Source: an uncultured Ureaplasma sp. (GTDB lineage: Bacteria; Bacillota_I; Bacilli_A; Mycoplasmatales; Mycoplasmoidaceae). From it: a DNA stretch of 52,146 nucleotides. This document shows positions 1-52,146 of this stretch, one piece after another (the first letter of the stretch is position 1; the number at the start of each line of letters is the position of its first letter). The notes below the pieces were generated by a model, which saw nothing but the letters and a program-made list of their open reading frames with translations, had not been told where the DNA came from and searched no databases. Made by a program: the position numbers and the translations under genes. Where the stretch lies: assembly GCA_902766725.1 (NCBI GenBank), contig CACXEQ010000007.1, positions 1 to 52,146 on the forward strand, in the 5' to 3' direction.

Positions 1-903
1 AGTACCATTTGCTAGAGTATCTTTATTATCTTCTTTTTCAGATTCTTGGGATTTTTTAGAAATAGTAAAAAGTTTATCTATCCAATCTGAAATTTCACAA
101 TTAATATCTTGGTCTATCTTACCGGTATTATTTTCACCCATAAAACCAGGAGTTATTAGCAATTTATCTCATAAATAATTGTTGTCATTATTAACTTGTT
201 GGTCTTTTACTATAAATTCATATTCATCAAAGAATTTTTTTAAATGGTTATAGGCTGACAAATAAGCAAACTCATCATCTAAATCTGCTCAACAATCAAT
301 AACATCAACTCGGAGTTGCATTAAAATTTGAGCATTATCTAAAGTTTTTAATTTGTAATTTTCTAGTATTTTATCAAATTTATTATTAAACACCACTTTC
401 TTTTCATCTATTTCAACTTTAGTAAATCCCATATTCTCCATATAAATGACAAGATTTTCTAATGAAGATTGTTTTAAATTATCAAAGTCAATTTGACTAA
501 TATTAGTATTACGATTTAGTTGTATATTGTAATTTTTAGAAGCATAATCCATTAGGGTATTTGTTCTAACTGTAAAACTATAATTTTGTGCTGGATCAAA
601 TAATTTATTTCGTAAAATTGCTAAATCATTTTGTAAAAAATTGTTAAATTTGTTAATATATACATCTTTTTCGATACCTTTATCGTCTATTAAAGAAGCA
701 CCAAACTTACTAATAAATTGACTTTCCAATCTATTATAAGTTTGAGCATCAAAACCAAATTCTTTATCAAATCCACCAATATCATTACTTGTTCCATCAC
801 TACCACATGAAGTAAGTGGGCATACTACACTTGTAGTAAGCAATAAACAAGAAAAATATAAGACTTTATTTTTGTAACTAATATTATTAAAAAATTTGTT
901 CAT
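1..903 (-). CDS. Lipoprotein, 3' end outside the window
   Basis: This is a surface-anchored lipoprotein of unknown function. The N-terminus has a short basic start, a hydrophobic core and a lipobox ending in LTSC, so Cys33 would be the lipidated residue. The reading frame stays open for 301 codons to the window edge once TGA is read as Trp, so the C-terminus is missing. The mature part is hydrophilic, rich in Asn, Lys and Asp, with no motif I recognise. A good ribosome binding site (AGAGG on the minus strand, about 909-914) supports the start at 903. It is divergent from rplK. Mollicute lipoproteins of this type are often variable surface proteins; that role here is only inference. Confidence 0.8.
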
Positions 904-1224
904 TTTATACCTCTAACAATGATATCTTTTATTAATATATTATATCACTACCATAAACACAATTATGAAAGATTTTGCATTCTATTTATGCTTTGATTAA
1001 TTAATTATTATATTACTAATAAATCATTAATAGTAATAATAATAATATATGTAAAAAACATAATGATTTTATTTAGAATCAACAATTTTAGTCAAATATT
1101 TAAATTATCTTATGAAATAACATTATATAACATTTTTTTGTTATAATGCTATACTATTAAATATTGTAAATAAGTCATATTTACAATTTACAAAATAAAA
1201 ATTAATTTACTTAGAGGTTAAACC
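904..1224. other. Divergent intergenic region with rplK promoter
   Basis: This AT-rich spacer lies between the lipoprotein gene and rplK. It holds the likely rplK promoter and the ribosome binding sites of both genes. I see no coding sequence or RNA in it. Confidence 0.6.
1142..1147 (+). promoter_or_regulatory. Likely -10 box for rplK-rplA
   Basis: A perfect TATAAT lies about 80 bases before the rplK start codon, in a spacer otherwise free of features. No clear -35 box is visible, which is common in mollicutes. Confidence 0.5.
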
Positions 1225-1680
1225 ATGGCAAAGGAGAAAAAAATAACACGTGTTAGTATTATGAATTTTATAGGTGGACAAGCTAAAGTTGTTCCCTCAT
1301 TAGTGTCTTATGGTATTAACATGAGTGAATTTATTAGACAATTTAATGAAAAAACTAAAGCTAATAATGGTGAATTGCTCCCAGTAGAAATAACTGCTTA
1401 TAGTGATAAATCATTCAAATTTAAAATTAAAACTACACCAGTATCAGTTATGCTAAAAAAAGCTGCTAAAATTGAAAAAGCTGGTCACAATCAATTAGTT
1501 GATAAAGTAGCTACTATTTCTAAAGAAGATGCTTTAAAAATAGCTAAATACAAAATGATTGACCTAGATTGTTATGATGAAAATGCTGCATTAAAATGTG
1601 TAATTGGCACAGCTAGACAAATGGGAATAAAAATTGATGGCTTAGATGCAAATGATGATAAGAAAGGAAAAAATAAATAA
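1225..1680 (+). CDS. rplK: 50S ribosomal protein L11
   Basis: L11 is part of the GTPase-associated centre of the large ribosomal subunit, binding 23S rRNA with its C-terminal domain. The 151-residue length and the blocks GINMSEFIRQFNEKT, SFKFKIKTTP and IGTARQMGI match the family. The N-terminal loop, which in most bacteria is rich in Pro and Gly, is shortened and has lost most prolines (GGQAKVVPSLVSYGI). A short Lys/Asp-rich tail follows the usual end. The start has a good ribosome binding site (AGAGG, about 1214-1218). rplA begins 2 bases after the stop, so the two are co-transcribed. Confidence 0.96.
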   Translation: MAKEKKITRVSIMNFIGGQAKVVPSLVSYGINMSEFIRQFNEKTKANNGELLPVEITAYSDKSFKFKIKTTPVSVMLKKAAKIEKAGHNQLVDKVATISKEDALKIAKYKMIDLDCYDENAALKCVIGTARQMGIKIDGLDANDDKKGKNK

Positions 1681-1682
1681 TA

Positions 1683-2357
1683 ATGGTTTCTAGCGATAAA
1701 CATCTTAATAATTTAAAATTAATTGACAAGAAAAAAAAATATTCTATTTCCGAAGCGGTTGAACTTGCTAAAAAAACTAATACTGCTAAATTTGATGCAT
1801 CTATAGATATAGCTATCAAACTAAATTTAGATACAACTAAAGCAGAACAACAATTAAGAGGAACAATTACTCTTCCACATTATTTTGGGAAAACTATTAG
1901 AATTGTTGCTATTACTGATGATATTTCGCCTGCTGTAGCTAAAGAATTAGATATTAAAGTGGGTGCAACTGATTTAATTAATGATATTAAAAACGGTTGA
2001 CTTGATTTTGATTTAATTATTACTGATCCTAAATATATGATTCCATTATCAAAACTAGGTAAAATATTGGGACCAAAGGGTCTTATGCCTAATCCAAAGT
2101 TAGGAACTGTAACAAAAAATGTTTTATCAGCTGTTAAAGAATTTAAAAAAGGTAAATATAAATATCGAACTGATATGTATGGTAATATTCATATGAAAAT
2201 AGGTAAAGTCTCTGCTGATTCCCAACAAATAATAGAAAATATAAATGCATTATTAGATTTTATTAAATCTAAAAAACCTTCAACAGTTAAAGGTGAATAC
2301 ATTCAAAATATCAATTTGTCAACCACTATGGGACCAAGCATTAAGATTGCTAAATAA
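1683..2357 (+). CDS. rplA: 50S ribosomal protein L1
   Basis: L1 forms the mobile L1 stalk of the large subunit, and in many bacteria it represses its own operon by binding the mRNA. The 224-residue protein contains the family signature GKILGPKGLMPNPKLGTVT and the segment MYGNIHMKIGKVS. One TGA at 1998-2000 is read as Trp inside the conserved sequence, which is direct evidence for code 4. It follows rplK by 2 bases in the standard rplK-rplA order and is convergent with greA, whose stop lies 2 bases away. Confidence 0.97.
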
Positions 2358-2359
2358 AA

Positions 2360-2839
2360 CTACAATTTTAATATTTTTAATATTTTAACTTTATAAGGTT
2401 TTTCTATACCTTTTATCTCAACAATTTCATTTTTGGCATGGCCTAACATAGCATTTGCTAATGGAGAAACATTAGATATTTTATTATTGTCTGGATCAGC
2501 TTCTACTTCACCAACAATTGAATAATTGTATATTTTGTTATCACTCATATCTAAAACTTCTACTTTAGTGCCTACTTTAACTACATCTTGCTTATGACTT
2601 GATGTATCATCAATAATTTGAGCAAAATCTAAAATATTTTGATATTCTTTGATTTTAGCTTCAATTTCTGCTTGACGATTTTTAGCAGCATCATAATCAG
2701 CGTTTTCTGATAAATCTCCTTGCTCACGAGCTAATCTAATAGACTCTATTACTTTCTTTCTTTCAACATGAATAAGATTATCTAATTCTTTTTGAATAGC
2801 TTGTTTTTTATCTTTAGTTAATAAAATTTTTTCTGGCAT
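2360..2839 (-). CDS. greA: Transcription elongation factor GreA
   Basis: GreA rescues backtracked RNA polymerase by stimulating transcript cleavage from within the secondary channel. The protein has an N-terminal coiled coil (about residues 8-75), the acidic tip motif GDLSENADY with Asp42 and Glu45 in the catalytic positions, and a C-terminal FKBP-like domain with the typical SPLANAMLGHA. The length of 159 matches the family. The ribosome binding site AAAGGAG overlaps the end of the upstream lipoprotein gene, so the two are probably translated from one mRNA that begins at rpsT. Confidence 0.97.
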   Translation of the reverse strand: MPEKILLTKDKKQAIQKELDNLIHVERKKVIESIRLAREQGDLSENADYDAAKNRQAEIEAKIKEYQNILDFAQIIDDTSSHKQDVVKVGTKVEVLDMSDNKIYNYSIVGEVEADPDNNKISNVSPLANAMLGHAKNEIVEIKGIEKPYKVKILKILKL

Positions 2840-2842
2840 ATA

Positions 2843-3373
2843 TTATTCTCCTTTATATTTAGTATTAATAAATTTATATGAATTAGTAATTTCATGATCA
2901 TTGAGATAAAGGTAGATAATTTTATTTTTGACTTTATATGATGGTATACCAATGATTGATTCATTTTGTAATATCTGTTTATTTTTGTTTTTATAAATTA
3001 AATTAATCATCCTACCAGTTATTTTACCATCAGTACTAGAAAAATCTAAATAAAAAGGAATAAAATTACTATTGAATGCTAAACTAGCCACAAGATCATA
3101 ATACATTTTTTCTTTTTCTAGATTACTATCATCTCATTGTGGCAAAACTGATATAGATAAATCTGGTGCTATTTCAACTTTTTGAACAATAGCATTTTTA
3201 ATTTCACTTATATTGTGATAATTATAGTACTCTTCACCTATACAATTAATGATAGTACCATCTAATCAACTAATTTCAAAATTATTAGATTTGGCACAAG
3301 CAGACAAACTACTGCTAACTGCCCCAATAGTCAGAAAGCTAGTAATATATTTAATTTTATTCTTTACCAACAT
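2843..3373 (-). CDS. Small lipoprotein between rpsT and greA
   Basis: This 176-residue protein starts with a hydrophobic signal segment ending in LSAC, so Cys26 is the predicted lipid anchor. The rest has no domain I recognise; it contains two TGA-coded Trp. I chose the ATG at 3373 because it puts a normal signal peptide at the N-terminus; longer in-frame starts would lie inside rpsT. The gene overlaps the 3' end of rpsT by 17 bases and ends 3 bases before greA, so it sits inside a housekeeping operon. Function unknown. Confidence 0.75.
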
Positions 3374-3725
3374 TATTGTCACTATTACCTTTATCAGAAG
3401 TTGATATTGAACCAATACTATCAATTTTTTTATTGACATCTTTAGTTGAATTTTGAGTAATTTTACTTTCTTTTTTGACACCACCAATGTTTTTATTAAC
3501 AAATTTAGCGGTTCTAATTTTAATTCGATTAGCTTTGTTTCTATGAATGATACCTTTTCTACTTAAACTATCAGCAATTGCACAAACAATAGCTAAATCT
3601 TTTACATTACGAGTCTTTTTCGCTTTTTTTATAGATGTTTTTAATGCAGATATTCTAGTTTTATTGAAAATATACTTTTTATCTGATTGTAATTTTGATT
3701 TTTTATTTGATGCAATATTAGCCAT
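3357..3725 (-). CDS. rpsT: 30S ribosomal protein S20
   Basis: S20 binds 16S rRNA early in small-subunit assembly. The first 85 or so residues show the family pattern of basic helices (start MANIASNKKSK, then SLSRKGIIHRNKANRIKIR). The protein is 122 residues long, about 35 more than usual; the extra C-terminal part is rich in Ser, Thr, Asp and Asn and is probably disordered. A -10 box (minus strand, 3757-3762) and an AGGA ribosome binding site precede the start. The last 17 bases overlap the start of the lipoprotein gene. Confidence 0.93.
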   Translation of the reverse strand: MANIASNKKSKLQSDKKYIFNKTRISALKTSIKKAKKTRNVKDLAIVCAIADSLSRKGIIHRNKANRIKIRTAKFVNKNIGGVKKESKITQNSTKDVNKKIDSIGSISTSDKGNSDNNVGKE

Positions 3726-3756
3726 TTACTATCCTAAATATATAAATTAATTTATA

Positions 3757-3762
3757 ATTATA
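3757..3762 (-). promoter_or_regulatory. Likely -10 box for rpsT operon
   Basis: TATAAT on the minus strand, about 32 bases before the rpsT start, in the 70-base divergent spacer. Confidence 0.5.
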
Positions 3763-3795
3763 ACACATAAGGTAATTAATTAACACTTATCGATA

Positions 3796-4470
3796 ATGAA
3801 AACAACTTCTAATTCATTGTTTATAATTATGTTTTTTGCCATTGTTGGCATTGCTTTTTTTGCATGATACAAAAAAAGAAAAGAAAAAAGAAACAATAAT
3901 CCATTATTATCTACAAGAAAAAATAAAGATGAAGTTTGAAAAATTATTAAACAATTCTTAAAAGACAATAATGAAAGAGGAAAAAAGATAATTGATAGTT
4001 TTGTTGTTAAACGCGATTATGTTAATAATATTAATCCAAATGGATCATATCAATATAAAATAAATAAAAATTTTGAAATTAAAATTCGTAATTGACAATT
4101 AAAATATTACAACAAATTATTACCGCAGAATGAAAAGCTTCAACTGCCTAAAGTTAGAGATTTATTTGTTGTTATCTTTACCACTCAAGATGAAAAAACA
4201 AAAAAAATTGATAGGCCAAGATGTTTTGAATGTGAGGTTATTAATAAAAAAATTGCTAAAAACAAATTTGACAGAAAAATCATTATCAATAAAATACTTG
4301 ATTATGATAGTGAAATGGAATGAATATCTCCAATTAAAGATGCAGAAAATGCAAAAAAAATTGCGATGGAAAAAACTATTGCTAAGCAAAAAGTTAAGCA
4401 ACAAAAGAAATTACTTAAGCAAAACGAAAGGAAAAGAAAAAAAATTTTAAAAAATGCCAATAAAAAATAA
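3796..4470 (+). CDS. Membrane-anchored basic protein, unknown function
   Basis: The 224-residue protein has one N-terminal membrane segment (about residues 8-24, FIIMFFAIVGIAFFAW) followed by a charged cytoplasmic part and a very Lys/Gln/Arg-rich C-terminal helix (about 180-224). It needs four TGA codons read as Trp (24, 47, 96 and in the later EMEWIS segment). It overlaps fmt by 17 bases, so translation of the two is probably coupled. I recognise no domain; it looks like one of the mollicute-specific conserved proteins with a single anchor, but I cannot name a family with certainty. Confidence 0.75.
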
Positions 4471-5395
4471 AATAATTTTTTTTGGAACTCCAAAAATTGC
4501 TGCTGTGTGCTTAGAAGCAATTTTAGATAGAAATGATGTGGAAATTTTAGCTGTTGTTTGTCAACCAGATAAACCCATTGGGAGAAAACATCAAATTATT
4601 TTTTCACCTGTAAAAGCCTTAGCAATGCAAAAAAATATTCCTATTTTACAAGAAGCAAAAATTGGCAATCTTTATGATAAGATCAAAGATTTCAATCCTG
4701 ATTTAATTTTTACATGTGCTTTTGGCCAATTTATTCCGGATAATATCTTATCTATTCCCAAATATCGTTGTATAAATTTGCATGCATCTATTTTGCCGAA
4801 ACTAAGAGGCGGCGCCCCTATTCATTGAGCTATTATTAAACATGAAAAAGTAACAGGTTTTAGTCTCATATATATGACTAAAAAAATGGATGCCGGTAAT
4901 ATTATTAAACAATATACATTAACTATTTCAAATAATGAAACTTATTCATCTTTATATGATAAATTATGTTTACTAGCTCAACAAATAATAAAAAATGATT
5001 TTTCATTATTATTTAGTAGTCAAATACCATCTTTTCCACAAGATGAAAAAAAAGTTACATTTGGTTACAATATAACAAGAGATGATGAAAAAATTAATTG
5101 AAACGATACAGCGAATAACATTGATGCTTTGATAAGAGGCCTATATGCAAAGCCGTGTGCTTATACAACTTATGCTAATCAAATAATTAAAATTCATCAA
5201 GCATCTATTATTAATACCACTAATACATCATTACCAGGTACTATTCTAGCTATTAATAAAAATGGTTTACAAGTTAGTACACGAGACAAAATAATAAATC
5301 TTACTGTTATTCAAATAACTGGCAAAAGACCTTGTCATGTTAACCAATTAATTAATGGTAAGCATATTTTTGAAATAGGACAAAAATTTATTTAA
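4454..5395 (+). CDS. fmt: Methionyl-tRNA formyltransferase
   Basis: This enzyme formylates initiator Met-tRNA using 10-formyl-tetrahydrofolate. The 313-residue protein has the N-terminal FFGTP start of the Rossmann-type domain, the catalytic region [20 protein letters not shown] with the conserved His, then DAGNI, and a C-terminal OB-like domain from about residue 205. Two TGA codons are Trp, one in the highly conserved PIHW. The start ATG lies inside the upstream gene. The 3' end overlaps the convergent gene by 8 bases. It implies that translation starts with formyl-Met here. Confidence 0.97.
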
Positions 5396-6020
5396 ATAAT
5401 TCGTTTGAACAACCAAATAAAAATGATATTAAATCACTTATTTTGTTTCCACAACTATGTAAAATATAATTTTTTGCATTTGCAAATAAGGTAATATTAT
5501 TCAAAGTAATAATATATTTTTTATCATAATCTAAATCAACAAGAATTTTATTAATTGGTTGAGAAATTTTAGAAATAGCAGAATTGTAGATTAAATATCT
5601 TAATGATAAAAAGATAATGTTATATGTTTTATTATTAGAAATAAGAAGTTGAATTTGTTGCTTTTTAATAAAAAATATTAGCATTTCAATAAATGGTTTA
5701 ATTTCATCAAACATCTTGATGTTATTAATATTAAATGCTTGTGGATTATTATTGATTAAAGCAAAAATTTTTTGTATCTTTTTATTCTGATAAAATTTTG
5801 TAAATAATAATATTCATTCATCTTTAAATTGCAATATTTTTTTGATAATTTTTCTATCATTTGTTCAATAAACAATAAAATATAAAATATATGTTAAAAC
5901 TCTACCACAACGGTCATAATGATGTTTTAACAAAAAATGCATTCTATTATCATGTAAAATAAATTTAATTTTTTTTTGAAATCGCAAATATCTTTTTACA
6001 TTTTTAGTTTTTTTGCTCAT
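5388..6020 (-). CDS. Unknown protein downstream of hrcA
   Basis: The 210-residue protein has a basic N-terminus followed by alternating hydrophobic and Lys/Asn-rich stretches, with no clear signal peptide or catalytic motif. I do not recognise it. Two TGA Trp codons are present. Its ATG lies 17 bases upstream of the hrcA stop, so it is probably translated together with hrcA from one mRNA. The start is chosen because it is the only ATG giving this overlap. Confidence 0.65.
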
Positions 6021-7032
6021 GATATTTTCGTTCAATATTTTCTTTTAAAAAATCTAAAATACCTTTAATTTTAGAATAGTTCATTCTATTAGGGCCTATA
6101 ACAGAAATTTGATGATAATCATTTTTACCTTTAACATTTATAGAAGCAATAGCTAAGTCTTTTGCTCCAATATTAGTTGCTGATGTTATAAGGGTTGTTT
6201 TGCCACTTTTAAATTGGTTATAAGCAATTTGTTGTCAAATGTTTGTCTTATCGAGCAAATCCAAAACTTTATTTAACTTGGTGATATCTTTAAATTCTGG
6301 TTGTGTCGTTAAGTATTTTGATCCATGTACTTCAGTATGAAATTTATATTTAACATTAAAAATTTTAGTAATAATTTCTTGCATAATAAATTCATAATTC
6401 TCAATGCTTCTTTTAATTAAATCTTTAATGCTATTAATCTTTTCATTTATTTTACTAAGAGGAGTATTAATTAAACGATCATTAAAAATTCTTACACAAG
6501 TAGAAATATCATTTAGCATTTTATGGTCGTTAAAAGTTATTGTGTTTTTTGTAATATTTCCACTTGAAGTTACAACTATAACAATTGCCATATTTTTATG
6601 AATAGGGATTAAATCAATTCTTTTCAATGTTTCATCAATTTCACTTGTTGTAACAATTGATGGCAAATGTAATGTTTCATTAATTACATACATTGATTCA
6701 TTGATAATACTTTCGATGGAAGTTAATCGTTTAGCAAATATTTTTTGCAAACGATGTTTTAATTCAATATTTAAATTAGACTGCAAAATATTCATGCGAT
6801 AGAATTCATAGCCTTCATTAGTGGGCACTCTCCCACTAGAAGTATGTGTTTTTTCAATTAAGTGTTTTTTTTCTAAATTTACCATTTCATTTCTAATAGT
6901 AGCAGTAGATAAATTTTTAAAGTAATGTGTAACAATTTCCTTAGATGAAATAGGAGTAGCACTATCAATGTATTTTTCAACAATTAATTTTAATAACTTT
7001 ATTTGTCTACTTGTTAAAGATTGATTTTTCAT
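6004..7032 (-). CDS. hrcA: Heat-inducible transcription repressor HrcA
   Basis: HrcA represses chaperone genes by binding the CIRCE operator. The 342-residue protein starts with a winged-helix domain (SLTSRQIKLLKLIVEKYIDS, then PISSKEIV and SGRVPTNEGYEFY, about residues 5-75), followed by the dimerisation/GAF-like part, and ends with GPNRMNYSKIKGILDFL, a family signature. One TGA Trp is present. No CIRCE element is visible in this window, so its targets lie elsewhere. It is divergent from the HAD phosphatase gene. Confidence 0.95.
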
Positions 7033-7062
7033 GGATATAGAAACCCCAATTTTATATTCCTA

Positions 7063-7068
7063 ATTATA
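7063..7068 (-). promoter_or_regulatory. Likely -10 box for hrcA
   Basis: TATAAT on the minus strand about 30 bases before the hrcA start, in the divergent spacer. Confidence 0.4.
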
Positions 7069-7151
7069 AAAAAATATTTCTTTTAAATTTGTAATTTTTT
7101 CTTATATTATTTTATTATTTAATAATAAAAAGATTGAAATATTCAATATAA

Positions 7152-7997
7152 ATGAAAAACATAAAATACAAATTATTTTCTATAGATTTAGATGGGACAA
7201 TCCTTTCTCGAATTTTTAAAAAACCAAGCAAGAAAAATTGTCTTGCAATTCAAAATTTTATGAATTGTGGTGGAATTATTATTTTAAATAGTGGTAGAGC
7301 ACCATGAATGATGGAAAAAATTATTAAAAAAATTAATAGTTATGGGAATAATAAAATTAAATACATTTCTTGCTGGAATGGTGCTTTTATTCAAGACTTA
7401 TCAACTAATTTAAGTTCATCATCATTTTTTGATAGTCAATATGCATATAAGATATTAAATATTCTTCAAAAATCAAAGAAAATTATTGCATGGTTTTATT
7501 TAGCAAAAAAACCATCATTGAAATATATCAAAATTTATCCTAAATTTTCTATTACCAGACTAATTAAATCTTTAGGGAATTTTTCAAGCATTAAAGAAAA
7601 TGATAATCTTAGCTCAATGAAAATTTTAATTTATGGGCATAAAAATACTATTGCAACAATCTATGATAAAATTATTAATGCTGATTTTTCAAAATTTATT
7701 AATGTTATCAAATCTAGTGCTAGAGTAATTGAAATTATGCCTTTGGGCATTGATAAAGGTTATGCTATTAGACAAATAGCACTTAAACATAATATTCCTA
7801 TTAAAAATGTTGTAGCAATAGGTGATTCATTTAATGATTTAGCTGCTTTTAAAAATAGTGGGTTTTCCATTTGTATCAAACATAGAAAAAATAATAAATT
7901 ATCACAACATGCTAGTATAACAATTAAATATAAAAAAAATATCCTAGATTATGTATTAAATCATTTTATTTTTCAAGATATAAATCATGAGGAATAA
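7152..7997 (+). CDS. HAD-superfamily (Cof-type) phosphatase
   Basis: Members of this family dephosphorylate sugar phosphates or other small phosphorylated metabolites in the cytoplasm. All four HAD motifs are visible in the 281-residue protein: DLDGT (nucleophile Asp12, Asp14), SGR near residue 48, the Lys in GIDKGYAI, and GDSFNDLAAF. The spacing and a large cap between motifs II and III fit the Cof (IIB) class. Trp52 is TGA-coded. It ends 5 bases before potA and probably belongs to the same transcript. The substrate cannot be read from the sequence. Confidence 0.92.
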
Positions 7998-8002
7998 AAA
8001 AA

Positions 8003-9586
8003 ATGGACAAAAAATCTTTTATTCAATTAAGGAACATTCAAAAAACTTATGATGATGGTTATACTGCTTGTAAAAACATCAACATTTCTATTGACAAGGG
8101 AAAATTTGTTACTATCCTTGGTCCATCAGGTTGTGGAAAAACTACTTTACTAAAAATGATTGCTGGTTTTGAAACACCAACCCAAGGTAGAATTGAAGTT
8201 AATGGAATTGACATTAAAGATTTGCCTATTTATGCTAGACCCACTGCTACTGTTTTTCAAGATTATGCTCTATTTCCTAACATGACAGTTTTTGAAAATA
8301 TCAGCTATGGAATTAAAGTAATGAGAGTGCAATTACCATCAATAAAAAATTCAGAATATAAAAAAATAGCTAAGATTAAAAAACAAGCAATAGAAAAAGC
8401 AACTAAAAAAATTGAGGATATCAAACTTAAACAAATAAAAATTGATCGAGATATTTTGCTGACTAAAAAAGAATATGAAAAAAATCCTAATATTTTTAAA
8501 ATTCAAGATATGCGTTATTCCCAATTTATGAATCAGATTAATCATTATGAAAAATTAATGGCAAGATTTGATCCTAATTTCGACGGATTTAAACTAACAC
8601 TTCGATTACAAAGAAAAATTGTTAAAAACAAAGTTAAATTATCAACATTAAATAAAATAGAAAAACAAGCATACAAACTAATAAGGTTTTATATTTTAAA
8701 ACAACCAATTGATAAAAAAATAGATAAATTAATGGCTAAATACAATGATTTAGATCAATGAATATCATATTGAGAAAATTACCCTCAATCTACAGTTGAA
8801 CAGTATGAAAAAATGCATACCACAAGATTATTAAACAAAAAAGAAATTGCTTCCAATGCTCAAAAAGTTATTGATTTAGTTGGTTTGAATGGCTTCGAAA
8901 ACAAATATCCTGAGGATTTATCAGGCGGAATGCAACAACGTGTTGCTCTTGCTAGAGCAATAGTTGTACAACCTGAAATATTATTACTTGATGAACCTTT
9001 GTCAGCTTTAGATGCAAAAGTAAGAAAAAAAATGCAAGAAGAACTTAAACGCATACATAATGAACTAAAAATCAATTTTATTCTTGTCACACATGATCAA
9101 GAAGAAGCATTAAAATTATCAGATCAAATTATAGTGATGTCAAAAGCAAAAATTGAACAAATAGGTACTCCTAAAAACATTTATGAACATCCTGTTAATG
9201 AATGAGTAGCAAATTTCATCGGTCAAGCTAATTTTATTGATTGTACATATGTAAAAAATAATACTATCTTAGTTTATGGACGAAAAATGGTCATTCCTAA
9301 TTTAACAAAGGAAGCAAAAATTAAATTACATAAAAATCATCATTTTAAATTGCTTGTTAGACCTGAAGATATTGAGATATGTTTGGTTAATAAAGGTTAT
9401 GTTAATATGAAAATTACCCAAATTTTGTATAAAGGCAACTACTATGAAGTTAAATGCATTGATAAAAACAGAAATGAATTATTTTTTTTAACATATAAGC
9501 AACAACAAATTAATAATAAAATTGGTATTAAATGAAATTTTAAATATACATCTATTATTTATCCAAAAGGGAATTATCTTCAATAA
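8003..9586 (+). CDS. potA: Spermidine/putrescine importer ATPase PotA
   Basis: PotA powers polyamine uptake together with PotB, PotC and PotD. Residues 40-47 are the Walker A (GPSGCGKT), Gln86 the Q-loop (FQDYALFP), about residue 306 the ABC signature ([14 protein letters not shown]), followed by LLLDEP, an H-loop THD and a TOBE-like C-terminal domain. The 527-residue length exceeds the usual 350-380 because about 180 Lys-rich, helix-prone residues are inserted between the Q-loop and the signature; I recall a similarly enlarged PotA in M. genitalium. Four TGA Trp codons are used. The stop overlaps the potB start by one base (TAATG). Confidence 0.95.
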
Positions 9587-10461
9587 TGAAAAAGCCTATT
9601 ACCATTCCATTTACAAACGCTTTTATTTCTAAACATGGAAAACATCATGTGAAAGCTTTTTTAATGGTCTTGCCATATATTTTTTTAACAATATTTTTGT
9701 TTATTCTTCCATTAATAATGGTAATTGTTAAGGCTTTACAACCAATAGACAATAGTTCTATTGCAGCTAATTGAATAGTTTTAAATAATTTCATTATTAA
9801 AAAAATTTTATTGTCAATATCTTTGGCATTAATATCAACAGTTATTTGTATAGTTATTGCTTATCCATTTGCATATTTGCTTGCATTTGATAAATCAAAG
9901 AAATTAAAAATTGTGGCAGTTATTTTGATTACTGTGCCTATATGAAGTAGTCTTCTTATTAAATTAATTGGATTAAAAACATTTTTTGATATATTACTTG
10001 GTTATCCTAATTCCACATATGGACATATCTTTACCATTATTGGTTTAGTTTATATTTACATCCCTTTTATGATTTTACCAATATATAACACTTTAAATGG
10101 TATGCCAAAAAATATCATTTTAGCTAGTCAAGATTTAGGACATAATTTTGTTCAAACTTTTTTTAAAATAATTATTCCTTATACTAAAACTGCATTTTTT
10201 GCTGGTTTAACTATGGTTTTTCTACCAGCTATCACCACTACAGCTATTCCCCAATTTATGAATAATTCTAGTAATAATGCTACAATTGGTGATATCATTG
10301 CCCAAGAAGGACAACAAGGGTTAATATCACAAATAGCATTAGCAAGAGCTAGTACAATCTCTATTGCTACATCTATATTTATGATTTTAATTTATGGTTT
10401 ATTAGTTGGTCTACCAAAAATAACTAAATTAATAGCAATAAAGAGGAAAAAATGAAAATAA
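9586..10461 (+). CDS. potB: Polyamine importer permease PotB
   Basis: The 291-residue inner-membrane protein has about six hydrophobic segments and the coupling loop typical of binding-protein-dependent permeases (ASQDLGHNFVQTFFKIIIP, near residues 180-200). It contains a TGA Trp close to its C-terminus before the final Lys. It starts on the last base of the potA stop and overlaps potC by 10 bases, so the three are translationally coupled. Confidence 0.93.
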
Positions 10462-11324
10462 TTAATCAAAAAATCAATTTTATTTCTCCTAAATCTTGAT
10501 TTGCTTTTATCATAAAGCGGTTTTATATCTTTTTTATATTAGCTTTAATCTATATTCCATTAATTGTAATAGTTCTTTTAAGTTTCAACGGACAAACTGA
10601 TAAAGGTAATATTATTATGAATTTTTCTATTCCTCAAATAGATAATTACTTAATTTTGTTTAAAAACAATGAATTTTTAAATGTTTTATTTAATTCCCTA
10701 ATTGTTTCATTAATTGTTGTCCCTGTGTCTGTCATCATTGGGACTATTACATGTTTTGGAATTTGAAAAGCTAAGACAAAATATACATTTCCTATAATTA
10801 GTATATCTAAAGTATCTATTGGGATTCCAGAGCCAATTACAGCTATTTCGTTAGCATTATTATTTATTGCAACTATTGTTCCTCTTGGATTAGATTTTGG
10901 TTTATTTACCATTTGTTTAGCTCATATAACTTTTTGCACCCCATATGCTATTATTAGCATTTATCCCAAAATGCAAAAAATGCCTAAAAATTTAATTTGA
11001 GCAAGCTATGATTTAGGATACTCTAAAATTAAAACTTTTTTAAAAATTGTTGTCCCATATTTATTACCATCATTGTTTTCAGCATGTGCTATTACATTAG
11101 CTATGAGTTTAGATGATTTTATTATTACTAATTTGATCAATGGCTCATTTCAAACTTTATCTACAGCTATTTATTCTACAAGAAAAGGAATAAAGGCATG
11201 AGTAATCACTTTTGGTTCAATTGTAGTTCTAACTACATTTATTATTGTTATATTCACCACAATATATAAAATTAGCAAAAACAAAAACAATTATAAATTT
11301 CATCACAAGAAGGAAAACAAATAA
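10452..11324 (+). CDS. potC: Polyamine importer permease PotC
   Basis: This is the second permease of the polyamine transporter, 290 residues with six predicted membrane helices. The coupling loop (ASYDLGYSKIKTFLKIVVP) is the permease signature, and SLDDFIIT is typical of PotC. Four TGA Trp codons interrupt the frame if the standard code is applied, so no single long reading frame appears under code 11. It lies between potB (10-base overlap) and potD (2-base gap). Confidence 0.92.
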
Positions 11325-11326
11325 AA

Positions 11327-12748
11327 ATGAAAACCAAGAGTGTAAAATTATTTATTTTAGGTTGTTTATTACCGTTTGGTTGAACAAATTTAGCATCATG
11401 CAATAATGATGATGAAAATATTCAATTAGCTAATTATGAAAGTTATATGTCTAATGTTGTTCAAAATAGACTTAAGGCGAAATATAATATTCAGTTCCCA
11501 TACTATACAGTGGCAGAATTAATTGAATCAAAATTTGAAAAATTTTATGATATAGCTATTCCATGTGGATATGAAGTTATTTCATTACTTAGAAGAGGAT
11601 GATTGGAAAAAATTGATTGAAAAAAGTTTAATATACCTGGCATTAATAATTCCAATGATGCATTAAATAGTAATCAACTTTTTCAAAATAAAGGAATTAA
11701 AAAAATTAACCAACAAATGACAAAGTATCTTATTGATTTACCTAAATCTGATCCCATTTTTACTTATCTAAAAAATGATAAAACTTTTGAGGATAATACT
11801 TTTAACATTCTTGATTATGGTATTCCATATTTTGAACAATCTTTTTCATTTGCTTATAAAGGAGAAAAAATTCATTTTTATGATGCAAAAACAAAAAATA
11901 AAATCGACAAAGAAACGTTGCCAACATGAAATGATGTTTTTTACACTATTTCTCCTTCTAACCCTAATTTAGATGAGCGATTTGACCCTAAAAATAATCA
12001 CCGAATAGCAATGGTTGATGATGGAAATACTATTTATGATGTTGCTAGGATTATTGAAACAAATGGTGAAACTAATCAAATTCCATCAAACGATACATCA
12101 TTGTCAAGAATGAAAAAAACATTTGGTTCAATTACTGATAAATTTAGTAATAAATCTACATCGTGGTTTTATTTAAATTCAGATTCTGGTTTAATAGCAT
12201 GATCATTAGCTAATCCAAATGGCTCTATAGCAGCATTATCATGAACTGGTGATTTAATTTATGCTGCACAAGGTGTGGAAGAATTTGATATATATGATTC
12301 ATCAAAATATCACATTCAAAAAGTAAGAAATGGTTCACTAAATGAAATAGACTTCATGGTAATTAATAATAAAAATCATAAAAATTTAGAACGTTTAAAT
12401 AATATCTATAGTGTAATTTCCGAAATTACTTTATCTGGATATGATAAACAACTTAATGAAATCATTCAAATGAACGAGCAAGGAGAATACAAATATAGTC
12501 CAACAGAAAATTTCAATGCAACCTATTATACTCCTATGCTCAAAAATCTTTATGAGGCTGTCACAAGTAATCAGAATCAAACATTTTGATTAGAACAAGG
12601 ATATAAACAAGATAGTATTGATATTTTTATCAATGCTTTGCAAGCAATTACTGATGAAAATGATACATATCTATATGGAAGAACAAAAACACCATTAGAA
12701 AATTCTAATATTCATTTTGCTTGATTGGAAGCAAGGGGCAACTTATAA
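11327..12748 (+). CDS. potD: Polyamine-binding lipoprotein PotD
   Basis: This is the extracytoplasmic substrate-binding part of the importer, kept at the membrane by a lipid anchor. The signal segment ends in LASC, so Cys25 is the anchor. The 473 residues contain segments typical of mycoplasma PotD-like proteins (YDIAIPCGYEVISLLRRGWLEKIDW, given here only in part: IAIPCGYEVISLLRRG). It is longer and more divergent than PotD of other bacteria, and the assignment rests as much on its position after potABC as on its sequence. Many TGA Trp codons are used. Its stop overlaps the tsaD start (TAATG). Confidence 0.88.
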
Positions 12749-13701
12749 TGGCAATAAAACAAGTAATAGTAGGAATAGAAACAAGTTGTGATGATACATC
12801 TGTAGCTATTATTTCTAATAATAAACTATTATCTAATGTAACAAAAACATCTTTAGCGGTTCATAAAAAATATGGTGGAATTGTACCAGAATTAGCAGCA
12901 CGAAGTCATTGCTCTAATATTGATAAAACTTTTAAAATTGCCTTACAAAATGCTAAATTGTCTATTAATGATATTGATTATATTGCTTATACTTCCAAAC
13001 CTGGTTTAATAGGATCATTACATATTGGAAAAGTTTTTGCTAATATGCTAGCAAAATTAATTAATAAACCAATAATTAAAATAAATCATATGTTAGGACA
13101 TGTATTTAGTTATTTTATTGATCATGATGAAAAAAAAATACAATTCCCATTAATGACAATGGTTGTCTCAGGTGGACACACTTTTATTGCTAGATTAGAA
13201 AGCTTAAAAAAAATAATATATCTTAATGAATCAATTGATGATTCTGTTGGTGAATCTTTAGACAAAATAGGTCGATATTTATCATTAGATTATCCAGGTG
13301 GGATATCAATTGATAAAATTTATAATCCAAGAAAAATAATAAGTCTAATTCCTAATGCTTCTAGTAGCAGCAAATTTAGTTTTTCTGGTATTAAAACAGT
13401 TTGCTTAAATAAAATTAATTTTTACAAAATGCGACACCAACCAATTCCAACATCTTGCATAGCCAGTTCATGTTTAGAATGAATTACTAATGATTTAATG
13501 AGAAAGCTAATGTATTACCTATCTTCTTACAATGACACTAAAATGATTTTAATTGGTGGTGGGGTAAGTGCTAATAGACTTTTACGAAAAAAATTAACAA
13601 AAATTAATTTAGTTCCAGTTTATTTACCATCATTAAAATATACTAATGACAATGGTGCTATGATTGCTACATATGCAAAACTATTAATTAATCAACATTA
13701 A
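12748..13701 (+). CDS. tsaD: tRNA threonylcarbamoyladenosine transferase TsaD
   Basis: TsaD transfers the threonylcarbamoyl group to A37 of tRNAs that read ANN codons. The 317-residue protein opens with GIETSCDDTSVAI, has KYGGIVPELAARSH, VVSGGHT and, near the end, NDNGAMIATYA. The metal-binding His pair is present as HMLGH (about residues 114 and 118), but the residue between them that is usually Glu is Leu. The ATG at 12748 is chosen because it overlaps the potD stop; a TTG at 12721 in frame is less likely. The potABCD-tsaD order matches that of M. genitalium as I know it. Confidence 0.96.
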
Positions 13702-13753
13702 ACCTAATATTTATAAATTATGTTAATTAATAATATAGGGTTAATATAAATTC

Positions 13754-15640
13754 TTGAAATTAACAGTAACACAACAAACAAATGAATATGAATGTGGGGT
13801 ATGTGCTATAACTAGCATATACAATTATTACTATCATCAAAAAATATCAAAAGAACATGTATTAAATGTTAGTCATATCAATGATAATGGTTTGAGCATA
13901 TTTGATTTTGAAGTGCTAGCTAAAAAATTTAATTTAGATTGTGAAAGTTATCAAACAAATTTTTCTGAACTAATTAATTTAAAAATATCTAAATATTTTA
14001 TTGCATTGGTAACAAAAGATAGTATTAATAATCACTTTGTAATATGTAAGAAAAAATCAAAATATTTTATTGTATTTGATTCATGTAGTAAAGCACCAAT
14101 TAAAATGGAATTTAAAAAATTCGAAAAAATTTTTGCAGGAATTATAATCTTCATAGCAAAGCAATCAAACAATTTATTTACAAAAAAAATTGTAAATGTT
14201 AAGACATTACTTTTATTAGATTTAAAATTTATTTTGTTGAATTTATTAATTACTATTTTTATTCTCATAACGTCTATTCTATTAGCTAACTTTTTAAATT
14301 GAATAATAAATGATTCCATAAGTAGATATTCAATAAGAAATTTGATCTCACAAGCAACTATTTTTGTTTTTGTTTATGTTATGAATGATTTATTAAATTA
14401 CATCAGTGATTTATATTTTGCAAAACAAATAAAAAATTATTATTTGTTATTTGCTAATAAAATAATTTCTGCTTTAGGAAACAAAAAAACAAATTTTTTA
14501 AATAAAATTGATAAAAAATGGTTAGAGAAAATTGATCTTTGCATCCATGGTATAAGTAGTTTTTGTGTTAATAGCATTAATAAGTTTATTACCCACACAA
14601 TTTTTGCAATAATTTGTATTTGCATTGCTGCTTCAATTCAAATTTATTTAATCATATTTGCTATAGCTATTTTATTAGTTGAATTTATTTGTTTTCTATT
14701 TTTGTATAGAAAAAAGGCTGAAATTTTCTTGCCAACCATGATGAATGACAATAATAAAAATGATTTGTACAAACAAATAACTTATTTTTTAAAACATGAA
14801 ATTTATGAAAATAAAAAGAATTGATTATTAAAAAACATTAAAAATAATTGATCCAATAATTATAAAAATTATAGTTACTTATCAATTTTTAAAGCAAATA
14901 ATAAATTAATAAAAAAACTATTAAAATCTATCATAGAAATTTTAATGATAACAACATGTTCATTTTTAATAATAAAACAAAATAAATTATCAATAGGGCA
15001 ATTAACATTTATCATTGCTACTTTTAATTTATATAAGATTTCACTTAATGAAATATTTTCCTTTTTTCTAGCAAAAATTGAATTTAAAGTATATTGACAA
15101 GTTTATAAAGATATAGTGAATGTTGATAATTTAATAAATGATAATAATAAAATCCCAAATTTGGCTGAAATTAAATCAATTAATTTTTACATAAACAATA
15201 ATATATATAAAATTTATCAACATAAAAAATGCAACTATATTGATTTATCACTTAACACTATTCTTTCTAATTGTCAAAAAATTGAAATAAATAACCAATT
15301 GATTAGTATTGATGTAAAACAAGTATATCAACAAATTATTATCATAAATAGCTATACACAACCAAATGTTAGTTATTTTGAAAAATTAATTAGTAATGAT
15401 CCCCTAACTTATAGTCAATACTTAAAACATTTCAATATAAATATCCATGGTGATTTTACTTTTTATAAAAAAATTATTATCAACCTGTTAGGTTTATTAA
15501 ATGAGAAGAATAAAATCATTATTATTGATGACGTTTTAGGATATATTAAGCAAGTTGATGAACAAATAATTAAAAATTTATTAAATGAAATTCACAATGA
15601 AAATGATTTATTTATTACAGAAAGGAGATCTAATAATTAA
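13754..15640 (+). CDS. C39 peptidase-exporter with degenerate ATPase domain
   Basis: Proteins of this family cut leader peptides and export the product. Residues 1-130 are a C39 peptidase: Gln7/8, catalytic Cys14 (ECGVCAI), His94 (NNHFVI) and Asp109 (FDS) are all in place. Residues about 150-440 hold the membrane helices. The region where the nucleotide-binding domain should be (about 450-628) has no Walker A GxxGxGK(S/T) and no LSGG signature; only a Walker B-like IIIIDD near residue 590 remains, without the catalytic Glu. Start TTG at 13754 fits the family's N-terminus; no ATG is available before the catalytic Cys. Three TGA Trp codons. It resembles the M. genitalium MG390-type transporter. 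Confidence 0.82.
15621..15627 (+). promoter_or_regulatory. Strong ribosome binding site before a non-ATG start
   Basis: AAAGGAG lies inside the last codons of the exporter gene. The next in-frame possible starts for the following gene are ATA (15633, 5 bases away) and ATT (15636, 8 bases away); no ATG is near. Confidence 0.6.
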
Positions 15641-16001
15641 GCAAAATATAAAAATATGTTTGGTAACAATATTTATAATGATCATTTCAATACTATTATT
15701 GTTTAAATTTGTTAAAATTGATAAATCTTGTCAAGCATTAATTATGATCGAGGAAGATAATCAAACAATCAATATTGATAATGATTTATCAAGTTATATA
15801 GAAAAAAAACAAATTGACAATATTAATGTTCTTTATGATCGCCAATATTATTCATGCAATATAATTTATTTTAAAAAAATTCATGGTTTTACTAAATATT
15901 GAATATTTTTACCTACTAACATAGTAATAGAAGATCAATATTATCTAACTAATATTGTTGCAGATTCTATAGATCTATATCACCTTCTTATAGTAAATTA
16001 A
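15633..16001 (+). CDS. Small single-pass membrane protein after exporter
   Basis: The protein has about 122 residues: a basic N-terminus, one membrane helix (CLVTIFIMIISILLLF) and an extracytoplasmic part of about 85 residues with no recognised domain. It overlaps the end of the C39 exporter gene and shares its mRNA. The start is not ATG: a strong AAAGGAG at 15621 points to ATA 15633 or ATT 15636. The topology resembles accessory (HlyD-like) partners of peptide exporters, but it is much shorter, so that role is inference. One TGA Trp. It is convergent with the S1-domain gene and overlaps it by 4 bases. Confidence 0.65.
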
Positions 16002-16333
16002 TTTAGTTTTTTTAATCGCTTATCCAAATCAGTTTTTAATGAAGCAAAACCAGTTGGAGTTGGAATCACATTTTTATGTTTTTTCAAAAATTTTGGATGA
16101 ATCGCTTTAAAAGATAAATTAAATTGTTTATGACCATCATCACCAATAATTAAAAAATCATATTGTTGTCCTATTTTAAAAAAATCCCTAATATTTTTAA
16201 CTAAATAATCAGAAATATTAGAAATATGACAAATTCCAACATTACCATCAAAGGCAACTAAAACATATGTCTTATATATTGATATTATTTGCCCTTTAAC
16301 AATAGTTTTGTTAATTTCATATATATCGTTCAT
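15998..16333 (-). CDS. S1-domain RNA-binding protein
   Basis: The 111-residue protein begins with one S1/OB-fold domain (about residues 1-75: VKGQIISIY, YVLVAFDGNVGICHISNIS, FKIGQQYDFLIIG, FNLSFKA) and ends in a basic tail. It resembles the small S1 proteins of Firmicutes (general stress protein 13 type) that associate with ribosomes or mRNA; the exact role here is unknown. A ribosome binding site (AGGAA) precedes the start. Its start codon is only 14 bases from the divergent comEC start. Confidence 0.85.
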   Translation of the reverse strand: MNDIYEINKTIVKGQIISIYKTYVLVAFDGNVGICHISNISDYLVKNIRDFFKIGQQYDFLIIGDDGHKQFNLSFKAIHPKFLKKHKNVIPTPTGFASLKTDLDKRLKKLN

Positions 16334-16347
16334 ATAAATTCATTCCT

Positions 16348-17457
16348 ATGAAAAAATGTATTTTAAACCAAAAAAACAATAAAAATGCAACACCTTGATT
16401 TTTATTTTTTTGTTCAATTAGCATTATATATGTAAGTTTCACAATAAATATATGATATTTATTTTTTATCATCATTCCTCTATTCAATATTAGAATCATT
16501 ACCAAACTAAAAAATTTTATATTTTGGTTTCTGATTCTGATTGTGTTTGTTGCATATATTATCTTGATACAGAAAATACAATTAAAAATTGAATTATCAA
16601 ATATTTTTATCTTTAAATTAAATAGTTTTATTCAACAAAAAATTTGTCTTTTTCTTGAGAAAAAATATGAAGTTGAGCTAGTATCATTTATAAAACTTAT
16701 TTTACTTAATATTAAAAGCCAAAATACTTATACAATTTTTAGACAATCTGTTGATTTGGGAGTTGCATGATTATTGCAAAGTTCTGGATATCATATTCAT
16801 ATTTTAATAAGCATAATTATGATATTTTTTAAAAAAAACAAAAAAATTAGTTATGCAATCAGCATACTAATCTGCTGTGGTTATTTGATTTTATTAAAAG
16901 TTAGTTATGCAATTTTAAAGATGATGTTTCAATTAGTTTTAAAACAGATGTTTTCTAAATTTTATATCAATAATTTAAATCAAATTGGAATTATAGGATT
17001 GATCATATGTACAATTAATCCATTATGTTTTGGTAATTATGGGTTTGTTTTATCGATATTAATAAGCATAGTAAGTCAATGAGTTAAATTGCTTAATTTA
17101 AATAATAAAATCATTCAGCAATTAATATTTAATTTGACAATCCAATTAGTTACTTTGCCAATTATTATGAAAATAACATCAAAAATATCAATTGTTGGAA
17201 TTATTAGTAGTTTTGTTTTTTACTATATTATCTCGTTCGTTTTTTTATATTTTTTAATTTTTAGTTGATTCCCCTTTATGATTATTGTCCACAAAGCAAT
17301 TGTCTATTCTTTTTGTACATTACTAGGAAATATCAGCTTTAATAATCTATATATAAAATCATTCAAATGGGAAGATTGATGAATTTTAGTCTATTATTTG
17401 TTAATGTATTTGACTAGTAAATTTTCATCATTTTTAATCAAAACATATAGTATATAA
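16348..17457 (+). CDS. comEC: Reduced ComEC/Rec2-like membrane protein
   Basis: ComEC forms the channel for DNA uptake in competent bacteria. This 369-residue version has many hydrophobic helices and, near residues 140-155, a weak match to the competence-domain segment (SSGYHIHIL for the usual ISGLHI). The N-terminal OB-type domain is very short or missing, and the C-terminal metallo-beta-lactamase domain is absent. The identification leans on the following holA gene, since comEC-holA neighbours occur in M. genitalium (MG316-MG315, from memory). Six TGA Trp codons, including two in a row near the end, hide it under the standard code. Confidence 0.6.
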
Positions 17458-17464
17458 TACCTAA

Positions 17465-18370
17465 ATGATTAAAGTTTATTATGGGTCAAACATCAACAAT
17501 GTTATTTGGCAAGTTTCAATTGATAACATAACTTCAAATTTATATTTTTGACCAAACGATACATCTTGTATTGATGTTGGAGAAAAATTATGTCAACTTT
17601 CATTATTTGACACAAAAAATTACTCTTGTTCTATAAACGTAATCGATATTTCTAATTGAAAACTTGATTCTAAAAATACTGAAAGCATTATTAATGATTT
17701 GTATCAAACACAACAAAAAATTATTTTTATTTTCGAAAACAAATCATGCAATGCTAAGATATTTGCCCAATTAAAAATTAAATCAATACCTGTAAAATGA
17801 GTTAATCAATTGGACAAAAACAAACTAATACATTTATTTCTTTCTAAAAATCAATTAAATCTTACTGATGAATGTGAAAAAATGTTAGATTACTATTTGC
17901 CATATAATGTAAATCACATAAAAAATGAAATTTCAAAATTATCATTATTAAACAACAAAAATATCACTAATTATGATTTAAATAATATAGTTTTTTTTGA
18001 AAATGAAAATAACATTTTTTCTATTATAAATTATTGATTGAATAATGATAAAAATAAAACTATTTTTATTTTTAATAATTTATTAAAAAATAAATATAAG
18101 ATTAGTGATATTATTCCTGTTATTGCACATACTCTTACTCAATTAAAATTTTATTGTGAAGCTCTTCAAGAAAATTGATCTAATACAAAAATTCAAAATA
18201 AATTGAATATATCATTTTGATTGCAAAATAAATTCGCAATTTGATGTAAAAACAATAAAAATTTAACAAAAATTGATAATATGCTTAATAGTTTATATAA
18301 TTTAGATGTATTGATGAAAATGGAAAAAATTCTTCCTCATTCGCAATTTATTAAATTATTATTAAACTAA
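17465..18370 (+). CDS. holA: DNA polymerase III delta subunit (clamp loader)
   Basis: HolA opens the sliding clamp during loading. The 301-residue protein is strongly diverged. The segments YYLPYNVNHIKNEISKLSLL and the helical C-terminal part (VIAHTLTQLKFY) follow the delta-subunit pattern, in which a helix with N-x-I-x-x-E-I-x-K-L follows the AAA-like domain. Length is close to the usual 330. Seven TGA Trp codons. The gene starts 7 bases after comEC, a neighbourhood known in other mycoplasmas, which supports the call. Confidence 0.75.
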
Positions 18371-18372
18371 AC

Positions 18373-19572
18373 ATGAAACTTGATAAACAAATTTTTATTC
18401 TTCATGGCAAAAGATTACAATACATATTAAATGAATCATCTCCTTTTTTACCATACTTAAAGAAAGAAAGCCTAAACAAAATTTTACAATCTTCACTAAA
18501 TGTTTTATATATTTTAGAGCACAAATTTGTTGATATAAAAACCCCTGCAATTTATTCCACAAAAAACTTAATCAAAAAATTCAATAAACTTTCTACAAAA
18601 AATTTTTCAATAGAAAAAACTTCTTTTAAATTAACAGATAATGAAATCATTGACACAATAAATTATTTGCCAATATATTGTAAAAATATTTTTAAAGTTG
18701 ATATTGATCAATTAATTGAAGACAAAAAAAATATAAATCTTAATAAACAAGGAATCGAACAATCAAATCATATCAATCAACAATATGGCATTAGCTCTAA
18801 TTATGAAAGTAACAATATTTTATTTGGAGATTTAAGTCAAATTAATATAACTGATGCAACTAAAAGAATGTCAAGTGATTTAAAAAATGGTAATATCTAT
18901 TTATACCAAAACAAATCAAAATTAATTCCTCTTCTTAAACTATTGTTGATCATTTTTTTATTTTTCTCATGTCTTGCTTCGTTTTTATGCAGTGTTTTTG
19001 CTATTTTGTGTAAAAATTTACAAGTTTCAATCAAGGCAGAAACAATACCATTAGGTTCATATGCAATTTTATCTGGTTGTACATATATCTTTGTAGGATT
19101 ATTATCCATATATCAAATTTATTCATTAATAAAAGAATTAATGTCAAAAAATAAAAATAAAGTCTATCATACTAAAATATTTTGACCACTTATAACAATT
19201 TCATTAACATTATTATTTGTCACCACTGATATACGTTGAACTTGACTAATTCATCAACATGTTGATAAAATTTTAGATGATCAACAATCAATTTTATTTT
19301 TTCATCAGATGTGGAAATATCTTTTGTTAATGATTATTTGTTTATCTGGAGCTGGTTTAATTATTTTAATTGCAACAATGATTTTTAATCCTAAAATTAA
19401 TAGTAAATTACTACTTGATCAATTAGGAAAATATGTAAATGAACCTATCCAAACTCCAATAATTAAACAAAGTAATGATCAGAAAAAAGAAACAAAAGAA
19501 CAAAAAGGAGATAATAAAAAGAAAGGTTCTTCAAATGATAAAAGAAGAAAATCTTCTAGTACTAAAAAATAA
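18373..19572 (+). CDS. Membrane protein with basic C-terminal tail
   Basis: The 399-residue protein has a soluble N-terminal part of about 185 residues, then four hydrophobic helices (about 190-210, 230-250, 275-290 and 315-335) and a long Lys/Glu/Gln-rich tail ending in KKGSSNDKRRKSSSTKK. I recognise no family. It starts 2 bases after holA and overlaps the next gene by 38 bases, so it is part of the comEC-holA transcript. Three TGA Trp codons. Confidence 0.75.
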
Positions 19573-20479
19573 TCATCTCTTGTCTAAAAAAAAATACCTT
19601 TTAAAATTCTTTTTTCCTTTTTTCCCGATTAAAGTTTTTAAATCATTACAATTAATATTTTTAATAGTTTTTTTAATTTGCTTAAGAATAATTTTTGGAT
19701 TTATTAATATACCAATTACACCTTTTGGAATAGTATTATCGTTTGCGTGAATCCCACTAATGGTATTAGGTTGATACTTTGGCCCTATTACGGGATTATT
19801 ATTAGGCATGCTAACTGATACAATTAGTTTTTTAATTAATGGTGGTTTATGATATTGAATGTATGCTATTCAAGAACCAATTGTAGGAATGATCTCAGGT
19901 TTAATTGGCAGCGTATCAAGATTAAGAGAGAATAAAACAAACCATATTACATATGATTTAATAATTAACCAAATACTTTCTTTTTTATTTGTTGCAATGT
20001 GCTTTCTATTTTTGATTAAATGATTAAAGCGATATATAGAAATTAAAAATAAAATATATACTTTTTTTTATGAAATGTATAAATGAATTACACTTGGATG
20101 CTTAGCATTTTTTTATATTACATATGAATTATTTATTTTCTTTTATATAAAAAGAAAAAATAAAAATTCGCAAAAGCTAATTACTTTTTTATATTCAGCT
20201 ATAAATGTTATTATTATCATTACATTATTCTCATTTGTTTTAGGACCTATTACTGCTATTTCATATTTAAAGTTTATTGGCAAACAATTACCTAAAGCAT
20301 ATTTAGAAATTGGTTCAATTTTTTACTTAGTCCCAAGAATAGCCATTGAAACAATTAAAGTCCCAATAGAAATTTGGTTACTTTTTATGATTGTGAATAT
20401 TTTTGACAAAAAAATTGATAGTTTAATCAACAAAATTAATAATACATGACAAAATAAATATGGGTGAAGTTTAGTTTAA
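19535..20479 (+). CDS. ECF transporter S component, folate-type
   Basis: S components bind a vitamin and deliver it to the shared ECF energising module, which is not in this window. The 314-residue protein has six hydrophobic segments and the block ITPFGIVLSFAWIPLMVLGW followed by FGPITGLLLGMLTDTISF, which resembles the FolT-type S components. The substrate is inference. The ATG at 19535 follows an AAAGG site and overlaps the previous gene by 38 bases. Its last codons and stop coincide with the outer end of an IS30 remnant (shared 14-base end also at 45448-45461), so the C-terminus may have been altered by the insertion. Confidence 0.75.
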
Positions 20480-20792
20480 ATTGCCCAAATTAATTTGACA
20501 TAATTTATATATACCTCAAATGCTGATTTAGAGTTTAAACTTTCATGATAAATTCCATTAATTTTATTAATTTCTGCTTTTGAGAAACTAAAGTAAAATC
20601 AAAACCTTTGAGATAAATTTTTCTAATCATAGAATTAAAATGTTCAACCACATCTTTTTCTCAAGTACAATATGAATGACAGAAATAAACATTAATATCA
20701 TTATTGATTGAGATTGTTAATTGATCTTTTAAATTTCCTTCAATCATAAAATTCTGATCCATTGTTAATAGTAATTGATTTAATGTTTATGC
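20468..20792 (-). pseudogene. IS30-family transposase remnant (C-terminal part)
   Basis: On the minus strand, several frames together give the end of an IS30 transposase: INNGSEFYD (usual TSDNGSEF, with the catalytic Asp replaced), VYFCHSYCTWEKDVVEHFNS, MIRKIYLKGFDFTLVS and, after a frameshift, NGIYHESLNSKSAFEVY. The N-terminal two thirds are missing, so it cannot be active. Its outer end carries a 14-base sequence (20467-20480) repeated at 45448-45461 at the other IS30 remnant. Confidence 0.7.
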
Positions 20793-21259
20793 CATAAATA
20801 AATTTAGGAGTAATATATGATATTCATATGAGTATCAAGTATCAAATCGAAGACGCTAAAAAGAATAAAACTTAATCAATGATGAGATTAAGTCAAGCAG
20901 ATTAAATCTAAAGGTGGTCATAGTGATGGAAGAAAACCAGGAAGCAAGAATAAAATGACTTTAGATAAGTCTGCTAAGATTGTTGCTGATAGATTTGCTA
21001 AACAAGCTAAATTTGATATGCAAATTGAAAAACAAGTCTCTGATTTAAGAGTGATTTTAATAGAGTAGTTAAACTAAATAACTTAAAACATTAGTAATAT
21101 ATAAGCAATAAGAAGTTTATTCTAAATGGATACATTTTTTTTATTTGTTATCACATAATATTTACATTAAAGATATTCTTAATATATTCTATGAGTACAT
21201 TAGGTATTACTATTATGAATTAGGGTATCACTGATATTTATGAGTTATGTTGCTTATTA
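20793..21259. other. Non-coding decayed DNA
   Basis: On the plus strand at about 20890-21069 there is a fragment (GRKPGSKNKMTLDKSAKIV...) of a broken coding sequence of unknown origin. A sequence GTTATGTTGC at 21244-21253 resembles one end of the short inverted-repeat elements described at 35757, 45979 and 51425. Nothing else is visible. Confidence 0.45.
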
Positions 21260-23062
21260 TTATTTATCATCACTTAATATTTTTATAAAAACATCTTGTG
21301 GAAGTTGTACATTCCCAATAGTTTTTAATTTTTTTTTGCCTTGTTTTTGTTGTTCAAGTAATTTTTTCTTTCTAGATACATCACCACCATAACATTTTGC
21401 TAAAACATTTTTATAAATTGCTTTTACATTTTCTCTAGCAATAATTTTGTTACCTATTGCAGCTTGAATAGGAATTTCAAACTGATGGCGAGGAATATTT
21501 TCTTTTAATTTTATACAAATTTTTTGAGCTTTTTTATAAGCTTGTTTTCGATGAGAAATAAAACTTAAAGCATCAGTTTTTTTTCCATTTAATAATATAT
21601 CTACTTTAACTAAATCAGATGGTTTATATCCTATTAATTCATATTCCATTGTAGCATAGCCTCTAGACAAAGATTTCAAATGATCAAAAAAGTTATAAAT
21701 AATTTCAATTAATGGCAATTCATAATTAATGCATTTACGTTTATCGTCTATCACATCTAAGTTTAAATATTTACCTCTTGCATTCTGGCAAAGTGTTATT
21801 ATATCACCCACATAACAATCAGGGGTAAAAATTGATACTTTTACAAATGGTTCCTGTATTTCTTTTATTTTAGTTTTATCAGGAAACCTTGCAGGATTAT
21901 CGATTTGCAATATTTTTCCATTAGTTAAAAATACATTAAATTTAACTGATGGAGTAGTTGCAATTAAATCAATTTTATATTCACGAGTTATTCTTTCTTT
22001 AATTATGTCAGAATGTAGTAGACCTAAAAACCCACATCTAACACCAAAACCTAATGATTGGGATGTTTCATATTCATAAACTAATGAAGCATCAGACAGA
22101 CTAATCTTTTCTATTGCAGTTTTTAATTCTTCACTTTTTGCGTTATCCATTGGATAAAGACCACAAAAAACCATTGGCAAAACTTTTTTATATCCAGGTA
22201 AAGGATTAGCAGCAGGATTAATAATAGTTGTTATTGTATCACCAACTGATACATTTTTGATCGTTTTAATATTAGCTGCAAGTCACCCCACTTCTCCAGC
22301 TAATAATTGTTTTTTTTCTTCAATCAATGGTGTTTTAACACCTAATGATGTAATAGTAAAATTAGCATTATTTGACATCATTTTAATTTTATCACCAACT
22401 TGTACTTTGCCATTTTTTATTCTTATGTAACAAACTGCCCCCAAATATGAATCATAAAAACTGTCAAAAATTAATGCTTGTAAAGGCTTATTTTCATCAT
22501 CCATAGGAGGGGGAATTTTCATAATTATTTCATCAATAATTTGATTTATATTTAATCCTGTTTTTGCTGAAATACATGGAGCATCAGATGCATCAATTCC
22601 TAAAATATCTTTTATTTGTTGCTTACATTTATTAACATCAGCACTAGGCAAATCAATTTTATTAATTACAGGAACGATAGTTAAATTATTTTCAACAGCT
22701 AAATACATGTTTGAAATAGTTTGAGGTTGAACACCTTGGGTAGCATCAACTACTAGAATTGCACCTTCACATGCAGCTAAGCTTCTAGATACTTCATATG
22801 TGAAATCAATATGTCCCGGAGTATCAATCAAATGAAAAATATAATCAGCATTGTTTTTTTTAGAATGATATTTCAATTGAATAGCATTCAATTTAATTGT
22901 TATTCCTCTTTCACGTTCTAATTCCATAGTATCTAGAACTTGATTTTGCATATTATGAATTTTTTTATTACTCACAAATTCAATAATTCTATCTGATAAA
23001 GTTGACTTGCCATGATCAATGTGGGCTATAATGCAAAAATTTCTTATATATCTTTTATCCAT
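21260..23062 (-). CDS. lepA: Translation factor LepA (EF4)
   Basis: LepA is a ribosome-associated GTPase that can back-translocate ribosomes and affects initiation and assembly. The 600-residue protein shows the G1 motif [18 protein letters not shown] in switch [15 protein letters not shown] and SAKTG, followed by domains II and III and the LepA-specific C-terminal domain ([13 protein letters not shown]-type block, [11 protein letters not shown], and [13 protein letters not shown]). One TGA Trp near residue 260. It lies 30 bases after uvrC on the same strand. Confidence 0.97.
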
Positions 23063-23092
23063 GTAATTAGTAGTTTATATTATAAATATAAA

Positions 23093-24856
23093 CTAATGTA
23101 ATTTTTTTTTTAGTAATTTAGCAATAGATGGATCGATTATCTGACTAAGTTCAATAATAGAAGCATTTTTAATCCGATCAATTGTTTTATATTTATTTAA
23201 CAAAAGTTGTTTTTTAGTTGAACTTAGTTGATCTATATTTGGCAAAATATTAGTAGAAAAAATAGCTTTTTCATGTTTCTTTCGGTAAAAAGATATAGCA
23301 AAATTATGTACTTCATTTTGAATATTTGCTAATAAATTGTATAAACTTGTCTTTTTATCTAATTTAATAACATGATTGTTATAATAAATTGATTCAGTTT
23401 TATGTTTATTATTTTTAACTAAACCTATTATTTTTGGTGGCATAATTTTTTTGATAGCAAATGCTTCAAAAGCAGCTTTGACTTGTATTTTCCCCCCATC
23501 TAGAATGATTAAATCTGGTAATTCATTTTTATGATGATCAATAAACTTATTAATTACATATTGCATACAATCATAGTCACTTGTTAGACTATCATCATCT
23601 AAAATATATTTTCTATATTTATTTTTAACAAATTCACCATCTTTTACATAAATCATTCCAGCCACTTTATTGGAATTAAATAAATTAGAAATGTCAAATG
23701 ATATTATGGTATTAACATGCTGGATATTTATTATTTTAGCAAGTTGCATTAATGCCGTTTTTTTCTCTTTTTTATGTGTTAAATACAATTGATAATTATT
23801 TTTTAAATAGGCTATAGCATTATCAATTGCATTCAATAAAATTTTATATTTTTTTCCTCTAATAGGTTTTTGAATTTTAATTTTTAGAACATTTCGTAAA
23901 ACATTAAAATCTTTTTTTGCTAAAGACACAAATAAATTATCAGGTTTATTTTTTGAATTTAAGTAATATTGACATAATCAGCTAATAATAGTTGTGGTTA
24001 AATTATCATAAAATTCATGAATTGTTTGAATCTTAGTAATTAATTTGCCATTAACATAACTAAATAAAATTAAAGATACTAAATTTTTGTCAGTGGCAAA
24101 TCCTAAAAAATCTATTTTACCTGTATGATTGATTTCAACAATTTGATCCTGCTTTAATTCTGACAAAGTTATGGATAAATTTTTAAAATAATTTGCTTCT
24201 TCAAATTTTAAATTTTTAACAGCTCACTTTTCCTTATCCTTTAATTGCTTTTTTAAACTAGTGGTTTGCCCTAGGAAAAAATGTTTTATTCCCAATTTAA
24301 TTTTTTCATATTCTTGTGGATTAACTTTATTTATACATGGGCCTAAACATTGCCCCATATCATAATATAAACATTTCTTGCGAGGTAAAACATCACATTT
24401 TCTTAATGGAAACAATTCATTTAGTAAAGTAAACAATTCCTTCTTAAAAAAATTTTTACTTGCAAATGGACCATAATACATTCCTTTATATTTTGTTTGA
24501 CTTCTAGTATATTTTATGCGAGGATTTTTTTCATTAGTTACAATAATGTATGGATAATTAGCAGAGTCTTTTAGTAAGATATTAAATTTTGGTTGATATT
24601 TTTTAATTAGATTATTTTCTAAAATTAATGCTTCATTTTCATTTGATACTACAACAAATTCTATATCATCAATATTATTAACTAATTTACTAGTTTTGTA
24701 ATCATAAGTTTTATTAAAATATTGGTGGACACGGTCATAAAGATTTTTAGCTTTTCCCACATAAATAATTTTTTTTGTTTTATCTTTTCATAAATAACAA
24801 CCAGGTTTTTTAGGAATTGCTTTAAGTTTAAAAGCAAGTTTTTGGTTAATATTCAT
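23093..24856 (-). CDS. uvrC: Excinuclease ABC subunit C
   Basis: UvrC makes both incisions in nucleotide excision repair with UvrA and UvrB. The 587-residue protein has the GIY-YIG nuclease domain at the N-terminus (GCYLWKD, IIYVGKAKNLYDRV), Cys-rich CLGPC, a UVR helix hairpin, the RNase H-like second nuclease (ISFDISNLF, PDLIILDGGKIQV, NEVHNFAISFYRKKH) and a C-terminal helix-hairpin-helix. Three TGA Trp codons split it under the standard code. The start overlaps the stop of the preceding permease gene (TAATG). Confidence 0.95.
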
Positions 24857-26772
24857 TATTTAAAATCTATTCTCCGATAGATAATTATTGAAGCTAGAAA
24901 CAATAAAAAAGCGATAGTTGACCAAACACATACAACTGTCCAAATATCATAATAATTGGAAACAACATATTGGTATAAATTACCATATGTTTCAGCATAA
25001 TCCATAGAACTAACTACTAAACGACTATATGCTGTAGTTTTATTTATTTGATTAATATCATCACTTAGTTCAATAGCATTGGCAAAAAAATTAAAACCTA
25101 AATCATTTTCTTTTTTTAATTTAGTTATTTTTTGATCTTTTTCTGATGATTGTAAATAAGCATGTCATGCATTTACAACTTTCGTTTTAAAAGGATATAT
25201 TATATCATCATCATTAAATGAAGATGATTGTAAAAAGTTTTTAATATTATCTTTATTATCTTTAATATTTTTAATTTGTTTTCGTTGAGAAAAAATTGCT
25301 CAAGCTAGTTGAAATTTTGCAATATATAGATAACGATCACGTGGAGTGAGTTTGTTATATTCTACTCCTGTGGCTTCTTTACAGTTGTCAGGATCAGACA
25401 AAACTTTTTTGCAAGCATTAGAAAAAGTATTTCTTGGTACAACATTAAAATCATCTAATAATTGATTATAAAATTTTTCAACTAATGGTCATTTGGTTTT
25501 ATCAATTATTAAATCTTTCATTCTAAAATAATTCGTAGAATATGTATTTCTTATCTTTGCAGAGCTTGTTCATGAATTATTTGATATAGACAGAATAGAA
25601 GTTGCATCAAAAGCGAAATTGTTAAGAAACGAAATTAAATATCAATTATTCATTGTTAATCCTGTAAAACCACCTAAAATAACAATTTTTGGATAGCTCA
25701 TTCCTTGAGCATTTTTTGTTTGTTGATAATAATAAGCAACCGGATAATTTCCTGCATCAACATTGTCTTTGCTGGAAATATTAGTATCAGGCAATATGGA
25801 ATATTTGTAAGAATTTCGAGAACCGATGGATAATTTAGCTGCTTCATTTATTTGTGTTTCATTCATCCCAAATGAATTAAAAGTGGCTGATAATTGTTTA
25901 GCAATATTAAAATAATGCATTCTTGATATGTTTGATGATGATTGTGCTAACATCCAATAATCAGCAGTATCATAATGTTGTTCCTCCTCGCCATTTTGGT
26001 TAGTTGCACATTCAATAGTAGCATAATTTATTTGGTTATCGGCATTATTTGAATTATATTGGTTGATGGTATTGCAACTATAGCTCTTTATTGAAATGCC
26101 ATAATTATTAGATAGAATGTTTATTGGGGTTGTAACAAGTCTAGGATAGATAAAATTTACTAGAGATAAAAATAATACTATTCCAACACAACCTACCATT
26201 GTAATTATTTGTCCCCCAATTAATGAGAATAATATACCTAGACCACCAAATATAAACATATTTATCATATTTCCAATTAAAACTGATAAATTAATGGTTA
26301 CATATTTTTTAAATGTTATTCCAATAATATTAGTGTGTTCATTATATTCACCAAAAATTGGTAGTATCAATGATGTAACAAAACAGCACAGAAAACAAAC
26401 ACCTAACATGATTATTAAATAAACCAAGGCTTTTAAAAAAACACACTGTGATTTTGTAATAGGTTTTGAAGAAATAATTAGTTCAGTTCCATCTTCTCTT
26501 GTTATTCTAAAAATTGTAATGGCCAATACAGCAGAAAAAGCAGCAATAAAAAACAAATTAAATACAGGCATATCAATACCAGCAAATGTTCAAACAAATA
26601 AAGGATTTCTATGTAAAGCATGTGGAACAACAATTAAAATAACAGACAAATACAATAAATAAATTATTGGAACAATATATGCAAATGGTCTTCTAAAGAA
26701 AATTTGAAACAAATAGCAAAAATATGCTTTTTTTGAATCGTTGATATTTTTAATTGTTAATTTATTAGACAT
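24856..26772 (-). CDS. ABC-2-type permease with large extracytoplasmic part (1)
   Basis: The 638-residue protein has about six N-terminal-half helices: one at residues 30-50, others up to about 200, containing the EDGTELIISSKPITK motif typical of ABC-2 permeases of this mollicute family. An external domain of about 370 residues rich in Asn, Ser and Tyr follows, then a final helix (TVVCVWSTIAFLLFLASII) and the basic end YRRIDFK. It overlaps its ATPase gene by 8 bases and is coupled to uvrC by TAATG. It shares architecture with the second permease, so they may form a heterodimer. Substrate unknown. Confidence 0.82.
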
Positions 26773-27850
26773 CTTTTTTATCCATTGTGTCAACTGAACC
26801 ATATTTAATTAATTTAGCATAGATATCATCAAGTTTGTTACCTATCTCTTCATATGATAACAATTGAATATTTTTATCTTTAATAATTTTATATAAAAAA
26901 TTATTTTCTTGCTTGACAGAAGTGTAAGACACAACTATTTTATCATTTGATAAATTTCATTCATATGAAATATTCATTTGATCTAAAATAGTTTTTAATT
27001 TTGTCATATTAGATGCTAAAATTTGAATTTTTCTATCAGCATATTTATCATATAGTTCTTTTATGGTGCCATTAAAAATTATTTTACCACCGTCAAGAAT
27101 TGTTACAGCATTAGCATATTTATCAAGTTCAGCTAAAACATGACTAGAAATAAAAATAGCTTTACCTTGTTGGGCTAATTTATTAAGGGTCATGTACAAA
27201 TCAAGTCTAGCTTTTGGATCTAAATTTGCTGCTGGTTCATCCATTATTAAAATAGATGGATCATTAATGGTTGCTTGAGCTAATAATAATTTCTTTTTTT
27301 GCCCTGATGAAAAAGTATTAGGATTTCTTCTACGCAATTTTCACATATTTAATTCATTTAATTTTCTAACAGCAAATATTTTAGCATTTGCATGTTTTAA
27401 GCCAGATAGACGAGCCATTCAAACTAGATAGGAAAATGTGTTCATCTTAGCTGGGAATCTAGCATTTTCAGGGATATAACCTAAATCTTTTTTAGCAGCA
27501 ATTGAAGTATTTTTTTTACCATTGATCAAAATCGAACCAGATCATCTTGCGTAGGCCCCAATGAGACATTTGATTGTTGTTGTTTTACCTGCTCCATTAG
27601 CACCAACAAATGCATGAAATTGACCTGGATAAACATTAAAAGAAATATTATTAATTGTTGGCTTTTTTTTATGAGGATATTTCTTATATAAATTTTTCAC
27701 GTATAAAATAGGTTTGTTATTCATTGACTGATAATCATCGATAGCTAAACTAGTGTTTTGTGATTTAAAAATATTTCGATTTGCATATAAATTAAAAAAA
27801 TGCCTTTTATTTTGACTATTCTGTTTAGCAATTTTTTTATAATTTTTCAT
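26765..27850 (-). CDS. ABC transporter ATPase
   Basis: The 361-residue cytoplasmic subunit energises the two flanking permeases. After an unusual basic N-terminal extension of about 50 residues, it shows Walker A GANGAGKTTT, signature FSSGQKKKLLLAQA (LSGGQ variant), Walker B ILIMDEPAANLD and the H-loop SSH. The start at 27850 is chosen for the AAAGGGG ribosome binding site 7 bases upstream; an in-frame ATG at 27877 overlaps the preceding gene. Several TGA Trp codons. Gene order permease-ATPase-permease on one transcript indicates one complex. Confidence 0.92.
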
Positions 27851-27863
27851 AATATTTCCCCTT

Positions 27864-30071
27864 TTATTTAATGTCATATTTTTTATATGCTATTGCACTA
27901 ATAAAAAACAAAACAAATGATAAAATAAATCATTTTATAGCAAAATAGTTAAAACTTATTTTTTGTTTAGTTTCATAAAAGAAATATTGTATATTTTGAC
28001 CAATAGGTAAACTTGTATTATTAGCAAATTGAGGGAATAAATGCTTAAGTATAGGATAATTTAAATTAGGGAATCAAGTATCATTAACAACATAAACAGC
28101 TCCATTATATTGTGTTGTTCTATTAGAATTATTTAAACTGCTAAATAAATATTTTTCATAAGGAGATACTGTAAAATTGAAAATATTTATTGTTTTCATA
28201 ATTTTAGAGTATGATGAATTAATCAAATAATCATTATATTTTTCTTCAGTAATTTCATTTTTCTTTCATTTTTTTTCTAGGTTTGATTTAAATTTTTCAG
28301 CAGTATAGTAAAGTAAATTAAAATCTATGACACGTGTTAATTCGGGTAAAAAACTAGTATTTGGACTATCACTTGGTGCTGGTTGCATTAACCATGTATT
28401 TTCAACATTTTCTATGTTTAAAAATTTACATAAATATGGATACAAATTAGGTTCAGATTCAGATAATTTTACTTCTTTTTCAATTTGTGATTTAGCTTCT
28501 AATTCCATCTCAGATAAATTAGTTAAATCATAAATACAATTTTGTTGTTCATATGATGCTTGTAAAAAAGCATAATATTTATATTGAATAAATCTTGAAT
28601 TTAAATCATCAATTGTTTTTATGTCTAATTTGTTTTTATAATCAAGCATCTTTTGTCAAATCAATTCATAGTAATGACTAATATTTTTATTAGTTGCGCA
28701 CCATGAAACAGATCATTTAAGTCGATCTTCAGAAACTTTATCATATTGTTTATAATCATATATTTCAGAGTAAATTTTATTAAAAATATCTTTATATTTT
28801 ATATATTCATTTTTTTCCAAATAAATACGATTTTCTTGTGTTGAATTTTTATTTTTTATATATCCAATAGGAATCGCATTATTAAATCCTTTTAAGGCTG
28901 TTAAATTTAGATCGATAAGATTTAATGAATTATTAATACCAATAAAACCAATTGATGATGGGTAAAATATTTTGTACTCTAATAGATACTTTATAACATC
29001 TTTCATTTTATCATCTAAATCATCTAGTTGTATATTATTTATATTTATAAAATCTTCTATCTTTATATTATTATGATTTGTATACATCATATTTAGATTC
29101 TTTTTGTTTGTAATATTTGAATCTAATTCTCTACTGGCTGGGGAAGATAAATTATAATCAAAAAAACGACTGACACCAAAAGATCGCTTTGCATGCCTTA
29201 GTGCAAAATTATTCAAACCAACAGACATATAAGGTAATGATAATTGGGAAGCTAAATCCAAACTATTTAAATATCAACTTGGATCTTGTGATTCTATATC
29301 ATTTTCTCAAAAACTTTTCATATCTTGTCAGTTATTAATATTAGTAGGATAATTTATCTGTCCATCATCTGATACACTGATTTGGAATTTTACAACTTCT
29401 TCTTCTATATAATCACCATTTTCTATGTTACGATTTGGCACTACATAACTTTGGGTAGACATAGAAGAACGAGTTAGAGCAACAATTGGTGTTGGAAAAA
29501 CAAAAAAAGCTAAACACTGGAAAATAAAAGCAATTAAGCAAAATAGAGAATTAATGATGATTATCCCTATTTTCACAAATTTGACACTTAATAGAATTGA
29601 TAGACTACCAAAAAATGAAAATGTTGCAATATTGCCAATAAACATTGCAAAAACTAAATTTCAAAAAAAATGTTTTTCAGTTAATGGTAAAAAAATTGTA
29701 AACAAAGATATTATTAATGCAGATAAACTTATCAAAATAGATACAAAAATAAATAGAAAAAATTTTGTAAGAATAATTTGCATTTTAGTTAGTGGTTTAG
29801 AAATGACTATTAGTTCTGTTCCCTCTTCATTAACATCTTTGAAAATATTAATAACAAGCACTGCTGAAAAAAGAGCTATTGTCATTCACAAAAATGTTTC
29901 ACAAATTGGTAAAGAAGTATTTGCTCAGAATTGTAATGGATTAATTTTAGCAGTAGCAGGTAAAATTATTAAAAAACTTGTGCATGTAAATAAAAATAAC
30001 AACCAAGTTATTCAAATAGATTTTTTTTTAATAACATTTAAAATTAAAAATTTAAAATATGTGAATGACAT
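27864..30071 (-). CDS. ABC-2-type permease with large extracytoplasmic part (2)
   Basis: The 735-residue protein has helices in its first 230 residues, with NEEGTELIVISKPLTK matching the same motif in permease 1, then about 480 residues predicted outside the membrane, and one last helix before a basic YKKYDIK end. It uses about twelve TGA Trp codons. Start ATG 30071 is the first in frame and lies 26 bases after yebC. The external part has no domain I know. The paired layout suggests a transporter, lipid or lipoprotein handling machine; this is inference. Confidence 0.8.
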
Positions 30072-30097
30072 TATTAATGTTTTTTAATTATAATATT

Positions 30098-30805
30098 TTA
30101 TTGTAAATTATGAAATACAGACTGAATATCATCATCATTTTCACATAGTTCAATAAAATGTTCAATTTTAGCAAGTAATTTTTCATCAATAATTGATACT
30201 TTGTCTAAATTAATTAATTTAATTTCGGATTCATGAATAACAAAACCTTTTTTTAACAAAGTAGATTTGGCATTTTCATAAAATGCCTCATCAACAATTA
30301 CTTCAAAACAATCTTCAAATTCTTTAATATCTAACTTCTTTGCATCAATTAAACATTCTAAAATTGTTTCTTCAGTTGTTTGTGAATTTTTAACTAAAAT
30401 AAATCAACCATAATTAGAAAAATAAATTTTGACAGAATTTGGTCTAGATATTTTACCATCAATTTTACCTAAATAACCCCTAAGATTACTAGTTGTTCTA
30501 TTGATATTATCTGTTAGTGCAGTGATAATAAATTGCAATCCTTTTGGACCATAACACTCATATGTTAAACTAATAAGATTTTTACTATCTTTATCAGCAC
30601 CATTTATATTCCGTTGAATAGATTCTCTAGATAGATTGTTTTGCAAAGCTTTTTCAATAGCTGTTTTTAATCTTGGATTAGCATCAATGTTTTTTCCACC
30701 AACTTTAACTGCAGCTTTAATTTCTCTAGCAAGTTTTAATCATATTTTTGCTTGCATTTGTTGTTTTTTGTTAGTTGCACTTGCTATAAGATGTTTACGC
30801 GGCAT
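30098..30805 (-). CDS. YebC/PmpR-family translation or transcription factor
   Basis: Members of this family bind DNA or, as shown for some, help ribosomes pass difficult peptides. The 235-residue protein has the family start MPRKHLIASATNKKQQMQAK, followed by IWLKLAREIKAAVKVGG, DANPRLKTAIEKA, YECYGPKG and the Asp-rich end ENDDDIQSVFHNL. Two TGA Trp codons. It lies between pepD and permease 2 with short gaps (13 and 26 bases), so it is co-transcribed with them. Confidence 0.93.
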
Positions 30806-30818
30806 AATTTAGTATTAA

Positions 30819-32306
30819 TTAAATAGTTTTTAAAACTTCCTTAATAATTTCTCAAAACAATTGTAAGTCTATAACTGGAACTGCTTCTTTGACTGTATGT
30901 TCATTTAACACAGTAGCAGCAACACAAATTGTATTATTAGTTAAACTAGGTTTTTTAGCACAAATTTCTGCAATTTCTAATCCACCAGGAATGATATCGC
31001 ATAACAATGGTTTATTAGTTATTTTTTGATATGCATTACACCAAATTTTAGCAATAGTATTATTTTTTGGATCATTAATAAATGATTTACATATACCTTG
31101 CAAATTATGATTAGTTCAACCAAAATGATTCATCAACAAATGAATTTTTTTTTCATTTCTTTTGACATCACGATCAATAAAACTTCTTATTTTAAAATCA
31201 ACTTTAAATGCAGATGTTTCTTTGTCCAATTGAACAAAACCAATATTTGATGAGCTAAACATACATTTTTGGTCTTTTTGAGGAATAAAAACTTTATTTG
31301 GACATAAAGCTAAACTCATTAATACTCTATTTGTATCAACATCAGATAAGGCATATGAAACAGATGGAGACACCATAGATATTTTACAATTAATGTTTGG
31401 TTCAAAACCTTGAGATATTTCTTTAGCTAATAAAATAGATTCAGTAAAATAATTTTGAAGTAGAGAAAGATATTTCTTATCCATTTTAATTCGACATTTA
31501 GCAAAAACAGGGATAACATTATTAATTGGCCCTGCATTGAAACTAACTAATTTAATGTCAATCTTATTAGAATTTGCAAAATTTAATAAAGTTTCTGCTA
31601 AATGTACAATAGCATTAATATGTGGTTTATGAATTTCACCACCTGAATGTCCACTTCTATAACCATCTAAAACAATTTCTCATGTATCTAATGATGGACA
31701 TGAAATATATTTGACAGAATTATTATATTTTGATGTTATACAACCTGCTGCACCATAAACTAATGTATGAACACCCAAACCATCTAAATTAATGTAATTT
31801 GTTGCATTTATATCATTTGGATTTAAATCCTTAATAATACATTCACCAGGGTTGTCTTCTTCACAAGTAGTAAAACAAATTTCTAATGGTCCGTGTGTTA
31901 TATTTTTTGAGGCAATTATAGCAAGAATGGTTGCTACTCCAATTCCATTATCAGCTCCTAATGTTGTTTTATTTGCCACAATGCATTTAGATTTTTCATC
32001 ATAGTAAATATCAATTGGATCAGTTAGCAAATCCTTTGTGCAATCAAATGTTTTTGCTAATACCATATCCATGTGTGCTTGTAATAAAATTATTGGTCGA
32101 TTTTCATACCCTTTAGTGCCTTTAAGTTTAGCAATAATCATTCCGCTGGGATATTGATAAACAGAATCACACCCTAATTGTTTACATGTTGATATTAATC
32201 AATCTGATATTGCTTTCTCATGATAAGAACCATGGGGAATAGTACATATTTTTTTAAATCATGATAAAATCTCTTTTGGTTCAATATTATTTATATTTGC
32301 ACTCAT
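30819..32306 (-). CDS. pepD: Cytosol dipeptidase PepD (M20 family)
   Basis: PepD hydrolyses dipeptides, including Xaa-His, using two metal ions. The 495-residue protein shows LLQAHMDMV (first metal His and catalytic Asp), TLGADNGIGVA (bridging Asp), CFTTCEEDNPGE (catalytic Glu and metal ligand) and YRSGHSGGEIH of the lid domain. The end PGGLEIAEIC and the late ATVLNEHTVKEAVPV match the family. Three or more TGA Trp codons. It fits a mollicute that lives on imported peptides. Confidence 0.94.
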
Positions 32307-32315
32307 AATGAATCT

Positions 32316-32804
32316 CTATTTTTCTGGGTGAACACATATTTTAAAACCTTCAAAAGTTTGCTTTCAATTTTTATCATAATTAACAGCAATAATATTGAAT
32401 AATGTTTCTTGATCATTATCTTGATTTATAACAGATAGTCTAATTCAATAAGTTATTTCAATTGTAAATGTATCATTATCACTAAAAGGATAGCATTGAG
32501 CTATTTCAATGTATTTATTAGCAATAATTAAATCAACATTAAAAACCAAGTTTTTTAAATCTTCATTAGTAATAGATGAATCTTTTTTAGAAAATGAAAT
32601 ATTAAAATTACTACTTCTATTTTCTATTGGAATATTAGTAATATTTATTTTTTTAACCTTTTCTTCCTCTTTTAGGTTACATATTAATTTATCATTTTTT
32701 TCTACTAATCCATTTGTACATGATGATAAACTTGTCATTGTATATAAATAAATTGGTAAATTAATTAATAAACTTGAACAAATTATTTTTTTGCTTAATT
32801 TCAT
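32316..32804 (-). CDS. Small lipoprotein next to YfcC-type carrier
   Basis: The 162-residue protein has a signal peptide with lipobox LSSC (Cys29). The rest is a compact, charged domain with no known motif. The ribosome binding site AGGAG lies just before the start, 13 bases after the YfcC-type carrier gene, and pepD follows after 9 bases. It may be a surface partner of the carrier, but that is only suggested by position. Two TGA Trp codons. Confidence 0.75.
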
Positions 32805-32817
32805 AAATAACTCCTAA

Positions 32818-34758
32818 TTAAAACAACCCCTTAGGTAAATATGTGCCAATAGATAATAGAGCTAATCCTAGTATCAATAGAATTAGTATTTGTTTTCATG
32901 AAACTTTTACAAAACTTGTCATATCCATTTTAGTCACTTCCAAAAATGGCAAGATCATTCCGGTTGGAGTAAATAAGTTAACTCAACCCATTGCAGCAGC
33001 AAAAGATGTAACAGACCCAGATAATAGTGCACCATTAGCAGAAGCAACTGCTGGGCCAATTACAGGAAACATAGCAGAAGATAAACCAGATGATGACGGA
33101 ATAAAAATTGTTAAGAATGAGATAACAAAGAAAATAAGCAAAATTGTTCCCATATTACCTACTGTTTTTAGTCCAGGAGTAATACCATTAGCTATCATTC
33201 CGTTAAATCCAGAATCGGTTAATGTAATAGCCAAACCTTTTGCCACTGCAACAATGAATGCAACACCAATGAATTCACGACAACCTGTATAAAAAGTATT
33301 AAACCAATGACTAGATGATTTTCAATTAATTGCACCAATAATCAAAGCAGTAATTAAAAATAACATTGCTGGTTCGATCATGCCTCATCTGCCTATTTCC
33401 CCCATTGATGAAATAAAAGGACAAAATTTAGAAAATTCATTAGATAAATAATTAAAACCTGTAAACCCTGTTAATGTTTGTCAATCAATAAAACCAACTA
33501 TTAATATGGAAAAGGCTATAGAAAAAATAACTAATGTTCAAACATGTTTTTTAGTCATAACTGGTAGAGCATCTTGATCAAATGAATAAGTATGGGCAAA
33601 ATTTTGTTTTGACATATATACACATGATTTAGTAGGATTTTTTTTAACTTTATTTGCATATAGCATTGTCATAACAATGCATGCTGTTGTTAACACAACA
33701 AAAATTACTAATCTTCATATGATTCCAGTCATGATTGTTACATTATTTAAATCTGCAACATCTTGCATAGCAGAAATACCAGTCCCAATCAAAACTGGAT
33801 TAATAGTAGAAGCCATTACACCTACTCCAGCAGACATAAATACTACTAAAAAACCAGTCATTCTATCATAACCGGCAGCAAAAAAGATTGGAATGATTAC
33901 TAAAAATAATGGTAATAATTGTTCACACATATTAAAAGTCGATCCGCAAACTGATAGAACAAACATTAATATTGGAATCAAAATTATTTCTTTTCCATGC
34001 ATTTTTTTAAGTAATGAACCTATTCCAGCTTCAATAGCATGTGAATCATTTACTAATGTCATTGTCCCATTAAACATAAGTAAAAAAATCACAATTCCAC
34101 CAACACCATTAACATGTTCTAAAACAGGTTTGTTAATTCCATCTATTGTTTTTTGTACTTGATGGTTATATCCAGCAAATCCACGTAATGGATTTAGAAA
34201 AACATCTAAAATACCAGGAATAGTATTAGTAGTATTTTTAACCAATATACCAGATAAATATAAAATTCAAATAACAAATACAATCACTATTAGAGCACAA
34301 AAAATTAGAGAAATAGAATTAGGTAGTTGAAATTTTTGTTTTTGACAAGATGGATTTTTTATTTTCTGTTGTTGCCATAAACTATTTTTTTCTTTATAGC
34401 GTCAAATAATACCAAAAACTAAACCAATGATAGGTATTCATGAACAACATATACAATATCTTCCTCAGTTTTTGCATATATAGTTTACATTTTTTGTTGC
34501 TAAAAGAGCAGAATAAATAATATTACCAATTACACCAACCGCTAAAACAATAGAAGAGATAACAATATTACTTATATATTTCTTTTTATCATCATCAAAG
34601 ACACTTTTGCAAAAGATAGATAGCAAAATCATTAAGACACCTAACAATGTAAAAACATTGTAAATTCAAAATTTATTAATAAATTTTTTTAAAGATCAAT
34701 TTGGGCAAACAGGAGTTAACTTTTTTACTTGTTTAATATTTTTATTCGTTTTTTTCAT
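32818..34758 (-). CDS. YfcC/DcuC-type membrane carrier
   Basis: The 646-residue protein has about 12-14 hydrophobic helices. Blocks such as VNGVGGIVIFLLMFNGTM, FVLSVCGSTFNMCEQLLP, FIPSSSGLSSAMFPVIGP and WVNLFTPTGMILPFL resemble the YfcC (basic amino acid/C4-dicarboxylate carrier) family. The last two are the family's best-kept segments. The substrate is probably an amino acid or dipeptide, given pepD next to it, but the sequence alone does not settle it. About twelve TGA Trp codons. It starts 36 bases after tRNA-Leu. Confidence 0.88.
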
Positions 34759-34794
34759 ATTTTATCTAATAATAGTTATTTAATAAATATATTT

Positions 34795-34880
34795 TGGTGC
34801 TCGAAGAGGGACTTGAACCCTCATGAAGTTGCCCTCAATAGATTTTGAGTCTATCGCGTCTGCCATTCCGCCACACGAGC
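34795..34880 (-). tRNA. tRNA-Leu (anticodon CAA)
   Basis: The minus strand folds into a class II tRNA of 86 bases: acceptor stem beginning GCTCGTG, anticodon loop CTCAAAA giving anticodon CAA (reads UUG), a long variable arm, T loop TTCAAGT and an encoded 3' CCA. The acceptor stem has one T-T mismatch and one G-T pair at its inner end. Confidence 0.93.
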
Positions 34881-34907
34881 TTAATTATAAATATAATTAT
34901 ATACATC

Positions 34908-35699
34908 ATGCATAATATTGTCAAACAAAAAATATTTTTATATGATAATCACACACATACAAATATTTCACCATTAGTTGAATCTATTGATGAAATTGTA
35001 AACACTTGTAGAACAAAGCATATTATTTATAATTGTGTTGGCACTAATTTAAAAGACTCTATTATTGCTTGTCAACAAGCTAAAAAATATAGTGACACCA
35101 TTAGGTGTATGGTTGGAATTCATCCAGATGAATGTAATGATTTAAATGATATTCATGCAATTGAAAATCTTTATCTTCAAAATAAAGAACACATTGTAGC
35201 TATAGGGGAAATTGGTTTGGATTATTATGGCATAAATAAAGATAAAGAAAAACAAAAGCATTTTTTTAAATTATTAATTGAATTAGCTAATAAATATGCA
35301 TTACCAATGTGTATTCATGTTAGAGATGCTGAACTGGATTGTTTAGAATTATTACAAAATGTTAAATATCCAAATAAAGTATGTATTCATTGTTTTACCG
35401 GAGATAAATGATTGGCTAAAAAATATATAGAAAGAGGTTATGTAATTTCTGTTTCAGGGATTGTTACATTTAAAAATGCTTTATCATTACATGAAGCAAT
35501 TAAATATATTCCATTAGACAAAATGTTAGTTGAAACTGATGGTCCATGATTAAGTCCGTATCCATATAGAGGTAAAACAAACTATCCATACTATGTAGAA
35601 TATGTAGCTAATAATATTGCTAATAGACTTAATATAGATCCTCAAGAACTATTTAAGCAACTAGTTGAAAACACATATAATTTTTATCAAATTAGTTAA
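34908..35699 (+). CDS. TatD-family metal-dependent nuclease
   Basis: TatD proteins are 3'-5' DNases or RNases with two metal ions, linked to DNA repair. The 263-residue protein has DNHTHTN at the N-terminus, [26 protein letters not shown] and [15 protein letters not shown], the full set of metal ligands. The ATG at 34908 is chosen because it sits directly before the first motif; longer frames run into the tRNA gene. Two TGA Trp codons. It is divergent from the tRNA-Leu. Confidence 0.94.
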
Positions 35700-35756
35700 G
35701 TTATTCTAATCTCTCATATCTCTCATAAATAAAATCTGTAATAAACAAAAATAGAG

Positions 35757-35862
35757 TTATGTTGTAGAAATGTTGTTTTTTATCATCTTGAAATATTGAT
35801 ATCTTGCTAAAATATACTTTTTTAATTTATGTTAATAAAAAATCAACTTTTTTACAACATTA
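35757..35862. repeat. Short inverted-repeat element before the ATP synthase genes
   Basis: Ends of about 27 bases are imperfect inverted repeats: left TTATGTTGTAGAAATGTTG, right (read on the minus strand) TAATGTTGTAAAAAAGTTG. The 106-base unit has no coding sequence. The same type of ends, TATGTTG followed by a run of A, occurs at 45979-46118 and 51425-51830. Confidence 0.6.
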
Positions 35863-35928
35863 TTCTAAACGGTGTTAGCTAATTCGTGATATTTGAATAT
35901 AATCACCATTTTACAATCAAATATTTAT

Positions 35929-35934
35929 TATAAT
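35929..35934 (+). promoter_or_regulatory. Likely -10 box for atpEFHAGDC
   Basis: TATAAT 28 bases before the atpE start, followed by an AGAGGA ribosome binding site at 35951-35956. Confidence 0.5.
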
Positions 35935-35961
35935 TATGTTATATATTAATAGAGGAATAAT

Positions 35962-36255
35962 ATGATTGCAGAATTATTAAATGCTGTATCAGAAGCAGCA
36001 ACAGAAACAAGTGAAGCAGTTGCTAGTGCAACAAAAGCAACTGGTATTGCTTTAGGTGCTGGTATTGCTGCATTAGGAACATTAGCAACAGCTATAGGCC
36101 AAGGTTATGCTTGTGCCAAAGCTGTTGAAGCTGTAGCAAGAAATCCTGAAGCAGAAAGTAAAATTAGAACTACTTTAATTGTTGGTGATGCCTTAGCAGA
36201 AACATCAGCAATTTATTCTTTGATAATTGCTATTCTTTTAATTTTTGTATTGTAA
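35962..36255 (+). CDS. atpE: ATP synthase F0 subunit c
   Basis: Subunit c forms the rotating ring that carries ions across the membrane. The 97-residue protein has two helices joined by the polar loop ARNPE. The ion-binding acid is the Glu in LAETSAIY on helix 2. The Gln in GQGYA on helix 1, the hydroxyl residues after the Glu and the Tyr four positions on match the pattern of sodium-binding c rings. The N-terminus is about 20 residues longer than usual and Ala/Thr/Glu-rich. It is the first gene of the operon here; atpB is not upstream. Confidence 0.96.
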   Translation: MIAELLNAVSEAATETSEAVASATKATGIALGAGIAALGTLATAIGQGYACAKAVEAVARNPEAESKIRTTLIVGDALAETSAIYSLIIAILLIFVL

Positions 36256-36262
36256 TTTAAAA

Positions 36263-36895
36263 ATGAAAAAGGAATTAAGAAAAAACAAAATTAATGATAA
36301 ATTAATAATTTTTACATCACTTATTGGATTAACCCCATTACTATTTTTAACATCTTGTAAACCTATTACTAGTGAATGAGTAATTAATAATTTATTTCCT
36401 AATCTATGGGTTTTTTTAGCTAATTTAATAGGAGCTATTATCTTAATTACTGTTATAACATGTTTGCTTTGAAAACCAATTAGAAAATCTTTGCAAAAAC
36501 GTCATGATTATATGCATAAGCAAATTAAAGATGCAGAAAAAAATAAACAAACCACAATGATAGAATTGCAAGAAGCTAATCAATTAAAAATTAATGCTAT
36601 GTCTGAATCTATGAATATTACTAATAGTGCTAATTCTAAAGCAAATGCTATCATTGCTAATGCTAAAATTGAAGCTAAAGAAATCAATAATTCAGCTTGA
36701 AAAAAAGCTCAAAATGATATTAATAACCTAAAGACATCTATTAAAAACGAAGCAAAAAAAGATATTGTTGATATAGCTATCAATGTTGCTAGTTCTATTT
36801 TAGAAAAAAATATAAATAAACATGATAATGACAAATATATTGATCAGCTGCTAGATTCTATAGAGAAAGATACAGGTCACAAGAACAATGGATAA
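36263..36895 (+). CDS. atpF: ATP synthase F0 subunit b, lipoprotein form
   Basis: Subunit b is the peripheral stalk that ties F1 to F0. The 210-residue protein starts with a signal peptide and lipobox LTSC (Cys32), then an extracytoplasmic piece, one membrane helix (VFLANLIGAIILITVITCLL) and the long charged helix typical of b. A lipoprotein b subunit is known from M. pneumoniae. Three TGA Trp codons hide the frame under the standard code. It overlaps atpH by 8 bases. Confidence 0.93.
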
Positions 36896-37418
36896 TTTTA
36901 TATCATATGCAATTGCTCTTTTTAAAGTTGCTAAAACAACTCAGCAACAAGAATTGTTTTATCAACAAATTAAAACTATTGACTATATAAATAATACATA
37001 CCATGATTTTTTTAAAATTATTTCTTGCCCTGCTATTAACAAAAAGGAAAGAAAAGAATTAGCTCAACATATTTTTGAGTCATCAAACATTGATAAAAAT
37101 CTAATTTTTTGAATATGAGTAATTATTGATAATAACCATTATCATCATTTTCCTACTATTAAACAACAGTGCACATTAGTTCATCATACTATTTTTAACA
37201 TTACAAAAGTCGATATTATTGCAGCATTTGAATTAAATGCTAGTCAAATCAAAAAAATCACTAATTTCTTTATTTCTAAGATAAATTCTAAAATTGATTT
37301 AAATATCCAAACTAATAAAAAACTTATTGGGGGATTAGAAATTAAAATAAACAACAAAATTTATAATAATACTTTTTTATCTAAATTATCTGATCTTAAA
37401 AAGCAATTATTAATCTAG
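36888..37418 (+). CDS. atpH: ATP synthase F1 subunit delta
   Basis: Delta joins the b stalk to the top of the alpha/beta hexamer. The 176-residue protein begins [16 protein letters not shown] (family: YA.ALF..A), contains the helical N-terminal domain, and near the end has the kept [13 protein letters not shown]. Two TGA Trp codons occur close together after residue 74. It lies between atpF (8-base overlap) and atpA (16-base gap, with AAAGGA ribosome binding site). Confidence 0.9.
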
Positions 37419-37434
37419 AAAGGAATCAACTACT

Positions 37435-38991
37435 ATGGACAGTAAAAAAACTAATGAACTTGCTAATCTAATTAAATCTAAAATAGAAAAATATAGAAAT
37501 TCTATCGCTCATGATGAAACAGGAATTGTTATGTCTATTAGTGATGGTATTGCTTTAGTTTATGGTCTAGAAAATGCTATGCTCAATGAACTAGTTGTTT
37601 TTGAAAATGATAGTATGGGTATCATTTTAAATCTTGATGTAGAAACAGTAGGGGTAGTACTATTAGGAAAATATACTAACATTCAAGAAGGATCACTAGT
37701 TAAAAGAACTAAACAAATTATGGCTGTTCCAGTAGGTGATCAATTATTAAGTAGAGTAATAGATAGTCTTGGTCAACCCATTGATAATGGAACAAAAATA
37801 GATAAGACTAATCTAGTACCTATTGAAAAAATAGCTCCAGGTGTTATATCTAGACAATCAGTTAATACACCAATAGAAACAGGTATTTTGTCTATTGATT
37901 CAATGTTTCCAATAGGAAGAGGACAAAGAGAATTAATTATTGGGGATAGACAAACAGGAAAAACAACTATTGCTATTGATACCATTATTAACCAAAAAGG
38001 TAAAAATGTTAAGTGTATTTATGTTGCTATTGGACAAAAACGTTCATCAGTAGTACAAATCCATGAAATCTTACAGAAATCAGGAGCAATGAAATATACA
38101 ACTATTGTTTCTTCTACAGCTAGTGATTTACCAGCTTTAATTTATATGGCCCCTTATACTGGTATGACAATAGCTGAACACTGATTAAAAAATGGACAAG
38201 ATGTTTTAATTGTTTTTGATGATTTGACTAAACATGCTATGAGTTATCGAACTATTTCTCTATTATTGCATCGTCCACCTGGTAGAGAAGCATATCCTGG
38301 AGATGTATTTTATTTGCATTCAAAATTACTTGAACGTGCCGGGAAGTTAAATAAAGAAAATGGTGGAGGATCTATTACTGCTTTACCAATTATTGAAACC
38401 CAAGCTGGAGATATTTCAGCATATATCCCTACAAATGTTATTTCTATAACAGATGGTCAATTATTTTTAATGACTAGTCTTTTTAATTCAGGTAATCGAC
38501 CTGCAATAGATGTAGGTTTATCTGTCTCACGTGTAGGTTCTGCTGCCCAAAAATGATATATTAAAAACTTATCAAGTAGTTTAAAATTAGAACTTGCTCA
38601 ATATAAAGAATTGCAAGCTTTTGCCCAATTTAGTTCTGATTTGGAAAAAGAAACAAAAGATATTATTGAATTAGGTAAAAGAATATTGCTAATGATTAAA
38701 CAACCAGAAAATTCTCCTCTAGATCAATTACAAGAAATAGTTTTTTTATATGCTATCAAATATCACTATATCAAGTGAATTCCTTTAGACCAATTTGATA
38801 ATTTTAAACAAATGTTATTAACATCATTTACTAACTGCAAAATTTTGAAAAAAATAATAGATTCTAAAGACAAGGATGAAAAATTGATATTACAGTTTGA
38901 TAAAGAAATGAAAAAAATGATTAAAAATTTTGTTCTAACTATTCCTAATTATCAATTTAATATGTATGGAGATGAAAAAGAACTAAATTAA
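37435..38991 (+). CDS. atpA: ATP synthase F1 subunit alpha
   Basis: Alpha subunits alternate with beta and bind nucleotide without hydrolysing it. The 518-residue protein has the P-loop GDRQTGKT, the family segments [30 protein letters not shown] and the signature [17 protein letters not shown]. Three TGA Trp codons. Length is near the usual 500-515. atpG starts one base after the stop. Confidence 0.97.
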
Positions 38992-38992
38992 T

Positions 38993-41282
<2,290 letters not shown>

Positions 41283-41288
41283 TCTTGT

Positions 41289-41705
41289 ATGAAAAAAACA
41301 TTTAATTTATTATTAACTAGTCCTAATAAGGTTTGTATAAACAAAGAAGTTATGCAAGTAACTTTTTGTACTGATAATGGTTATATAACCATTTTACCTA
41401 ACCATGCTAAAATTATTGGTTGTCTTTCCCCCGGAATAGTAATTGTTAAATATCCAACAGGTGAAAAACAAGAATTATTGCAAAATTATGGTTCATTTTA
41501 TTTTGAAAATAATAATTTATCTATCATAAGTGATTATGCTAATTTTTTAAATAATCCCAATAATTTAGCAGAATTAAATATTATTCAAAAAATAATTGAT
41601 ACTCAATCTAATAAAGAATCTTATCCAAAAGAAATAAGATCCATATTGAATACAATAACTCAAAAGATAATTAAATCTATTAAAAATAAGAATGCAAGTA
41701 AATAA
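41289..41705 (+). CDS. atpC: ATP synthase F1 subunit epsilon
   Basis: Epsilon binds gamma and the c ring and can inhibit hydrolysis. The 138-residue protein has the beta-sandwich domain with VTFCTDNGYITILPNHAKII, SPGIVIVKYPTGEK and NYGSFYFENNNLSIIS, followed by a helical C-terminal part. It is the last gene of the operon. Confidence 0.93.
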   Translation: MKKTFNLLLTSPNKVCINKEVMQVTFCTDNGYITILPNHAKIIGCLSPGIVIVKYPTGEKQELLQNYGSFYFENNNLSIISDYANFLNNPNNLAELNIIQKIIDTQSNKESYPKEIRSILNTITQKIIKSIKNKNASK

Positions 41706-42165
41706 ATTTATTATTTAGTACTATGAAATAACAATAAAAAATAAAAAGATTAATTTTTTTAAATTTATAAATTCCCCCAATCCATTTTTTAATAATATCT
41801 TTATACTGTTTTGCTAGTGATAATAGTCTTTTTTTGTCCTTTTTATATCAATATTATAATTATTAGTTAAATCATCATTATTTCAAACACTTTAATCATA
41901 ATATAGACACTTTTATTATGAAATACTTCATTTCGTAATTTTCTAATTTCATCAATGGTCATATGTTGTTTATGATTAAGATACTTATAGTTTTTATTAT
42001 TTGTATTAATGACTTTAATGCTTTCTTTAAACTATCATTTTCTGTATTTAAAATCTTTTATTAAATTTATCAGCAATTTCATTTTTTATATGAATACTTA
42101 AATGTTTTTTCTTGAAAAAAAATCCTATTACATGTTTTTAGTTTTATTGACAAGATAAATTAGAG
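41706..42165 (-). pseudogene. Decayed gene with HEPN-like R-x4-H
   Basis: No complete gene is present. On the minus strand, pieces in different frames read as one eroded protein: KKHLSIHIKNEIADKFNKR, then ENDSLKKALKSL, then MTIDEIRKLRNEVFHNKSVY, and finally SLAKQYKDIIKKWIGGIY. The LRNEVFH segment fits the R-x4-H catalytic motif of HEPN ribonucleases and Abi proteins. Stops and frame changes between pieces show it is dead. Apart from this I see nothing in the stretch. Confidence 0.4.
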
Positions 42166-42218
42166 TTATTTGATATTCAATTCATGCGCATCGACAAGCG
42201 CATTTTCCGTGAATTTTT

Positions 42219-44189
42219 CTAATTCTTCAATTTGTTTTTGGTGTAACATATCTGATTACTTTCGGAGAGTTTAGAAATTATTTTTTGATTTAGAACATTA
42301 AATGCATTTAAGTTAATTGCTTTAACAAAATTATTAGTTAATTTGCACATTTCATCGATAACTTTAAGGTTATTTATGTAATCCATTTTTAGATAAATTC
42401 TATGCAAACTATGAATTCCTTCATTTAGGATTTTATATTTATCGGAGTTTGTTTTTAAATATATATTCAAAAAATCATAAAATTGATAAAAAAATGAATT
42501 ATCTTTATTGACATTAACAAATTCTAAATAATTAATAATTTTTGCACTATCAATTTGTCCTGAACTATTTAGGCTTTGAATAATTTCATTTTTCAAATCT
42601 AATGTGTTATTTTCAACAAAACATTTAATATGTTTTGCTTGTTTATTCTTGTCTTCTTCTTGCGCAATATCACTTCAAATTAAAAATTGTTCTCAAAAAG
42701 AACGCAAACTAATACAAACTGCATTTAGATATTTTTCTCTATACTGTAAGTTTCAATTTAATTGATCAATTAATTTTTTAAAAACACTCATTGGTGAAAA
42801 ATCTTTAAAATTTTTATCTTTATTATTCTCATTAAAATTTTTATTAATTTCATGACAATTAATTTTTATGCTTTTCGCATATTTAAAACGTTCTAAGTGC
42901 AATTTAACATTAATGTCATTATTTGGTAAATCATTAACTTTTAATATTTTATCAATTTCATCAATTGTGCAATTAAATTCATCTAAATCATTTAGCTGAT
43001 TACTAGTTAATCGTGTATCAATGTTAATGTTATTTAATGTTCATAAAACTTCATGCAAGATTTTATCTTCATCATTAAAAGGGCGTGTTGTGATTTCTTT
43101 CGATTTTCATTTTTTAAAAAGAAAATTAAGTAAATTTCTACATTCATATTTTTTGTCAATAAATTTAATGTTATTAGAATCATCAAAATCTATTTTCAAA
43201 TAAGTATTATCAAATTCATCTCTTCCTATTTTTAAATATTTAATTAACAAAAACCGAACTTTATTAAATGAGTGATTCCTTTCAAGCGCAGAAATTCTAT
43301 CAGAAAAAGCAATTTCATCTAAAATATCGTTATGATTAATAAAACATATTTCATTATTTCCATAGCCTTCGTCTCTCTTTCCTGAACCAAAATAAAAGCA
43401 TGCATATATAAATTGTGCTTCTCTAAAATCATTAGCAATATCATTTGGGTGTCGATTTATTTTATTTAATATATCTTTAGCTTGATTTGTATCTTTTTTG
43501 AATCCATCTTTTGAAAATCACTGAATTAAATCAGCAAAATATTTAGCTCTTGATCACTTTCGAATACCAATCTTATCACCCGATAAATGTTTATCATAAA
43601 TAATGTTTCATAACTCATCATTTTTTTCAATTAAATGAAAAACAATTTTTTTATATTTTTTTACAAAATCGGAATTATATATAATTTCATTAATTTTTTT
43701 ATAATTTTTAAATTTTTTCTTTTCAATTTTTTCTGAATTATCATTATCACTTCAATCTTTTTCATTTTGATAAAAAGATTTTTCATTTGAATAATTGTTT
43801 TCATAATTAGTTAATTTGTGATATTCAGGCAATTTAATTGTTTTTAGAAGTAATTTTAAACATAGTAATCGTCTATTGCCTTCTGCAATAGTATATTTGT
43901 TATTCTTTAAATTTTTTACAATTCAAATTGGTTCTCTATCAATGAATCCTCGATCATTAATTGAACTAATTAAATCTAATAAATCAGAAAAATCTCCTTC
44001 ACAAGTAATTAAAGTTTGAATTACATCTTCTTGTGATTTATTTTCTTGGTTCAAAAAGTCAATGAAATTAATGTTAATATCAGTTATTCTTGAAAAACGT
44101 GGATTATTTTCTGAGAATAATATATTTGATAGGTTTTCTTCTATTGTTTTATCGTCTTTATCAACTATAGTTATTTTGTAATCACTCAT
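42219..44189 (-). CDS. Large ParB/Srx-like protein paired with a methyltransferase
   Basis: The 656-residue protein has an N-terminal ParB/sulfiredoxin-like domain (about residues 25-120): NPRFSRITD near residue 31, INDRGFIDREPIW, and the core motif EGNRRLLCLKLL at residues 103-114. The remaining 530 residues are mostly helical, with no domain I can name. Eleven or more TGA Trp codons, so it is fully adapted to code 4. It starts 4 bases after the methyltransferase stop, so both are on one mRNA. ParB/Srx folds with this motif occur in nucleases, CTPases and modification-linked proteins. The C-terminus may be frameshifted: a 27-residue continuation follows in another frame (42166-42249). Confidence 0.72.
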
Positions 44190-44193
44190 AAAT

Positions 44194-45372
44194 TTACTTC
44201 TTTCAAAATAAACAAATATTGTCAACTTTTGTAGCTTCTCCTGATTTAACACCGTTTTTTCTTGTTGATTTATTATTTGCTCGTCTGTCTTGACAACTAG
44301 CAATAAGTTTAAATTTTGCAGAATCTTTAATTTCGTTTCATAAATTTAAAAATTTATATTTGTTTTCTACATCACCAACTATCATTATTAATTTGCTATT
44401 AATTTTTAATGCTTTATATGCAGAATTCATAAAATTTGCTATGAAAATTTTATATTCTTCATAGGAATGATTATCATCAAGTTTAATTTCTTTATTTAAA
44501 TTTAGTCTGTCAAAACCAAGCAATCACAATCTTATTCAATTTTCACTAGTGTAATTAAATATGTTTAGATATGGAGGAGAAGTAATAATACAATCAAATT
44601 TAGTATTAGCAAAACTTTTATGGCAATTTAATGCATTACACATTTTTATTTGACCTATTGGATATTTTTTATGTAAATACAATTTGGAATCAGAATATAT
44701 CCTATTAATTTTTTCTTTTAATTTATCAAAAATATTCTCATTTCTTGGAAAAGAAAGATAATGTGTATTAACATAATGATCAACATAATCCTTAGACATA
44801 GAATTAGTATTACTCATACTAATTGAAAGAAATAAAGATGTACCATCTTTTCTTGATGGTCCATGAAGAATACCTAATAAACATGCCAAAATAAAAATGT
44901 CTACATTATTTAATGTTTTTCATTTTCTACCTAAACATTTTTTTAGAAAACATAGTTGTTTATAAACTTTGTAAGAAAAATAAGTTTTCATATAATCATA
45001 ATCTTTTTTATTAATGCTTATATCAGATATATGATATTTCTTTTCTAATTGATTAATTCTATTAAAAATTTTGTTTTTATTTAATGTATGTGTTTTTGAT
45101 TTAGTTATTACATATGATAAGGGATTTAAATCGGATGCATATGCATTTCTATTTAGAAGTCTAGATTCCAATAAAGTTGTCCCTCTGCCGGAAAATGGAT
45201 CATAAATTGAATCGCCTTCTTTTGTATAAGCTTGAATCAAATTATTTACCAATTTAGCTGGATACATAGCAATGTAAGAGCAAATTTCATGTAATTTACA
45301 TTTATGAAAATAATTTTTATTAAATATGACTTTTTTTAATGGAGGAAATTTATCATTATCATTTAATACCAT
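44194..45372 (-). CDS. DNA amino-methyltransferase (N4-C or N6-A)
   Basis: The 392-residue protein has the AdoMet-binding motif I DPFSGRGTTLLE (from residue 58) and catalytic motif IV TSPPYLN (SPPY at 265-268). The order I then IV, with about 200 residues between, is that of enzymes with the target-recognition part in the middle. An SPPY motif is more common in N4-cytosine enzymes, but N6-adenine is possible. Several TGA Trp codons. No ribosome binding site is visible before the start, so it may be leaderless. It lies directly upstream of the ParB-like gene; no ordinary restriction nuclease is next to it. Confidence 0.88.
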
Positions 45373-45448
45373 ACTTATATTTTAAATATTTTTTATATAT
45401 TTTAAATATATATTGTCATTAAGAAAATAATTAAATATCACAATACAA

Positions 45449-45570
45449 AGTTTAGTTTAAAGCATCCAATTAATTAGACATAAATTTTATATATATCAAA
45501 AGCAAATTTAATGTTTAAACTTCTACAATAAATTTTATTGATTTTATAATATGTTTATTAATATCATTTC
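45449..45570 (-). pseudogene. Second IS30-family remnant
   Basis: A second copy of the end of the IS30 element at 20468. It shares AAGTTTAGTTTAAA (45448-45461) and a diverged version of the transposase end (INKI-YCRSLNIKFAFDIY against INKINGIYHESLNSKSAFEVY). It is much more eroded, with no open frame. Confidence 0.55.
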
Positions 45571-45978
45571 AAGAAATTAAATAAAAAACTAATAACCTAT
45601 ACTCAACATTAAATTAATAAGTGATTAGAGAAAATTACGTAATAAAATTTATTTAGACATAATTTAATAATGTTTTTCATAAATCAATAAGCATTTTTGA
45701 ATTGTCATTTGTTTTTAATTTCTAAACCAAACATATAACACAATAATTCATAAAATTTATGCAAGTCATATTTGTTTACGCCTTATTATGGTGATATATT
45801 TCCAGCTAGAAATTCTAATATTGACACAAATGATACCCCGAAGACAATATAGCATACCAGAATATTATGATGAAATACATAAATATTTTAAAATTTAGCA
45901 TAGAAAAAATTTAAATATTTCTTACAAAAATATTTCATTATGAAATTAGTTACATTATAGTGCTATTCAATTAAAGAA
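45571..45978. other. Non-coding decayed DNA
   Basis: There is no intact gene. On the plus strand about 45770-45900, broken pieces (YYGDIFPARNSNIDTND and SIPEYYDEIHKYF in different frames) look like remains of a coding sequence of unknown family. Nothing else is visible. Confidence 0.4.
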
Positions 45979-46118
45979 CTATGTTATAAAAGCAAGCATT
46001 TTATTTTTTAACCATATTATAGTGTATATAGTTCAAGTAATTTTTACAATTTTATATATGTATACATATATACTTTTTAAATTTATGTTAAAAAACCATA
46101 CTTTTTGTGCAACATAAT
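45979..46118. repeat. Short inverted-repeat element, copy 2
   Basis: Left end CTATGTTATAAAAGCAAGC, right end (minus strand) TTATGTTGCACAAAAAGTATG. The right 95 bases (46023-46118) are nearly identical to 51731-51830, apart from an 8-base insertion there. No coding content. Confidence 0.6.
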
Positions 46119-46138
46119 TCGAAATTCATAAATTAGAT

Positions 46139-47136
46139 TTAGCTATAAATAAATTGAGAGGTAATAAAGGTAAGTTTCAATACAAAGAGTTTGTTAGATA
46201 TTCAAAACTTGATGAAAAGAAATTTAAAATTCTTGCTAAAAATAAAGCTTATGCTGTCAGTTCAACTAATGACAAGATTATTCTTAATAAAGTTGATAGT
46301 TTAGAGAATTTATCATTAGAAATGATAGTTTGTTGACTATGCAATAAAAAGAAGTGAATAAGTCATTAGATATTGTTTTCCCAATTAATATAAAATGTAA
46401 AGAGGTTAATTATCTTAACCAGATTGAGTGACGAGATTTGATAATGAACTACAAGATAATTTAAATAATCAATTAATTAATCTAGTTAAAGATTGCATAT
46501 CATCAAAATAAATTTATTAACTAATAAAGTAAGAAAGCGATTAATAAAAGATAAGTATTTCATTAAATCAAATAACTTAATGAAATTTAAGAACAAAAAG
46601 AATTAACGTGAGTATAAACATACTGTCGGTCAAATATTGTCTCAAACAATAAAACAAATCAATTTCGATTTGAATAAAGCTATTAGCAAAGAACATAGTT
46701 AAGAGTATATTAAAGAGTTTGTGAATAAGCTAAAAGCTGAAGAATTTATTTATCATAAATTTAATGAAAAATGAATTTCACAAGAACAAGCCCAAGACAT
46801 AGATAGGAGATAGAATGTGGTCCACAGATAAGAAAAAACAAAAAGTTAAAGAACAACCAAAGCAAGAAGCTAAGAAATCAAAAGCTTTGAAAGCTAAAAT
46901 TGAGGAGAATAAAGATAATTTAATCTTTAGCATCCAGTTTATATTAGAGTTAAGGAATTCAAGACTAATAAAAAAGTGATTATTAATACTCGGAAAATTC
47001 TTTACTCAAAAGAATTAAATAAAGATTCATCACTAATTATGATGAATAGTGGTTATAAAGTTAAAGTTAATTTATCTATTGATAATCTGCGACATCAGAA
47101 ATTGATAAACAAGTGATTAAAGAAGGGAAGAGGTAA
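46139..47136 (+). pseudogene. Cluster of decayed coding sequences
   Basis: Plus-strand pieces run on in changing frames: GKFQYKEFVRYSKLDEKKFK (46165 on), DIVFPINIKCKEVNYLNQIE, KVRKRLIKDKYFIKSNNLMK, YKHTVGQILSQTIKQINFDL, a Lys/Gln-rich segment after 46815 (STDKKKQKVKEQPKQEAKK) and KVKVNLSIDNLRHQKLINKW. Many in-frame TAA/TAG codons show loss of function. The mix suggests one or two mobile-element genes, but I cannot name a family. Confidence 0.45.
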
Positions 47137-47919
47137 TTATTTACTATTTACTTTTCTAAATATATCCTTAATTTCCTCTCAAGTTTTCTTTTCAAAAACT
47201 TTTATTGAATGTATAAATCGATGACAATTAGGACATAAGCCTTTTAAATCCTTATGAATATCTGTTTTTCGTTCTCCACATGCAATAGGTTTTAAATGAT
47301 GAATGTCAATGATGTGACTTGCACCATCAGCTTTTAAATAAGACTTACCACATAATTTACAATCATATCCATATTCATCTAAATATGCATCTTTTAATTT
47401 CCGTGAACGACCGCGAAATTGAATTGTAATATTTTTAGTTATTTCACCTTCTTTATATATATCAGCTACATTTTTAATTTCTTGATCAAGTAAGTTTACT
47501 TGATTTGTAAAATTTTTAATTAAGTCTCATCGAATGTTTGGGTTATTACATTTATTTAATATTAAGCCACCTTTAGCTGCTCAACGCTGTCTGCCATTTT
47601 TGCCATTCGTAAATTGTGTTACTATATCCAAGCATTTATAAGCATTTTTTATGTAGTATCCATGAATTTGATTGGAATATAAAGAGCAAATCGTGAATTT
47701 ATATGTCAATAAACTCGTATTATTTTTAACTTCAAATACGTATATGCAGTCATTAGGCTGAAGTTTAGAGGCAAAAGAATATATTTTATTAGGTGATTCT
47801 AATCATTCATAATTTTTATCGTTTATTCCTCTAATATTAATAATTCCAATATAACCTTGACTTATCCAAGATTTTGGATTATTAATTATGTTTCCGATTT
47901 TTATTCAAATAGATGTCAT
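47137..47919 (-). CDS. HNH endonuclease
   Basis: The 260-residue protein ends in a zinc-bound HNH domain: YDCKLCGKSYLKADG, then IDIHHLKPIACGERK with the catalytic His, then LKGLCPNCHRFIH. The N-terminal 110 residues (WISQGYIGIINIRGIN, YSFASKLQPNDCIYVFEV) look like a small beta-rich reader domain, possibly of EVE/PUA type, which in other nucleases reads modified bases; that part is inference. Five TGA Trp codons. It starts 21 bases after the other HNH gene and is the last of the three-gene restriction module. Confidence 0.85.
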
Positions 47920-47940
47920 ATAAAGAACTAATTTCAATTA

Positions 47941-48918
47941 TTATTTAAGGAATATTGTATTATTTCTAAATTTGAGAAATTCTTGCATTTGTTTCCAATC
48001 ATTATCGTAATTTGATTTAATTGTCTTAAAATTGTCAGAATTTTTTATAATCCATTCTTTATCGGTATTAATTAAAAAATCAGAAATAAGCAATTTTCCA
48101 TCATTTTCATTAAAAGATATAAATCCAGCATCAAAAAATTTATGTAACGTAGCTGACAATAATAATCCATTATTTTTATTAAATTTTTCTTTATTATTGC
48201 ATTGAATAAATGGTTTAATGTGTGCTGCTTCTAAAACGCTTTCTTGTTTTAACTTTGTAATAATGCAGGCTTTATCACGTGATAGCAATTTTTCACGTCA
48301 ATCTCTTTGTCTCTTTCTTTGTTGAATTGATTTCTTATTTTTCTTAGCTTTTATTTTTTCAAAATACGAAGTTTGAAGAAGTTCAAAGTCTACTGTTGGT
48401 ATCATAAAAATATAATTATTGCCCTTAATTTTATAGAAAGTAATTTTACATGTGTATGGTATTGCTATTTTAAAAATTATATCTTTATATAAATTAAATT
48501 CCAAACCTTGTTCGTGGTATCTGTATGTTGCCGTTGTAAAATTTTCTTCAATTAAGTCATCATCTTTAAAGATTTTATAGTTTTCTTTAAACTTATTTAA
48601 AATAATTTCTCAGTTTTTAATGCTAATTTTTTTGTAATTGTTAATATCATTGATATAAATTTGTTTCAAATTGTTAATGAATTGTAATAAATGCTTTTTA
48701 TAAAAACAAATTTTTCCTTGATAGGAAAAATCATCATTTGTTGAAACCCTTCCTCTTGCATTCTTAAATCCTCTTTTCTCGCAACCATCAAAAATAAATG
48801 AATTAGATTTAAATTTTAACTTTGATTGACCGTGATTTCTAGCTTCTTTTTGTTTATTAGATTCTGTAACATATTCATTAGAAATAACAATAGTTCTTGT
48901 TTTGTTTATAAAATTCAT
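47941..48918 (-). CDS. Restriction-type HNH endonuclease
   Basis: The 325-residue protein has a C-terminal HNH domain of the HNH_2 kind: ITKLKQESVLEAAHIKPF with His233, NNGLLLSATLHKFFDAGFIS with His259 and Asp263. In many bacteria this domain sits in type II restriction enzymes next to a cytosine methyltransferase, as here. The N-terminal 200 residues have no known motif and are likely to bind DNA. Two TGA and some TGG Trp codons. It begins 3 bases after the methyltransferase stop and is intact. Confidence 0.85.
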
Positions 48919-48921
48919 AAA

Positions 48922-49979
48922 TTACTTTCACCCCATTACTTTACAGATATTTTTAAAAATATAAAATAATGTATCCACAACAATTGAATTGCCACTTTGC
49001 TTATAAATTTGTGTATTATTAACAACAATTTTAAACGATTCTGGAAAGCCCATTAATCTTAAGCATTCCCTAGGAGTTAATCTCCTAATATTGCTCTTAT
49101 TAACAGTGACATAGTTATCCCTTGATGCATAATGATATTTTCAGCTACTACTTAATATAGTTTTCGCAATTTCTGGGTCTGGAGCGCCATATCTTAACAC
49201 AGTTTTTTTTAATTTATCAGATAGGATGAATTTATTTAAATACTCTTTTGTTACGAAATCGCCCCTCAAATTATATTCTTGACATCTAGCTTGACAAAGA
49301 GCAATTTCACCATTGACTTGCGTAAACTTCTTTTTTAATCTTTCAGTATTAGTTATTCCTTTTGCCGCTTTTTTGCTAACTGCATGTTCTGGATAAAATA
49401 CTTTATCCAAAAAATCAACCATTTTGTATTTAAGTTTAATTGGTTTAGGAAAAGAGAAAGCACATTTGTTTTGAAAACCTACTAAAAATAATCGATTTCT
49501 ATTTTGAGGTATTCCATAATCTTTTGCATTTAATATTTTTCAATGTAAATCATAATTTAGTGTTTTAAACATTGGAAAAATAATTTTATTTCACACTTTT
49601 CCATTTTTAAGTGTTATTAATCCTTTAACATTTTCAAAGATGAAAACCTTTGGCTGTATTTCTTTAAGAATTCTTATATATTGTTCAATTAATTTTCCTC
49701 TTGGATCATCTAATCCTTTTCGATATCCTGCAATTGAAAAAGATTGGCAAGGCGACCCCCCACAAGAATATCGATTTTATTCTTATATTTTGAACCTTTC
49801 ATTTTTACGATATCATCATATCATGCATCGTACTTGTAGTTAGCATCATATGATTGCTTGCAATATTTGTCAATATCGTTAGCAAACACAATTTTATGTT
49901 TAATTTTCGATCTTTTAACAGCTTGTTCAAAAGCACCTATACCAGAAAATAATGTTGCAATTTTTAACTGTGTAGTCAT
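48922..49979 (-). pseudogene. DNA cytosine-C5 methyltransferase, one-base frameshift
   Basis: Two frames together give a complete 352-residue C5 methyltransferase: motif I LFSGIGAFEQA, IV GGSPCQSFSIAG (catalytic Cys78), VI FENVKGL, VIII QNRNRLFLVGF and X QSGNSIVVD. The frame changes in a six-G run on the minus strand (49756-49761), within the codons for VGG just before SPCQ. As sequenced, translation from the ATG stops at 49710 after 89 residues; a seventh G, or one -1 slip on GGG-GGG, gives exactly the family sequence. The rest shows no other damage. The promoter spacing suggests a leaderless mRNA. Confidence 0.88.
49756..49761 (-). repeat. G6 tract in methyltransferase gene
   Basis: Six G on the coding strand, exceptional in this AT-rich DNA, exactly at the point where the reading frame changes. 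Confidence 0.8.
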
Positions 49980-49987
49980 ATAAGAAT

Positions 49988-50016
49988 TTTATATAAATAA
50001 TCGACAATTATTGCAA
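49988..50016 (-). promoter_or_regulatory. Promoter of the methyltransferase-HNH module
   Basis: A -35 box TTGCAA (50011-50016) and a -10 box TATAAA (49988-49993) are separated by exactly 17 bases on the minus strand. The start codon begins 9 bases after the -10 box, which would place it at or next to the transcription start. Confidence 0.6.
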
Positions 50017-50072
50017 AAAAATCTTAACATATTTATATTCATAATTGTGTGAGTATTATAAAAATTTATTAT

Positions 50073-50078
50073 TATAAT
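50073..50078 (+). promoter_or_regulatory. Likely -10 box for the DUF4145-like gene
   Basis: TATAAT 22 bases before the start codon at 50100. Confidence 0.45.
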
Positions 50079-50099
50079 AAAATTTGCTAAAGTAAATTT

Positions 50100-50798
50100 A
50101 TGTCATCAAAAGAATATATTCAACCCGATTTAAATAAAAGATGTTTTACATGTCCACAATGCGGAGAACTTGTTAATCAAGATATTGAATTTATAGCATG
50201 TGCTAATGGAAACAAGCTCGAACAATTTAAGTTCATTAATAATAGTGAAGCAATATATGCTTCCACTTGTTTAAGATGTCGTAAAACAACTTTTTGAGTA
50301 TCAAATTATAAAAATGAAAAATTTGACAATCAAAAGATAATATATCCTGAATATCATATTAGTAAACCTATTCCAAAACATTTATCAGATAAATCTAAAT
50401 TTTTTTGGAATAAAGCATGTTTTCATTATGGTAAAGATTGACGTGTAACTATGACATATTTAAGATTATGTATTGAAAATATTCTCCGCGAATATTTTAA
50501 AGAGTCAAGTACATCATTAGGTAATTTAATTAAAAAACTTATTGCTTCTGAATTATATAAAACTTCACCGTACTCTAGTTGTCCACAATTAATAAACAAT
50601 TTTTTATCTGATTCTACACATTCTACTTCTTCGATTGATTATGAGAAAGAAACATTAGCTGATGATGTTGATCATGTTATGAATTTTATTAATGATTGTA
50701 TTTATCGACTATATGAATGCCAAGAAACTATAGATAAGTTCAATCAAAAACAAACAAAAAGAAATAATCAAATTTTGAATCAAAAAAAACAAAAATAA
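50100..50798 (+). CDS. Zinc-ribbon protein with DUF4145-like domain
   Basis: The 232-residue protein starts with a zinc ribbon (CPQCGE near residue 19, CLRCRK near 59), then YPEYHISKPIPKHL and a helical domain whose pattern (ALxxCGxAWRxxxxxLRxxIENIL type: RVTMTYLRLCIENILREYF) resembles DUF4145, a HEPN-related domain often found next to restriction systems. The R-x4-H motif itself is not seen. Two TGA Trp codons. It is divergent from the methyltransferase gene with a 120-base spacer, and shares a terminator with the convergent HEPN gene. Confidence 0.7.
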
Positions 50799-50821
50799 CT
50801 AAAATTTTTACAAAATTTTAG
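50799..50821. terminator. Hairpin between convergent genes
   Basis: CTAAAATTT and AAATTTTAG form a perfect 9-base stem around a 5-base loop, directly after the plus-strand stop and 32 bases after the minus-strand stop. It could end transcription in both directions. Confidence 0.5.
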
Positions 50822-50852
50822 GTGTTTTAGTAAAAATTATCTATTTAATTTC

Positions 50853-51296
50853 TTAACATATTTGATTATAAATTTTAACGATATTTTCACACATTTCTGC
50901 AATTTCGTTTTTGTTTTTATTTAACTGTGTACATAAATCATTGCATTTATTGTAATCATCATGTTTAGCATCTAAATAATCAATAAAAAACCGATGAATG
51001 TAGTAGTTTCTTATTTTAGTCATATCTTTTAAGTATGAGTAATCATATTTTGAAAATCAATGATCATTATCAGAATAATCTGATTCCACTAGAAGTTTAA
51101 TTATATTACCTAATGTTTTATCTTTAATGTGTTTATAATTTTTATTTGGATTTCCTTTACATTTATAAGAATAAATTCATTTTAAACAATATTCAATAAT
51201 TTGATAATCTTTAAATATTGATATCAAGTTATCATTTACTTTTTGCTCTGAAATATAGAAAAAACCAAAAGGTTTAAAAATGCTACTTATACCCAT
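50853..51296 (-). CDS. HEPN-type protein with R-x4-H motif
   Basis: The 147-residue, helix-rich protein has the sequence DMTKIRNYYIHRFF at about residues 87-100, containing R-N-x-x-x-H, the catalytic signature of HEPN ribonucleases found in toxins and Abi defence proteins. Two TGA Trp codons. It stands alone, with no nucleotidyltransferase antitoxin gene beside it. No ribosome binding site is visible. It is convergent with the DUF4145-like gene. Confidence 0.6.
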
Positions 51297-51424
51297 AATA
51301 CTATCTATAATGAATTATATATTTTTTATAATAGTAACATATTAACTATAAATATGAATACACTAATTTATTAATTTTATGAATTTAAGTCAATATTTAT
51401 GGTAACATATTTAAAATGTATGAG

Positions 51425-51830
51425 CTATGTTGCCAAAAGTATGTTTTTTTATTTAAAAATTAATGCAATAAGTTTGTTTCAATAAACAACTTTTTTTCAA
51501 TAAATTATCTTTGAATTAGCAAGATGTTCAAAGTATTTGAATAATCATAATGTTAAATGTTTTTTATTTGCTCATGGTTTAACTAAATCAATATATTTGT
51601 GACAATTTTTACAATACCACCTTTAAGTTTTTGATTTTGATTTACCATTTTTATATAATTTGTACTTACACATCGGACAATATCTATGATCATTTTTAAT
51701 TTTCTTTTTCATAGAAATATATTATGGTATATATAGTTCAAGTAATTTTTACAATTTTATATATGTATACGTAACATACATATATACTTTTTAAATTTAT
51801 GTTAAGAAACCATACTTTTTGGCAACATTA
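51425..51830. mobile_element. Inverted-repeat element, copy 3, with transposase remnant
   Basis: This 406-base unit is flanked by inverted ends: left CTATGTTGCCAAAAGTATG, right (minus strand) TAATGTTGCCAAAAAGTATG. On the minus strand from 51709 it encodes an eroded transposase start: YCPMCKYKLYKNGKSKSK, then RWYCKNCHKY, the zinc ribbon of IS1249/IS256- or IS1595-type transposases, followed by PWANKKHLTLWLFKYF and stops. It appears to be the parent-type copy of the shorter elements at 35757 and 45979. Confidence 0.6.
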
Positions 51831-51868
51831 TTCCTATTTTGGATACACTTCTGTATTATGTAAATTTA

Positions 51869-52146
51869 TTATTCTTTTAGATTATTAACTTTAACTAAGT
51901 TATCAAATCTATTATTTAAATTTGATATGTTATTTTCTAATCTGTCAAGTCTTTGATTATTTCTCTTCTCAAATTAAATAAATCAAACTGGTGCTTTTGG
52001 TTTGGAATGTTTTTTGTCACCATAATAAGAATCATTTTTAGATTTAATTTTTTCAACAGTAAATTAGGCTAATAAATTTAGACCACTTTCTTTATGATTA
52101 TAAACAAATTTATTCACCACTATTTTGTTATTTGAATTTTTATAAA
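51869..52146 (-). pseudogene. Decayed coiled-coil gene, truncated at the window edge
   Basis: One minus-strand frame reads KFVYNHKESGLNLLA, stop, FTVEKIKSKNDSYYGDKKHS, KPKAPVWFI, stop, and a coiled-coil end NNQRLDRLENNISNLNNRF. The two in-frame TAA codons mark it as broken. The family is unknown. Confidence 0.45.

What the first reader, a model, noticed from the sequence alone, without database searches (positions are those of the whole stretch)
42219..45372. Candidate new modification-linked system: methyltransferase plus large ParB/Srx-like protein
Two genes, 4 bases apart on one mRNA, pair an SPPY-type DNA methyltransferase with a 656-residue protein carrying an EGNRR ParB/Srx core and a long helical region of unknown fold. 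No standard restriction subunit is adjacent. ParB/Srx folds include nucleases and CTPases, so the protein could be a nuclease or sensor controlled by methylation. It sits in an island with two HNH nucleases and HEPN genes.
Basis: partly seen in the sequence, partly recalled or inferred. Interest (0 to 1): 0.65.

Follow-up and report, generated by a model that had tools for sequence, protein, structure and literature searches.

The report
Methyltransferase paired with ParB–HEPN-like defence protein
In a mycoplasma-like bacterium, a DNA-marking enzyme travels with a protein that joins a ParB-type switch to a probable RNA-cutting domain; this is most likely a variant of the known anti-phage system PD-λ-5 with a different marking enzyme.

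Summary
An N6_N4-class SPPY methyltransferase (392 aa) is followed 4 bases later by a 656-aa protein with a ParB/Srx core (NPR…EGNRR). PADLOC and alignment tie the large protein to PD-Lambda-5_A, the effector of the E. coli anti-phage system PD-λ-5. The 'helical region of unknown fold' ends in an invariant pair, R496 and H593 (R-x3-E … L-N-x3-H), which I read as a HEPN-like RNase site. That reading comes from the sequence; the fold was not confirmed.

The pair is a real unit. In 320 genomes of the order, 29 carry the large protein strongly, and 24 of those have the SPPY methyltransferase next to it. Eight of ten loci found afterwards with the ParB profile alone also have it. The two proteins' divergences correlate (Mantel r 0.68, p 5e-5). 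Canonical PD-λ-5 pairs the same kind of protein with an unrelated D12 methyltransferase, so this is a PD-λ-5-like system with an exchanged methyltransferase, not a new kind.

Most likely mechanism: the methyltransferase marks self, and the ParB–HEPN protein halts growth by RNA cleavage when unmarked DNA appears. Function is untested.

The parts
44194..45372 (-). N6_N4-class DNA methyltransferase, 392 aa (read with TGA=Trp)
   Evidence: PF01555 1.5e-18; motif I and SPPY conserved in 11 relatives; nearest solved relatives by profile are M.PvuII (N4-cytosine), other N4-C and N6-A MTases
45175..45201 (-). Motif I (DPFSGRGTT), S-adenosylmethionine binding
   Evidence: D58, F60-S61-G62-R63-G64 and T66 invariant in alignment A3
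44569..44580 (-). Catalytic motif IV SPPY
   Evidence: T264 to L269 invariant in alignment A3
42219..44189 (-). ParB/Srx + HEPN-like protein, 656 aa (read with TGA=Trp); ATG 4 bases after the MTase stop
   Evidence: PADLOC PD-Lambda-5_A, 11 models, best 2.6e-14 over residues 52-121; hhalign to three canonical PD-Lambda-5_A: prob 98.1, E 1.2e-13, about the first third only
43830..44132 (-). ParB/Srx-like core, residues about 20-120
   Evidence: TIGR00180 3.9e-4; same domain in a canonical homologue matches ParB-CDP structures, Foldseek prob 0.98-1.00; A8 profile hits ParB 4umk_A at 8.4e-4
43869..43883 (-). EGNRR box (residues 103-107)
   Evidence: G104 N105 R106 R107 invariant in 21 sequences, E103 nearly so
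42261..42782 (-). C-terminal HEPN-like domain, residues about 470-643 (helical)
   Evidence: Invariant R496 and H593, nearly invariant N589; kept in 7 of 8 proteins added later; a helix ends at the His in the model, but pLDDT is mostly below 66 over residues 500-600
42690..42704 (-). R496-x3-E500, first half of the putative active site
   Evidence: R invariant in 21 of 21; R plus E or D at 500 in 7 of 8 out-of-sample proteins
42411..42425 (-). N589-x3-H593, second half of the putative active site
   Evidence: H invariant, N in 19 of 21; relatives G193 and G217 read R-N-x3-H here, the canonical HEPN Rx4H

Best explanation
A two-gene, PD-lambda-5-like defence operon. The N6_N4-class methyltransferase modifies a specific sequence in the host's own DNA and so marks self. 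The partner is an effector with an N-terminal ParB/Srx domain, probably a nucleotide- and DNA-responsive switch, a helical linker, and a C-terminal HEPN-like domain. While host DNA is modified, or while the methyltransferase is present, the effector is held off. When unmodified phage or mobile-element DNA appears, or the methyltransferase is overwhelmed, the effector is released and cleaves RNA, stopping growth. Shown here: gene anatomy, conserved linkage, co-divergence, homology of the ParB part to PD-Lambda-5_A, and invariance of R496/H593. Inferred: the HEPN fold and RNase activity, sensing through methylation, and the anti-phage role.
For: PD-Lambda-5_A matches. In the 21-protein alignment, at 18-36% identity to P0001, only the start Met, R31, GNRR, R496 and H593 are invariant, and three canonical PD-Lambda-5_A proteins share them. 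Two members carry the full HEPN R-N-x3-H (Rx4H) at the same place. 24 of 29 genomes keep the MTase adjacent although gene order and orientation change, and 8 of 10 loci found later with the ParB profile alone do so. Mantel r 0.68, p 5e-5, n = 15. One homologue without an MTase neighbour (G555) has lost both R496 and H593. Presence is sporadic in the window's own genus: 3 of the 6 genus members listed (G000, G594, G597) have it, and G594's copy is broken. Experimental precedent: PD-lambda-5 protects E. coli and was read by its authors as a compacted RM+Abi system (PMC9519451); it is described elsewhere as HEPN-bearing (PMC11811056).
Against: The HEPN fold is not confirmed. No significant Pfam, PDB or Foldseek match to HEPN was found, and the C-terminal model is poor. 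The canonical Rx4-6H arginine is absent in P0001 (Leu588). The PADLOC match and hhalign cover only the N-terminal part. The MTase is not the D12 enzyme of PD-lambda-5. Some homologues stand without the MTase (G190, G378, G555, G562), and some MTases stand without the effector (G205, G262, two prophages). No phage or methylome data exist.
Confidence: 0.66

Rival explanations
1. Restriction-modification in which the ParB/Srx core itself is the DNA-cutting subunit and the C-terminal region is only a DNA-binding or assembly scaffold.
For: GNRR box invariant. Some ParB/Srx proteins nick DNA (Maindola 2014 and Johnson 1999, as cited in PMC12839542). The partner is a sequence-type DNA methyltransferase.
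Against: The invariant R496/H593 pair with near-invariant N589, far from the ParB core, looks like a separate active site. In Mesorhizobium (L092) and IMG/VR (L111) operons the ParB-like protein lacks that domain and a third, separate gene is present, which suggests the ParB part alone is not the effector.
Confidence: 0.15
2. Toxin-antitoxin-like addiction: the methyltransferase protein, or the methylation it lays down, neutralises the ParB-HEPN toxin and so stabilises mobile islands; any phage defence is secondary.
For: Tight two-gene linkage with variable order. Sporadic presence and several decayed copies (G048, G138, G212, G594). Mobile-element-like or ParA-like neighbours in a few loci (G026, G654, G205, G262).
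Against: The closest studied relative, PD-lambda-5, gives broad phage protection (PMC9519451). Some genomes carry the large protein without the MTase, with R and H intact (G378).
Confidence: 0.13
3. Partition, replication or housekeeping function: a ParB-type segregation or regulatory protein that happens to sit beside a methyltransferase.
For: Weak ParB_N/TIGR00180 hits; a ParA-like gene nearby in G026 and G654.
Against: No match to the rest of a partition ParB beyond the N-terminal core; found in only 33 of 320 genomes of the order; variable neighbourhoods; the recurrent neighbour is the MTase, not parA.
Confidence: 0.04

Closest known systems
PD-lambda-5 (PADLOC PD-Lambda-5_A + _B; Vassallo et al. 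2022, PMC9519451)
   Same: Two adjacent genes, one a DNA methyltransferase; ParB-like N-terminal part (2.6e-14; hhalign prob 98); invariant R and LNx3H pair in the C-terminal part
   Different: Its methyltransferase is MethyltransfD12/DPPY (PF02086), with no detectable similarity to the N6_N4/SPPY enzyme here (BLASTP E 0.87); its A protein is 446-513 aa in the cases seen, against 656; the match outside the N-terminal part is below profile detection
HEPN families tied to ParB and DNA methylases (ParB-HEPN fusions such as Saro_3948; MAE_28990 in operon with ParB nuclease and DNA methylase; Anantharaman et al. 2013, PMC3710099)
   Same: Same combination of parts; proposed role as an RNase held in check by the modification system
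   Different: I could not test whether this family is one of those listed there; in P0001 the arginine of Rx4-6H is displaced from the Leu588 position to R496
ParB-like + unknown gene + SPPY methyltransferase operons (Mesorhizobium plasmid L092; IMG/VR contig L111)
   Same: Related ParB-like protein (7e-10 and 6e-10) and related MTase (8e-42 and 7e-60) in one operon
   Different: The ParB-like protein is short and lacks R/H; a middle gene with a PD-(D/E)XK-like 'DGKLDVVV...QCKTG' pattern (by eye in L111; L092 lacks the lysine) may be the effector
Type IV GmrSD/BrxU (DUF262 + DUF1524)
   Same: ParB/Srx-type NTPase domain in a defence protein
   Different: No DUF262 or DUF1524 match; only E 2.5 to BrxU by fold

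Membership tests
PD-lambda-5 (PADLOC definition: A + B adjacent) | A component: homologue of PD-Lambda-5_A | tested here: met
   11 PADLOC models, best 2.6e-14, but residues 52-121 only; hhalign prob 98.1 over the N-terminal part; shared R and LNx3H motif by alignment
PD-lambda-5 (PADLOC definition: A + B adjacent) | B component: D12-class DNA methyltransferase | tested here: not met
   Canonical B proteins hit PF02086 and PDLC04018; P0002 hits PF01555 and no PD-Lambda-5_B among the matches shown; BLASTP to a B protein E 0.87
PD-lambda-5 (PADLOC definition: A + B adjacent) | Anti-phage activity | not testable with these tools
   Needs phage challenge
ParB/Srx superfamily | ParB-N fold with GxxR-type nucleotide box | tested here: met
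   GNRR invariant; canonical homologue's N-domain matches ParB-CDP structures at prob 0.98-1.00, though E is 3e-3 or worse; profile hit 4umk_A 8.4e-4. Window protein alone only E 0.42 to Noc
HEPN superfamily | Rx4-6H motif at the end of helix 3 | tested here: inconclusive
   P0001 has L-N-x3-H at a helix end with R elsewhere (R496); relatives G193/G217 have exact R-N-x3-H
HEPN superfamily | Four-helix HEPN fold | tested here: inconclusive
   C-terminal domain all-helical but low confidence in two models; no significant HEPN hit by Foldseek
Type II restriction-modification | Cognate restriction endonuclease gene paired with the MTase | tested here: not met
   No REase-family match in P0001. The HNH genes about 1.8 kb upstream abut a C5 MTase and look like a separate module
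DndB / GmrSD-type ParB proteins | DUF262 match or Dnd gene context | tested here: not met
   No such match in Pfam or PADLOC scans; no dnd-like genes seen among the neighbouring open frames scanned

The most novel reading that the evidence does not exclude
The pair belongs to a wider, unrecognised family of modification-gated systems built around one ParB-like switch. Both partners can be exchanged: the methyltransferase (D12 or N6_N4 class) and the effector (a fused HEPN-like RNase in mycoplasmas and Bacilli, or a separate PD-(D/E)XK-like nuclease in Mesorhizobium/IMG-VR operons). The ParB domain would read DNA modification state and license either RNA or DNA cleavage.
Probability: 0.3. Interest if true: 0.66.

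Novelty: new variant of a known kind. Interest (0 to 1): 0.46.

Why it matters
PD-λ-5 is active but, in the papers I could read, mechanistically unexplained. This variant suggests that its ParB–HEPN-like protein can work with an unrelated methyltransferase, which argues that the effector senses modification, or the lack of it, rather than one enzyme, and it names the residues to mutate (GNRR, R496, H593). It also adds a recurrent defence-type locus in mycoplasmas, which have few annotated defence systems. The A and B models of PD-λ-5 in PADLOC would not both match it, because of the different methyltransferase.

Tried and rejected
The search for related loci with P0001 in genome contigs gave no relative, and tblastn of P0001 in plasmids and phages gave none; whole-genome profile searches worked instead. 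Pfam gave no family for the C-terminal part of P0001 or its homologues. PDB sequence searches gave no HEPN hit. Two AlphaFold2 jobs: the window protein (pLDDT 72.5, C-terminus poor) and a canonical PD-Lambda-5_A (pLDDT 55, good ParB domain only). Foldseek supports ParB for the canonical protein but gave nothing significant in the PDB for the window protein; one BFVD hit to an uncharacterised Vibrio phage protein, E 1.6e-4, was not followed. tblastn with a canonical PD-Lambda-5_A in phages and plasmids found nothing. Promoter-like sites are fewer than in shuffles, so not usable; no Rfam family. Rejected: housekeeping ParB, GmrSD, ordinary type II RM.

Full report
What is there. The window comes from a low-GC, Mycoplasma-like genome (G000, 614,885 bases in 38 contigs, 82% complete). 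Under table 11 the ATP synthase genes and the two finding genes are broken; under code 4 (TGA=Trp) they open. The two genes use 15 TGA and no TGG codons. The methyltransferase covers 45372–44194 and the large protein 44189–42219, both on the minus strand, with 4 bases between.

The methyltransferase. It matches PF01555 N6_N4_Mtase (1.5e-18) and generic PADLOC type II MTase models (best 9.5e-28). Motif I (DPFSGRGTT) comes first and SPPY about 200 residues later; both are conserved in 11 relatives. Nearest solved relatives by profile are N4-cytosine M.PvuII and several N4-C and N6-A enzymes, so the modified base cannot be told.

The large protein. Pfam is nearly silent (ParB_N 0.14), but 11 PADLOC PD-Lambda-5_A models match residues around 34–172, best 2.6e-14. 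Twelve of 13 mycoplasma relatives match one PD-Lambda-5_A model. hhalign of the mycoplasma family against three full-length PD-Lambda-5_A proteins from code-11 Bacilli gives probability 98.1 and E 1.2e-13, but only for about the first third. In a 21-sequence alignment (18 mycoplasma, 3 canonical) the invariant positions are the start Met, R31, G104-N105-R106-R107, R496 and H593; N29, P30, L73, E103, H201, G208, W212 and N589 are nearly so. The distance between R and H ranges from 68 to 205 residues, so their conservation is not a by-product of general similarity.

Why HEPN. In the HEPN superfamily the active site is Rx4-6H at the end of helix 3, the residue after R is usually N, D or H, and an acidic residue often contributes (PMC3710099). 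Here the conserved string is L-N-x3-H, where the Leu stands in the place of the Arg, and in homologues G193 and G217 it is exactly R-N-x3-H. R496 with E500 is in a preceding helix. In eight proteins found later, seven keep R496, E/D500, N589 and H593; the eighth (G555) has K and N in place of R and H, and it is also one without an SPPY methyltransferase neighbour. Vassallo et al. called PD-λ-5 a compacted RM+Abi system, and a later paper lists it among HEPN systems (PMC11811056). The fold itself is not confirmed: both AlphaFold models are poor in this region, and Foldseek gives no significant HEPN match.

ParB core. The canonical homologue's N-terminal domain is well predicted and Foldseek matches ParB and Noc structures, several with bound nucleotide, at probability up to 1.00, with E-values of 3e-3 or worse. 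The A8 profile finds ParB 4umk_A at 8.4e-4. For the window protein alone the best PDB match is Noc at E 0.42.

Linkage. In 392 genomes of the phylum, 18 have an intact close relative of the methyltransferase, and 16 of these lie next to a ParB-like gene. Five of those 16 loci were found only through the methyltransferase, so that count alone is biased. The 320 genomes of the order were therefore searched with the ParB profile: 33 match and 29 strongly. Twenty-four of the 29 have the SPPY methyltransferase adjacent. Of ten loci not seen before, eight have it. The exceptions are G190, G378, G555 and G562, all of one genus, and G314, where contigs end. Order varies (methyltransferase first, ParB first, or divergent), yet identities co-vary (Mantel r 0.68, p 5e-5, 15 pairs). 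In the window's genus, G597 has an intact pair and G594 a frame-broken one, and three other members have none; such patchiness is usual for defence genes.

Relation to PD-λ-5. In G311, G181 and G213 (A and B both matched in PADLOC) and in G400 and G469 (A by PADLOC profile search, B by Pfam) a PD-Lambda-5_A-type protein lies beside a MethyltransfD12 protein. The methyltransferase here is of another class, with no detectable similarity (E 0.87). So a defining component of PD-λ-5 was tested and not met. I describe the pair as PD-λ-5-like, working on the same plan, with an exchanged methyltransferase.

A wider pattern. A Mesorhizobium plasmid (L092) and an IMG/VR contig (L111) carry ParB-like – unknown – SPPY methyltransferase operons. 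Their ParB-like proteins also match PD-Lambda-5_A (1.4e-16 and 3.6e-20) but lack the C-terminal R/H. Their middle genes are related to each other and share a pattern that by eye resembles PD-(D/E)XK in L111 (…DGKLDVVV…QCKTG…), less so in L092, with no family or PDB hit. This hints that the ParB switch is constant and the effector exchangeable. A related methyltransferase also sits with HerA-type (DUF87) and NurA genes in Deferribacter.

Mechanism. Most likely, methylation marks self, the ParB domain holds the effector off, and unmethylated DNA or loss of methylation releases a HEPN-like RNase that stops growth. PrrC, held in check by a type Ic R-M system, is an experimental parallel for a modification-linked HEPN (described in PMC3710099). 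Shown: anatomy, linkage, co-divergence, ParB homology and invariant residues. Inferred: fold, RNase activity, sensing and defence.

Novelty. ParB–HEPN fusions, and HEPN in operon with ParB and a DNA methylase, were listed in 2013, and PD-λ-5 was shown to defend E. coli in 2022. The new parts are the different methyltransferase class, the recurrent presence in mycoplasmas, the displaced arginine, and the hint of effector exchange. I rate it a new variant of a known kind.

Noticed in passing
window 48922-49979 (-): A C5 cytosine methyltransferase is complete except for one frame change just before the PCQ motif; with the two HNH genes downstream of it (47137-48918) it looks like a separate restriction-modification module. 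The frame change may be an assembly error or a real mutation.
   Followed up: partly
window 50100-50798 (+): A 232-aa gene matches PADLOC PD-T7-4 at 2e-13 (profile 2-136 of 211), another anti-phage family; a neighbour at 50853-51296 has only a non-significant Apea-HEPN match.
   Followed up: no
L089 and L090 (Mycoplasma anserisalpingitidis prophage records): Prophages carry the same kind of SPPY methyltransferase without a ParB partner; it might protect phage DNA against the host's pair.
   Followed up: no
L091 4953-11164 (Deferribacter plasmid): A relative of the SPPY methyltransferase is followed by HerA-type (DUF87) and NurA genes, with two TnpB/IS200 elements nearby; the methyltransferase seems to pair with various effectors.
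   Followed up: no
L092 2811-6083 and L111 2862-6131: Three-gene operons: ParB-like protein without the HEPN-like residues, an unknown protein with a PD-(D/E)XK-like pattern (in L111), and an SPPY methyltransferase.
   Followed up: partly
L102 1486-3348 (G458): A 620-aa protein with an N-terminal HATPase_c_3 domain has a C-terminal stretch matching the last third of PD-Lambda-5_A (3.6e-10), so this C-terminal domain may be reused with other sensors.
   Followed up: no
L043 and L044 (G190), several genes of 679-687 aa: G190 carries a duplicated region with several ParB-like paralogues in tandem and no SPPY methyltransferase beside them.
   Followed up: no
L038 8125-12310 and L155 703-4883 (G378, G562): ParB-like genes without the SPPY methyltransferase lie close to a C5-type methyltransferase-like gene and a large unknown protein.
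   Followed up: no
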